Assembly: GCA_011109175.1 (NCBI GenBank)
Contig: RDEW01000016.1
Coordinates: forward strand, 1,113,653 to 1,177,652
Length of the DNA stretch: 64,000 nucleotides
Reading direction: 5' to 3'
Origin: Dicyema japonicum
Lineage: Eukaryota > Dicyemida > Rhombozoa > Dicyemidae
This document shows positions 1 to 64,000 of the stretch, in pieces. Below the pieces are notes generated by a model. That model was not told the DNA's origin, made no database searches, and saw only the letters and a list, made by a program, of their open reading frames with translations. The position numbers and the translations under genes are program-made. How positions within the stretch are numbered: the first letter of the stretch is position 1; every line of letters starts with the position of its first letter.

Positions 1-841
1 ACGTTTCCAATGGGTAGGGCATTGATCCAAGCCCCGCTCCACTCGCATCTTGCAGTTAAAAGACAGGCTCGTCGGTGTTGGTTAGATATTTTCAAAAGCC
101 TCTCGTATTTATCCTCGCAAACAGACTCATAAAGGTCTCTCTGCCCGAGTTGTTTGACTTTAGGGTGTACCAAATCTTCGATCTTTGACGACTCTGATGG
201 GAGCTGGAGAATCATCATGATCAAATTCTGATTGGAGTCCAATGAGGATTGATATGCCGGGTGTGCTAAATCAGATGGTGAGAGAATTCCGAGTCCACCA
301 AAGCGAACGGGCAAGGTTGCTTGTTCCCATCCTTGTTCGTCGAATTCGACATTAGTAATACGTTCGGTCGTAGACCGGAATAGGGAGTCAATCGCCCCGA
401 GTTGTTGCATTTTCAGGTAACATGGAGCTCCTCGAAGGACGTAATTTAATTTCTGCGTGGATAAAGCGTTTTTCATGAGAAAAAGAGAGGTATGTGCATC
501 CAGCATCCCAAGGCGTAAAAAAGTTTTTCTTAGTTGCTGTTCTTTAGCCAACAGAGTGTCGTTAATTCCAGTTTCAGCCAGAGGGCATCCAAGTATTTCC
601 AAATGATCCGGCTCGATTTCCGATATTTTAGGAATAATCCCCCGAAACATTAATAGGATCCGATTCCATTCATATTGGGAGAATCCATAATTAACAATTT
701 CGCATTTGGATGCGTTTAGCTTTAAACCAAGCGTATCCAATTGGGTTAGTAATCTCTGTAGACAGTCATATACATTGTTAGGATGACCTCCCAGGGTGCA
801 ATCATCCAAATACCACACGTTCAGCGGAGTAGTAAGAATAT
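1..841 (-). mobile_element. Reverse transcriptase C-terminal part, 5'-truncated, runs off the left edge
   Basis: One uninterrupted minus-strand frame of about 280 codons enters at an upstream stop (842-844) and leaves the window at base 1. It begins with the RT catalytic box NVWYLDDC (about 800-815), followed by a long thumb/connector region and a C-terminal stretch ending in EWSGAWINALP. This C-terminal motif is typical of a widespread group of non-LTR-type reverse transcriptases in invertebrates. Fingers and most of the palm are missing, so this is a 5'-truncated insertion or the remains of one. No stop or frameshift is seen inside, so it may be young. Element family name not assigned. Confidence 0.7.
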
Positions 842-1405
842 GTTAGGAAATACAGTCATCGAGGCGTTTGTTTTTTCCTCTTGGAGACGCGCAACTGATA
901 TATCATATGTTTAGGTCATTAAAGAGTTGAAATGTCTTGGCAGTTGTACTTATACCTCTGACATTGAATGTCAAGCTATTCTAACTTTGAGAGGTTAATT
1001 AAATTACTCAATATTGAATATCAATTTTGATATTTGACGTTGTCACATGTTTTAGAATTCGATTTTTCACGAATATTCAAGACAGTAATTAATGATCCTT
1101 TTGTTCTACTCAAGGCAGATCTCCTCTGTTCTAATCCTTCTAGGTTTGGGTCGAACGTGACTTGAATTCGGAACATTCAATACCCAAACATTTTTTTGGT
1201 TTAGCAAACTTGTACATCGATATCTTTGAGTTTATCAATCAGTCACAATAATGGGGACCAAAGGCTACGCCCATCACAGAGTAATACAAACACTGCGTCA
1301 AGTCACCACCTCAACTTTTCGCCCTGTTAAAAACCTAATTTTAGTCAATACCCACGAGTAAATAAAAATTTGACATAAATTTATTTTAGTTAATGATAAT
1401 TTATG
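842..1405. other. AT-rich intergenic stretch, nothing recognised
   Basis: Between the RT fragment and the 3' end of the cadherin-like gene. No open frame longer than a few dozen codons and no inverted or tandem repeat was noticed. Confidence 0.4.
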
Positions 1406-2886
1406 TTAATCTTGAATTGTATCCCCGATTATCGTTTTCCAATAAAGTTTTTTCCCGTAACAACAGAAAGTCAAATTTATTCTACAATAAAACAGCCGTT
1501 AACCTTATTGCTGGCCACGAAGATTTCAAATGAAGGAAAAACTGAACAGAAACTACTAAAATGAGCATTAAAAGTATTCCCCCAGGGATTGATAGCATCA
1601 AGTATAATTTGAACTGCGAGCTAATTCTAATAATCTCCTTCTTGTCGGAAACGTAAAGACAAAATTCTTTTGAGATTGATTCCATCTTCAATTCACATTC
1701 CAGCACAAAGCAGTTAGTTTGGTTGAAATTATGGTTTTTAGTGATAATGTACGTTCGGTTATTCAGTGGAGTCAAATGCAGGAACCCCTCTGGGCTGACG
1801 TTACACACAAAAAGTTGAAATGATTCAATGGTCGCATATCCAACAAATTTGCCTCTGTTTGTATTTTCAGAAATATTCAAAATAATGTTTTGATGACTTT
1901 GGGGGTTCTCAAACTCAACAAAAATCGTGCAGTAATCGCAGAAAATATCGCAGCACACACTTGCATTTAGTCTGACTGACTTTGTTGATACCTGCTTAAT
2001 ATTTCTAATAAACGGATAAATTGTTCCACTATTCTGATTTATGCCGAATAATCTATTCTCATTTAGTCCGTACATATAAATCTGCCAATTGGCTCACCTC
2101 TCGTATTTATTATGGGTGAAAGTTTCGCTAAAAATATTTCGTTTGAAATCGTTTGATTGGATTTCGCAATCCTAAGAGTTTTATATTTAAACCTCGGGGA
2201 TAGCAGGACTTATGGAAGGATATGTTTACCAAAAGTTCTCCAATAAGTGGTGGACGTCCTCGATCAGCACATAATATTTTTAAAAGATCACTTGTACGTT
2301 GAAACACACTTTCCGTAACATTAAACTTGAGAATGTATTTATCGGAATTTGTCTTTTCGATCTCGGCACTTCCCCAAATTGGCTGTTTTTCCACATAACA
2401 TTTATCGACTCCATTTTGAGGACTGTCGTAGTCATACGGAGTTGGAAGTTGAACCAAATTTTCACCATTTTTTATAAATTTGAATGAAATATAGTTCGGA
2501 TAAAACGTCGGTGGGTTGTTATTCACGTCGAGGATGTTTATTTTGACATTGTGAACTCTGAATTGGGTCTTGGAAGTCGAGCCAACGACGAATTGGATAG
2601 TACAGTTTTGTTTACTTCGACAACGTGACAAGCTTTCTCGGTAAATAGCACGAACTGTGTGAATGATCCCTGTTTTTGGATGAACTGCAAAGTAATCGTT
2701 CTCAATGCTGTCCTCAAGTTTAAAAAACATTTCAATATGGTCGTCTGAGTTGTTAAGACTTCCAACAATCGTCCCCTTTGACTCTTCAAAAATTTCAAAA
2801 CTGTGGTGACTCACCGAATGGACAATAATCAGTAATATAAACATCCTTGTGACTATAAAATTGAATAAATTAGCAATTGAATTCAT
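1406..2886 (-). CDS. Protocadherin-like single-pass adhesion protein with tiny introns
   Basis: The start at 2886 gives a hydrophobic signal segment (residues about 8-26). A first cadherin repeat follows (FEIFEES, PKTGIIH, then the calcium linker LDVNNNPPTF), then a second repeat (DYDSPQNG, ending DRGRPPLIGELLVNISF). After a splice region at about 2080-2200 a partial third repeat (FGINQNSGTI) leads into an extracellular Cys-rich part and one membrane helix (IPGGILLMLILVVSV). A 22-bp GT..AG intron at 1482-1503 joins the helix exon to a short basic tail ending at the stop 1406-1408. The upstream junction is not fully resolved: a single intron of about 100 bp fits the frame, but an extra small exon is possible. 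Cadherins are calcium-dependent cell-adhesion proteins of metazoans, which places the host among animals. Two to three repeats is short for a protocadherin. Confidence 0.75.
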
Positions 2887-3534
2887 TTAAAGCCCACTTG
2901 AGGTAATCTCCTGACAACACAAATATTGACATTCGTTGTTTTAATTAAAAACTCAATTAAAACACCGTTTTTGTATGATTAATGCTCACATATGTTACAT
3001 CCTCTTTATATGTCTCTTCATTTCGATTACTTAAGTTTTCTACTTAAAGTTATCTAGAGAATTAAAATCGATGGTTTTCCGACGGAGCGGTGACTAAATT
3101 TTTCCTACTTTTGTATTAAAGACAAATCAAGCAAATTTCTCAGCATCTCTAACTTGGAAAAACTGGTAAATGGAAAACAAAAGTAGCCATACACCTCTAG
3201 TCAAACTTAGTGTCGAACAGACTCTACGTTTTTAGTTGTACACTAAAGCAGATCGAGTAGTATAGAGGCTAATATTTATCGGAGATTATGAACATTCGCA
3301 TTTTACGAATTGACCGGAAGGTTAAAGTCATCACGTACTTCTAATGCATAAAATGTCAATCTCCACATTATGTGACTTTTTGATCCTTTTTTTGCAAATG
3401 GACGAAATAATGGACTAAAGATGCCGAATGTGCAGTTTCGGAAGCGTCAGATACACTATGCTCTGGGTTAGAATCTCGTCTTGCATAAGATTAGAGGAAC
3501 TTGTCTGTATTAAGAAGGAAAAAAAATTAAATAA
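2887..3534. other. Upstream region of the cadherin-like gene, nothing else recognised
   Basis: AT-rich. It should hold the promoter of the minus-strand cadherin-like gene, but I see no clear TATA element or repeat that I could defend. Confidence 0.35.
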
Positions 3535-3935
3535 CTACATAGCCGTCGGGTGATTCCGGCCGCCTCGAGTAGCCATCTCATTCTTGCCCGGTGTTTTTCC
3601 CGGGTTCCAACGCATTTCCAGATTGAGCGGGGGTTTCTAACTTTATTTGAGGGTAGTAAGGCTTTCCTCACTAATTCCGGTTTTCCTCACTAATTCCTCA
3701 AAAGGTGTAGGGTTTAGAAGTGTCCAAGAAAACCTTTGCAAAGCCTTACTGGCCATTTTTTGGAAGGTATTGATTTTTTCTATATTCCTGTTTGATAGGT
3801 TGGTTCCCCATGCAACACACCCGTAAGTTAGAGACGGTTAGATATACTGCACGTAGAGAGAGTCCAAATTTGAGTTGAAACACCCATTATATTGTCCAAG
3901 GAGTGTTTTAACAAAATTTAGCTTTTGTTGTGCCA
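3535..3935 (-). mobile_element. LINE reverse transcriptase 3' fragment
   Basis: Minus-strand translation gives the thumb end of a CR1/jockey-like RT: LGQYNGCFNSNLDSLYVQYI, a stop, then PSLTYGCVAWGTNLSNRNI and TFQKMASKALQRF. The pattern 'tyr-gly-cys-val-ala-trp-gly' followed by 'kiQ..aLR' is the usual end of these polymerases. It has internal stops and no upstream catalytic part, so it is a dead, 5'-truncated copy. A similar ending (LNPTPFEELVRKTG) recurs as LKPTPFDKLVRNTG at about 22.4 kb, so both belong to one family. Confidence 0.7.
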
Positions 3936-4014
3936 AAAAAATGACGTTGTCATTGTATATATTAAAACATAATATAATTTTGTTTTAATTTAAATTAAGA
4001 AATTAAAAATAAAT

Positions 4015-4220
4015 ATGCGTTTGGTTGTGTTGTGCTTATTTTCTAGTTTGGACGTGGAAACGTTTTTTCTGCAAGCAGATTTCGTGGTAAATCAAGACTT
4101 CTTTGGCCAATTTATCTGTTCTCGGCTATTCCTGCTACACTGATTATTTACAATGGATCACTTCCCTTGCTTCATCAAATTTTGATTCCCGATAAGTTCA
4201 CATTGTATGATGATCTCTAA
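4015..4220 (+). CDS. Small (60 aa) single-helix membrane protein with one 23-bp intron
   Basis: ATG at 4015 opens a three-codon exon (4015-4023). A 23-bp GT..AG intron (4024-4046) follows, and then a 174-bp exon that stays in frame to TAA at 4218-4220. The product is 60 residues: a basic N-terminus (FGRGNVFSASRFRGKSR), one hydrophobic helix (LLWPIYLFSAIPATLIIY) and an acidic C-terminus (FTLYDDL). The intron size matches those of TBCD and CFAP65, which is the main reason to believe it. Length and topology resemble small mitochondrial or ER membrane subunits, but I do not recognise a family. AT-rich DNA precedes it. Confidence 0.5.
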
Positions 4221-4506
4221 TTCAATTAATAAGTTATATTTTCTTTATTTTTCTAATGATAACAGTCTGTGTAAAAACTGTTGGGTCACTAAAATTTGTC
4301 CACGTGTTTTTTTCTAAATAGCGTTATTTCTATGATGTTGTTAGCTTCATGCTTCAAAGCTTCAACTAGATGGAATGGCTAAAAAATATACAGACTTATT
4401 GTGGTGTCAGCAATCGTCTGCCTATATAGGAGTATCACTATTTCCAATATTTCCTTATAAACAACCTTAATGTACACGTGTTGTCGGTCTTTGGAGATTA
4501 ATTGTT

Positions 4507-4885
4507 TCACGGTGGGGTGAATATACATAATTGTTTGTACATCTTTGTGCGATGGCTAACTAGATTTTCACACTCGATAGTCATGTTTTCGATGTGCTGA
4601 CAATAGTGCATGTTGACGGTGATTCCGGGAAATTTTTTTGTCTTATAAATGGGATTTCGGTCTGGAATAGGTTGAACAATAAAGGGAATATGGGTAATCA
4701 CTGAAGACGCCATTTTAATAGCCAATCTGAAATCTCCAAAACAAACTGACCGGTAGAAAGTTTAAGGTTTCTAGGGATTTCCGATTGTAATATTTTGCAA
4801 CTTAGATTTCTCTTAGGAACAGAGTACAGTCCGATCTCACTTTTGAACACCAAGCGTTCCAAAAACCGAAATTTTGACTTAAAAA
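4507..4885 (-). CDS. Unassigned spliced reading frame, probably the last exons of a gene
   Basis: Two minus-strand frames can be joined in phase by a 20-bp GT..AG intron at 4727-4746. The upstream exon reads SKFRFLERLVFKSEIG..LKLSTGQ and the downstream one LAIKMASSVITHIPF...KQLCIFTPP, ending at 4507. The joined frame has several Cys residues (MHYCQHIENMTIECENL) and no obvious membrane helix. A further short minus-strand frame starting MAYKDPCLRDGIDCF lies at about 5215-5300 and could be an earlier exon. No family recognised. It could equally be a decayed repeat, so confidence is low. Confidence 0.25.
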
Positions 4886-4931
4886 TTATAAATAATTTTA
4901 TAAAATAATAATCTATATGAAAACTTAACAA

Positions 4932-5639
4932 ATTTTATTGTGGCGTGAATTAAAAATTGTCATCCAAACATTCTTGGATTTTGAGTACACAATGTTGTGA
5001 TATTCTGGACTAAAGATTTTAAAACATCTGGGATTTCTAAATTTCCAATTAATAGTGGAGCCAATGTTCTCCAACATAATTAAGCAAAAGAGAACATAAA
5101 TTTGTTCTTTGTTATGCCTATAGGTGAATTATCGCTTCCTTGGAGAAATGATTTTTCTGAGTTTTCTTTAAAAAAAGGCAAGTTTAATCGAAGTTAAAAA
5201 TATTTTCCTTTTCATATTGGATGATTTTTTCATTAAAGGGTGACACAAAGCAGTCAATTCCATCCCTTAAACATGGATCTTTGTAAGCCATTTGAACTTA
5301 AACTCGTCTCTTTTTTTAAAGTTTACTAACCACCATTTGATGCTTTAAAAGTATTAAAACGTAATCTACGTGGGTCAATAAGAAGATTACCATTTTTTAA
5401 TGAGTGGGCCACTAACTGGAATATTTTGCTGTCTCAAATGCTGAAATACATCGAGAACCTTTAATCCAACAATTTAAAAGTATTTTCATTCTCCTCACGA
5501 GCTTAGTCTTTAACAGGCCACAAGAGGGGTTATATCTTTTTTATTTGAGCTATAGCTCCAATTCTCATTCCGAAGTTTTGTCCTACAAATCTGTGAGAAT
5601 AGATTTTTTGATAAAAGCGCTATTATTATTTTCATTTAT
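4932..5639. other. Intergenic, nothing firmly recognised
   Basis: AT-rich. It contains short open stretches on both strands but no recognisable domain. A possible upstream exon of the preceding minus-strand frame lies near 5215-5300. Confidence 0.3.
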
Positions 5640-6242
5640 CGCTATGTCATAGGACTTGACAAAGCATGTGCAACACAAGTTATCAAATCACTAGTTAATT
5701 TCATACACTTTCTCCTATTCGAACCTGCAGTGCGTAACCAGTCAAGATCCTCTCCAGTTCCAAGATGCCGTCCCATTTCTTTGAGGTCTTCGTCAAGAAC
5801 GACTGGCAGTGTCGTCTTTGGGCGACCACGGAAACAGAGACTTCCAACATGAAGTAATCCTCCATGGCTACGTTCGCGGGGGCATATAGGTCCAGTCGCA
5901 GAATATGGCCGAAAGGCCTCCATCGTGTATCCAGAATTTAATTTGAAATTTCAAAGGTCCTGGTTTTTATAGAGAAGATTAGATGACATCTCGTATCATT
6001 TCTTTCAAACATCATGTGTCGTAGTTGGTCTCTATGAAACGCATTAAGCTTCTTCAGTTCATTTCTTTAGCAGGCCCAGGTACCAGCGTTACACATTAAT
6101 ATGGGTTTCACTAGCGAGTTGTATAATCGAGTTTTTGTTATAATGTCAAGGCCCTTTTTGTGGAGTCAGGTGTTCTTCAGTCTGGAGAGGGCAGTTTGTG
6201 CTAAGGTTTTCCTTCAAATTTTTCTTGATATTTTAGGCTCAA
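5640..6242 (-). mobile_element. LINE family A, C-terminal RT fragment
   Basis: Minus-strand translation reads RLYNSLVKPILMCNAGTWA, RPFGHILRLD, APANVAMEDY and then GRPKTTLPVVLDEDLKEMG. This is the C-terminal signature of the endonuclease-type LINE called family A here (compare 14.15, 28.2 and 32.5 kb). Several frameshifts separate the blocks. It is 5'-truncated and dead. Confidence 0.75.
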
Positions 6243-6345
6243 TTTAATTTATTTATTAACCCCGAGATCACCGAGAAAGAAAGACAAAAATAATGTCAAC
6301 TAGCTAGGTGATCGAAGTTCCCGCAACCAAGGCTCATTTCAATAA
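6243..6345 (-). mobile_element. LINE 3' end with stem-loop and AT-rich tail
   Basis: Read on the minus strand this is a short retroposed 3' end. Inverted arms GGTGATC (6307-6313) and GATCACC (6266-6272) flank a purine-rich loop, followed by CGGGGTTAATAAATAAATT. The same layout (stem-loop, GGGTTAA, AT-rich tail) closes other LINE copies here (about 9.03, 30.95, 50.5 and 50.7 kb). Confidence 0.5.
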
Positions 6346-6480
6346 CATCACAAGGATATTAAGTCTGAGAAATTTTCTTTAAAATAAAAAATAAAGTAAA
6401 CCATAAATAAGTTATAATTAATTAATTTTGTTCCACATCGAGGTTTTATTTTGGTGAGGTGGTGACGTGCCTCGTTTCTT

Positions 6481-6610
6481 TTCTGTACAACGGATAAGAA
6501 AAATGTCTAGAAGGCAGAAGATACAAAAGAATATGCTTGCCCTAAAGTTTCTTACATTCAATGCTAGAGGAATATCTAAGCCTCAGTCAAGAAATACTCT
6601 CTGTGATGAC
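6481..6610 (+). pseudogene. Family A LINE: N-terminus of endonuclease ORF
   Basis: Reads LKFLTFNARGISKPQSR, the first strand of an exonuclease-endonuclease-phosphatase fold, then NTLCDD. It breaks off at the hAT insertion and resumes in phase at 8314 as LEKYNVSIGCIQETK. A minus-strand relative at 37.86 kb shows the uninterrupted order. Confidence 0.7.
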
Positions 6611-6904
6611 TAGGGCAATTTAAGTGCTAAAATGCTATTTTTATTTTTTATACTTTTTTAAATATACAATTGAATTTGGAATAATTATTTTTTAATTTTG
6701 TTAAAAAAACATACATTATAAATGCTATAAGTGCTATTTTTAATTTTAAATGCTAAATTTTGTTTAAATGCTAATTTAAATTGCAGTTAATAATGTGTTT
6801 ACGGATTCCGAAACCTGCAAGTCCAATCGAAAATTTCAAACCGATCGTGTTTTTTACCACTTTGCGAAAAACATTGTCGATTACAACATTAAATTGAATA
6901 TCAA

Positions 6905-7875
6905 ATTCAGTTGACCAATAATTGGCACCAAGTCAAAGCGGATTCAGACCAGGAAAATCAACTGCTGATATAGTATGGAGTCATCGGTAGCTTACGTCAA
7001 TATGTAAGAAGTACAGAAAAACAATGTATACTCTGGGAGTCGGCTAATCAAAAGCATTCGACTGTGTCTGCCGAGATAAACTATTGCAAGTTCTCAAGGA
7101 CATAATTGATGAGGACTGTTTGATGATTGTGCGTTTTTTGCTGGCTGACACGAGCCTCATAGTGAAAGTGGGGAAGGGCTATTCGGAAAAAATCACGACC
7201 GGCATTGGTATTCTGCAAGGGGACTCGCTTTCGCCAGTTCTCCTTGCAATCTATTTGGAAGCTGCGTTGAGGGACGTTAGGAAAGAATTAGGTCACTTAA
7301 ATAATCATTTTGTTGAATTAATGTATGCTGATGACATCAATTTTGTGTCTGAGGATGTGGTGGTACTAAGAACTGTAATAGATAAAGCCACAACAGTTCT
7401 GGAGAGGTGGTCTTTGAAGATCAATTCAGAAAAACGGAGTTAACTTCGATTCAGCGGTTCGATGAGAAATGAAAGTTTACTAAAAGGCTCGGCTCGTTTT
7501 TGGGTGATGCTGAGGTCATTGCTCGCAGAAAGATGTTGGTATCGTGTGCACTGAAAAGATGTGGAGTATTTGGACTCGCAGAAAACTTATCTCCTTAAAT
7601 CTTCGGATGCGCTTATATAGCGCGTTCATACAACCAGTACCTATTATACAACTCGGGAAATGGAGAACATCAAAAACGGACCGTGACACATTTCATAGAA
7701 ATCAATTGAGAAAAATTGCGGGAATTAAATGGCCACAGATTATCAAAAAGACACTCTCTACAAATTATGTAAATGCAAACCGATAAGCAGAGAAGTAATT
7801 ACCTCACGCTGGCGACTTATCGGACATGTTCTGAGAATGGACGAAGTGATTCCTTGCAATCAAATCATGGAAGAT
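6905..7875 (+). pseudogene. LINE RT fragment carried inside the hAT element
   Basis: Contains the palm of a family A-like reverse transcriptase: GIGILQGDSLSPVLLAIYLE and the catalytic box ELMYADDINFVSED (about 7312-7356). The connector continues with shifts to RLIGHVLRMDEV and IMEDYYYTK at about 7870. Upstream sequence also fits the RT fingers (a degraded 'FDSV'-like block near 7050). Several frameshifts. The endonuclease is absent. Confidence 0.75.
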
Positions 7876-7889
7876 TACTATTATACAAA

Positions 7890-8080
7890 GACTACATTTT
7901 GATAATGACAAGGCAAATATCAAAAATTATATAAATAAAAGAATGGAGGAAAATGGATTTAAACTTATTATTGAAATGACTGAACCAAAAATTAGCCAAC
8001 AAGATTATTTTTCTCTTTCACGCTGTCAGGCATCCTATGCATCTGTTGAAAGAGCTATTAAAATGCTAAAAAATTTTTAA
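7890..8080 (+). pseudogene. hAT transposase C-terminal remnant
   Basis: Reads DKANIKNYINKRMEENGF then QQDYFSLSRCQASYASVERA and IKMLKNF before the stop at 8080. The block 'A-S-V-E-R-A-x-K/S-M-L' is the conserved C-terminal dimerisation motif of hAT transposases. The rest of the gene, including the first catalytic residues, is absent, replaced by the RT fragment. Confidence 0.65.
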
Positions 8081-8305
8081 AAAAGGATAGGAACTTCCAT
8101 CCAGACAATATCAAGCATTAACTTTTATTATATTACAATAAATAAAATTTAAATGTTTTATTTTATTATTTTAAGTTATAGATTTTACAATTTTAAATGC
8201 TAGATTTTATCATTTTAAGTGCTAACTTTTTTAATTATAATTGCTAGATTTATGATTTTTTAGCGCTAAAAAAATTTTTTTAAGTGCTAGAAACAACTTG
8301 CCCTA

Positions 8306-9007
8306 GTGATGACCTAGAAAAATATAACGTTTCTATTGGCTGTATACAAGAGACGAAAATTACGTACTATCTCGATGAAAACCACGGAAGATATCGTCTA
8401 ATATGTCTACCCAGTGACTCGAAACACTATGGTCTTGGATTCGCCATTCACAGAAAACTATCATCTGACATCAGTCGCATTTGGCGGGTGAATGACAGGA
8501 TCTGCGTAATACAGATCCACCTGAACAATCAATGTTACCCTAGAAATACACTAACGATTATAAATGTATATGCACCACACTATATAAGAGTGGCAAAAAA
8601 CCCGACCGAACTGGATAAATTCTACTCAGCATTATCAAAGACGTATAATGGATATGAGTCGTCCTCACTTATATTCATTGCTGGCGATCTGAATTCTAAA
8701 ATTGGAACAAAAAAGAATTCAGAAGATACCTTCATGGAAGACACGGACGTGGGGAAAGAAACTTGCCTGGACCATACTTGGCCATTTCTGCACGGCAAAC
8801 AAACTGTTCTTGTGCAACACCGCATTCTCTCATCGTGCATGCCACATAACCACTTGGATGGGCGAACGAAGAAACCCAGAAGGAAAATTAGTCCCTATAT
8901 ACAACCAAATTGATTATATTATATGCCGGATCAATGACAAACGCTCTCTTATAAACGCACGCTCATACGAAGGTTCAACAACTGTCAGCGATCACAGAAT
9001 GGTTATT
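8306..9007 (+). pseudogene. Family A LINE: AP-type endonuclease domain
   Basis: Continues the endonuclease after the hAT. It reads VSIGCIQETKITYY (metal-binding Glu block), HYGLGFAIH, LTIINVYAPH and FIAGDLNSKIG (catalytic Asp-Asn block). After a frameshift near 8700-8760 come ACHITTWMGER, QIDYIICR and VSDHRMVI (Asp-His block). It is cut at 9007 by LINE B. These motifs cut the target strand for target-primed reverse transcription in functional elements. Confidence 0.8.
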
Positions 9008-9010
9008 AAA

Positions 9011-11378
9011 TTAAATTAAATTATTAACCCCGGCTTCGCCAGCAAGTGGGAAGCCGGCGACCATCAAAGAGCGTGCAGTCCGGACAGGCCGCTCCCAGAG
9101 ATCCTCGACTTTTGCATCCGGTGGTCCAAGGCAGGGAAAAAGGTCTCGAACTACTCTGCCAGCCAGAAAAGGGTGGTGTCCACACCGTAGGCGAGCCAGT
9201 CCGATTCTGATCTTCCTCGGGAGCGATTGTTCCGTTGGACTGATATCCGGGGGGAAGCGCTCCAAGACTTTGTTATATTGAAGTGTCCTAATGGCCCGTG
9301 TTGAGATAAAATCATGGATTCGGCGGGTCCAAGTTGAGTCTTCTTGAGGGGGGGTGATCTTCGACAAGGCTCTTTGTAGGTCAAAGAGGGTCCTGCGTAT
9401 GTATCTGCGGTTATTGTTACTTAGCAAAGCGTGAACTGGGTGATTCGGGTCGAACGACTGCCGTAGGAATTGTAAATTACGCATTTCCAGGTGGTCATAG
9501 AGCGGGAGGATTTTCGACTCCCAATGTAAATGGTCGGTGGGGGTTGACTTTAAACAGCCAGTTATTATTCTGAGCGCCGAGTTTTGCACTTTCTGCAGTT
9601 CTTGAGAAAGGGACAAGGAGATTGAGGGGGCCCAACTTGGTGAGGCGTAGTTGAGTGTAGTCCTGATGAACTGTTTGTAGAGAAGAGTTAAGTTTTCTTT
9701 TTGCTGACCGTTTGAGTGGCCAGCTACTGCCCGTAATATGTTAAGTTTCCGCTTGGCTTTTGTCATTACTTCCTCCACTTGTCTGTTGAAACAGAGTGAA
9801 GGATCGAAGACAACTCCAAGGATCTTCGGGTATTTATTTAAGGGGAGTGGTTCGTCACCCAACGAGAGTGTGGGGTTTAGGTTGAATTGTCTTCGATCGG
9901 TTGTGAACAGGGTAGCTGATGACTTCGAGGTGGAAACACTCATCCAGTTTAAGTTCATCCAGTCGGATAGCAAGTTCAGGTGGTACTGCACTTTTTCGGT
10001 GGCCAGTCGAACATCGCCACTCCTGGATGCGATTACTAGATCATCGGCATATGTCAATAGTAACGTATTTTGGGTTGTTGGGATGTCTTTGACGTAAAGG
10101 TTGAAAAGTGAGGGTGAAAGGACTGATCCCTGGGGAACACCGTTTGGTAGGAGTCGATATCTTGATAGATTTGAATATAGACACGTATGACCCAGTCTTC
10201 CCGAGAGGAAATTTGTGAGCCATGACTTCCATACAGAGGGAATATTTGAAGAATAGATCTTGTTGCAGAGGACCACACGGGAGATTCTGTCGAAAGCTTT
10301 AGTTAGGTCAATAGAGGCCAAGACAGTTCGTTCCGGGGGTTTGCAGTTGTTGAAACCGTTGGAGATGTATTGGGTTAGTGTCAGTAAGTGCGTGGTGGTC
10401 GAGTGTAAAGGACGGAAACCATGTTGTGAGTCGGAGAGGTCGAGGTAGGGGGTGATTTCGTTAAGAATGATCCTTTCGAGGATTTTTGAGACAACAGATG
10501 TTAAGGAAATTGGCCTGAACGAAGAGGGCAAGGAGGAGGCTTTGTTGTTCTTGAGTATTGGGATAATGTTCGACTTCTTCCATAACATCGGGATGAAACA
10601 CCTGTTGATGGAGAATTCGTAGATATCTTTAAGTGCCAAGAGCCCGTTTGGACCGAGGTGCTTTAGGTGGAATATGCTGATCCGATCGGGTCCCGTGGCT
10701 GGTGAGTTTCTTGAGTTTGTAATGAGGTTTTGAACATGACTTATGATACTTCGAATCGTGCCTTTGTTACCCTTGGGGGTTTAGTAATATGAGGTCGATT
10801 TTCTTTATTCATTGGAATATGACTCATTTTGCAATAGTGAGTCATCAAGTCATTTGCCTGGCAGTGGAAATCTTTCGTTTGGTTGTCCTTTCCAAGTCTA
10901 CCTCCATGGGTTGTGCTCGATTCGGTTTGATTTGATTGTATTTCTCTGATAAATCTCCAGAAACTTTGGGGTTTTGATTTTGGATTCAATCGAGAGACGA
11001 AAGTGGACCACTTCTCCTTTTTGAGCTCCGTAATGAGGTGGGTTATCTTCTTGTTTAGGGAAGAAATTTCATCTTGGAGTTGCTGGTTGGTTGTTCGGGA
11101 ACGTTTTAGGCGTCTTCTCTCACAGATGAGATCCAATATTTCTTTGTTGAAAAATAGTTTGTAATCATGGATGAATCCTTTAGGGACGTGCTTTCTATCC
11201 GCCGAAAGGATGGCTGAGTTGAAATGTGCAATGGCTTTGTCTGGAGAGGTAAAATTATTCACAGAGAAGTTTTCCAGCGACGTTTCGACGTCAACCGTGA
11301 AGTCGATCCATCTCGCCCTTTTGTAGTTCACATAGGTTCGCCTCGACATAGTTCGTCCGAAATGCAAGAAGATGTCGA
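9011..11378 (-). pseudogene. Family B LINE: linker and reverse transcriptase
   Basis: After the endonuclease, a basic helical linker (10741-11367; RRLKRSRTTNQQLQDEISSL) leads via one frameshift near 10755 into the RT. A 542-codon stretch (9011-10639) contains FRPISLTSVVSKILERI, LASIDLTKAFDRIS, VPQGSVLSPSLFNLY, the catalytic LLLTYADDLVIASRS, the thumb block TTLNYASPSWAP and a C-terminal RLRCGHHPFLAGRVV motif. All main RT blocks are present, with the YADD Asp pair intact. Confidence 0.9.
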
Positions 11379-12134
11379 TCAGAATAGGGTTATGATCTGA
11401 GGGTAAGTCATATCTGACATCCCAGTAGATCGATTTTGCAAGGGGAGCTGAGCATATGGAGAGGTCGGAGACGTGTTAGGATCCCCAGGGCGTGTTCCAC
11501 ATCTCGTGTGTTGGCGGGGGTTATTCAATATCACTAGGTGTTCCAGTTCAGAGATCACTTGTTTCCCTCTGTGGTCCGAATTCTGGTTTCGGAACCATAG
11601 TGGATCTTTAGCGTTTAGATCGCCGCAAATAACTATGTTTTCGTATAGTTGAAGGAATTCTAGGTTTGGTCGGTAACTCTTCTGGCAGCAAGACGAAGGG
11701 GGAATGTAGATATTCAGAATTGTGTAAGGAGTTGACATAATATTGATGGTGATGGATAGCAATTCCATATGTTTATCAGAAGCCGCTGTCAATGTGTGGT
11801 CAGTGGTATCCGTGAATGGGATGGAGTTGTGAATGAGGGTGACCAGGCCACCACCGTGAGATCCATTTGATCGCTCAGAACGGAGCAAAGAGTAGTTTTT
11901 GAATTTTGGTGTTTGGGAGAAGGCAGACAAACGTGACTCCTGTAGAAGGGCAATGTCAATACGGTGTTTAACCAAGTACTCAGCCAATTCGGTATGTTTC
12001 GAGGTGATTCCATTGATGTTAAGTTGTAAGATTCTGATGGGTCTATTCTGCGGCCCTGGGTTTAGTTCAATGTCACCGGATGTCAGGAGGGATTCTTGGG
12101 AGCGAAAGCTTCGTGCCCGCTCAATGGTCGCCAT
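11379..12134 (-). CDS. Family B LINE: N-terminus with 2A motif and AP endonuclease
   Basis: The likely start ATG is at 12132-12134, giving MATIERARSFRSQESLLTS, then the 2A-like block GDIELNPGP (12051-12077) and at once the endonuclease: IRILQLNINGI, DIALLQESRL, HGGGLVTLI, ILNIYIPPSS, IVICGDLNAKDPLW. The catalytic Glu and Asp-Asn blocks are intact. The frame shifts near 11420, just before WDVRYDLPSDHNPI. A frame stays open upstream of the chosen Met, but the short leader before 2A matches the layout of the 39.7-kb copy, which also starts about 14 residues before its motif. Confidence 0.8.
   Translation of the reverse strand: MATIERARSFRSQESLLTSGDIELNPGPQNRPIRILQLNINGITSKHTELAEYLVKHRIDIALLQESRLSAFSQTPKFKNYSLLRSERSNGSHGGGLVTLIHNSIPFTDTTDHTLTAASDKHMELLSITINIMSTPYTILNIYIPPSSCCQKSYRPNLEFLQLYENIVICGDLNAKDPLWFRNQNSDHRGKQVISELEHLVILNNPRQHTRCGTRPGDPNTSPTSPYAQLPLQNRSTGMSDMTYPQIITLF
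12051..12077 (-). other. 2A-type ribosome-skipping motif GDIELNPGP
   Basis: The nine codons match the 2A consensus D-(V/I)-E-x-N-P-G-P exactly, preceded by LLTSG. In known 2A peptides the ribosome fails to form the Gly-Pro bond, releasing a short N-terminal product. It sits just before the endonuclease of LINE B. Confidence 0.8.
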
Positions 12135-12267
12135 CGAGATCTCCTTGAAGAGAGACGATAGGGAAAAGATGTGGTTCTTTTTCATGTGTGCTGTGTAGGG
12201 CACAGGCACAACCAAATGACACCTCTTGGTGAACCACAACGTCATAAAAGCCATGCTTATCCAATAA

Positions 12268-12326
12268 ATGCTTATCAATAACAGAATGGTTATAAAAGCC
12301 ATGCTTATCAATAACAGAATGGTTAT
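12268..12326. repeat. 33-bp tandem duplication at the 5' junction of LINE B
   Basis: A 26-bp block starting ATGCTTATCAATAACAGAA occurs at 12268-12293 and again at 12301-12326, a period of 33 bp. Each block ends with a copy of the target-site duplication ACAGAATGGTTAT. This looks like slippage or a failed first insertion event at the 5' end of LINE B. Confidence 0.7.
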
Positions 12327-14354
12327 TGTCACCTTCAGCCTGGCGAAACATGGTATCAAACATAATAACATTACAAACAATAATAATGAGAATACAAGAA
12401 ATGGATACGCAACGGGAAAACTGATCTCTCATCCAGACACAGTCAAAAATTACCAAAAACACATCTGCTCTCATCTGAAGGACCAAACAGTAGGAATTTC
12501 ATGAATCACACAAAGTATATAATAAACGAAGCAGCAAGCCAGTACCTCGGCACACGGGAGATGGTCAGTAAGGGTCGGACGACACATACAGAACTAGTAA
12601 AGGAATTAGCAAAGGAGTTAAAAGAAATCCATACAAAAAAACTAAACGAAAAAGACTATAACAAGAGAAAAGTCCTTCAGGGGCAGAGGGACCAAATCCG
12701 TAGAAAAATCAAGAGACTGAACAAGACACTCCACCAAGAAGAACTTCTTCGCAAAATCAATGAGGTATCCAAACTAAAGGATAACTCACAAATGTACATG
12801 GCCGTTCGTTTACTACGCAACACAAACCGGAAAGAACGAATAATCATCAAAGATAAAAATTGCAAGACATTAATGAATACTGAAGAGCAAGCGGAGTAAT
12901 TGCAACACATTTGAGAAACTTTTTAATGTGACTACAGCAATCCCCCCATTCAAAGGAAAGCCTAGACTTAAAAGAACCAATTTCAATTTTGGAAGTAAAA
13001 ACAGCATGTCAAAAACTAAAAAATAACAGAAGCCCTGGACCAGATACGATAAACCCAGAATTACTGAAATACGGGCCTGACCCCCATTTTGAAAAAATCG
13101 CTACACTACTAAATGAAATGTTTTCAACTAACTAAACCTTGCCCCTATGAACGGGATTACTAATACCTATACAAAAACCCAATAAACCCAAAGGACCGAT
13201 GAAAACTTACGACTAATTATATTATCAAATTCTCTACGGAAAGTCTTAGCTAACATTGTATTGGAACGAATAAAAGGACCCGCCTATGAATACCTACCCG
13301 AAAGTCTGGAGTCACAGATGGAGATGTGCAACACATCAAAGATATTGCAATGCCATCCACATTCTGGGAATAGATCTATCAAAAGCCTTTGATTCGGTTA
13401 ACCGGAAAAAATTGATGACAGTGCTGGAAGTGTTTATTGACGAATCGAGTCTAAGAATGATTCAAATCCTTCTATCTAAAACAGAACTCATTGTGAGAGT
13501 TGGAAAAACCTACTCAAAAAAATTTGAAACAAACACAGGCACTCCTCAAGGAGACTCCCTCTCCCCTACTATTCACAATATACTTGGAGGCCGCTATGAA
13601 GGAACTGAGACCATTATATCAAGGAAAAATAGAAGTGATTTATGCTGATGATGTCGACCTAATTTCTGAAGACAAAGAACTGGAGCATGTACTAGAAAAA
13701 GCACCAGATATACTTGGGAAATGGTTTCTCACCGTGAACAGGGAAAAAACAGAACGGACAGAGATAAGACGAATGAACAACTCACTCGAAGAAAAATGGA
13801 GACACATAAAGAAACTTGGCTCTCTACTAGGAGATAGCGAAGACATCATATGGAGAAAAACATTAGCAAATGCGGCATTACAAAGGATGAAAAATCTTAA
13901 GCTAAAACGGAAAGGATATAACATAAAACAAAGGATTATGTTATACGACACCTTCATCAAACCAATTCTACTATACAACTCTAGGACCTGGGTTACCTCT
14001 AAAGAGGAATTGGGAGGCTAGACTCATTTCACAGGAATCATCTAAGAAACATAACTGGAATGTCCTGGCCATCCAAGATCTCGCGGAATGGACTGTACAA
14101 TAAGTGTGACTGTATACCATTAAGCCACGAGATCATTAGCTCTCGTTGGAGACTTTTTGGACACGTCCTGAGGTTGGACTCGATACCCCCTCCGAATATC
14201 GCAATGGAAGATTACCTGGTGACGATCTGGACTCACTGAGGGACCTAGCAAAGAACAGAAGAGCTTGGAGCAACCTAACTAATTCTCTTATATTTTTTGC
14301 TGCACATGCGGGGCTATAAATATTATGGCTCTCGTGATAGTGCAAATAATAATA
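12314..14354 (+). pseudogene. Family A LINE: linker, reverse transcriptase and C-terminus
   Basis: Continues LINE A after the LINE B insertion: VTFSLAKHGI, a Lys-rich helical linker (12501-12899), LNNRSPGPDTINPELL-like block near 13020, ILGIDLSKAFDSVNRKKL, TPQGDSLSPT, catalytic IYADDVDLISEDKE (about 13637-13680), LYDTFIKPILLYNSRTW and LFGHVLRLD..NIAMEDY near 14160-14220. Frames change near 12900, 13560 and 14010. A short AAT-repeat tail ends the element. Confidence 0.8.
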
Positions 14355-14365
14355 ATCGAGGTTTT

Positions 14366-15247
14366 TAGTCTTGTCCATTTTCATGACAATCCTTCCAAAT
14401 GATCTAAAAACGAGGTGAGGTTATCTCCGAATCGAGGTCGAGCTGTATAACGATTTTGAATATCTATTGGACAGAATACAGTCTCATATGTTGGGGTTTG
14501 TTAGAGAATTTAGTTCGGGTGAAATCTATCAGCGTGGTTAAATGAGCAAAAGTTGAGCGTTCTGTTTTTAACCTGTGCTGAAATACATGTAGTTGATTTC
14601 TTGAATAGGCTCTATATACTGCTATTCTAACAGAGAATGTACTAACAAATCTTTCTTTTAATTTCATTAATGTTCCCTAAATTTATGTTTATTGTAGGGG
14701 ATCATACATAATTTATTCTGAAACTGATATCGATATATGAATGATAGACGAAGGACGTACTGTTGAAGCGTTCTGCTTGTTTATAAGTCATAATTATCAA
14801 ATTGAGTGAGGAAAAAACCCAACTCATTTACTACCAAAAGCCTGAAAGTGTGAGTTTGCCAGGCTCAAAAAAGAGACGAATTGAGACAAATACATGAATT
14901 CACTTTAGTTCATTGAATATTACTATTTCTTTAGTTTTTCAGTCTCAAATTAATGGAACGAAAATTTTTCGTATTGGACATGCTTCATCATGTGACCTAT
15001 GACATTATGACAAATGGCATTTATAGCTACCATTTTTAAGATTGTTAGATGCTATAAATTGCCCTATTGATGACTTATAATCCTGGTTTACACATTATTG
15101 AATTATTTATTCAAATTGGGATAAATCTTAGCTTGTTATCAAAAATGAATAAGTAAAATTAAAATCTTTGAAATAAGCGATTAGTAAAGTTAATGATGGA
15201 AACTAAGCCCTAAAACATGTTGTAACATTATTTTTACTTGTGATTCT
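14366..15247. other. Intergenic, one unassigned minus-strand frame
   Basis: A 67-codon minus-strand frame (14464-14667; MKLKERFVSTFSVRIAV..) has no recognised domain and is probably chance or an old repeat. The rest is AT-rich and should hold the 3' flank of the lectin receptor that ends at 15248. Confidence 0.3.
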
Positions 15248-17635
15248 TCAAAATGATTTTAAAAAATCTAGACTAGGGAATAAATGACGTTTTCTGTAAA
15301 TTTAGATAAAATGATTAACTTTTTGTAAATGTAAACTCCAACAGCAATTAGTCCAGCCGCTATAACAGCAAAGAATAATCCAACTCCCAGAGCTACGCTA
15401 TTCGACTTTTTAGCTACAAATTAAATAAAATTTAAACAGGCAGAGATGTTACCAGTAGAGGCTAAATTGTTAGGTAAAATAGAAACAGCGTGACAACGTT
15501 TGAGTGGTAGTTGATGGTTGAGTTGTTGTGGTCGTCGTAGCTGTGGAAGTCGAAGTGGTCGTTGAAGATATTTTTGAAGTTGTTGAAGTCATTGTTGGAA
15601 CGTCTAAAACACTCAATTAAAAAACATACAATCTCCGACGCAAATAGCGACCTTTTTATTTTTGCATGAATCAGTAATCCATGTTTTATTGGGAAGTATA
15701 GCAACGCATGAAACTAAAAAGTCGATGATTTTTGGTTCGCCGGGAGCCCAGTTTGGTGTGTTCTATAATAAATAAATAACGAGACAGATGGGGTATTATC
15801 CAACCAAGTTGACTTTGTGCCATTCCACAAAATTCTATAGTCTATGTGAAATGTAGAATTAATAAGATCTTCGAAATATTCAAAAACAATTACAATTGTC
15901 GATTTGGTTAAATGTATAAGAATCTGTCTCTTTTATGAGAGTCTGCCCATAATACGCGCAAAGTCTAGTAGAATCGTGATAGCTAAGAGGACGTCCAAAT
16001 AAGGAATATACAGAAGAACCAAGAGTAAAAGAATATGCTGTTTTAGGTTTTTCTAAACATTATTAAACCACAGACCATAAAAATTAGTTGAACAATTAAT
16101 AGTCGAAGGTTCACCTCTGTAGATTTCACGACAGGCAAAGGTTGAGGGTTTGCAAACATCGTTTTTCCATTTCCCAGAGTCGTATTGAGCATAAACACAT
16201 CCTTTATCACTGTTAGAATTAGGATATCCGGAAGCCCAGTTTGTGTATCTCTAAAATAACTATTATAGTAACATCTTTAAATCCATCCCCTCGAACCAAT
16301 ACTTTTTTAACATAAATTATTCCGTAATTCAAACCAATCGTGAATTCGGAATTTTCTTAAGTAAATATTTTTAATAACCCATCACTGCACAATTTTCTAA
16401 ACTGTTACGGGGAACAAAAAGAACGTCACCACGACGACTGCACAGAGTTTTCGCTTCTTTCTGAGTTTGTATAAAATCAAATATTCTAATAGAATACGTT
16501 TCATATTTAATTATCTGGGCAAAGTAATCTCAAATGATATTAAATGTTTACTGTGTTTTCTTTCATTGGTACAATTAGCAGGAACAGCATCCTTAACCAC
16601 AGTATCTAAGGAATCATACTCTAATGTACCTGTTTCACAGATAATATTATTTTCTGCTGTACAATCTTGTGTGCTGAATTCACCAGTTAGGTGACTCCTA
16701 ATAACACAAAGTTCTTTTTGTGGGTGACCAGGTAACCACGGAAGATATGACTGCTTGTAATTTTAACGTATAACCGCATGATATCCTTTAACAGTAATGT
16801 ACTCATTATTCATGTTTCTAATTCCTGTATAAACAAATCCGTGATTTTCAGCTACAAGTAAATATTAGTTTTAACTATTAATAGCACAGTTTTCTAGTCC
16901 ATCGTTAGGAATGAAAACATATCCATTGTGATCATTTTTGCAGATTCGAGAGATATGCTCGTAATCACGACTGACCTTATAAATGTAATACGAGTGTCCT
17001 CTGAATGTGAGAATATCATCGTATTTGACTGAAAAAATATCACATAGTACTATTTATAATTTTATCCGTCGTAATGTTGATTCCGATTGCTGAGATAGAA
17101 TCTATTATGATATTTTTGATAAATTACCATTCTCGCACATGTACAAGGATCGATACAAGCGGGTTATACCTTTCCATTTTCCATTGACAGCACTTATCAT
17201 GGCGCTAGTGTCCTCATATACAAGTCCTGGTTCAAAATTAGTGTATGTCTACATATCATTGTATATTACGAGTATTTTTTCGGTATGAAGTGAGTAAAAT
17301 TGATCATCACCAGTTTTTCTGCCAATACCGATTATACGATCATTTTTCAGTAAACCTTAAAATTTAAATTTAAAAATAAACTAAAAATAAAATTATTTTC
17401 TTTGCCATCCTGAATGTCCACAGCATAGTGATCATTAAAGCCGCATACATAATCCGCCCATAACGCATGTACATTCATCGGACCCAAAAAATATGAGTGA
17501 TTATTGTAGTTGAAAATTCGCGAGTATGGGGCACCTTAAGATATGACATATGGAATTACCAGAAGTCAAGAAAAAAAATAGGAATCCTAAAATCAATTAA
17601 AATTTTATCAAACCGACTAAAAAGTTGAAAAGCAT
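15248..17635 (-). CDS. Type I membrane receptor with four C-type lectin domains, intact copy (637 aa)
   Basis: ATG at 17633-17635, TGA at 15248-15250. Splicing 19 GT..AG introns (21-26 bp mostly, one 27, one 39) leaves exactly 638 codons. Order: signal peptide (MLFNFLVGFLFFFLTSGA), CTLD1 (YTNFEPG, GKWKG, LYMCEN), CTLD2 (YLPWLPGHPQKELC, IICET), CTLD3 (YTNWASGYPNSNSDKGC, GKWKNDVC, TFACRE), CTLD4 (NWAPGEP, WITDSC, AICVGD), a Thr/Ser-rich stalk (about 15475-15600), one membrane helix (VALGVGLFFAVIAAGLIAV) and a short basic tail. CTLDs bind sugars or proteins. CTLD3 keeps a WND-type calcium motif, but its other loop reads YPN rather than EPN/QPD, so sugar binding is uncertain. It is diverged from the other two copies and has no lesion that I can see. 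Confidence 0.88.
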
Positions 17636-17659
17636 TTTGCCAGTTTAATTGTATGCCAA

Positions 17660-17667
17660 TTTATATA
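17660..17667 (-). promoter_or_regulatory. TATA element of the lectin receptor
   Basis: TATATAAA on the minus strand ends 25 bp before the start codon. The surrounding 60-70 bp are conserved with the copy at 25.36 kb, which supports a functional core promoter and a very short 5' leader. Confidence 0.5.
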
Positions 17668-17819
17668 TTCAAAGAAAGCCAAAAATTTGATTTGCGGTCT
17701 TTTATTATTTTAATTTTATTCGATAATCGTGACAGACGTGATAGGATTTTACCTTGATTGATTTTTGAACAAATAGAAATTAAGAGTCAACAATTAAATG
17801 AATTTATAAGCCTGATTGC

Positions 17820-17960
17820 ATGGCTTTCCCTATCAAAACTCCTCGAATAGCCAGCGGCGCTCGCAAAGATCACCAGAACACGCGGAAATCTGATTCCCAA
17901 ATTGACTCAATTTCTAGCTTAGAGGGTCCAATGGTATCGGAAGTTTACACAGCAAAAAGA
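17820..17960 (+). CDS. Candidate first exon (47 codons) of a gene divergent from the lectin receptor
   Basis: ATG at 17820, with a TATA-like TTTATAAG about 10-20 bp upstream, opens 47 codons (MAFPIKTPRIASGARKDHQ..EVYTAKR). The frame ends in phase 0 at a GT donor (17961, GTAAACATC). The stretch is Ser/Lys-rich and GC-richer than its surroundings. No acceptor exon is visible because an antisense LINE fragment begins at about 18012, so the gene is either truncated by that insertion or continues elsewhere. It shares a 150-bp intergenic region with the lectin receptor promoter. Confidence 0.35.
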
Positions 17961-18011
17961 GTAAACATCACTATATTTTTGAATTAAAAATTGAATTAAC
18001 GTCATTAACGT

Positions 18012-18455
18012 TTCTAATTATCGTCGGACACTGTCCTTTCATCAATGACCTCGTTTTGACCTCCAAAAATATTGGATTCTTGTCACTCCTGGTATAATAT
18101 TTCACTAACAGTCAATAAGAAGGCTAGGGATGGAGATGACAGTGAGATGTTAATGGATGAAGGTTTGATGTTCTTGTATGGAAAGCCAGATTGTTGATTA
18201 TGCAGAGACTGTGAAAGTCCTCAATTCGCATCTTCCCCTTTTTTCATATTCTTGTCTTTCAACCACGATGGATGCTTTGCATTAAAGTTACACAGATAAT
18301 CACATCTTTAGTGAGGTGAGAAAATCTGGGAGCACGGGAGGAGCGAGAACTCAAAGACGGGAGATATTCATTGACCAATGTTATTGAAAGTCTGGAAAAT
18401 CGGACTTTAGTAGCCACAAGTTCGAGATTTCACTAGTTGTGGAGCAGACCATAGA
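18012..18455 (-). mobile_element. LINE endonuclease fragment
   Basis: Minus-strand blocks DFNAKHPSWLKDK, CIINNLAFHTRTS and SDKNPIFLEVKTRSLMKGQC match the end of the endonuclease at 51.7-51.96 kb (DHNPIFLEVKTRSR). Several stops and shifts; truncated at both ends. Confidence 0.65.
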
Positions 18456-18459
18456 CCAG

Positions 18460-19070
18460 TAATTCTCAAAGTTTTTTTTCGTCGCCCATTTTGAAATTTC
18501 ACCCCCCATGAGAAAATTTAACTTTTTTATAATTTTATTAGATTAATACTCATTTATGTATTAAGTTCGTTAACGAATAGTTTTATTGAAAATGCAATAA
18601 TCATTAACTAATGTGATCCTCTAAACTGATGCTTTAAGCCAACATTTCAGTATCTGTTTTGATTCGACTTAAATAAGTTGAATATCACAACTCTCTATGT
18701 ATTTCTTATTTGATAACCAGTCAACCTAGATAAGTCAATTTTTAACCTCAGTATGAAATAGTATGTACATATCCGCACAATGCAAAATTTCTTAATACAG
18801 GTTTCATTAAGTTTGCTGGACATAATATTGGAAACAAGATTATGCCGATAAAGACATTGTAGACAGATTATTCCAGGACATAATTCTTTAAAAATTATGT
18901 AAAACCTTTGAACTTTCCAACCATCAAAATGGCTCCATCCATCGCTATCGACAGTAGATTTTCTAATGGAATATCAACAAAATAATTCTTCATTAAAGAA
19001 AACATCTCATTTCCAGTTTATCTAACATCAGTTGTTTAACAAACAGTAATTTTTTCTAAAGAATATAATA
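18460..19070 (-). mobile_element. Decayed hAT transposase fragment
   Basis: The plus-strand edge CAGTAATTCTCAAAG at 18460 resembles the end of many hAT elements (CAGNNNTTCTCAAA). The minus strand encodes VDIPLENLLSIAMDGAILMV and GKFKGFT, matching the 'S-x-D-G-A-x-x-M-x-G' block of hAT transposases. Multiple stops follow (for example near 18750). The other end was not found. Confidence 0.5.
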
Positions 19071-19190
19071 ATCGTCTAACAATCTAATATGTTATATTTT
19101 ATTATTTATACCTGAAAATGCCAAAAAATTGTTGATTGTCACAGATTAGTTGCTTATCTATTTGAAGTAAAAAACTTCGTTTTTCTAATA

Positions 19191-19607
19191 CAGTCGACCC
19201 GGACAAACTGGACAGTCTTTAAATTGGCTTTCTAAGAAAAATCCTATTCTCTATTAATTGGCTAATTTTTAAATTTCCCACAATTTTTCAATTTAATTTT
19301 TAATACAATTTGAAAAATAAAAATTTTAACACATGTCTTCCAATGCTTCTCGTGTACGCTATACTCTACTTATTATAAATGAAAAATTTAAATTGTAAAT
19401 TATAAATAATAAATGATGCTATTTCGTGCCAATAGTTGACTGATAATTAAATTTTATTTTATAAAAACTTAAATACGTTTTTTCTTCATTGTAAGGAATT
19501 TTAAAAATTCTTTGTTCATTGTTCTTCAAAATTATTGATTGTATTTTTTTCAAACTGGCGACAAAATTCTAAGGAATCAAAAATGGCCAATTTGCGAGGG
19601 TCGGCTG
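19191..19607. mobile_element. Non-autonomous pogo-like element (417 bp) with TA target duplication
   Basis: Inverted ends CAGTCGACCCGGACAAACTG (19191) and, reversed, CAGCCGACCCTCGCAAATTG (to 19607) are flanked by TA on both sides (19189-19190, 19608-19609). The interior is AT-rich without a transposase. The ends resemble the CAGTCAAACCCC end of the pogo/Tigger relative that finishes at 35255. A related decayed copy lies at about 38839-39035. Confidence 0.65.
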
Positions 19608-20449
19608 TATATGAATTAATTTACATATTTATTCGCATTTCGTCGATTCTTAGACGGATGGAATCATTGCTGAGTAGAATTTTTTCGATGAGACTCACAA
19701 CATCCGATAATATCAATTTCAGTGATGGAACAATCACTGACTCTCCAATCGTATGGGGACAGCCTGTTTTTGACACCAATTCGAATATTTTACGGGGTTT
19801 ACAGTCCTTCTAAAAAATAACTAAAATGCTAGCTATTAGTTTGCAATGTATGCTTTTTGCATTTTTGTTTGATTGTATAAAGTAAAAATAGTTTTCGCTT
19901 AGTTTTTCAAAATATTTGATGTTTGTCAAGTTTAGACGAATGCTTTTCGCAAATACTGCAATATTCTTGATGGCTTCATTTGACAAAGTAATAATGCCAT
20001 GTTATGATTTGTTTCATTAATGGGAATTTGGAATGAACCAAAATGATAAGAATCTGGTTCGGTGATTACGGACTGAACTCATTATTATTATCGGCAGCGC
20101 TGAGAACACATAAAAACAAAAAGTCAATTAAGGTTCCCTTTTTACCGCCGGACACCCTTGTACCAGTCTCATACAAGGTCCCTTTTTTCGCAAGTCCTCT
20201 TGAATTCATCGATATCGTTTGCGTATCTAATTTTCTGCCGAAGCCTTTTAAGTCCTTCTTTAGCACAGAGTTGTCTGGAACTTTCTAAGAATAATCTTTT
20301 TTGTTTCAAGAAATATTCGCCATCAAACGATTTCTGGTACGTCCAGTCTCAAAATTTTACCGAACTCGATCTCTAGATTTCCTAGATATTGGTTCTTGTT
20401 ACATAATTTATATAATTTTGTGTTATTGATCTTATAGTATATCGTATAT
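19608..20449. other. Intergenic with a possible short retroposon
   Basis: AT-rich. A minus-strand segment at 20080-20290 (GRKLDTQTISMNSRGLAKKG) is followed on that strand by an ATA repeat (about 20083-20092), the kind of tail seen on retroposed 3' ends. A small internal direct repeat AAGGTTCCCTTTTT / AAGGTCCCTTTTTT occurs at about 20129-20190. No family recognised. Confidence 0.3.
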
Positions 20450-21600
20450 TGAGTACCTTCCGGAGCATGATGCGGTGAAAGCTGTCAATTAACTCCATAA
20501 CCTTTTTGATAAGTCCCATGTCCCACAATATAAATTAGAATGGGCAAGACAAATCATTTTATATCTTTACTTTTCCACTGAGTTTTCTACCCGAGCGACA
20601 CATTTTTCTAGCTTTCTGAAAGCATTCTGAAGCAAGAATTTTTTAACCGGGTACATCTTTTACATCCCCCAAGAGCGATCTAACCTGAAACCTTGCCAGT
20701 CAGCTTTCAAGTAATTTTTGAACTTTGTAGAACAGCACGGTGAACAAATAGGCCTTCTGAGTTTCAACACAATAAGGTTATGGTCGATTGAGAAACCATA
20801 ACAAACATTCTAAGAAATACATCCAGCCATAGAAGGAGAGCAGAGGGACAGGTCCGGGGATGTTCGACTGCCCCTTCTTCGGGACGGGGTCCTTGTGTGA
20901 GCGTCCCGGTCAGTCAAATCATTAAGTAAGGAAAGGATGTACTCACCGCGACTGTCGGCTGATTGTGTCCGAAGCCAGAGTGGATGTTTGGCATTTAGGT
21001 CTCCACATAGTAGCTGATCCTTTAGTCCACACAGTCTCAATAGGTTGGGGATAGGAAGTAGTAATGACCCCTGAGGTGGGATATAGACATTACACAGTGT
21101 AAACATCTCGTCGAAGAAAAGGGAACTTCAATAGAAATTTGTTCCAGAATAAGAATTCCTTCGCAGAAAGAAGATACAGAAGGGGTGACATCCGTAAATT
21201 TAAGTCCATCCTTAACGATTTTCAATAATCCTCCTCCGAGACTTCTTGTTCGGTCCCTGCGAAGTACACAATATCCAGGAAAACAAGGTGTTGGGGACTT
21301 TATAGAGAGCTTCGATTCTTGAATGAGGGCAATGTCCACTCTCAAATGGGATAAAAAGGATCGTAATTCCAACACTTTATTGCGGATTCCATTTACATTT
21401 AATTGTAGAATAGTCAGCGTGCAGTTGGGTCCCGGTTCTACATCACCAGACAGAAGTAGTAAAGAAAAAACGGGGGAGTTGGTAAGCCACCCTTCTAAAG
21501 ATCACAGAAAGGTAGGGAAAGTCGAACGGTTCTTTCCATGCAAAACTTGCAGTGAGTGCCACCACAACAACATGTGAACCGCATGACGCCACGCTAAATC
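20450..21600 (-). mobile_element. LINE 5' half (degenerate 2A, endonuclease, linker), inverted relative to its neighbour
   Basis: On the minus strand: SGDVEPGPN, LTILQLNVNGIRNKVLELRS, VDIALIQESKLS, LGGGLLKIVKDG, CNVYIPPQGS, LLCGDLNAKHPLW, then DHNLIVLKL and a linker to about 20450. These are the endonuclease blocks of the 2A-bearing LINEs. A frameshift lies near 21100. The matching RT half follows on the opposite strand at 21640. Confidence 0.75.
21427..21447 (-). other. Degenerate 2A motif GDVEPGP
   Basis: Sits at the position of the 2A motif just before the endonuclease but reads D-V-E-P-G-P, lacking the two residues (x-N) of the D-V-E-x-N-P-G-P consensus. Skipping would not be expected from this version. 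Confidence 0.6.
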
Positions 21601-21639
21601 AAATCTGTTATCGGTATACAAAATGTTAGTTATTGAATT

Positions 21640-22690
21640 TTATATATGTTATCCGTATACAAAATGTTACTCGAACAGCCTTTCAATGGACGATATGCGG
21701 AAAGCTATTCAAAACCAGAAATCGTTTTTCGCAATGGTCCAGATGGAATTCCCTCTATTGTACTTAAGAAAATAGGCCCCTACACCCTCTTGGCCTTGAT
21801 CAGAGTTTACAACCTCTCCTTCAGTAGGAACTCGATTCCTACCCTATGGAAATTATCCCATATTCGGCCCATCTTAAACCCTGGATGGCCGAAGGACTCA
21901 ACAGCTTCGTACTGACCAATATCCCTCCTGTGTGCCACCTCCAAAATCCTAGAAAAATTCATTCTCGATCAGATTAAACTTTTTCCTCCCAGACGTATCC
22001 TTCCAACATGGCTTTAAGAAGGCTCGTTCCACAACTACCCACCTTACTTGCTTGACAAAATTCATCAAGGAATACCTTCAACGAAGACCTCGGCATCAAA
22101 ACACCATTATGTTTTCCATTGACATACAGAAGGCTTTTGACTCAATACCGAAAAAACTGCTCACTAGGAAGATTTATAGCTCTAACATTCCGAACAAGCT
22201 TAAAATTTGGCACGCTAACTTCCTCAACGGACGAAGAGTAATTTCCCATTCCACATCTTTAGTCAATAAATTTCAACCGAACAGGGTCCTGCAAGGATCC
22301 CCTCTTTCTCATTCTTTTCAACTTATTTATGAGCGACATGCCTTCCCCACACCAACCTAAAGAAAATAAATTCTTTCAAGAGACAGTAACAAAGACCCTA
22401 CAAAATAATCCTCCTTGATGTTAAAACCAACCCCGTTCGATAAACTCGTGAGGAATACGGGAGCTCTGCCAAAGCCTCTAAACCTCCAAAAAGTCACTCG
22501 TCCACACCGAAAGTGTGTAGGCACTCGGGAGGAACACCGAAAAAAGATGAGGCTCAACTTTCTGGATGAGGATCTCAAGGCAATCAACCGGAGGCTCGTA
22601 AGTGGGAGGATCTGGATGCTATGATAAGTTTTCTGTGTAACAGGGGAGGATGGACGAGATTGATCCGAAAAATTGCTTTAAGTGCCGCAC
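21640..22690 (+). mobile_element. LINE 3' half (reverse transcriptase), many stops
   Basis: Plus-strand blocks: NGPDGIPSIVLKKIGPYTLL, SIPTLWKLSHIRPILNPG, PISLLCATSKILEKFILD, MFSIDIQKAFDSIPKKLLT, SSNIPNKLKIWHANFLNGR, LQGSPLSHSFQLIY. The catalytic YADD block is missing, and a C-terminal part (PTPFDKLVRNTGALP, about 22420-22480) follows directly, so the palm is internally deleted. Same clade as LINE B. Confidence 0.7.
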
Positions 22691-22929
22691 GTGTGAAAAT
22701 ATAACAATTATAAATCTACAATAGTTGCCTATAATAATGATGGCTTGCTAAAACAAAAGGTAACCGCAACTTCGTAAAATGAGAAGGTAGATAAGAAGAT
22801 AGGTTATATATTATTTTGTGGTAAAATACTAAAACATAGCTTGTTAAAAATAGAAAAATGAATAGAATCGAATAAGTATTAGTGAAATGAGATAGTAAAT
22901 TTAATGGTCAAAACTTCGGGCTAAAAAAT

Positions 22930-25332
22930 TTAAATAATAAAGAAACTTCGGAAGCTACCAAATGACCTCAAAGATAATGGAGCTGAAAATGAATAACCTC
23001 TTCTGTAAATTTAAAGAAAATGATTAACTTTTTGTAAATGTAAACTCCAACAGCAATTAGTCCAGCCGCTATGACAGCAAAGAATAATCCAACTCCCAGA
23101 GCTACGCTATTCGACTTTTTAGCTGCAAATTAAATAAAATTTAAACAGGCAGAGATGCTACCAGTAGAAGCTAAATAGTTAGGTAAAATAGAAACAGCTT
23201 GACGACGTTTGAGTGGTAGTGACAGTCGAGGGTTGAGTTGTTGTGGTCGTCGTAGTTGTGGAAGTCGACGTGGTAGTTGAAGAAATTTTTGAAGTTGTTG
23301 AAGTCATTGTTGGAACGTCTTTATCATTCAAAAAAAAACTATCTCCGACGCAAACAGCGACTTTTGTATTTTTGCATGAATCAGTAATCCATGTTTGATT
23401 GGGAAGTATAGCAACGCATGAAATTAAGAAGTCGTCACTTTTTGGTTCACCGGGAGCCCAGTTTGGTGTGTTCTATAATAAATAAATAACGACACAGATG
23501 GGGTATTATCCAACCAAGTAAACTTTGTGTCATTCCACAAAATTCTATAGTCTATGTGAAAGCTAACATTTATGAGATCTATGGTTAATCAAAACATTTA
23601 CATTTATTGATTTTTTCGAATGTATAAGAGTCTGTATCTTTTATGAGTGTCTGCCCATAATAAGCGCAAAGTCTAGCAGAATCGTGAAAGCCGAGAAGAC
23701 CACCGAATAAGGAATATACAGAAGAACCAAGAGTAAAAGAATATGCGGTTATAGGTTTTTCTAAAAATTATTAAGCCACAAACCATAATAATCAGTTGAA
23801 CAATTTATAGTCGATGGTCTACCTCTGTTGTTTTCACGACATGCAAAGGTTGAGGGTTTGCAAACATCGTTTTTCCACTTCCCAGAGTCGTATTGAGCAT
23901 AAACACATTCTTTATCACTGTTAGAATCAGGATATCCGGAAGCCCAGTTTGTGTATTTCTAAAATAACTATTATAGTAACATTTTTATTTCCATCCTCGA
24001 ACAAATAAATGTTTAACATAAAATACTCCGTAATTCAAACCAATCGTAAATTCGGAATTTTCTTAAAATAAATATTTTAATAACCCATCACTGCACAATT
24101 TTCTAAACTGTTACTGGGAACAAAAAGAACGTCACCACGACGACTGCACAGGGTTTTTGCTTCTGTCTGATTTGCTTCAAAATCAAATATTCTTATAGAA
24201 TATGTTTCATATTGTATTATTTGGGCAAAGTATCCTAAAATGGTATCCTACCGTTACTTTGTTTTCTCTCATAGCTACAATTAGCAGGAACAGCATCCTT
24301 AACCACAGTATCTAGGAATCATACTCTAGTAGACCTGTTTCACAGATAATATGCTTTTTGCTGTACACTCTTGTGTCTTGAATTCTCCATTTATGTGACT
24401 TCGAATTACACAAAGTTCTTTTCGTGGATAACCAGGTAACCACGGAAGATATGACTGCTTGTAATTTTAAAGTATAACCGCTTGATATCCTTTAACAGTC
24501 ATGAATTTTTTTATATTTGTGATTCCAACATAAATAAAACCATGATTTTTGGCTATGAATTACTATTTATTTGAACAATTTATAGCGCAGTTTTCTAATC
24601 CGTCGTTTGGGATGAAAATATATCCGTTGTGGTCATTTTTACAGATTTGAAGGATATTTTCGTAATCCCGATATACCTTATAAATGTAATACGAGTGTCC
24701 TCTGAATGTGAGCAAATCATCGTATTTGACTATAAATTATGTCACATAGTACTATTAATAAATTTATCCCCTGTAACGTTGACTCCGTTTGATGAGATAG
24801 AATCTATTATGACATTTTTGATAACCATCTCGCATATGTATAAGTATGGATACCATCGGGATACACCAGTCCATTTTCCATTAACCTCATTTATTAGCGC
24901 TCTAGTGTTGTAATATCCAGGTTTTGAACCAAAATTATTGTATGACTACATATTATTGTATAATACGAGTTTTTTGTCAGTATGGAGAGTGGAATATTCA
25001 TTATCCCCATAATATTTCCCAATGCCGATTAAACGATCATTTCTCAGAACACCTTAAAATTAATATTATAATCTATACTGAAAATAACTTTATTTTCTTC
25101 GCTATCTTGAATATCCACAGAATAGTGTTTATCATAGCCGCAGACTTCATCTAACCAGTATCCATATGCTGTTCTTGAAGAAAAGTAATATGAGTGATTA
25201 TTGTAGTTGAAAATTTGGGAGTATGAGGCACCTTAATGTAAGACTTATGAGATTACCAGAAGTCAAGAAACATAGTAGGAATCCTAAAATCAATTTAAAT
25301 TATATCAAACCGACTAAAAAGTTGAAAATCAT
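22930..25332 (-). pseudogene. Four-CTLD receptor, decayed copy (three frame-breaking lesions)
   Basis: Near-identical to the copy at 46.8-49.2 kb with the same 19 introns (start 25330-25332, stop 22930-22932), but its coding length is 7 bp shorter. One difference is an in-frame codon loss near 24505. The others are a 1-bp loss at the end of CTLD1 (24829-24832), a 1-bp loss at the end of CTLD2 (about 24360) and a 2-bp loss in CTLD3 that also brings a TAA into frame (23981-24000). Signal peptide, stalk and membrane helix are still readable. Either a recent pseudogene or a region with consensus errors; three independent lesions favour the former. Relative to the intact copy at 15.2 kb it keeps the same upstream flank. 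Confidence 0.8.
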
Positions 25333-25355
25333 TTGTCAGTTTAATTGTATGCCAA

Positions 25356-25363
25356 TTTATATA
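25356..25363 (-). promoter_or_regulatory. TATA element of the decayed lectin receptor copy
   Basis: TATATAAA on the minus strand lies 24 bp upstream of the start codon, within a flank shared with the 17.66-kb promoter. Confidence 0.45.
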
Positions 25364-25669
25364 TTCAAAGAAAGCCAAAAATTTGATTGTGGTCTAAATT
25401 GCAAAACATTTGCTTTTGTTTTGATTCAGCTAAAATTAAGAAAACTGTTTAATATATTTAAAAAAATACTATTTTTGTATTTTCTGATATTGTAAGCAAT
25501 TTCACAAACTGTCTTTCTGTTGGAAATTTTCAAAGAAAATCTTGAGTCTCAAGATATGAACATTTTCTACGAAACCAAAGTAAAAGATTTTAGTATATTT
25601 AATAGTTATGCGACACAACCAGTTGTAGGTAATCATGTTTTAGCCTCCAGCAGTTTGTCAGTTGTCATT

Positions 25670-26375
25670 CAGTAAGTTAGTAAATAAGTTAGTAAGTAAT
25701 AAAGAAAAAGCACTGTAGATTAAGTGATGGGGGAAGTAATATGAAACGGTAGGGCATGCCAACCGACTTCTACCCCGACAGTCTCTTTCAAAAAGATCCG
25801 TAAACACAGGGTCATCTCTGAATATATGTGCCAGATACTTTATTGCGATTTTTGAAACCTCGAATAAGATTTTCGATAGTTCCGCCAACCTTGCACATTT
25901 ATCCTTCCAACCATAGGGGAATTGGCATACGAGGACTTATCCCGTAAGCAAGCTTTAGAGCAAAATTTCGCGTTTTCTCAAATTTCTTGAGGATAGAGTC
26001 TATCTTTTCGAATCGTACCATCTTTCTAAACCGTATAGCATTGCAGGTAGTGTGTGGTGAAGACATAAACAAAGGTTTCCGGCTCGAGCTTTAATTTTCT
26101 AACGCAGTAAAGAGCGTTCGTAGCTTTTTTCTTTCGTATTTTAGCATGTTCCATAAAATTACCTCCCTCGTCAATTAGGAGGCCAAGGTATTTCATAGTC
26201 TTCTTCCGAGGTATGTCTTGTAACAAGCTCTTTAGGTTAGCCATCCTCCTGCTTCCAGTTATCCTCAATATACCAGACTTCTCATGTGCCACCGAAAGGA
26301 AGTTTTCATTGCACCACTCTTCAATCTGTTCCATGTACGTTTTCAAACGATTCTCAGATACCAAAGGGTTTAAAG
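25670..26375 (-). mobile_element. LINE RT C-terminal fragment, cut at 26375 by a hAT element
   Basis: Minus-strand blocks ENRLKTYMEQIEEWCNENFL, HEKSGILRITGS, KKTMKYLGLLIDEGGNFMEH and RKKKATNALYCVRKL form the region just after the YADD box of a non-LTR RT. The catalytic box itself lies beyond the hAT insertion and is not found. The 3' end (25670-25700) is a run of TTACTAACTTA-type repeats on the minus strand, different from the tails of the other LINEs here. Confidence 0.65.
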
Positions 26376-27165
26376 CAGCGCTTCTCGATTCGTTTTGAGT
26401 TTGCACCCCAAAAATTTAAAAAACCAACCTCGCACCCCCAAGTTTTAAATCTAAGAAAATTCGAATTTTATTCAAAAAATTAGTCAGGTTCATTGAGACT
26501 TTTCCTGTCTTTTAGTTTTAATTAATTTTTCGAAGCGTGGTTTTTTGTTTGCTAACGCAATTCTGAGATCGTTTTCAGGGATTAGAGAGTTTCGGTACTT
26601 ATTTTTTATATATAGTAGAGATGAAAATCCAGATTCACATAGCCAAGTTGTTGCAAATAGAACCAGAACTTCCAGTGCTTCCTTTGCAAGGGTCGGAAAA
26701 CCAAATTGCAAACCGCACCGAAAAATTTGAGTCGTACAACATTTTCAGTGATGGAATGATTGCATTTCAATCAAATTGTCTTTAATATCCTTTTCTATCC
26801 TCCATTTTTTCATTTTGAAAGCAAATTTATTCCTGAAGGCACGTAGATTGTCAGAAGCATTTATAATGCTCATCCCTTTCCCTTGAAATATTCAACTGGT
26901 TAAGATGATTAAATTGTCAGCAAAATATGCCACAAAAATCACAAAATTTGGAGATTTGAAGCAATCAAATAGTTCAGAGTTTTTTTCAAATAAAAATTGT
27001 TCGATTTCACGCTGAGAATAAAAAATCTTGTTAAAACACGGCCTCTTGACAGCCATCTAACATCAGTATGATGCAAGAGAACAGTGGCGTCAGCATCATA
27101 ATCAGTACATAATGCTTTGAACAATCTATGATTCAAAGCCCTTCCTCGAATAAAATCAGAGTTGA
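26376..27165 (-). mobile_element. hAT transposase fragment (BED/FAM200-like group)
   Basis: Right after a plus-strand CAGCGCTTCTC end (26376), the minus strand encodes the C-terminal dimerisation part (FATTWLCESGFSSLLYIKNK, NDLRIALANKKPRFEKL) and, upstream, HHTDVRWLSRGRVLTRFF and FADNLIILTS. These are blocks of the hAT group from which the FAM200/ZBED5 genes derive. The N-terminal BED finger and catalytic start are missing, and several stops are present. At its 5' side it runs in frame into a LINE RT (junction near 27165). Confidence 0.75.
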
Positions 27166-28060
27166 CAACATGCCCAAAGAACGCCAATCTGTGTTTTACG
27201 ATTCTTCCTTCTAGCAAAATATCCGTCTCCACCCGTTTGAGTACATCGATGTTTGTTATTTTGGAAGTCCAAGGAATCCTTAGTAACCTCCTCCAGCACC
27301 ACAGTTCAAAAGCATCAATTTTTCGTCTATCCGCCTTTTTCAGTATCCATGATTCTGCGCCGTATAGAAAAACCGGGGACACGATTGCATTAACCAGTCT
27401 GCATTTGGTCCTTAAGGAAATATCTTTTCTTTTCCAAATTCTATGCATTCTCTGGAAGGTGTCTCGTCCCATGGCAATTCGCCTCTTGATTTCCAAGCCT
27501 CCGTCACCATTCCGATTAATTAGACATCCAGAAAGACAACATTATCGCAACTCTATTTTCTCATTCCCAATTTTTAGTTCCATTATTCCACTATTAGCAG
27601 TCGTCATAATTTTGGTCTTCTTGATATTTACCAAAGACGCCCTGAGGCCATCCTCTGTTTCAGCCAGTAAGGTTGTATCGTCAGCATAGCGCAAATTATT
27701 GATGTTCCTGCCTCCAATTTTAATTCCGTTATTTGATACAGTATCCAATTTAGTCATGATTATTTCGGCATAAATATTGAATAGGAGATAATAAGGATCC
27801 TTGTCTTACTCCTTTACCAATTTTGAACCAATCGGTATCTCCATGCACTGTTCTAACAGTAGCTTCTTGATCCTTATAAAGAGATTTGATAAGCAACATC
27901 AGATGGGCATCGAATCCAAATTCTTTTAAAGCGGTATAACGGAATCAAAAGCTTTCCGATAGTCAATGAAACACATGTATTCTTTTGGGATTCATGAGCT
28001 TTCTCCATAATCCACCGGACATTTGCTATATGGTTATAAACTGTAAATACTAGCAACCGT
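27166..28060 (-). mobile_element. LINE reverse transcriptase, third family, 5'-truncated
   Basis: Minus-strand order: WIMEKAHESQKNTC (fingers), GKGVRQGSLLSP-like block near 27800, GGRNINNLRYADDTTLLAET (catalytic), INIKKTKIM-type block, MEIKRRIAMGRDTFQRMHRI, VSPVFLYGAESWILKKADRR, FELWCWRRLLRIPWTSKITN, RLAFFGHV. This is a well-known LINE RT type, distinct from families A and B. Frames change near 27540 and 27780. Confidence 0.8.
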
Positions 28061-28150
28061 AAAACTTACTTATGTTGGCAAGTTTAAGCTATGTATATGT
28101 AGGTACTTTGTTTCTGCAATATTCCAAGTTTGGTGACTTTAATGTTGGTA

Positions 28151-28790
28151 TCAAAGTGTAGTTCTTTGCCTTCCGCGGAATCCGGCTCTTGTGTGTTCGA
28201 AGTAGTTGTCCATTGCGACATTTGCGGGGAACTGGTCATTTAGACGTAACACTTGGCCAAAGAAGCTCCATATTGATTTGATAATATCATCTGACATCAC
28301 GCCGGATTTGCATTTATTATTAAGGTTTGCATTAGAGATTTTCATAGGCCAGTTGATCTTGATTACCGATTTGAGCTGAGATCTGTGGAAAGAGTCATGA
28401 CGGTCCATTTCCCGTTTAGAGATTCCCAAAGTCCCATAGTTGTAGGTAAATACCGGGTTGACAAAAGCTTTGTATATTCTGAGCCTGGTAAGGGTACATA
28501 TGCCAATTTTGACAGAAAGATGAGTGTTCCGCATGAGAAGGCGTATTATTTTAACATCGTCAGGTTGAAGAAAACTCATCAAAACTTCCATGAGTTTTTT
28601 CCAGTGTACCGAATCGAATTCACGGGACATATCAATACCAAGTATTTCAATAGATTTTTTAATACTTTTGACATAGACCACAATACCATCTGTGTCCCCA
28701 CACTCATCGACTGTAGACCTGTCTGTCAAAATCCACTTTGGCCGTGGGATAGGAAAACTCAAATACAATAAAAATAAAAAAGGTTCCTTG
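28151..28790 (-). mobile_element. LINE family A copy with the RT palm deleted
   Basis: One open frame of 205 codons fuses the RT front (IEILGIDMSREFDSVHWKKL, MRNTHLSVKIG) directly to the RT tail (RLRIYKAFVNPVFTYNYGTL, FFGQVLRLNDQFPANVAMDN, GFRGRQRTTL). The PQGDSLSP and YADD blocks between them are gone. The frame is nevertheless uninterrupted. Confidence 0.75.
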
Positions 28791-29559
28791 GTTCTCCCTT
28801 TCTACAATTAGTTGTCAAAGTGTTCTTTAATAAAGTTTGTGTCCTGTCTGTATAGTTAATATGGTTTTCGAAAAAAGTGCGGTCTTTTATTATGTCGCGT
28901 CCCGCACGGGCTACCCATCCAGTGCTGGTTACATTTCATTTGTCAATCGACATGTCACCTGTCGTTTCTAATCAAAAATCAAAGAATTTACGACATGTCA
29001 TTAAATCAACATTAATTGGTCTCTAATCAAAAATCAAGAATTTTCTTTAAAGTCTATATTTTTTTACTCGATTCATGTTGAGTATTTTCAATTCTCCTGA
29101 TCCTGCCTTAATCTGTGATAAAAAATTAAATAAACTTCTATTCGGTTGTTTGACAAAATTTGAGTAATTTTACTTAGCTCTTAATTTGGAGATTTAAATC
29201 TGCTCAAGCTTAGCGATGGATTTGTCCCATAATCCTTTAAAACTCGTATCTAAATTTATTCATCAAAAATACCTCATTTCCAATAAAAAATCATACTTTG
29301 TTTGATGAACTGAAGAACAGCGGCCGAAGGCCGCATAGGGATTTAGTGTCTATCAGGTTTTCAAATTTTCCGTCTTTGTGGTATTATGTCACATGGGGCC
29401 AAGCGTTACCTATGGGCAGCCTGTTACATTAACCTTGAACCAAGATTAACTTCAATTAATTATATAAATGATTTATTAACCACAAAAAATTAAATTTAAG
29501 TAACTTTTTTTAGTCTACTCATTAATACAGTCGATATTTCTCCTTTCGAATTTTTTATC

Positions 29560-30780
29560 TATCAAATTAAACTATTTAAAACTACCTCCACGCGATTATT
29601 CGATAAAATATTAATTATTTCTGCAACTGGATAATACTGAGACTCAAACTTATCCAGTCGCAATGAGGGATTTGTTTCAAAGTCCTTTTTAGCCCTAACC
29701 TATTTATTAATGTTTTTGATTCATACTTTATCTCCCATGTTAAAAGTATATTTACTATTATGAACATTCATTTTCCTGTTCATAGCTTTGTAATAATTCA
29801 AATTTTCTTCAATCGATTTAATTTCGAAATTGAATCTCTTCGCATTCGGACACAAATTATCTGACTGGGAATTATCTAGATATAAATTTTTTAAATCAAA
29901 CTACGTGAATTTTCAATAGATTCTGGAGTCGAACAATTAACCAAATCGTCAATTTGTTCTGGAATCGCACACTCATCACTTAAATTATCTAAGTCATAAT
30001 GTGATATAAGTATAACCATTAATTATTGAATTTATTCCCTTAATTCCTCGATATCTTTCGAAAGGACTTTCGTTAGAAAATGAATGGACCGATATGTTGT
30101 AACTGTAGACAGCACTTTCTAATTCATCAAGCCACTTTTTTTCACTGTTATCCAGCATTTTTGACAACTTCCTCGTGATCGTCTGATTCTTTCGACAATT
30201 CCTTGTGCTCGTGGATTGTTAGGCCTTCCGTGAATTTGCTTAATGTTAAAATCTCCGCAAAGTTTTGTTATTTCTTGATTTTTAAATTCAGAACCATTGT
30301 CCGACTGAAGAAATTTACATGGCCCATTCAGGCGGAACAAAGATCTTAAGTTTTCACATACTTCTTTACCAGCGAAAATTTGCAGACTTCACAATTTCGA
30401 ATGACTTTTCTGATAATCTCATTCTTTACAGTGAAGTATCTGTGTCGACATTCATACTCAATTTTATTGACTCCTCCGTGTGAAAACTTGTGCAACGATT
30501 TCGCAACATGCTCCATTTCGGTTTCATTATCCAGGGATATGACTAACTTGGGATCAGTTGATTTAAGATAGTCTAAAATTATTGAAAATTTACAATACCT
30601 GTCATTGATAATAGAAAAATTCTCTATCTTCTTTACAAGCCTATATTTTCGGTGTCTCGGAAGATTTTCGGGAAATTTATCATGCAAAGCATCTTTTAAA
30701 GTTTGATATTCAACGCAATCTTTCACAAAACCCTTGTAAGAAGCCATTGCAACAAAATAATCTTCCATGCTATAAATCAC
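29560..30780 (-). pseudogene. rve integrase of the Ginger-like transposon, internally deleted
   Basis: From 30780 down: an N-terminal part (DYFVAMASYKGFVKDCVEY), a zinc-binding region (FSHGGVNKIEYECRHRYFTV ... IRKVIRNCEVCK), then almost directly the second catalytic block FLQSDNGSEFKNQE and the Glu block RAQGIVERIRRS. The segment that should carry the first catalytic Asp is missing. A C-terminal part (MGDKVWIKNI-like, FETNPSLRLDKFESQYYPV) with stops ends near 29560. Confidence 0.75.
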
Positions 30781-30910
30781 GCTAGAAATCTAGGTTTACC
30801 GCTATAAAAAATAAAATCTTTATAATCATAACATTTATGAATAAAAAACTAATTTAACAGAATTAAATCACGATATAAATCGGATATATAAAATTAAATG
30901 TCGGATAATC

Positions 30911-31018
30911 TAATGAGAGACTCATCCTCACCTTTGTCGGTCTGGGATCACTTAGTTAGATGAGAATTTTTATTTCTTTCTTTTTGACCCAGTGATCCTG
31001 GGGGTAATAATAATAATA
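30911..31018 (+). mobile_element. 108-bp 5'-truncated LINE tail with 13-bp target duplication
   Basis: Flanked by ATGTCGGATAATC at 30898-30910 and 31019-31031. The insert holds the last codons of a LINE ORF (SSPLSVWDHLVR, stop), the stem-loop GGATCACT (30945-30952) / AGTGATCC (30991-30998), TGGGGG and a TAA-repeat tail. The same end in antisense closes the copy at 50.69-50.83 kb. Confidence 0.85.
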
Positions 31019-31417
31019 ATGTCGGATAATCAAAAGACCTTTTCATGGTCGAAAAAATGTAACAGGCTGCCCATGCGTTACGCGCCGCCCATGTGGACAT
31101 ATTATCAACCATCAATGACAATAAGTTTCTCAAATTTTTTAATTAATTTGTATTTCTTTTGTCTTGAAAATGTCTGTACAGGATCACCATTTAAAATGTT
31201 CACTATGGATTGATATTTTATAATATTTTTGACAAAGCCTATTATTATCATATAAAGAGATAAACATTTTATAGAGCACATGTTGAATATTTATGAATAA
31301 CGGTAAAAGATATTTATATATGTCCGACACGATTAAAAATGATCAAAGCCACATTAAGTATGACATCTGGCATGTGTTTGACAGTGGTAGGACGCGTCAT
31401 CACCACGGGACGCGACA

Positions 31418-32174
31418 TAATATTTTACATTTTCTGGTAGTAAATCTCTACCTTTAGTTAACATTTAGTGAAGAATTGAAAATGACTTGACTTCACAGGA
31501 TGTTGCCTGTTATTCCATTAACAGTGAGTGATCAAACGGAGAAATTATTATTTCAATTGATTCCATAATTGCTGAAATGTCCTTTATATATGATAGTAAT
31601 TTATCCACCTCGGATAGTGAAATTTAACCCGGAAAGCACAAATGTTTAACAAAAAATTCTTATACAACTGTTTCAATATTTTTCCTGTTGAAAACATAAG
31701 GAATAAATATAAATTCTTTTTTTCAAATAACTTTGCTAATACTAACAACAATAACTTGGCATATAATTGTGGAATTAGCGGATAAATCAGTCGGAATACA
31801 ATCAGTTAATTTTTGGGGGATTCCTTAATGTTCCATCAAAACGATTAACATTTTTATCTACTTCGTCAGTTTCGCAGATTATTAAATAATGTTCTCATTT
31901 GAAAATATTTCAATAATTTTTCAAACCGTTCGTTAAGTGAGAAACTTTACAATATCACGGGATTTAGTCTTCGAAAGAACAGAAGAACCATATTTGTCGA
32001 ATTTTTAGCAATATATTTGCAAATAAAATTGCGTCAGCAAGATCATTAGTAAAACAAATGTATTGTTAGTATTGGAATTTTTGCACTATGTTTTTTGAGT
32101 TTGCTGTGTTGTTTGGTAAACCATTGCCTTTTAGAAGTTATAAATTGCATAAGAATTTTGATATTTATTGTTTT
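31418..32174. other. AT-rich, nothing recognised
   Basis: No domain, repeat pair or splice-consistent frame noticed between the outer inverted repeat and the next LINE. Confidence 0.35.
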
Positions 32175-32700
32175 CGATTGAGGTGGTGACTCTCTATTGC
32201 ACTGTCTTATTCGTATTCCTTACCGACTTCTCCGTTCACTCTGGGATCTTTCAATTGCAGAGGACTTAAACAATATTACAAAAAACACCAACTGGTATGC
32301 GATCTAACCAAATATGACGTCTCTGTCTGCTGTCTACAAGAGACAAAAACGACCGTACAATGTACAGAATTGTTAGGAAAATTCTACTTTTTTATCCTCC
32401 ATCGGCCTGCCGACATTATGGTCTCGGATTTGCAATCCATCAGGACCTGATTCACTACGTTACAAGAGTGTGGACAGCATCTGATATTATAATGGAAATG
32501 GCAGACGACCTGGACTACCTAAGAGAACTAGTGCGAAACAGAAGATCATGGTCGAAGCTGACGGAGAGGATGATTCGGAATACGACACAAGGGAAACTTA
32601 ACTAATTTTATGTTTTTTCGGGAGTTCTTTTTAACAATAATAATTGTTTTCGGCATTGCGACAACAATAAAAATATAAATTATTATTACATTTATTGAAA
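32175..32700 (+). mobile_element. LINE family A copy, endonuclease start joined to RT tail
   Basis: Begins with GAGGTGGTGAC like the 6.4-kb copy. It reads LGSFNCRGLKQYYKKHQLV, YDVSVCCLQETKT and HYGLGFAIH, then jumps at about 32485 to DDLDYLRELVRNRRSWSKLT, the last part of the RT ORF. About 2 kb of the middle is absent. The tail is AT-rich with AAT/ATT repeats near 32630-32690. Confidence 0.75.
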
Positions 32701-32719
32701 TCACATTAATATTCAATTA

Positions 32720-33560
32720 TTACAGACAAATTTGCAGACTTTAGCAAAGAAAGCATCTTTAAAGAAATTAAACGACTCCCGAACTGGAGAGCTACCGGAT
32801 GTGATGGGGTTGTACAACTTTTAAAAATTAACATCAATTCATGACCACCTCTGTGAATTCACAGATGTTGATCACAAAATGGAAAATTAAGTTGGTTTAA
32901 TTACAGAAATTGGGGAAATCAAAAAGAAAGTTAGTGTAGGGTGATTCTTTGTTGTGGCAGATATTTTTTGCTTTTAATGGACATTCTGAGCAGGATACTA
33001 AATCCAAAATGCCCCAAAGTCGTTATTGACAACAACGACCCAGGATGCCATAGTTATGCAACAAATCACCTGTTGTTTACGGACGACCTAAAAATATTAT
33101 CTCGATAAGAAAACACAACGATTATGATGAAAGTTGTTTATTCTTTCTTTGAAGCCCCTGGACTTGAAAGAAATGTGGGAAAATCTGTTACTAATGTGTT
33201 CACCCTGGATCTGAGGCTAACTTGCTCGACGGAATATGGATATAGATACCTTGGTGTGTTAGAGGATAGAAAAACGTCTTGAAAAACGAAGTGTTGAAGT
33301 TAATATTTTATGGGGTTAAAAAAGGATTAATAGTCTGGCAAAAATAAGATTAAACTCGGGCAACATGATCAGACTGTCAATTAGCATTCATTAATTACTA
33401 CATTGGAGTCATTAATATAGAACATCCGACTCTATCTGCCAAGAGATAAGCTTGGAAGAAGATTGATATCCATTACAACTTGAATTTTCTTTTATCATAA
33501 ACCGGCCTCTGACATCAATCTTTGATCTAATCCTATTAATCGGCTTTAACCTTGAATTGC
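32720..33560 (+). mobile_element. Reverse transcriptase fragment of a fourth family
   Basis: Blocks across frames: FKEIKRLPNWRATGCDGV (about 32755), LMDILSRILNPKCPKV, SYATNHLLFTDDLKILS (catalytic box with FTDD, about 33050-33100) and IRLYLPRDKLGRRLIS (about 33425). The order and the 'N-H-L-L-F-x-D-D-L-K' box set it apart from the YADD families. Many frameshifts. Confidence 0.6.
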
Positions 33561-33599
33561 GAACAACGATAGAGATATATTGCGAACAACTCGACAGAA

Positions 33600-35255
33600 A
33601 AAAAAAAACTAAAAGATGATAGCAAAGAAAACGATTACGTTGCGAATTGTTTTTAAAGAAGAAAATTCAAATAATAAATGAATCGAACCAAACACCTAAG
33701 CCGACACAAAATTTCTCAGCAAGAAGCATGGAGTTGGATGCAGCACTGTATCAGACATACTTAAAAAAGCTGATATTTATTTGGAATTATTCAACAACAA
33801 CGCAAATTTTGCTAAAAAACGTTTTGACAACAACTGCAAATTTGAATAAAATCACTTTGAGTGGTTCCAGATAGCACGTTCCAAAAACTTTTGTTTGTCA
33901 GAACCAATTATTATCGCAAAAGCCTCAGAGTTTGCTAAAGCACTGTGCGAAAATGATTTTAAAGCTTCCACTGGCTGGTTATGCAGGTGGAAGTCCGTTA
34001 CTCAATCCAGTCGTACTGTATCAGTGGTGAAAAAGCAAATGTTGACAGTGATGTTGTTTCTGACTGAATGAAACGTGTACCTTTTCTAATTGAGGGATAT
34101 CGACCAGAAGATATATTTAACTGCGACGAAACCGGACTATTCTATCGTGCCCTTCCTGATAAAACACTATAAGTAATAGGTAATCATCACAGTGGATCAA
34201 AGAAGTCGGAGGAACGTCTTACTGTAATGCTTGCATGCAGTTCGACAGGAGAAAAGCTAAAGCCAATTGTAATTGGCAAGTCTCGAAAACCCGATGTTTA
34301 AAGATATTAATCTGAGTGAGTTACCTGTTATTTACTGCTCCAACGTTACAGCCTGGATGACATCGAAATTGTTTTCAAAATGGTTGCAAGATGTGAACAT
34401 GCAGATGATGCGCCAGAAACGAAAAATTATTATGTTTTTGGATAATGCAGCATCACATTCACCAAACGTAAAATATTCCAACGTGAAACTCAAATTTCTT
34501 CCAGCTAACACAACGAGTGTCATACAACCTCTGGATCAAGGAATTATTCGGTCATTTAAAGAAAGATACAGAAGACTACTAATGACTCAACTTCTTGCCA
34601 AAATGGACACAGAAACCAATGCGACACCACTTGCAAAAAAATTCTCTCTTGATGCTATCCGGTGGATTAGCACAGCTTGGATGGACGTGAAATCAAACAC
34701 AATCTCCCTCTGCTTTAATAAGTGCGGCATTCCAGTCAAATATATGATATAAACGACAATCCTGAAAACAATTTATGTTCATACCCTCATGAATAGACTA
34801 GTCGATAATCCAATGACAGAAGATGAATTTGTCAACTTAGACTTGGAACTACCCACTGAAAATCCCAAAGATTGGAATCATCCCTAGTTGAGCAATACCA
34901 AACAGTCTCAGCTTCTAAAGATGATGACAGTGACTCAGATTCTGATAAGCAAACAGAGCCAAAACATATAGAGAAATTAACACGCACAAATGTTCAACAA
35001 ATGTTAGACCAAACTTTGCTTGCATTCAAGACCTGCATTACTCGATCCCGTCAACAGACTGATCTATCTAAACAATAAAGCGATTGCTGAATCAAAGCTA
35101 AATACGAGGCAATCCTTATTGACAGATTTCTATTAATTTTACTGTTTCGTTTTTTCGTTATAAGTAAATTGAATGGCTTGTTCAATATACCGGCTTCCCT
35201 CTATACCGGACAATTCTGTCGGTTCCGAGAGGAATCGGTTTAGAGGGGTTTGACT
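33600..35255 (+). pseudogene. pogo/Tigger-type transposase, decayed
   Basis: A CENP-B-like DNA-binding part (EFAKALCENDFKASTGWLCR, about 33930-33990) is followed by the DDE domain: FNCDETGLFYRALPDKTL (first Asp, about 34120), PIVIGKSRKP, VIYCSNVTAWMTSKLFSKWL, IIMFLDNAASHSP (second Asp, about 34428), SVIQPLDQGIIRSFKERYRR (third-acid region). Frameshifts at about 34070 and 34300 and stops break it. The right end CAGTCAAACCCCTCTAAACC (inverted, to 35255) is followed by TA. The left end was not found. Confidence 0.8.
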
Positions 35256-35319
35256 GTAATCACAAATATAGGCTAATTAGCACGAAACAAACACATATTA
35301 ACTTCAATGATAGTCATTC

Positions 35320-35930
35320 TGCATTCACTGTCAGAAAAAGAGAATCTGATCAAAATCAATTTTTTAGTATTGTTCGTCCAATTTTATCGAAAGAATTTTA
35401 TTTCGTGTGCAGGTTGATCTGATAGACTTGAGATCATTATCATACGGCCATTATAATTGGATTGTAGTCTATCAAGATCATATGACCAAATTTTGTATCC
35501 CTTCGCGCTTTAAAAAAATATTGAGAAGTTGATTTTCAACTCAATATTTTGTAATGTTTGGAGCACCGCAAATATTGCAGTGGTAATGGAATGGAGTTTA
35601 CAGCTGAAATAATAACTACACTATCTGAATTGTGGAATGGAATTACCGTTGTTCATAATATTTTTCAATCCCCATATTCTTCTCTGTTTGGTGAAGATGT
35701 GAAAGTTGGACTAAGATCAACGAATCTACCCGGAGATTTTCTTAAAAGAATAAAAAAATGAAGATGATTTAAGTGAAAATTGGAATATTTAATAATCGTC
35801 GTAAAACATAAGAAAATCGGGCAAGGTTACGGTGATGTAATTGCAAAGGATCTGAAGCATGAAAAACAATATGTAAATGAATTTATATTGACAAAAATAG
35901 ATGAAAATGTTTTAAAAATAATTCTAATAT
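35320..35930 (+). pseudogene. rve integrase fragment of a second family
   Basis: Translation in mixed frames gives LSYGHYNWIVVYQDHMTKFC (first Asp region), FVMFGAPQILQWNGMEFTAE (second block; the Asp of 'S-D-N-G' is replaced) and FGEDVKVGLRSTNLPGDFLK. This resembles the integrases related to KRBA2/SCAND3 rather than the one at 30 kb. It ends at the repeat beginning at 35931. Confidence 0.6.
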
Positions 35931-36053
35931 ATGTACAGCCAGTGGTCGTCGAGACGAGCGGAGTCTTTGGCCCCAAGACGGTCTCTTTCCTTAGAGCACT
36001 TGGGTGTCTATTGACCAAAGCCTCGAGGGAGCGTCGGGAAACCGAGTGGCTTT
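35931..36053 (+). repeat. 123-bp segment identical to 51481-51603 (RT C-terminus)
   Basis: All 123 bases match the segment at 51481-51603. It encodes VVVETSGVFGPKTVSFLRAL and ends ..RRETEW. This motif is typical of the C-terminal end of the same kind of RT as the fragment at 1-841. It starts with ATGTACAGCC at both sites although the flanks differ. Confidence 0.8.
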
Positions 36054-37085
36054 CAGCACTACGGCATGGGATTTGCCCTACACGTGGATTACCTCAAAAA
36101 ATTACATTGCTATTGGAGAGTCAACGACCGAATATGTGTCCTACAAGTCAAACTAAATGAACTATGCCCCTCCAAGAGTCTATTAACCGTCATAAATGTC
36201 TATGCACCACACTGTGGACGAGTAATCAAGAACCCCGGTAAGTTCGAGGAATTCTACTCAGAACTATCAAGCACATACTCTAACAATGCTTCCTCGTCCC
36301 TTGTTTTTGTTGCGGGAGATATGAATGCAAAGGCCGGAATGCGAATGGGGCCTGAAGAATCCTCTATTGGAAGACACGGGCGCGGAAGGAGAAATGGATC
36401 TGGAGCCTCTCTGGTAAAACTTCTGCGAGGCAAATAGCCTTTTCCTGTGCAACACGGCCTTCACGCACTCAGCTTGCCACAAGACGACGTGGCACGGACA
36501 AAGAAAAAACTCTGTCGGAGAGACCGTGAATATATATAATCAAATCGACTACATTATCTGCCGAAAGTCTGATAAACACCTTGATAAATGATGCCCTTCC
36601 TACCAGGGAACAACAACCGACAGCGAACAGGATCGTCATTGCAAAACTTTGTGTAAAAAAGCACCTGACTTGGGAAAAAATACATTGAAAACGCGAAGAA
36701 GGCGAGACAAGGCCCAATATATACTTTCAGACAGAAAAATTGTGGTTAGAGTCCACTTGTAGAGCTAAATATCACGAACAAATCGAGACTCTATGGAGAA
36801 AACCGCACCGGAATTATCAGTACGAACTCTGTGGGATGAACAAAAAGGCAATCTCCAAGTCGGCCAAAATATGCCTTGGAGTCCGAATCATCACGCCCTA
36901 AAATTGGATCACCACCCTAACGTGCCAGATATGGCAAAGAATTGCAGAGAGCTACGGCTAAAAGCGGCAAACACGTCAGACGAGAGTAAAAAAAAGCTTA
37001 ATATCCAACAAAGGGAACTAAAGTGGAAAATCAAAAAGATGAACAGAAAACACTTACGGGAAAATTATTACATCCCTATTAAAAG
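36054..37085 (+). mobile_element. LINE family A endonuclease and linker, 5'-truncated
   Basis: Starts in the middle of the endonuclease: HYGMGFALHVDYL, LLTVINVYAPHCGR, LVFVAGDMNAKAG, RHGRGRRNGSGASL, then (shifted) CHKTTWHGQRKNS, YNQIDYIICR and a Lys-rich linker up to about 37085. No RT domain. It meets an inverted copy of the same region. Confidence 0.75.
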
Positions 37086-37990
37086 ATGGGTATGGTAAGG
37101 TGGTAGCGTTTTGCTTAGACTCAGGTTCTTCCTGCCAATGTAGTATTTCTTCAAGGAGAACTTGCCAATAACCATTTTATGGTCACTATTTATCATCGAC
37201 CCTCCATAAGAACGGGCATCATTCAGTAGGTGTTTGTCCTTGGTCCGACAAATGATGTAATCAATTTGATTATAAATAATGACACTTTTGTTTTCCGAGT
37301 TCGTTCTATGGCCAGTCCATGTGCTCCTGTGGCGAGCTGGGTGCATAAAGACAGTGTTTCCTATGAAAAGATCATTCGCTTGACAGAAATTGGCCAGTAG
37401 TGTTCCCGGGGTGTTTCTCCACCCCCGTCCATGCCTGCCGATGAACGATTCCTCTCCACTGCGTCGCATCCCAACTTTAGCGTTAAAGTCCCCGGCAATA
37501 AATATCAACGACGAAGATTCGTATTCGAGTACGTCCTCAATAGTTGACAGTAGAAGTCATCCAGTTCCTCAGGATTTTTCAAAAACCTGCCACAATGTGG
37601 AGAATACACGTTAATGACTGTCATGTAGCTTTTGGAAGGGCACATGTCATTCATCCTAATTTGCAGAACACTAATCCTGTCGTTGACTTTCCAAATTGAT
37701 GTATCCGTGGTACAAGATGTTCATGGACTGCGAAACCTTGTCCGTAATGTTTAGACTCACTAGGGAAGAGAATAAGTTTATAGGTTCCATAGTGTTCACA
37801 GCATCCATCAGAGACCTTCGTTTCTTGCAGACATCCGATAGAGACGCGGTACTTGTCTAAATCATCGCACAGTGTTTCCTCATCCATGTCTTCGAGATCC
37901 CCCTGCCATTAAACGAGAGTAGGTTTGAGGCCATCCCATTGAATCTTGTATTTTTCAGACTGCATTTAAAGAAGCCACGTCACTAACTCA
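37068..37990 (-). mobile_element. LINE family A endonuclease, inverted partner of the previous copy
   Basis: On the minus strand: LSFNGRGISKTW (near 37930), TLCDDLDKYRVSIGCLQETK, HYGQGFAVHEHLV, IFIAGDFNAKVGMR, RHGRGWRNTPGTLL, RHRSTWTGHRTNS, YNQIDYIICRTKD and SDHKMVIGKFSL, ending near 37068. Frameshifts at about 37870 and 37640. The two copies meet tail to tail at about 37068-37090. Confidence 0.75.
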
Positions 37991-39689
37991 ACCAAAAATA
38001 TATGTGAAAACAAAGTAACTTCTGTTTTATCAATAATTCTAGATTTAATATCTCATCAGCTGTTGATTTTCTTGTGACCTAACCATGGTGGTAAAACATA
38101 ATATCTAAATAATTTATATAGATTTTTCAGATCAATAGCGTCACTAAATTTTTGAAAAGTAAAAACAAGTTTTTTTTTAATTTTCTCTTTTCAGCACCTC
38201 CTCTAGACACATATAGTTTTTCCATGTGCTGAATAAATTCTCAATTGAGAAATGGCGAGTAAAGGGTAATGGAACACGGAGATTGTCCATAAAATGATAA
38301 ATAAAGGAATTATCAAAGATATCGGGTCTTCAATTCCCTCTTCATAACACAGATTTTTTAAGGATTCCAGAAAAATTAGTCATTTAAGAAAATTCTGGTT
38401 CTGATAGCCCCTACAGGAATATAGGTAGAAGATTATGAAACAACTCTTCCTCGTCTTGGTCTTTAGGATACTGAAACTCCTGCTCGAAAATGTAAAAATA
38501 ATGGCAAAATACCAGGGAGTATAAAAATTGGTTCAAATTTTTGTGATATTATAATTGTATGATCTTATAATTCATATTTAATAATAATTGAATTTGAATA
38601 ATTCAAAAATGTAATTTTAAACTAATTCATTAATAATTAAAAAATGCCACGGGAGGGACTCTGGTTGAGGCAGAGGCTCGAAATGGCGATTATCAGAGGT
38701 AACGCCTTCGCTATTCTGTCGTCCTAATTATTGCCTAATTTTCATTATTAAAAATAATTGTATTCATTATAAATACTATAATTTGTTTAACCACAATCAA
38801 TAAAACGTGTTTTATTTAGAGTCACATCAAATCAAAATACACTTGACCCTCTCAAATTGGCCTCATTTTGAAAACTTTTCTTTGAAAAAATCCTATTCCC
38901 CTTATTAATTTGCCAATTTTTAATTTAATTTTTAATAAAATTGTAAAAAAATGACCATTTACTCACTTCTTTCATAAATAAAAAAGTATTATTCAACAAT
39001 TTCCCCTTTTGACCGGATTGGGTATACAGCCAATTTTAATAAAATTTTCTGTTTTTATGCTCGAAATTTATTAGATTGATTTCGTAGATAAAACCAACTT
39101 TTCCAACTCTATAATAAATGCATTTAAAAAACTCAAAATAGCTTCGGTCAAGTTACTTTTGCATAAATTTTCTACACTTTTCATAGAAGTAAAACGATGT
39201 CCTATACCATCAAAGCAAGTTTTGTAAAATTTACTGTTCAACTTATGCAAGGAAAAAACATATTCGACTAAACATCAGTGACCTCTTTGATCCTAGAGTC
39301 GGTGAATGGAATGAGAAAATCAGATTTTTTACAGTAGCACCTGTGAAATACTAATAAAAATGATAAACCTGCTAGTTTGAAATATTTCGTATACAAAAAA
39401 TTCAATAAAAAGATGTTAGAAAATTCGTGAGTTGTAAGAAAATTCACCAGACGTTTTCTAATAACATTCTTAAGCTTTTCAATGACCCTCCTTATTTGAT
39501 TGCGGCATAACAGTTGATGGACACGTATTTTATTCAAAATCTCTAAAAATTAATAAATTAAAAATCAATAAAAATTTTGACTTTTTTTGACTTCATAACT
39601 TTTGATTTATATAAAATTTTGGATTAAAAATCACATTTTTATTAGTTTTTGAATTTCATGCCGTGTGACTCGCCTATATGGTGGCATCG
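37991..39689. other. AT-rich intergenic DNA with a decayed pogo-like repeat
   Basis: At about 38839-39035 the ends CACTTGACCCTCTCAAATTG and, inverted, CCCAATCCGGTCAAAAGGGG surround a core resembling the 19.2-kb element (AAAAATCCTATTCCCC). A minus-strand frame at 39268-39537 (MNKIRVHQLLCRNQIRRVIE..) has no recognised domain. Otherwise nothing. Confidence 0.4.
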
Positions 39690-39737
39690 CTCACTTGAAG
39701 TGTTGGAAAAGAGTCGCAAACTTCCTATCCCACAACC

Positions 39738-42237
39738 ATGGACGCGGGATGGTGTCGACTCCTACTTCTTTCCTTTGGAGATGTCGAAGAAAATCCTGGA
39801 CCAGATCTAGTCATATTACTAATTAACATCAATGGTATCCGAACAAAAATTGCCGAACTACAACGCTTTCTCATAAAACACTAAGTGGATATAGTCACTC
39901 TTTTAAGAGACGGAACTTAACCCACGGCGACCAACTCCGAACCTTCCGGAATACTCTGTTTTAGACAAGACAGAGGTCATGGAAAGGGAGGAGGCCTTAT
40001 TTCTCTACTCAGGAAGCATATAATGGTCGGAAATATCTCGGACGACATCCCGGACCCATCCCGCCAGGACGACACACTGGAACATCTAACTCTAAGAATA
40101 TGTCTACCCTCTATCCGATTGACAGTTATCAATATGTACATACTCCCTCCACCGTCATGCCCCAGCGGCTACAGCCCCGAACTCAAGCGATTCACCAGGT
40201 TAGAAAACACGCTAATTGGCGGTGACCTAAATGCGAAGAGTTCTCAATGGTATGCTGACCAACAACTGGACCAACGGGGAGCCCTCATATCCGACAGTTT
40301 TGACGACTTGATCATTCTCAATAATCCAAGCAAACACACAAGGTCCCCTTCCCGTCGAGGCGACTCCTCTACTTCACCAGACATTTCTTTTGCTGCCCCT
40401 TTTTTTGCGGCTGTTATTTCATGGGATGTTATATACGATACCGACCATAACCCGATCTTCATGAGGATCCAACAAAAACATAAGTTAATGAACACTCCAA
40501 GAACCAATGTGAACTTCACAAAGGCAATGTGCCTTCACACATTTTACCGAACTACACCTCCAGACCTTCCGGATAGAGAACTTAGGATCTATCGACGCTG
40601 CTGTCAAAACCTCAACGAGATTATACTCCGAGCTCGCAAAAGATACATTCCGATGAGTCGTCCTCAACGTCCATCACACCCAATTGATGCTGAAACGCGT
40701 GATCTAATCCAAACGAGAAATAAGCTGAAGAATTTCGAAAGACAATCAGTGGACGTAACTGAAAGAATATCAAAACTGAACAAAGAAATCACGCGGAACA
40801 TCACAAAACACAACAAAGAACGTTGGGAAGCCTTGCTCAGAAAAGCTACGAATAATGCTTCCCCCACTGTATTATTGAAGTTGATAAAGAGGCTCAAGAG
40901 TACTCTCCAGATATAATTGACATCAAGAGCTATATCCAAATCCCAATGACATCATGAAGTACTATGTGAATATTAGTCATAAACCATATTCAATGACCTG
41001 GATGTTCGTTCTGGCAATGGTCGAAGGAATAAATGTCCCAACATGACTTTCTTCGACCCTTCAACGGTGCACTCAGTAATCAGCAAAATGAATAACTCGT
41101 CGTCCCGCGGTTCAGATGACATCTCTATTCTCGAACTAAAACACCTGGGTCCTTTTCGCGACGGCCGCAATAACAAAAATTTTCGACCTCTCAATAAACG
41201 AGAACAAGATTCCGTAAATATGAAAGAAATCTCTGATACACCCATCCTGAAGAAAAACAAACTGCCCGTCCTCCTACCGCCCGGTATCCATCATCTGCGC
41301 CTTATCACGAGTGTTAGAAAAACTGGTCCTTCTCAAGATCCGTCATTTCATAACTTTACCATCTTTTCAACACGGATTCCGCGAAGGACACTCAACAACA
41401 ACTCATCTAACAAAACTGGTTCAATTCATTTCGGACGGCCTGAATACCCAAAATTTACACGAGAAAACCGTGCTAGTCTTAGTGGATGTGGAGAAGGCTT
41501 TTCACTCAGTATCTCGGAAGATCCTTACACAAAAATTTTTACGACGTCGATCCACCCTAAATTCAAGTCATGGTTGGCTAACTTCATCGGCAGTCGAATG
41601 GGGCAAACAACCAAAAATCAAAACCGCGATACCTTCCAAATGGAGTTCCACAAGGATCACCGTTGTCTCCAATGCTTTTCAACATGTTCATCACCGACCT
41701 ACCATCCTTAACCACCAAAAACACAATTCTTCTATTGCATGCGGTTGATATCGTGGTCGCAGTGAAACATCGAAGAATCGAGGAGGCGACACGATCCGTG
41801 CAACACTTACTAAACCAGATGGGTCTTTGGTTCCTGAGAACCGTTTGAATATATCACCAGGAAAGTCACATGTAATGACGTTTACCTCAGCACGATAAGA
41901 TCTATGGGCAACACCACGAATAAAATTGTATGATTCTCCGCTTTCCATTAAGAAGACCCTTTCAATCCTTGTAGTCATCCTGGATTTCCTACTCACATTT
42001 ACCCATCAAGTGGACCTAGTAGCCCCGAGGATCCAAAAGAAAATTGGAATTCTCAAGGCTTTCACTCACTCTCCAGTATCTTCCCGCCCATCGTTAGAGC
42101 TTCTATACAAACAATTTGTTCTACCTAGTATCGAGTACGCCTGTGCTGCATGGATTGCCCCCTTATCAATATTGGCACAGAGCAAGCTGAAGGTTTTACA
42201 AAATCTATTTCTCAGGATTCTATTGAGATCGTCTTAA
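39738..42237 (+). mobile_element. 2A-bearing LINE (family B clade), endonuclease and RT with several shifts
   Basis: ATG at 39738 gives MDAGWCRLLLLSF and the 2A motif. Next come the endonuclease (LININGIRTKIAELQRFL, GKGGGLISLL, TVINMYILPPPS, LIGGDLNAKSSQW, DTDHNPIFMRI), a linker, and the RT (LLPPGIHHLRLI-type region, TTHLTKLVQFISDGLNTQ, VLVDVEKAFHSVS, GSPMLFNMFITDLPSL, then LLHAVDIVVA where YADD should be, and IEYACAAWIAPLS). The catalytic box is mutated. It ends at 42237, where a MULE begins. Confidence 0.8.
39777..39803 (+). other. 2A-type ribosome-skipping motif GDVEENPGP
   Basis: Exact match to the strict D-V-E-E-N-P-G-P form, 13 residues after the initiator Met and directly before the endonuclease. 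The leader between (WCRLLLLSF) is hydrophobic, as in functional 2A peptides. Confidence 0.85.
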
Positions 42238-43510
42238 AAGGGAGTGCGGAAAAAAAGTAAAGTCGTCTTTTTTAGTTTATATCGTATTTTTATAGCATTA
42301 ATAGCATCTTTTAATTTTTAATATTTTTTTCAACACTTGACTTTTTTTCCATTTGACTTTTTTCCAATTATCTTAAATTTTCGCTTATAAATTTTCGAAA
42401 TTTAGCGCAAATCGGAAAAAAAAGTCAAGTCTGTGATATCGTTAGCGGACTAGACTTTTTTTCCCGTTTGGTATAATCGCTTTGACTAAATCAATTTAAG
42501 AATTTCAAGGTAATAATAAAATTGACTTGACTTTGGTTCGCTTTGGTTTAATCTTTTTGACTTGATATACGGATTCAAGGTTATAATTATGCTTGCCGCA
42601 AAAATAAGAGACAAAATGGAGATAATATCAACTAAAAAAGAGGAAAGAAAATTTGTTTTAAGCGTTGTATGTATACAAAGCGCTCGGTGACAAAAAACTA
42701 CATAATTTTTAAATGGGTGAAAAATCTTCACAAGGATGCAGAGGACACATAAGAATAGATCATAATTTTGGATTTCCCAAAGAAGGAATCTCTCACAATC
42801 ACGAATTTAACGAAAGTCAAATAAAACTGATGAAATTGTGCAGCAAGGCAAAACTTATTGCTAAAACGAGTCAAGAAATCCCTTACAAATCTATTCAAAA
42901 GTTGTGTCTCAATGTGAAACAACAACCAGAATTATCTCCTTCTGCAGATTCTTTTAAGTGAACACTAAGGAATCAACGCTTGTCTCTACATATTCCAAAA
43001 AATATTTTCGATCTCGGAGATATTCCATCGTCTTTATCTTTAATCCTTGGTCCAGATTCAGAAATTTTTTTAATTTATGATAATCATAGAAGAACCGATA
43101 GAATATTAATATTCAGCACCAAAACTAATTTAACGTTATTGGCGAATTCAAAATCATGGTATATGGATGAAAATTTCTCTATGGCACATTTTATCAGGAT
43201 TCAGTTCAATGCCAGTGCAATTACAGTTGTTTATGGAATATTACCTTCTAAATCACGATAGATTTACGAAGAATTTTTTGAGGCTATTCAAATGCAATTC
43301 ATAATTTGAATTTGGAATTTTGTCTTGAAACTATTATGGCAGACTTTGAAGATTCGGTATTTCGAGCTGTCCTTGCAGTATTTGGGAGACGAATACATAT
43401 TAGGGGATGTTATTATCATCTAAGACAGTCAACTTGGAGAAAAATTCAAGAATTGCATCTAGTAAAACAAATCTAGTAAACAATCAAGGCCTCACGTGGA
43501 TGTTAAAAAT
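42238..43510 (+). pseudogene. MULE (Mutator-like) transposase with FLYWCH-type finger, decayed
   Basis: From about 42660: a WRKY/FLYWCH-like zinc motif (CRGHIRIDHNFGFPKEGISH, with the terminal His-x-His), a spacer, FSTKTNLTLLANSKSWYMDE (first Asp region), FSMAHFIRIQFNASAITVVY, ADFEDSVFRAVLAVFGRR (second Asp) and GCYYHLRQSTWRKIQELH (the conserved C-x-x-H). Frames change near 42960 and 43260. The 5' part (42240-42480) contains several GACTTTTTTTCC motifs in both orientations that may belong to the terminal repeat. Confidence 0.75.
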
Positions 43511-43514
43511 ATGA

Positions 43515-44315
43515 TTTTTTCAATAATAATAATTATTATTAACCCAAGAACACCAATAGTTAATTTAATTACTAAATTAATTGTCCTTGAAGGCCTCAAT
43601 CAAATTCCTCATCCTCTCATTGTGCGCCTTCTGGGATCCAACGCAAATTCTCTGTGGGCGGGATGATTTGGGGAATAGAAATTAGATAGGGGTGGTGTAT
43701 ACCCTTCTCATAAAACACGTTTTGGTTGTGTACTGCTGGGTGTTGCACTGCCTGCACAGGATAGAAATACCTTTCTATTTTGTCGAATAAGGTCTTCAAG
43801 TAATGAGGGAATTAGTTTTTCTAGTTTCCCGAGATTACTAATAGTAGTGGTTGTCAAGGCCTGAAAGTCCCGGATTCTTTGTTTGTCCTTCTAGGACAAA
43901 TTGATTCTCCATGACGTGACAGATGGCTCAATGAATTGTTTGTACAACAATTTCAAAGCTAGAAAGTTGTTTTAATGCTACCGAAAATAGTTTTGATTAT
44001 CCCTAGCTTTTTTGAGCAGCTTCCAAAGATGCCGTCGACATGAAATGAAAAGTACATTTGTGTGTCGATTTTCAGTTTTTTTTGTGAAATGTATTTTGTC
44101 TGGTTGATAAATATATCCACTGTCATTTGTCCAAGTCGTTTGTCTGAGGTAAATAAGGAATAAGATTTTTCAGTAGATATATCAAGTCGGTTATAGTTTA
44201 GCCAAATTTGAATCTTGTGAAGGTATTCTTGTAGTCATTCTGATGCCTTTAAGAGATCTTGATCGTTGGATCCGATTAATAGGTCATCAGCATACGATAG
44301 GAGGAAATCCTCAGC
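43515..44315 (-). mobile_element. LINE RT 3' half
   Basis: On the minus strand: LLSYADDLLIGSNDQDLL (catalytic, about 44300-44250), YISQKKLKIDTQMYFSFHVD, ALKLLYKQFIEP (about 43940), then a C-terminal part with stops and a tail of GGGTTAATAATAATAATTA at 43532-43550. It is cut at its upstream side by the plus-strand LINE starting at about 44316. Confidence 0.65.
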
Positions 44316-46345
44316 TTATTTAAGAGAAAAGCACTTTACTGCTCTCCAGGTAAACATAAATAAAATTAAAGGAAAAATCAGGGAACTTCGCTCACTCATG
44401 GCTTGTCAGAAGATCAACGTGGAGATGATTCAAGAGAATAAACTCACTTTTAATGACCCTACCCCTACATTCCCAGAATACAAGGCTATCAGAATGGACC
44501 GTAAAGGTAGAAGAGGTGGAGGTCTACGCACTCCATTCAAAAGAACTTGAAATGCAGAGACATTTCCTCGGAAGTGAGAAAACTTGTTGGGGATGATGAT
44601 GTTGCCGAAATAATTGGAATTTCGCTCGGGACAACAAAAGGAAGACTATGCCTTTGAATATCTACGTTCTGCCTCCTGGGTTTCATGCCCGAAAAGTATG
44701 TTGTGCCAAACCTATCAAGACTGTCTTCTATCGATGAGATCATCTTTTGGGGGAATTGAATGCAAAGCATCCCTTGTGGCTGTCAACTCAACTATCTGAC
44801 ATGAGAAGGTAACTATTGTTATCCCAAACGGATTCCCTAACGACATCGAGCGATCCATCGAGAAATACAAGGACACCACTGAGAGAGACAGATAAATTTA
44901 CCTCACTGGACGTAACACTCTCTCATCGTCGCTTTCATCAAAAACTGATTGGTCTGTCCTCTACGAAACAAGAAACGACCATAATCCAATTTTGGTGAAG
45001 ATCAAAAGAGAGGCCAACGTGAGGAGAATTATCAAACTACATGCTGCCTCATCACTAAACAACATTATAAGCAGTTCTCTTTGTTCATTCAGGAAGCTAG
45101 AAAATTATTTATTCCAATGGGAAGACAACAAACAGGCGATTCAATTCAACAGCAAACATTTAGTCAAGAAAGAAAATATTTAAAGAAAAAAACATACCGT
45201 AGAAGGAGGATACAATAAGAATTCTTACACTTAACAAACAGATTAACAAATATATCAGTAAAACAAACGATAAACATGGACAGAACTATCAAAAGTCCTA
45301 ACAGAAAACCCGTCAGTACAGAAGGTCTGGAACAAAATCAAGTCTACCAAAAGGTCTTTGAACTGCAAAATGGGATATCATTACAACCAAACATTTTAAT
45401 GAAATACTATGCTTCCATAACACATAAAACTACTCCAAAAAACACTAAGTACTCTTAAACAGAATAAAACCGAAATACATGTGGACCATATTTACGGCGA
45501 AGGACGTCCAGTGGGCAATATAAAGGCCTGAAACTCAAAAGCCCGAGGTCCAGACAATATTTATACAACAGAACTAAAGCATATATGACCACTTGCTTTA
45601 GATTTGTTTGTTTACATATTCACAATATCAATAAATATGAAAATTATTCCGGATGTCTGGAAGAGAACATACATCAAACCGATGTTGAAGCCAGGGAAAT
45701 CCGAAAATGACTCCTCTTCCTACAGACCAATCTCGATCATATGTTCATATTCCCGAATACTCGAAAAATTAGTTTTTGAAAGTATCAAAGACTACATCCT
45801 TTGCAACGTGGATTCGGAGCTAAACACTCCACAGCAACATACCTAACGTCCCTGTGCCGATTCATTGCGGAGGGAATCAATTCCATTAAACCACACCAAC
45901 GAACAGTCTTGGTCACTGTTGATATAACAAAGGACACAGTCTCAAGAAAACTCCTTACTGATAAAATTTACGAGTTTGTCAAGCCGACGTTGCTGTATCC
46001 AAGTGAGGCTTGGTCTTTGTTTCAAGAACATCGACCATCAAATATTCAAAAGGCCGCAAGGACTATTATCGGCCCAACATTCTTCCCTATATCTACAGAA
46101 GATCTTTTCATCCAAAAACAAAGAATTCTCATCAGAGAAGCAAGGATACCAGATCATCCTCTGCAAGAGCTACTCATCTCATAAATCCATGACAAGCAAG
46201 AGATATGAGGCGAAGCCCTGACCTTTTAGAAGGGCAATTCTGGACGCTCGTTCCCGGAGGACCCAGGTGTCGGTTTGGGATAACTTAGTTAGTTAAGAAC
46301 ATTCTTTATTCTTTTAACCCGATGATCCTGGGACAATAATAATAA
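44316..46345 (+). mobile_element. LINE (family B clade) with internally deleted RT and its own 3' end
   Basis: Endonuclease start (FTALQVNINKIKGKIRELRS, VEMIQENKLTF, RRGGGL), a shifted middle, then RT pieces: MKIIPDVWKRTYIKPMLKPG, SSSYRPISIICSYSRILEKL, QRGFGAKHSTATYLTSLCRF, TVLVTVDITKDTVSRKLLTD, then directly KPTLLYPSEAWSLF. The palm between is deleted. The 3' end at 46270-46345 has a degraded stem-loop (GGATAACT / ATGATCC) and an AATAATAAT tail. Confidence 0.75.
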
Positions 46346-46814
46346 TTTTATGGCACACTCTTCTTCTAAAAGAAGAATAGGGATTACCATCAATCTGGAT
46401 TAAAATCCACTTAATTAGTTGATTTACTCGTTAATTTTCAATCATAAGATAAATTTAATTTAACTCATTAATAAAATGACCCTTCAATTAAAATGGCATT
46501 TTATAGAAAAAATTGTTATAATTTTGAATCATAAATTTGTTTCTTGGTTTAACTTTATTAATATTTGATTAGTTTTTGGGTTTGATGGCAAATAAAATTC
46601 TCTGTTTGGTTCACTAATGTATCATTGATGGCTTTTAAAGCAGAAGGTTAGCCACTTCGTAAAATGAGAAGGTAGATAAGAAAATAGTTTATATATTATT
46701 TTGTGGTAAAATACTAAAACATAGCTTGTTAAAGATAGAAAAATGAATAGAATCGAATAAGTATTAGTGAAATGAGATAGTAAATTTAATGGTCAAAACT
46801 TCGGGCTAAAAAAT
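46346..46814. other. 3' flank of the lectin receptor copy; left edge of the segmental duplication
   Basis: No gene. From about 46630 the sequence matches 22740 onward (shared TTCGTAAAATGAGAAGGTAG), marking the left breakpoint of the duplicated block that contains the receptor copy. Confidence 0.5.
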
Positions 46815-49225
46815 TTAAATAATAAAGAAACTTCGGAAGCTACCAAATGACCTCAAAGATAATGGAGCTGAAAATGAATAACCTCTTCTGTAAATTTAAA
46901 GAAAATGATTAACTTTTTGTAAATGTAAACTCCAACAGCAATTAGTCCAGCCGCTATGACAGCAAAGAATAATACAACTCCCAGAGCTACGCTATTCGAC
47001 TTTTTAGCTGCAAATTAAATAAAATTTAAACAGGCAGAGATGCTACCAGTAGAAGCTAAATAGTTAGGTAAAATAGAAACAGCTTGACGACGTTTGGATG
47101 GTAGTGACAGTCGAGGGTTGAGTTGTTGTGGTCGTCGTAGTTGTGGAAGTCGACGTGGTAGTTGAAGATATTTTTGAAGTTGTTGAAGTCATTGTTGGAA
47201 CGTCTTTATCATTCAAAAAAAAACTATCTCCGACGCAAACAGCGACTTTTGTATTTTTGCATGAATCAGTAATCCATGTTTGATTGGGAAGTATAGCAAC
47301 GCATGAAATTAAAAAGTCGTCACTTTTTGGTTCACCGGGAGCCCAGTTTGGTGTGTTCTATAATAAATAAATAACGACACAGATGGGGTATTATCCAACC
47401 AAGTAAACTTTGTGTCATTCCACAAAATTCTATAGTCTATGTGAAAGCTAACATTTATGAGATCTATGGTTAATCAAAACATTTACATTTATTGATTTTT
47501 TCGAATGTATAAGAGTCTGTATCTTTTATGAGTGTCAGGCCATAATAAGCGCAAAGTCTAGCAGAATCGTGAAAGCCGAGAAGACCACCGAATAAGGAAT
47601 ATACAGAAGAACCAAGAGTAAAAGAATATGCGGTTATAGGTTTCTCTAAAAATTATTAAGCCACAAACCATAATAATCAGTTGAACAATTTATAGTCGAT
47701 GGTCTACCTCTGTTGTTTTCACGACATGCAAAGGTTGAGGGTTTGCAAACATCGTTTTTCCACTTCCCAGAGTCGTATTGAGCATAAACACATTCTTTAT
47801 CACTGTTAGAATCAGGATATCCGGAAGCCCAGTTTGTGTATTTCTAAAATAACTATTATAGTAACATCTTTAAATCCATCACCTCGAACCAATAAATGTT
47901 TAACATAAAATACTCCGTAATTCAAACCAATCGTAAATTCGGAATTTTCTTAAAATAAATATTCTAATAACCCATCACTGCACAATTTTCTAAACTGTTA
48001 CGGGGAACAAATAGAACGTCACCACGACGACTGCACAGGGTTTTTGCTTCTGTCTGATTTGCTTCAAAATCAAATATTCTTATAGAATATGTTTCATATT
48101 GTATTATTTGGGCAAAGTATCCTAAAATGATATCCTACCGTTACTTTGTTTTCTCTCATAGCTACAATTAGCAGGAACAGCATCCTTAACCACAGTATCT
48201 AGGAATCATACTCTAGTAGACCTGTTTCACAGATAATATGCTTTTTCGCTGTACACTCTTGTGTCTTGAATTCTCCATGTATGTGACTTCGAATTACACA
48301 AAGTTCTTTTTGTGGTTGACCTGGTAACCACGGAAGATATGACTGCCTGTAATTTTAAAGTATAACCGCTTGATATCCTTTAACAGTCATGAATGTTTGT
48401 TTTATATTTGTGATTCCAACATAAATAAAACCATGATTTTTGGCTATGAATTACTATTTATTTGAACAATTTATAGCGCAGTTTTCTAATCCGTCGTTTG
48501 GGATGAAAATATATCCGTTGTGGTCATTTTTACAGATTTGAAGGATATTTTCGTAATCCCGATATACCTTATAAATGTAATACGAGTGTCCTCTGAATGT
48601 GAGCAAATCATCGTATTTGACTATAAATTATGTCACATAGTACTATTAATAAATTTATCCCCTGTAACGTTGACTCCGTTTGATGAGATAGAATCTATTA
48701 TGACATTTTTGATAACCATCTTCGCATATGTATAAGTATTGATACCATTGGGATACACCAGTCCATTTTCCATTAACCTCATTTATCAGTGCTCTAGTGT
48801 TGTAATATCCAGGTTTTGAACCAAAATTATTGTATGACTACATATTATTGTATAATACGAGTTTTTTGTCAGTATGGAGAGTGGAATATTCATTATACCC
48901 ATAATACTTCCCAATGCCGATTAAACGATTATTTCTGAGAAAACCTTAAAATTTAATATTATAATCTATACTGAAAATTACTTTATTCTCCTCGCTATCT
49001 TGAATATCCACAGAATAGTGTTTATCATAGCCGCAGACATTATCTAACCAGTATCCATTTGTTGTTCTTGAAGAAAAGTAATATGAGTGATTATTGTAGT
49101 TGAAAATTTGGGAGTATGAGGCACCTTAATGTAAGACTTATGAGATTACCAGAAATCAAGAAACATAGTAGGAATCCTAAAATCAATTTAAATTATATCA
49201 AACCGACTAAAAAGTTGAAAATCAT
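46815..49225 (-). CDS. Type I membrane receptor with four C-type lectin domains, intact copy (648 aa)
   Basis: ATG at 49223-49225, TAA at 46815-46817. Removing 19 GT..AG introns (21-27 bp, one 39) leaves exactly 649 codons. Residues about 1-21 signal peptide (MIFNFLVGFLLCFLISGASY); CTLD1 23-137 (GYWLDNVCGYDKHYSVDIQD, GKWTGVSQ, YICED); CTLD2 154-270 (LPWLPGQPQKELC, IICET); CTLD3 290-410 (YTNWASGYPDSNSDKEC, GKWKNDVC); CTLD4 430-549 (NWAPGEPKSDD, WITDSC); Thr-rich stalk 550-593; membrane helix 600-621; tail 622-648 (KRGYSFSAPLSLRSFGSF). Probably a surface receptor or adhesin for glycans or proteins; ligand unknown. Near-identical to the broken copy at 22.9 kb. The frame stays open upstream of the chosen Met, but this Met gives the signal peptide conserved in all three copies. 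Confidence 0.88.
47047..47055 (-). other. 9-nt microexon of the lectin receptor
   Basis: A nine-base exon (CTTCTACTG) lies between a 25-bp and a 39-bp intron at the stalk/helix border. It is needed to keep phase 1 into the membrane-helix exon. The same exon occurs at 23162-23170 and 15453-15461. Confidence 0.7.
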
Positions 49226-49248
49226 TTTTGTCAAATTACCGATAATTA

Positions 49249-49258
49249 ATTTATATGG
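49249..49258 (-). promoter_or_regulatory. TATA-like element upstream of the duplicated lectin receptor
   Basis: CCATATAAAT on the minus strand, about 25 bp before the ATG. The flank here is unrelated to those of the other two copies, so the spacing is conserved but the sequence around it is not. Confidence 0.35.
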
Positions 49259-50404
49259 ACAAAAAAGATAATATTTAATTTGCGGTTCATAATGAAATAG
49301 CATTTCCCTTTGTTCTATTAACTTCGTATTCATTAAAAAAACCCATAAATTGATGAATTGATAATTGTTTTCCTTTGTTGGGTTAAATAATTTCATTTCT
49401 TTATTACTCACGATCCCTTAAATGATGGAAACGGACGATTAATCTCAGTATTCTTGAATCTAAACCAAAGGCGCGGTTTTGCAGGGAAGCTCCCAGCAGA
49501 CTAGGACAAGAGAAAAGGCGATCATCTTTTATCGCTAATCATACTGAATAGCGCAGTCACACATCTGATTGCCCGATGCTTTTTCATAAGTAATGCAAGA
49601 TGATTTTCACGTTAAAATACAATTCTGTTTTGGCTATTTTTGACTTTAACATTTATTTTATCTCAAATTTATCTCGAATGTGACTGCTAATTTTTGTCAT
49701 TCATTTGAATATTGAGTAGCTTATTATTATTTTTCGACACGTGATAGGCTATTTTTATATTCTCATTAAAATTCGCCCACACCTAAATCCACCTAGTTTT
49801 GTCTATTGTGCTTAAATAATTTTCATAGACCAGAAAATGTACCACCCGCTTGATATTATGGTTTAGTAATAACTACAAACACAAGAGAAGAGGTTTGCTC
49901 TACTCAATCCAAAATGAAGTAAACATTTAATGATGTTATTGGAAGTTATGTAATTTCTCTTTAAATATGATTTATCTTGTAAAATTTTAGAAATTTTTCT
50001 CTGTCATTTTGCTTTAAGACTTGTCATTACCCCCTCATAATACAGATGTTCCTGACTTATCCACAACGTCCACCCTCACAAAAGGAAAGACAAGATTTTT
50101 CATCCTTCATGAAGCTAAGTGAAGATTTCGTGCATTAAAAATACGTCACCACCCAAACCATTAGAATGATTAACTGGACTTGAAACCCATCTACTTTATG
50201 GTCCTCAGAAATAAGCCTATGAGTGGTTGTTTCCATAGATACGCGTGGGTAATTTGAATATTGTTAAAAAGTCATTTCTTTTGTCAAACAAAATTAATTT
50301 ATACTGCGGTTTCGGATACAATCACTCTCTCCTTATGGAATGGAAATTTAAAAAATATATTAAAGGCCTTGTGAAACCTTATTTGAATTTATGACAAAAA
50401 TTTG
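49259..50404. other. Intergenic, nothing recognised
   Basis: AT-rich single-copy-looking DNA upstream of the lectin receptor. No domain, no clear repeat pair. Confidence 0.35.
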
Positions 50405-50690
50405 AAGATTTTGAATATTATTTATTGCCCCCAGGATTACTGGGTTAAAAGAGATAGAATGTTCTCAGCTAAGTGATTCTAATATTAGAACCCCGTGATC
50501 ACCGAGAAAGACAGAAAAACGTCAGACAGTTAAGTAATCCCAGTTCCCGCAATCAAACGAGCCACCAACCGTCTGTGGTCTCCCATTGTTGCCGTAACTT
50601 ATTCTAGTTGTGAGAACCTTGGATTCTGAGTATCCAGCATTTCTTATTTGACCCAAGTAGCTGTTTGAGAATCCCTAGCAGCTATGATAT
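50405..50690 (-). mobile_element. Two short LINE 3' ends in tandem
   Basis: About 50405-50480 reads (minus strand) a stem-loop end ..TAACCCAGTAATCCTGGGGG followed by an AATAAATAATA tail. From about 50480 a second end with GGTGATCACGGGGTTC follows. Both are degraded members of the GATCAC stem-loop group. Confidence 0.45.
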
Positions 50691-52058
50691 TATTATTATT
50701 CCCAGGATCACTGGGTCAAAGAGAAAGAAATAAAAGTTCTCATCTAACTAAGTGATCCCAGACCGACAAAGGTGAGGACGAGTCCGGCGGGGTCGAGAAT
50801 CCTGAACAGCTCTTCTCATTGGATATGGCATCGGCTTAAAATTTCTGTATGATTGTAGATAATTCGATAGTATTTGGAATAGAGAAAGCGTTTCGGTTCA
50901 ATCTTTTTCAGGAATACTTGGTGTTCTTTTGAAAACTTCCTGTAGGATATAGATGTGTAATATTTTATCAGAGTGTCTGGTTTTATGTAGACTTCGACTT
51001 TTCTCTCTGGGGAGGGTCTTTTGATGTTTTTGATCCACTTCCACACTCTTTGCATTGGGGGGTTTTTGTAGAGAGCTTTCGACAGTCTCGTCCATCTATT
51101 TGCATTTTCTGTTTTTATGTTGTTGTCGATCTCTCTGTTCAATTCTCGTATTTTCCTGATGTTCTTTTCTGTTAGCGACTTTACCATCTTTAGATTATTT
51201 CGTTCTCCGATCAGATGTTTCGTCGTTGTGTTGAAACGTTTTGATGACGTTGGTTGTCTCCCCATAGGAATGTACTTCTTTTTCGCATCGTTTATAATGG
51301 AGTTGAACCATTTCACTAATTGTTCGACGGAGGGAAAAGTGGGGAAATTTAATAGTCCAATACAATTATCGACGCTTTTCCAGTCGAAACTTTTGAGGTC
51401 GGCAATGAAAGCGGGAGAGGCCGCCCGTTTATATGAAAACTCAAAAATAAAGAAATACAGCAGCCTCCTAAACCGTTTCCATGTACAGCCAGTGGTCGTC
51501 GAGACGAGCGGAGTCTTTGGCCCCAAGACGGTCTCTTTCCTTAGAGCACTTGGGTGTCTATTGACCAAAGCCTCGAGGGAGCGTCGGGAAACCGAGTGGC
51601 TTTTCCAAAGGATATCCCTGGCAGTAGTCAGAGGTAACAGCCACTCGATCATATCCGCTGGACTTTAGAACGATTTTATTGTTATAAATAAATATGTCTT
51701 TTCCAAAAAAAAATTATCGACGTATTCCTTGAATTTTTTCCAATTCGCAAGGCTGTAGTTAGTTATCGTTGGGCATTGTCCTTTTATCCGTGACCTTGTT
51801 TTGACCTCTAAAAATATTGGGTTGTGGTCACTCCTGGTGTCATACTTCACTGACCAGTCAATAAGTGGGGCCAAGGACGGTGATGACAATGAGATGTCGA
51901 TAGAAGAAGGTTCATCATTAGGTCGAGTAGGTGTTCTTGTATGAGATGCAGGATCGTTGAGTATACATAGCTATGATAAGGATAGCAGAATAAAGTTTTC
52001 GTTAGTAGGTTGTGGCTAACATAGTTGAATATTTGTTGGTTGAATTCCTTATTGTTTA
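50691..52058 (-). mobile_element. LINE (family B clade) with endonuclease end, linker and 3' end; RT missing
   Basis: On the minus strand: PSLAPLIDWSVKYDTRSDHN and PIFLEVKTRSRIKGQC (end of endonuclease), NYSLANWKKFKEYVDN. An antisense insertion (51481-51668) interrupts, then FDWKSVDNCIGLLNFPTFPS, AKKKYIPMGRQPTSSKRFN and IRELNREIDNNIKTENANRW (linker) continue to about 50820. It goes straight to the 3' end with stem-loop AGTGATCC/GGATCACT (50751-50758, 50705-50712) and a TAA-repeat tail. The RT is deleted. Confidence 0.75.
51481..51668 (+). mobile_element. RT C-terminal fragment inserted antisense into a LINE
   Basis: Reads VVVETSGVFGPKTVSFLRAL .. WLFQRISLAVVRGNSHSII up to a stop at 51666-51668. 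The first 123 bp are identical to 35931-36053. The following 3' flank is AT-rich and may be its tail. Confidence 0.7.
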
Positions 52059-52059
52059 T

Positions 52060-52410
52060 TCATTTTATTTATTTACCCCCTTAAAGAAATCAGTGCCTAA
52101 CAAGAACGTCACAGTCAAGGACGGTATAAGAGATACGACAGGGCATTTGAGGCAGACCCGGAGAAGAGAAAGCCGAATTTACTAAACCACAAAGATGATG
52201 TTAAAACATATATTGCGATACTGATGTTCCTCTGAGTAGACATGAAAAACTCCAACCTCTTTCCTGTAACTGCGATGCTTTAAAGTATACACTGCGAACC
52301 CCACCTGAGTATTTGCTGGACTCTCCAAATTGTTCGGTAGTGGGAAAACTTAATAATTCTAGCTGATTGCAGAGTTATTGAAAAATAAAATGTAGCCACT
52401 TTCAATAGTT
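52060..52410 (-). mobile_element. Degraded LINE 3' end
   Basis: Minus-strand remnants (WRVQQILRWGSQCIL, SASNALSYLLYRP) end in GGGGGTAAATAAATAAAATG at about 52060-52080, the same arrangement of G-run and AT-rich tail as other LINE ends. Confidence 0.4.
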
Positions 52411-53690
52411 ATTATTATCTAACCCAGAAATGGGAAGACAACTAAAGAAGGAGCTAAACCATCAAATTAAGTGATCTCAGTGGACCTCAACAGGATCGAG
52501 AGCTTTTTGCTGTGCTCTTCCATAATACCCACAGCTTTTCTGAATCCACCAAGTTTCTATTTCATGAGAATTTGGAGAGACGTGGACTTTTTTTCCAATT
52601 TACCAGTGGCTTTTATCGCTATTGGTAGAAGCAGAGTGAAGCCGGAACGATTATTCAGGATTGCCGCGTTATCGAATAATGGGGGAATAATTGAGCAGAA
52701 GAAATTGGTTATGCAGACCATTTTTGCTCTTAGGGTATTTATCTTGTGGAAGTCTGGAATTGAAATTCTGTAAGCCCAGGAGGCACAGGCATACTCCACC
52801 TTCGGCATTAAGAACTTGTAGTATAAGACGGAACCGCATTCCTGGGTCCTGGAGTTTAGAAATTTTTTGATGATGTTGAGTTTCCGAAGGTCCCTTGCCA
52901 GAACTTCCTTCACATGTTGAGGGAAATGGTCACTCGCAGTATTTTTGGACGTGTTTTCATTGGAATAATATCACCATGAAGACTGATTTCTAGCGTATCC
53001 TTTTGTCTTTGTTATAAAAATGGTATATGAAGATTTTTCCGTTGATACGGAAAGTCGGTTAGAAAACAGCTAAATCCCGAGGTCGTTAAATGTGAATGAA
53101 GTTCTTATATCTACGTATTAGTTTCTGCTCGCAATCATTTTATCGCCAGCATATGTTAGAGGTACTGAATCAAGACCTCCTGAGTAGAATAAGTCGTTTA
53201 AGAATAAGTTAAAAAGTGCTGGAGAAATGGCGATCCCTGGGGGACACCATTTAGAAGGAGACAGGATCTCGATCTGAATGGCCTGTACACACACGTCCCC
53301 TTCGTCCGGTAAGAAAATTGGTTATCTATCGTTTTAAAGTCGGATGGGTGTTGGAGACCTTTTTCGCTATTAGGATTCTCGAGACTAAATCAAACACCTT
53401 TTGGAAGTCTAATAAGACTAATAATGTCCGTAGATGCCGCTTGGGTTCGTTGAAGTCTTCCAAGATAAATTGTGTCAAGGAAGTTATGTGTGTTGTTGTA
53501 GAATGTTCCATCTGAATCTGTGTTGGTAGTGACATAAGGGAAAATGAAGTTTAAATTTTCCAAGCACGAGTTTTTCCATAGCGCACACATCAAGGGTATC
53601 CTGCGGTAAGATGAAGGTGAGGCTTTGATAAAGAAGAGAGCGAGAGATTGTGAAAAAACAACATCCACAGTTATCCAAAATTGTTTAAGC
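52411..53690 (-). mobile_element. LINE RT (family B clade), decayed
   Basis: On the minus strand: TTTHITSLTQFILEDFNEPK, LLVLLDFQKVFDLVSRIL, a VPQGSPFLQHFLT-like region near 53230, then EVLARDLRKLNIIKKFLNSR and KVEYACASWAYRISIPDF. The catalytic box is obscured by shifts around 53140-53200. The 3' end has TAGATAATAATA at about 52411-52422. Confidence 0.65.
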
Positions 53691-53699
53691 ACATACCCT

Positions 53700-55640
53700 A
53701 TTGATGCTGCTTGTGCGGTACCCAAAAAGAAACCCTTGCACGTACTGTTCGACGACAGCGTACAGATCAAATACAAAACGGTAATGTTCTAACTGATGAA
53801 CTTAAAAGTACTCTCAGAAAAGATGATTTTGTGCCACATGATAGTGATGGATTGCTTATATTAACAACATCAAGAAACCTTGATCTTATGTCTATGAAAG
53901 AACATTGGTTATGTGATGGTACTTTGATTCAGCTCCATTAGGTTTTCAGTTATACACATGTTACATCAGAGCTTTTCAAAAATAATTCTCGCGGCACACT
54001 AATCGTAAAAAAAAATAATCCACGGCACACATTAAAAAATAAAAAAATTAAATTTTTAAGATGTGTAAAACTAAGTACAAAAATTGGTAATTTAATGCCC
54101 AAATTTTTATTAATAAAAAATGAATTCTTAATTATTATTGTTTTTGCATATATCATCAATATCAGGTCGAATGGTTGACAAAGGCACTCGCATTTCTGCA
54201 CAAATCCGACGAGAAACAGTATTATCTGACAAAGGTATCTTCATTATTTTTTGTTCATATTTATGACCAAACATAGTCCGAGCAATAATACGACAAGCAG
54301 GGATCATCAAGTTTTCGCCAATAATGTGAGGTTTTAGTTGTTTTGCTATCACTTCTGTGAGATCAGGTATGAACATTTCAATGATTCCTTTGTGTTTAAA
54401 AAAGTTTCACTGAACATCAGATCTACGATTCATAGTAAAAACTAATAATACTTAAGTTGTTTTTTTTAAATGGATAAAATAATCCAAAGATTTTTCGGAA
54501 TAGTCCGGATGCTTGGAAGTAAAATGTCTCTTTAGTTTGCTAGGAACCATAGCATCACTTGCCAAAACTTCCATGCAAATTAGAAATTGAGGTAGTTTAT
54601 TTTTATCTTTGCATATACATCCAAATGACAAATAAGAATCTTTATAAGAACGACGAACTGATTTACCCATAAGCACGTTGATGTGCGCACGTTATTAAAA
54701 AATTAATAAATAATGGTTAACCAATGTAAATGTCATTTAATGTATAATAAAAATAATTATTTTAATTTTAGTAATTATTTTAATTCGTTTATCTTTTTAA
54801 ATTAATTAGGTCAAAAATGTATATAAATTTATTCAAATTTGTATTTGGCAGGCGGCACACCGTTTGACAACCTCTGTGTTAACATTATAGGAAACATGTA
54901 CGGTTCCATTAGTGTATTGCTCGAGAAAAATCTCAACAAATGTATGAACAAATATTTTCAACACTGAAAGAGAAAAAGTCCACAATGAATCCACTATCAT
55001 TACCATAGATTATGAGCGATCAATCTATCGACAGAATTTTTCAAAAATGAAAATGTGTATGGCTTCTACTTTCACTTTGGGCAGTGTTATGCCGAAAAAT
55101 ACAAAATCTATGACTGCAGGCATGGTATAATGACCAAGCAAATGCAAACTTTATTAAAAGTATTCAAGCACTGGCAATTTGTTCCTGTACTCAAGTCATT
55201 GAGAGTTTCCGAGCGTTCCTTCAAACTATGGATTACGAGACTGATGACGTGTTGGGAGATTTTCTGACCTATTTTGAGACAACGGAGCCTTGCAAAGTGG
55301 AAGAAGACCATTGTTTTAGTTTGGGAATATGGAATGTACACGACAGACAGGCAGAAGGCCTCCCAAAAACTACGAATTCACTTGAAGGATGGCACAGATC
55401 TTTTTCACAAAGAGTGTCTATAAAACATCCAACGTTTGTCGCTTGTTGCAAAATACGAAAAGAACAGTCGGAGTGGGAGCTCACAGTATAACAAGTGATG
55501 ACCGGAAATAACAATGACAAGTAAAGAAGTACCAGGATGTGAACAAAGGATAAACAGTATTATTGAAAAATATGATGATTACACTCCAGTAGAATTTTTG
55601 ACTGCGCTTTCTCATAACCTTAAGTAAATGTTTTTATCTT
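53700..55640 (+). pseudogene. MULE transposase, split by a hAT element
   Basis: Before the hAT: GTQKETLARTVRRQRTDQIQ, SDGLLILTTSRNLDLMSMKE, HWLCDGT. After it (54877 on): INIIGNMYGSIS, a degraded DFE region, a C-x-F-H-F-like FYFHFGQCYAEKYKIYD, then FRAFLQTMDYETDDVLGDFL and LGIWNVHDRQAEGLPKTTNS / LEGWHRSFSQRVSIKHPTFV. The last block ('prTnNsLEgWHr') is characteristic of FLYWCH-linked MULE transposases. Frameshifts near 55030-55200 and 55500. Confidence 0.75.
53967..54876 (-). mobile_element. hAT element (910 bp) with BED-finger N-terminus
   Basis: Ends CAGAGCTTTTCAAAAATAAT (53967) and, inverted, CAGAGGTTGTCAAACGGTGT (to 54876) share GCGGCACAC / GGTGTGCCGC nearby. Target repeats TGTTACAT (53959-53966) and TGTTAACAT (54877-54885) differ by one inserted base. 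The minus strand encodes DSYLSFGCICKDKNKLPQFL, MVPSKLKRHFTSKHPDYSEK (BED-type finger) and TEVIAKQLKPHIIGENLMIP. The catalytic part is missing. Confidence 0.8.
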
Positions 55641-55910
55641 GAATTTTATCTCAATTTTTAAAACCAGAATTTCCTGTCGGCCTAATATCTATCAGCCAAT
55701 GTCCTGTCGGCCTAATATCTGGACACCCCAGTGGATTAAGTCAGGGAGAAAGGTAGGAAGATCCCTTTCAACAACTGTCTCGTGCCAGAAGGACTAGTGG
55801 CCTCACGGGTGGGATCTATTTGGCCAAAATTGACTTTCGCTGAAAGTCCATCTACCTGATTCGATTTTTTTATTTTTTATTTTATTAACCCCGGAATCAC
55901 GATAGAGAAG
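55641..55910 (-). mobile_element. LINE B-like 3' fragment
   Basis: Minus-strand pieces SPLVLLARDSC and LLKGIFLPFSLT align with the C-terminal end of LINE B (HHPFLAGRVVRDLFPCLGPP). It ends in CCGGGGTTAATAAAATAAAA at about 55875-55895. A direct repeat, TCCTGTCGGCCTAATATCT, occurs twice (about 55670 and 55701). Confidence 0.5.
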
Positions 55911-56047
55911 ATTCAAATTTTAGATAAATAAGAATAAAATTAATTATTGTGGGAAATAATTTTTAAAAAAAATTTTAATTTAAAATATATCTATGAATTT
56001 CCTGGGAGATGATTTTGTAGTAAATAAATCATAATGAAAACATCAAA

Positions 56048-59000
56048 GAAATCAATGACTGTTTATGTAATTTGAAAAAGATCTATCAAAATCCAACGGA
56101 CTTGGAAATCAGTCTTGCCAGGTTTGAAGGTATTTAATTCACTAATTCAAGCGATCCTCAACAAATATCAAGAAGATCCCATCCTTTTTCATCCGTACTT
56201 GGGTTGATTGACTTTGAAACTTTAGGAAATATTGTTGCACGTATAATTCAGTATCTAACTGACCCTTCCTCTGACGTTCTTCTAAAGCACTCGTCCTTCA
56301 AATACTTATTCGCTATAATCAAAATATTCAGTGACAAAACTGTGGTTAGGTTACTTCCCCATTCTGTCGACAATTTACTCCCCGTTTTGAGCTTCCTTGA
56401 AGAAATTGACTTCATGGATTTTTCTGTAAGCGGGATGTTTTATCTAGCTCGCCAATTCCCAACATTGTCTGCTCCTCTGGCTTTCCATAATCGTGAAAAT
56501 CCCATTTCACTTCAGCCTCTTTGACGGAAACCTTTCCGAAGGAGACACTCCTCTTTCCCAGCGAATTGTTTTTATGGCTAAAGTGGGGGCAAACGTTATT
56601 ACCTTAGAAATATCTTCTCTCTCGTATGACGAACAGCAGACCGGCGTCTACCTTGCTTGTCCAGTTTCTAACCCGTTCGGATTGTGGCCAGTTTTTGAGG
56701 GAGTTTATGTCCTCCACTATGGAAGTCGTTCAGACTGGTTGGATCTTTTATTTAAGCTAGTTTCGAATACCACGAACACGTGGGAACTTTTGGCTATACT
56801 GAGTGCTCTTTGTGGGATTTTTAAGCAGACAAAAAGGGAGGATCTGCTTACTTACGGTTTCTTTATTATTTACTTTTAGCTGAACAATATTTTGCCATTT
56901 TAAGTACCCCCACGTGTTCTCTGTGTAAACACGAAAACGGGACAGTGAAGAAAATGGCGGTAAAACTTGCTAGCAGGGTTGGGCTTGTATTTTTGAAGCC
57001 ACGTGTTGCTAAGTGGAGGTATATATATGGTAATTCTAGATATCGTCAAAATGTGTTTAAATGGTCTTCAAACGGAGAGTCTGAGTATCTGGAAGAGGAT
57101 TACGACATTAGAGAGGAAATACAGGATATTATCGGTTTTAAGCTTTTATACTATTTAGTCCTTCTTTTGGGTTTTCTAAGTGATTCCTTGCGAATTGTCC
57201 GTTGGTCAGCTGCTAAGGGGTACCTTCAGGTCTCATTGACAGAATTGGCCGAGTTTGCGAGAGACTGCCATTCGAATTGGCTGATGACGTCATTTCCGAG
57301 ATATTTGAGGCGCTTGAGCAAAATCCAATGTATCAAATGTGGCATGGGGGATGTTTGGCTCTGGCGGAAATTGGGAGACGAGGATTGATAATCCCCAAAC
57401 GCTTGGAGACGGCTATTGGGCTTATGGCTAAGGCTTTGGTCTTCGAGGAACGGATGGGGACGTATTCCTTAGGAAATGATGTCCGTGACTCTGCCTGTTA
57501 TGTGATCTGGTCTTTTGTGAGGATATACGACACGACCGCTTTGTCCCCTTATATTAGAGACATGCTGGGGTACGTCTCATTGATTATTGTAGTCTTCTCA
57601 GTGTTGTTTTTCTTTTCGATCGGGAGGTGGTCGTTCGTCGAGCTGCTGCCTCGGCCTTTCAGGAGTTGGTTGGGCGTGAGGTTTTTATAGGGATTCACTC
57701 ATAGGGAGCCTCTTCACCTGTGGATATTGATATCCTGACCACGTGCGATTATTTTGCGGTTAATAACAGTCTCCATTGTTTTTCCGAACTATGGTTGATT
57801 TTTTTGCTTATTTATCAGTCATTTTGTCGGGAAGTACTCGTATTACAGGAGTTTCATGATCGACCACCTTTTCTCCCACAAACTATTCCACTGGGACTCG
57901 ACTATAAGGGAGATGTCGGTCAAGGCACTGAGAATGTTACTGGAGTATGACTGTGATGTCATTATTTCTCGTAATCTTCATTTTCAATATAGGATTGAGG
58001 GAGATTGTCTTGAATCAACATTCCTGTTTGTCCCCTAGCGTTTCTGTGAGACACGGCTCTATCTTGGCTATGGCCGAACTGACAGAGGGTGTTTGGGAGA
58101 ACTTTGGGGGGTTTAGTGAGAATGAAGACGATTTGCTGAAATATGGACAAAATTTGTTAAATAATGTATGACTGGTTATATTTGTAGTTGTTTGATGAAA
58201 ATATTGTGTTTGAAAGGTATGAACTGAACACAGATTCTGCAGGTTGGTCATGTTATTCAAATAGTATGCCTGTTTGTTGGAAAATATGCAAAATTGAAGC
58301 TATTTGGCTTGGAGATGCTTCCACGTGTTTTTGAGTTCCTCCATACTATCTTAAGACACGACAATAAAAAGCTCATAGTTTTCCGATTCCTATATTAAGA
58401 CTTTGTCCGCTGAGACGCTTTCTGTTGTTTATTCTGCTTACTACAGTGATTGGGAGACGGTTCCCGTCGTATCAGGACTTCCAACTCCTGATGAGTTGGT
58501 TGACGGTTATATAACCAACGTCGTGGATACGGTTTGTTCTATTAGAAGGTATTTGGGGGTAATCTCAGGATTGCTGGAATTTTCGGAATCAGGTCGCTTT
58601 CTATGTTGTTGGTGGACCATTTCTTCCACAAACTGATTACTGCCCTGAACTATTCCACAGTTATTACGGAGGAATCGCTCTATCTTGCGGAATGTAGGAG
58701 AGAGGGACTTTGGGGACTTCGAGAGTTTGTTTAATAACTGTATTGGTAGTATTCTGATGCTTGATGTGGCAAAACAACATGTTGATAGGTCCACGTGGGT
58801 CACTGTTGTCGACCACATGCGGGCTTCTTTTGAAGACTATACATATAACATTCACGGTAATATAGGAAATGGGTATTTGTGAGTTAATTTGTAGGCCACG
58901 AGAGACAGCCATTGAAGTTTTGGGGGCAATCATTGTTCGTTTTAGTGAGTTGGTGAGTGAGGAGTTGTTATATGAATTTATTGGACTTTTGTGCTGGCAA

Positions 59001-59975
59001 TGTGTGGAACAACATTTCAATATTACTATGATAGCTTTCAAACATTTAATTGCAATCCTAAATCACATAAGGTTAAGAGTTCTCTCACTCTAGGACGTCC
59101 AACCATGAGTTATGGATGGATATTACCTCAAAGGTTTCCCTGGAATTAGAGGATACTGATAGTTTGGAGGAGATTTTCTGCTTTGTTTTCAAATTTTTGA
59201 CCATCTCTCAAGTTCGGAGTTATATTCTGTTTGGATCTGTTCAGAGTGTAGGGTATCCTGTTGGACTTTTGGTTTCTGGTGTTCTAATTTAGACAACGAG
59301 TGCAAGGAGGGGGATTACAAGTTATTTGGAGGACCACAAAGAATATGCTGAACCAATTTTTGAAGAATATTTGAAAATTGGCGCCAAATATGAGAAAAAT
59401 AGCAAGTTTGGAGGAATTTTATTGTAGAATTGTCCTCCCGTTGTATTATACCCTTCATTTTCTGTTAACTGAGGAAATAAATTATTTCGCTAACCTAGAC
59501 AACTGGTGTTATTTGATATATATGGTAATTAGGGAGGATATTTGCGATAGAACATTCAAGCTTCTCAGACGTGGCATGATTGGCTGTTGTAATACGACAA
59601 AACTTATTCTAATTGCGAAAATGTTATTTTTATTTATTATCAGATTTTGCGCCCTTTTATTGGCCAAACCAGGCGACGTGCACAGTGGAATATTGAGGAG
59701 TTTGTTGATATTACTTGGGAGCAAATATTTAGTGGTTGATGACTGTCCTTAGTTCATAGGTAAGGTCAGAGACTTCTGAAATGTTTCTTGAAGTGGTGTC
59801 CTCGAGTGAACGATTTGTGGATTTTCAGGAGAAAATTTTCGACATTTTTTGCAGTACTAATTGGTTGAGGATATTATTATGTTTAAGGCAATGTGATGAT
59901 ATCAAGGTGGTCAGAGTTGCCTGCAATGAGCTGGCCAATATAGTCGGGGTTGAGACACCATTCAAGAAAGTTTGA
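56048..59975 (+). CDS. TBCD: Tubulin-folding cofactor D, 23 introns of 20-28 bp
   Basis: TBCD is a HEAT/armadillo-repeat chaperone that captures beta-tubulin and assembles the tubulin heterodimer with cofactors C and E. Diagnostic blocks in order: LANSQHCLLLWLSIIVKIPF / HFSLFDGN, VGLVFLKPRVAKWRY, VRWSAAKGIGRVCERLP, MWHGGCLALAEIGRRGLIIP, NDVRDSACYVIWSFVRIYD, VDIDILTTCDYFAVNN, MIDHLFSHKLFHWDSTIREM, VSVRHGSILAMAEL. Removing 23 GT..AG introns (for example 57570-57592, 57681-57704, 58549-58568) from 56048 to the stop 59973-59975 leaves exactly 1133 codons plus stop, close to the roughly 1190 of human TBCD. The initiator is not resolved: an ATG at 55993 does not splice in phase. The next gene starts 81 bp downstream. 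Confidence 0.93.
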
Positions 59976-60056
59976 TCGTTTTTGTGTTTAGCGATAAAAT
60001 TGCGTTTTTATGAGTTATTTTTGTTACTAAAAATTTCAGTCCCTTAATTATTTGAA

Positions 60057-60436
60057 ATGAAAGGGGGAATGAGAGACCGTTTATTCATCAACAATGTCAA
60101 GACCAACTAGTTAGTGACTCTGCATTCCAGCAGAACAGTTGGGACAAATTCCCTGAGTTGCTTGGAGGTTTCCATGGTTTTCTTGTACAACAGTATTGAT
60201 CTTTTGGAAGAGAGGTTGTTTATTCGACTGGGATGGCATGTGCAACACGAAAAAACTATGAACAGTCTCTTGTATTTATCAGTGCTGGGTCATTTCTCGT
60301 TGGGACTCTGACAAGAAAAGTGAATCTTGACATCCATGAAGCTAGTGGGTCGACGGTGAAGGACTGTCAAAGAAAGCTAATTGAATATTGCTTAGTGATA
60401 AAACGAGTAGCAATATTTTTACTAATTAACTGTTAA
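60057..60436 (+). CDS. Possible TIM17/22/23-type small membrane protein
   Basis: A chain starting at ATG 60057 (MKGGMRDRLFINNVKTN) splices over a 21-bp GT..AG intron into RTVGTNSLSCLEVSMVFLYN / SIDLLEER. A later open part reads NYEQSLVFISAGSFLVGTLT and ends at TAA 60434-60436. The order (hydrophobic helix ending in an acidic-basic patch, then Ala/Gly-rich helix with 'S-A-G-S-F-L-V-G') resembles the C-terminal half of Tim23-family translocase subunits. Exon borders after about 60225 are unresolved, and the match is by eye only. It lies just downstream of TBCD and ends 11 bp from the CFAP65 stop. Confidence 0.35.
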
Positions 60437-60447
60437 GATTACGACGG

Positions 60448-63400
60448 TTAATATCTTTTGATTTTGAATGGGGCCTTAGTTATAGAAAAATCCCCATTTT
60501 TAGCTTCTCTGATTATGTCCTCTACGACATTATTCATAACCTTTTCCAGCATCAGAACTAATCCATTATTCGAATATAATTTTTTGACATTCTACATAAC
60601 ACTTGATATTACTTTCTGATCATTTGAACTATCCTCCATAGCCAATTGCTGAAAAGTTGTAATTGGCTCGTTTTGAATATCGGAGATTAGCTGAAAGAAG
60701 TTGCTTTCACTCATAATACATCTTTCCCCTAATCCTTTGACTCTACCTTATCACAGCAGAAAGAATCGGCAAAATCGTATCCTTTGCTGAAGTCGTCCAC
60801 TCAATGTCTCTTTTCTTTACATCCAAAACTGAACTGAATTTGTTAGTATAACACTCACTTGAAGTAAAGCCACGAATTTATTTTGTGAGGAAATCTTCTC
60901 TCATATTCGATAATCCCCATCGTTCGGTGGGTTAATCTTACGTTTATTTTCCGCACGTCGGGAGGACTGGGTTTTTCGAAATTGGGGAGAATCGGCTTTT
61001 CTTTGAGTTTCATTCTCGATTTTTTCTGGTAATCAATTATAAGGGAAACCATAAAGTTTTTGTCGATTCTTTCGTTTTCGTGGACTCCAATGGATACGTT
61101 CTATTTGAAATAAAGCGGTTACCCTCCCTCCAATAACAGACTCACCTTGGATTATAAATTCCTCCTGATTTCGTTTAACGTTCATTTCGTATTTTTTTAA
61201 ATCCTTACAGTACTTGAGGTACTCTATTCTGTCAGTAATATTGAGGGTGAGGTTAATTTCGTTCAAAATTGCGATATTCTTTGATTTAATTTCAACCATA
61301 AAGACTAGCTTTCCCTTAGGCTTTAGTTTCCCCTCCGACGGAGTTATTTTTAGGACCTCGAGTAACGGAAAAGACTACATTTTGGTCGAAATTCCATAAA
61401 AACATAATTCTGTTTGTATCAGAATTATTTTCAAGAAAAACCAATCTCCTCACCACAGAGTTCACTGGGACGATTCCCACACGAATGTGTTCCGGAGATA
61501 AGCAAACATCCTACAATATAAAAGCTACGAAACCTGATTCGTTGAATTTAAAGGGAATAGACTGGGTACTCCAAAATCTCCGTTTTCGCATGAAATTGCC
61601 ACCGTGTTGTTCATTATTCGTTCGTCGTACCCCACACCAATAAGCCGTGTCACATAATCAGAAGAATCGTTAACGCAAATTGAAATATTGGTCTGCTGCT
61701 TAGAAACCTAATACTGTGTATTTCCTTGCTTCCAAGGGGGAAAAGACCCACCTTAGCATGCAGCTTGAGAATGGAGGAATAGCTCCTTCGGGATTCAAAC
61801 ATTTGAAAACCGGATAATCAAAATACTCCTACAATTATTTGTAAATTACATTTTCGAGTTCTTTAATTATTTCACTGTTAACTTGATAATAGCACGAGTG
61901 AGATCCCCCGTTGAGAATTTCCATGAGTTGTACTGTGGAATCAATTGACCCGATCGGGATTGGAACAAACTGGAAGGATTTCGGAATGCAAGGTAAAGCC
62001 ACGTGTTCTGCAGGGAAGGTTGTCCCAAAAAGATCGATCTATTGTAAAAATTTTCACAAACAAAAAGTTCCCTTCCTTTGTCAATTTTGAGCATCAACGG
62101 AATTTTATGGAAACCCAACGAAAGGTGGTTAAAGTTAAATGTGATTGTCTTGCATTCGTTTGGCAAAAGAATCCCCGACTTTGGTGATACTGTGAGTAAT
62201 CCATTTTCCACGTCGGTAATCTGACATTATACCAGGCAAAACCAGTTTAAGTTCTTGTTGTGTAAAATTGTAAGTATCCGCCCAAAGTTCTGGTTCTATT
62301 TTAAGATCTCTTGGAAAGTAAAGGGACCTTGGATGATGCAAAAGTCAACCATTGGCAATCGAGAACTCCCGGATTGTGAATATCTAGTTGTACCACGGAT
62401 GGATCACCATTTATGGTATTTCCTAGAATATCGAATACAATTCGAGAAGAATCATTAAACTCCACTGTGGGGAAACAGCTGCTTTTATGAAGGATTGAAG
62501 ACTTGTACTCACTTTCCTCGGGACTGATTCTGAGCTGCTCGTTAAAACTTGGATTATTTGACCAGACAAACTCGTGGATCGAAAAAATCATCCATAAAGA
62601 TTTTTTTGTCACATTTGGGAGCAAACTGAGTCCTCGAATATCGGAGACTTGCATGAATGGGTAAGAAACTGATGACTCAAAGTTACATAGAAAATGGAGT
62701 TGGTCATCTTGAGCCAATCCATAAAGATTCTTAAATTTGTAGTATAATTCGAATTTGTAACTCCCAAATGATTTTGCCGCGAATTTTACTTTCAAGAGTT
62801 GACTGCTATGGGGGGTTATACAATTGTCGTAGAAACTCAAACTCACAACTAAAATTTTAATTGGAAACAACAGTAATCTTCATCCTTCAATTTCTTTATC
62901 ATCAATTCATATCCAAATTCACAGTCTCCGTTATTTTCCAGGAGTACGTCACACGTGGTAGATTCATTCATGGAGACTGCTGGAAGTTTATACAAATCCC
63001 GATTACTCTAGAATGTGCATTAAACATTGTACAGTCAATTCTGAGTCACATCCTTCCCCCATCAAGTGAATCTTTTTGACGTACTTTGAGTCGGGGATTA
63101 CAGTATTGTCTTTGGAAATGCAGTAGAATTTGATGTATTTTTCAATTTTTGAGGATCCGGGGATTCGGGGGGTAAAATAAGATTCAAGTGGGATTGTTTG
63201 GTGAGGGAGAATAAATCCAGTAGAAGGGGAAAATTTAAAGTTAGTGCTTTCGAAATTGTCATAATCAATCACAAATCTGTTGACTTATAAGATTACTTTA
63301 ATGTTGATGACGTCACATTCTGGATTTCCAATGTTTTTGAGTTTATTCCCATTCTGAATGTTGGTGGGAAGACAATGGTGTTTGATTTTAGCACAACGTT

Positions 63401-64000
63401 GGGTTTTTCATTCAAACCGGCTATTTCTACAATCTAAATTCGTCAAATTTCCATAAACATGCTTTTCTTGCTCGTTATAGTTAAACACGCAAATTATGTC
63501 ATCTTTGTGAATCCCCCATCCACGTGGGTTATAACAAACATTCACCAACCCAGTTTCATTCGGTAAAATATGTCCAGTATAACTGTCCAGGGAAAAATTG
63601 CTGCAATTTTACTTCAAAATCAACTTTCCGTCAATAAAAGACAATGAGTAGTTCAATGGCGTGGGGGCGTCATTTCTAATTGAGACAACATCACACGTGG
63701 TTGCTTTGGTAATTTTGAGGGATTTTGGAGATATGCAGTACTTAGGGATGAATGTCTCACTTTTGAAGGGAAATGTATGTCCTCGTACTCCAAGAGAGTA
63801 GTGAGAACACCACGTGGGTTGACGTTCTCGATTATCATCAGTTTGGATATCTGACAGTTTCAAGAAGGCCTCAAACACGTGATTGTATAGTTTGCTCGCA
63901 AAACTCTAAAATCTGATGGTTATTGTACTGGATTGAAGTATATCTGGAAGGAGTGCCGTTTCAGGGGGTAAATGGTCGCATTTTCTGGTTGGATCTCAAA
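60448..64000 (-). CDS. CFAP65: CFAP65 (CCDC108), cilia- and flagella-associated protein; 5' end beyond the window
   Basis: CFAP65 is a large axonemal protein with MSP/ASH-like beta domains needed for motile cilia and sperm flagella. Supporting blocks, from the window edge inward: YCISPKSLKITKATTCDVVS, FKFSPSTGFILPHQTIPLES, FMQVSDIRGLSLLPNVTKKS, RIVFDILGNTINGDPSVVQL, DLKIEPELWADTYNFTQQEL, ENGLLTVSPKSGILLPNECK, KIDKGRELFVCENF. Two 22-bp introns flank the WSLYFPRD..ELKL exon (about 62239-62343). Near the C-terminus, introns of 21-25 bp join VLDVKKRDIEWTTSAKDTIL, FFQLISDIQNEPITTFQQL and KVMNNVVEDIIREAKNGDFS to the stop at 60448-60450. Motile cilia fit a ciliated host. Confidence 0.85.

Follow-up and report, generated by a model that had tools for sequence, protein, structure and literature searches.

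A multigene family of putative receptors with four C-type lectin domains and a hypervariable outer domain in Dicyema japonicum

Dicyemids, among the simplest of animal parasites, are tiny and live in the kidneys of octopus and squid. To our knowledge, it is not understood at the molecular level by what means they recognise cephalopod kidneys, keep hold there and persist. The most anterior dicyemid cells are described as attaching to renal tissue (PMC6854800). We focused on a 64-kb stretch (hereafter, the window) of contig RDEW01000016.1 in the Dicyema japonicum assembly GCA_011109175.1 (64.67 Mb, 191 contigs), which carries three copies of a gene for a predicted membrane receptor with C-type lectin domains (CTLDs). 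A first-pass annotation had proposed a role in host attachment or recognition, and the question is how far the genes themselves speak for such a role.

Gene copies in the window

Copies A and B were located by repeat search and then aligned with the region 46815-49225. As annotated, the three copies lie within 34 kb; all are on the minus strand (A, 17635-15248; B, 25332-22930; C, 49225-46815).

46815..49225, minus strand: gene C, complete coding region with 20 exons, 19 introns of 21-27 nt and a product of 653 aa (GT-AG intron modelling, Pfam, frame control)
15248..17635, minus strand: gene A, intact paralogue with a product of 643 aa, intron number (19) and phases as in C (GT-AG intron modelling)
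22930..25332, minus strand: copy B, with 97.8% identity to C across 2605 aligned positions, frame broken in the assembly by small deletions
22738..25334, no strand given: B side of a block duplicated or converted between B and C (C side, 46626-49227), from the start codon to ~190 nt beyond the stop
17636..17700, minus strand: 5' flank of A, ~60 nt nearly identical to the 5' flank of B (25333-25395), the body of B matching C

After removal of 19 GT-AG introns (21-27 nt) from each, A and C had one open product, and the intron phases agreed between them at 19 of 19 positions. The products had been given as 637 and 648 residues and were modelled here as 643 (A) and 653 aa (C), a gap presumably due to splice choices. 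The coding frame of A and C is real, since it contained no stops (26 and 65 in the other two frames) and the pN/pS of A/C substitutions was 0.56 in frame versus 1.13 and 1.19 out of frame; the overall A/C dN/dS was 0.50. Gene C and its family are real. The intron lengths of both genes, the assembly size and the mean GC content of the window (36.6%) are consistent with published values, that is, a median dicyemid intron of 27 nt (PMC6543705) and a D. japonicum genome of 67.5 Mb with 36.7% GC (PMC6736024).

The annotated 19 tiny introns per copy held for A and C, and the frame of B is interrupted by exonic deletions. Compared with C, the exons of B lack 1, 3, 1 and 2 nt, and no uninterrupted frame was found in this assembly. 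These deletions are inseparable from assembly error. As a control, four chaperonin (CCT) genes of the same assembly were modelled against each other's distant sequences, by which some breaks may be alignment artefacts, and three of them carried one frameshift each, one with a stop too (C53:263400-265500, C181:714150-716150, C137:1319950-1322050 are the frameshifted genes). Conserved genes thus probably contain indel errors in this assembly, and an isolated frame break does not count as evidence for a pseudogene here; for the same reason, we withdrew the interpretation of copy B as a proven pseudogene.

Within the window B is a mosaic, with a C-like body and an A-like 60-nt upstream sequence. 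The bodies of A and B differ by ~14% despite their near-identical ~60-nt upstream sequences, and the sequence upstream of C is different.

Several other features surround the receptor copies. Retrotransposon pieces lie near them at 9011-10780 (minus strand) and 39921-40916 (plus strand), with matches to reverse transcriptase (E 8.6e-32) and endonuclease (E 1.8e-7), and a DDE_1 transposase fragment at 34273-34752 (plus strand; E 1.8e-33). The neighbours of the cluster include open frames with matches to tubulin-specific chaperone D at 57217-57690 (plus strand; E 3e-41) and to CFAP65 at 62301-62879 (minus strand; E 9e-9). An open frame at 2128-2886 (minus strand) had a sub-threshold FAT4-like/cadherin match and is followed by one at 1482-2093 (minus strand) that contains a hydrophobic stretch and matched no Pfam family; together they are possibly a reduced protocadherin-like gene.

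Domain architecture and ligand-loop residues

The product of gene C is divided as follows.

49114..49225, minus strand: putative signal peptide, ~residues 1-20, exons 1-3, hydrophobic (sequence and hydropathy)
48721..49113, minus strand: CTLD1, residues 21-135, membrane-distal and hypervariable (variability comparisons; CTLD identity by profile)
48197..48618, minus strand: CTLD2, residues 155-271, conserved (Pfam E 1.9e-7)
47718..48160, minus strand: CTLD3, residues 284-408, YPD in place of EPN/QPD and W-K-N-D displaced by one (Pfam E 1.9e-6)
47229..47690, minus strand: CTLD4, residues 418-548, EPK at the loop, the WND position occupied by other residues and a WND string further upstream in the domain (Pfam E 6.9e-10)
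46994..47228, minus strand: Ser/Thr-rich stalk, 58 residues, 65% S/T
46922..46990, minus strand: predicted membrane helix, best 19-residue Kyte-Doolittle mean 2.91 (hydropathy)
46815..46921, minus strand: predicted cytoplasmic tail, basic, with an SFGSF motif common to several family members

Sequence and hydropathy supported the signal peptide, single helix and short basic tail in both A and C, and each product, with its hydrophobic signal peptide at the N-terminus and its one C-terminal helix, fits a single-pass type I membrane protein. The Thr/Ser-rich stalk is found in A, B and C (56-58 residues, 60-67% S/T) and in the C62, C132 and C148 members (54-61 residues, 50-67% S/T); it measures 21-23 residues in the C117, C134, C87 and C44 members and is not a family-wide trait.

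The CTLD profile search that the annotation had called for returned Pfam Lectin_C in the whole product at E 1.1e-21 (C) and 8.1e-22 (A), with three stretches each, and Lectin_C was matched in all six family members scanned (best E 2.3e-23). When the domains of C were scanned singly, CTLD2, CTLD3 and CTLD4 scored above the Lectin_C cut-off and CTLD1 below it. Among five CTLD1s, three reached 16.8-18.3 bits (cut-off 22.6) and two, including that of C, which has only two cysteines, gave no match. A profile of eight CTLD1s retrieved solved structures of the PLA2 receptor (E 2.1e-12), DEC-205 (2.7e-9) and mannose-binding protein (4.3e-7), and aligned almost over its full length with the CTLD2 profile (probability 95.5). 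The annotated number of four tandem CTLDs is therefore correct, three recognised by Pfam and a divergent CTLD1 by its family profile, which retrieves CTLDs of known structure despite the sub-cut-off Pfam score. The eight members share 18 invariant CTLD1 positions, which form its fixed scaffold.

The best matches of CTLD2-4 among solved structures were collectins and selectins (SP-D, MBP, E-selectin). These proteins bind sugar via EPN/QPD and WND residues, which are missing here at the aligned positions: at the ligand loops, no domain in any of the 22 rows of the family alignment carried EPN/QPD or had WND in register. The CTLD2 loop reads HPQ, QPQ, YPR, NPQ or NPT, or is without proline; that of CTLD3 is Y-P-x in 21 of 22 rows, x being D in B and C and N in A; and that of CTLD4 is E/Q-P-x, x never being N or D. 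At the WND position, CTLD2 has F-x-x, CTLD3 has W-x-N-D displaced by one (exceptions, C44 and C144) and CTLD4 has W-x-x (F in C132). Off-site, the strings do occur: 18 of 22 rows have WND in the segment preceding the CTLD4 loop, and 5 of 22 have QPD in the linker that leads to CTLD2. Canonical Ca2+-dependent sugar binding is thus unsupported, and assignment to the canonical lectins of this kind was rejected on motif; the proteins may still bind glycans in a non-canonical way.

The annotation had also likened the protein to macrophage mannose-type receptors. The mannose receptor family (MRC1, MRC2/Endo180, PLA2R, LY75/DEC-205), to which the PLA2 receptor and DEC-205 belong, has N-terminal cysteine-rich (CysR) and fibronectin type II (FNII) domains, 8-10 CTLDs and an endocytic motif in the tail. 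The likeness stands for the tandem CTLDs on a single-pass type I protein, but the proteins described here have four CTLDs, no canonical Ca2+/sugar residues at the loop and a short tail in which, as extracted, an endocytic motif was mostly not recognised, and a Pfam scan of A and C at E <=1 recovered neither CysR nor FNII, its sole matches being Lectin_C and, in C, a weak one to TMEM154. Across the six scanned members, two families other than Lectin_C appeared, in one member each and weakly (E 0.0078 and 0.0098). With no loop motif in 22 rows and CysR/FNII not found, membership of the mannose receptors or of the sugar-binding lectins is unsupported.

NPxY, FxNxxY and acidic dileucine motifs were absent from the 22 tails as extracted, of which that of C78 was misplaced and those of C44 and C87_1741 were nearly absent. 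YxxPhi occurred in 4 of the 22, all from the C159 subfamily, and one of the four also fits an ITIM-like pattern. The tail motif, approximately S-S-F-G-S-F, is repeated in several subfamilies, and no known sorting motif was recognised in it.

The family across the assembly and the variation of CTLD1

A search of the whole assembly with protein C gave at least 112 matched segments. Family counts are lower bounds, because 68 of the 99 first-look candidates were scored. At least 22 full-length places were found, three in the window and 19 outside; the 29 regions taken from outside also included three partial copies (C13, C111, C135) and seven other CTLD genes, which came from the Lectin_C search of the assembly and are only weakly similar to the receptor family. 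A vertebrate-type telomere pattern (four exact repeats) was present at one place only, C127. No relatives beyond this genome came from single-sequence and profile searches of a protein collection, a result that says little since these searches need shared short words.

Six of the 22 models (A, C, C117, C87_1590, C134, C159_831) are free of frameshifts and stops. The remaining 16 copies are interrupted in the models of this assembly; alignment to a distant template may have created some of their breaks, and frame-level claims on them are weak. In seven copies the 4-10 apparent breaks exceed the chaperonin control rate, yet dN/dS in CTLD2-4 of the C87 group is low (0.25-0.30), so the multiply broken copies either lost their frame recently or suffer from poor assembly. 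Protein identity to C is 39-76% in five other members that are uninterrupted or nearly so. C117 and C115 may be alleles, as they are collinear over ~8 kb at 93-98%. In five subfamilies, dN/dS was below 1 in 14 of the 15 CTLD2-4 entries, a substitution pattern that shows purifying selection on the predicted proteins. As judged from their sequences, the 22 full-length places are a multigene family of predicted type I membrane receptors, two of them possibly allelic.

The four domains vary to very different degrees. Alignment columns variable in at least three of the five subfamilies numbered 38 of 119 in CTLD1, 6 of 123 in CTLD2, 2 of 125 in CTLD3 and 1 of 131 in CTLD4. When nucleotide identity was compared in 200-nt blocks, CTLD1 lying within the first 400 nt, identity over these 400 nt fell short of that at positions 600-1799 by 1.5 (B/C) to 18.2 points in 16 of the 17 pairs compared within subfamilies. 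The pair C1_2270/C159_733 had the reverse pattern, its first 400 nt being more alike by 15.5 points. The variation in CTLD1 sits in the segments between its fixed scaffold positions. By codon counts, with codons near frame breaks masked, dN was highest in CTLD1 in all five subfamilies.

C62 subfamily: dN 0.198 in CTLD1, maximum of the other domains 0.087
C148 subfamily: 0.196 and 0.064
C117 subfamily: 0.062 and 0.012
C87 subfamily: 0.198 and 0.036
C159 subfamily: 0.222 and 0.082

The nonsynonymous rate of CTLD1 was 2.5-21.8 times that of CTLD2-4 in all 13 pairs tested (p <=0.0084 each), these being 13 of 31 within-subfamily pairs that are not independent of each other. A significant excess of the nonsynonymous:synonymous ratio in CTLD1 was limited to 5 of the 13 pairs; A/C was borderline (p 0.05), and B/C had no such difference. 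Over the five subfamilies, dN/dS of CTLD1 was 0.57, 0.60, 0.66, 1.38 and 0.68; these ratios, below 1 in four of the five, do not demonstrate positive selection on CTLD1, and CTLD4 exceeds CTLD1 in dN/dS in two, on few changes. Since dS was also highest in CTLD1 in four of the five subfamilies, older variants, recombination or conversion explain part of its divergence.

The exceptional pair was further compared by domain. C159_733 and C1_2270, located on different contigs, had dS 0.000 and dN 0.018 in CTLD1, and dS of 0.65, 0.82 and 0.37 in CTLD2, CTLD3 and CTLD4. Counted from the model start, positions 0 to +432 contain 7 differences, compared with 18 in the 50 nt before the start and ~9 in every 50 nt over positions 450-999. 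The CTLD1 tree places the two as sisters (98/96), a clade that CTLD2-4 reject (log-likelihood lower by 141.9; p-AU 2.6e-65, a value that is descriptive only because the pair was picked after the data were seen). This comparison shows, at the level of the assembled sequences, a near-identical ~430-nt CTLD1 block common to two otherwise diverged paralogues. An assembly chimera would require two breakpoints near domain borders within one gene. It is the one clear CTLD1 transfer seen.

Most of the recent duplicates have only the length of a gene in common, plus 2-656 nt on the 5' side and ~75-220 nt on the 3' side (1-2 kb compared), with the exception of C117/C115. DNA searches with CTLD1 regions found one orphan CTLD1 place, at C87:2031249-2031565, where the 5' portion of a C117-type gene is present from ~360 nt upstream to ~330 nt inside, including most of CTLD1, and then stops. 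With this single place found, a silent archive of CTLD1 cassettes is not claimable.

A proposed variable module on a constant scaffold

We favor, with a probability of roughly 0.6, the interpretation that the family combines a variable recognition module with a constant scaffold, as putative surface receptors whose outer CTLD has been exchanged at least once. The conserved CTLD2-4, stalk, single helix and short basic tail would form the scaffold that carries the membrane-distal CTLD1, and the CTLD1 segments between the fixed scaffold residues would have been diversified. CTLD1 may be renewed by gene-sized duplication and ectopic gene conversion, and may contact a changing ligand, most likely a protein or a non-canonical glycan, at the host-parasite surface. 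The constant part would keep CTLD1 away from the membrane and couple it to the cell via the tail. A recognition role is more plausible than it was from the architecture alone, because CTLD1 is hypervariable and seems to have been exchanged once.

It is possible, though rather unlikely, that the proteins are endocytic nutrient receptors resembling the macrophage mannose receptor, which capture and internalise host-urine glycoproteins. Lu et al. 2019 list ten multicopy clusters in D. japonicum and place the macrophage mannose receptor among those tied to endocytosis, with nutrient uptake as the suggested role (PMC6736024). The tandem CTLDs on a single-pass protein would fit this role, as would the PLA2 receptor and DEC-205 as best matches of the CTLD1 profile. 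The canonical Ca2+/sugar motif is missing, however, from the ligand loop of every domain in 22 rows; NPxY, FxNxxY and acidic dileucine were absent from the tails as extracted (the tail being poorly reached in C78, C44 and C87_1741), with YxxPhi confined to the four C159 tails; and nutrient capture alone does not predict a hypervariable outer domain.

The published cluster also bears on the claim that this family had no description. Like the family studied here, it is multicopy, dicyemid and named after a CTLD receptor, and it is likely, by inference, the same family, which has thus probably already been counted in print (PMC6736024). Gene models were annotated there by Swiss-Prot matches, the word 'lectin' is absent from the main text, and the domain architecture, the missing sugar motif, the hypervariability of CTLD1 and its exchange are described here and not in the passages of that paper that we consulted (PMC6736024). 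In the open-licence literature searched, we found no description of the architecture or of CTLD1 variation in dicyemids, and this part of the claim probably stands. New here are the hypervariability of CTLD1 and the near-identical CTLD1 block in diverged paralogues on different contigs.

CTLD1 could also be a spacer drifting under relaxed constraint in a family without a special recognition role, an explanation that we regard as doubtful. The two cysteines of the CTLD1 of C, its sub-cut-off Pfam score and a dN/dS that is below 1 but raised in most subfamilies agree with relaxation. It accounts poorly for the 18 positions that are invariant in eight members with the variation lying between them, and for a ~430-nt block that is nearly unchanged at two otherwise diverged loci.

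A surface coat, antigenic variation or a decoy, in which CTLD1 varies for escape and not for binding and the interrupted or partial copies serve as templates, seems improbable. The constant scaffold with a variable exposed tip, the one CTLD1 transfer and the existence of partial copies (the C87 5' piece ending inside CTLD1 and three others) point in this direction; against it, the frame breaks are possibly assembly or alignment error, and the DNA searches gave a single orphan CTLD1 place. That haplotype copies and sequencing errors have inflated the family and its diversity is very improbable: C117 and C115 could be alleles and three of four chaperonin genes are frameshifted, but A and C are intact, the five other (near-)uninterrupted members are no closer to C than 76% in protein identity, dN/dS is below 1 in nearly all CTLD2-4 entries, and errors would not gather in CTLD1 of five subfamilies.

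The interpretation of a variable module on a constant scaffold has parallels in the sea urchin 185/333 and snail FREP systems, which, in the accounts of them that we consulted, are likewise multigene, with a diversified part and signs of conversion. The proteins are unrelated, and the variable part here is one CTLD of a four-CTLD membrane receptor. A tentative extension is that the repertoire might be renewed somatically or evolutionarily, with gene conversion moving the outermost CTLD as a cassette between dispersed paralogues and partial copies, so that individuals or lineages could each present the cephalopod host with a distinct recognition (or antigenic) signature.

If the favored interpretation is true, CTLD1 should differ among individuals and host species while CTLD2-4 stay constant, and binding should occur through the CTLD1 loops without Ca2+. 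The published D. japonicum genome stresses reduction, and some 20 likely surface receptors with an exchangeable hypervariable tip would then be a notable expansion.
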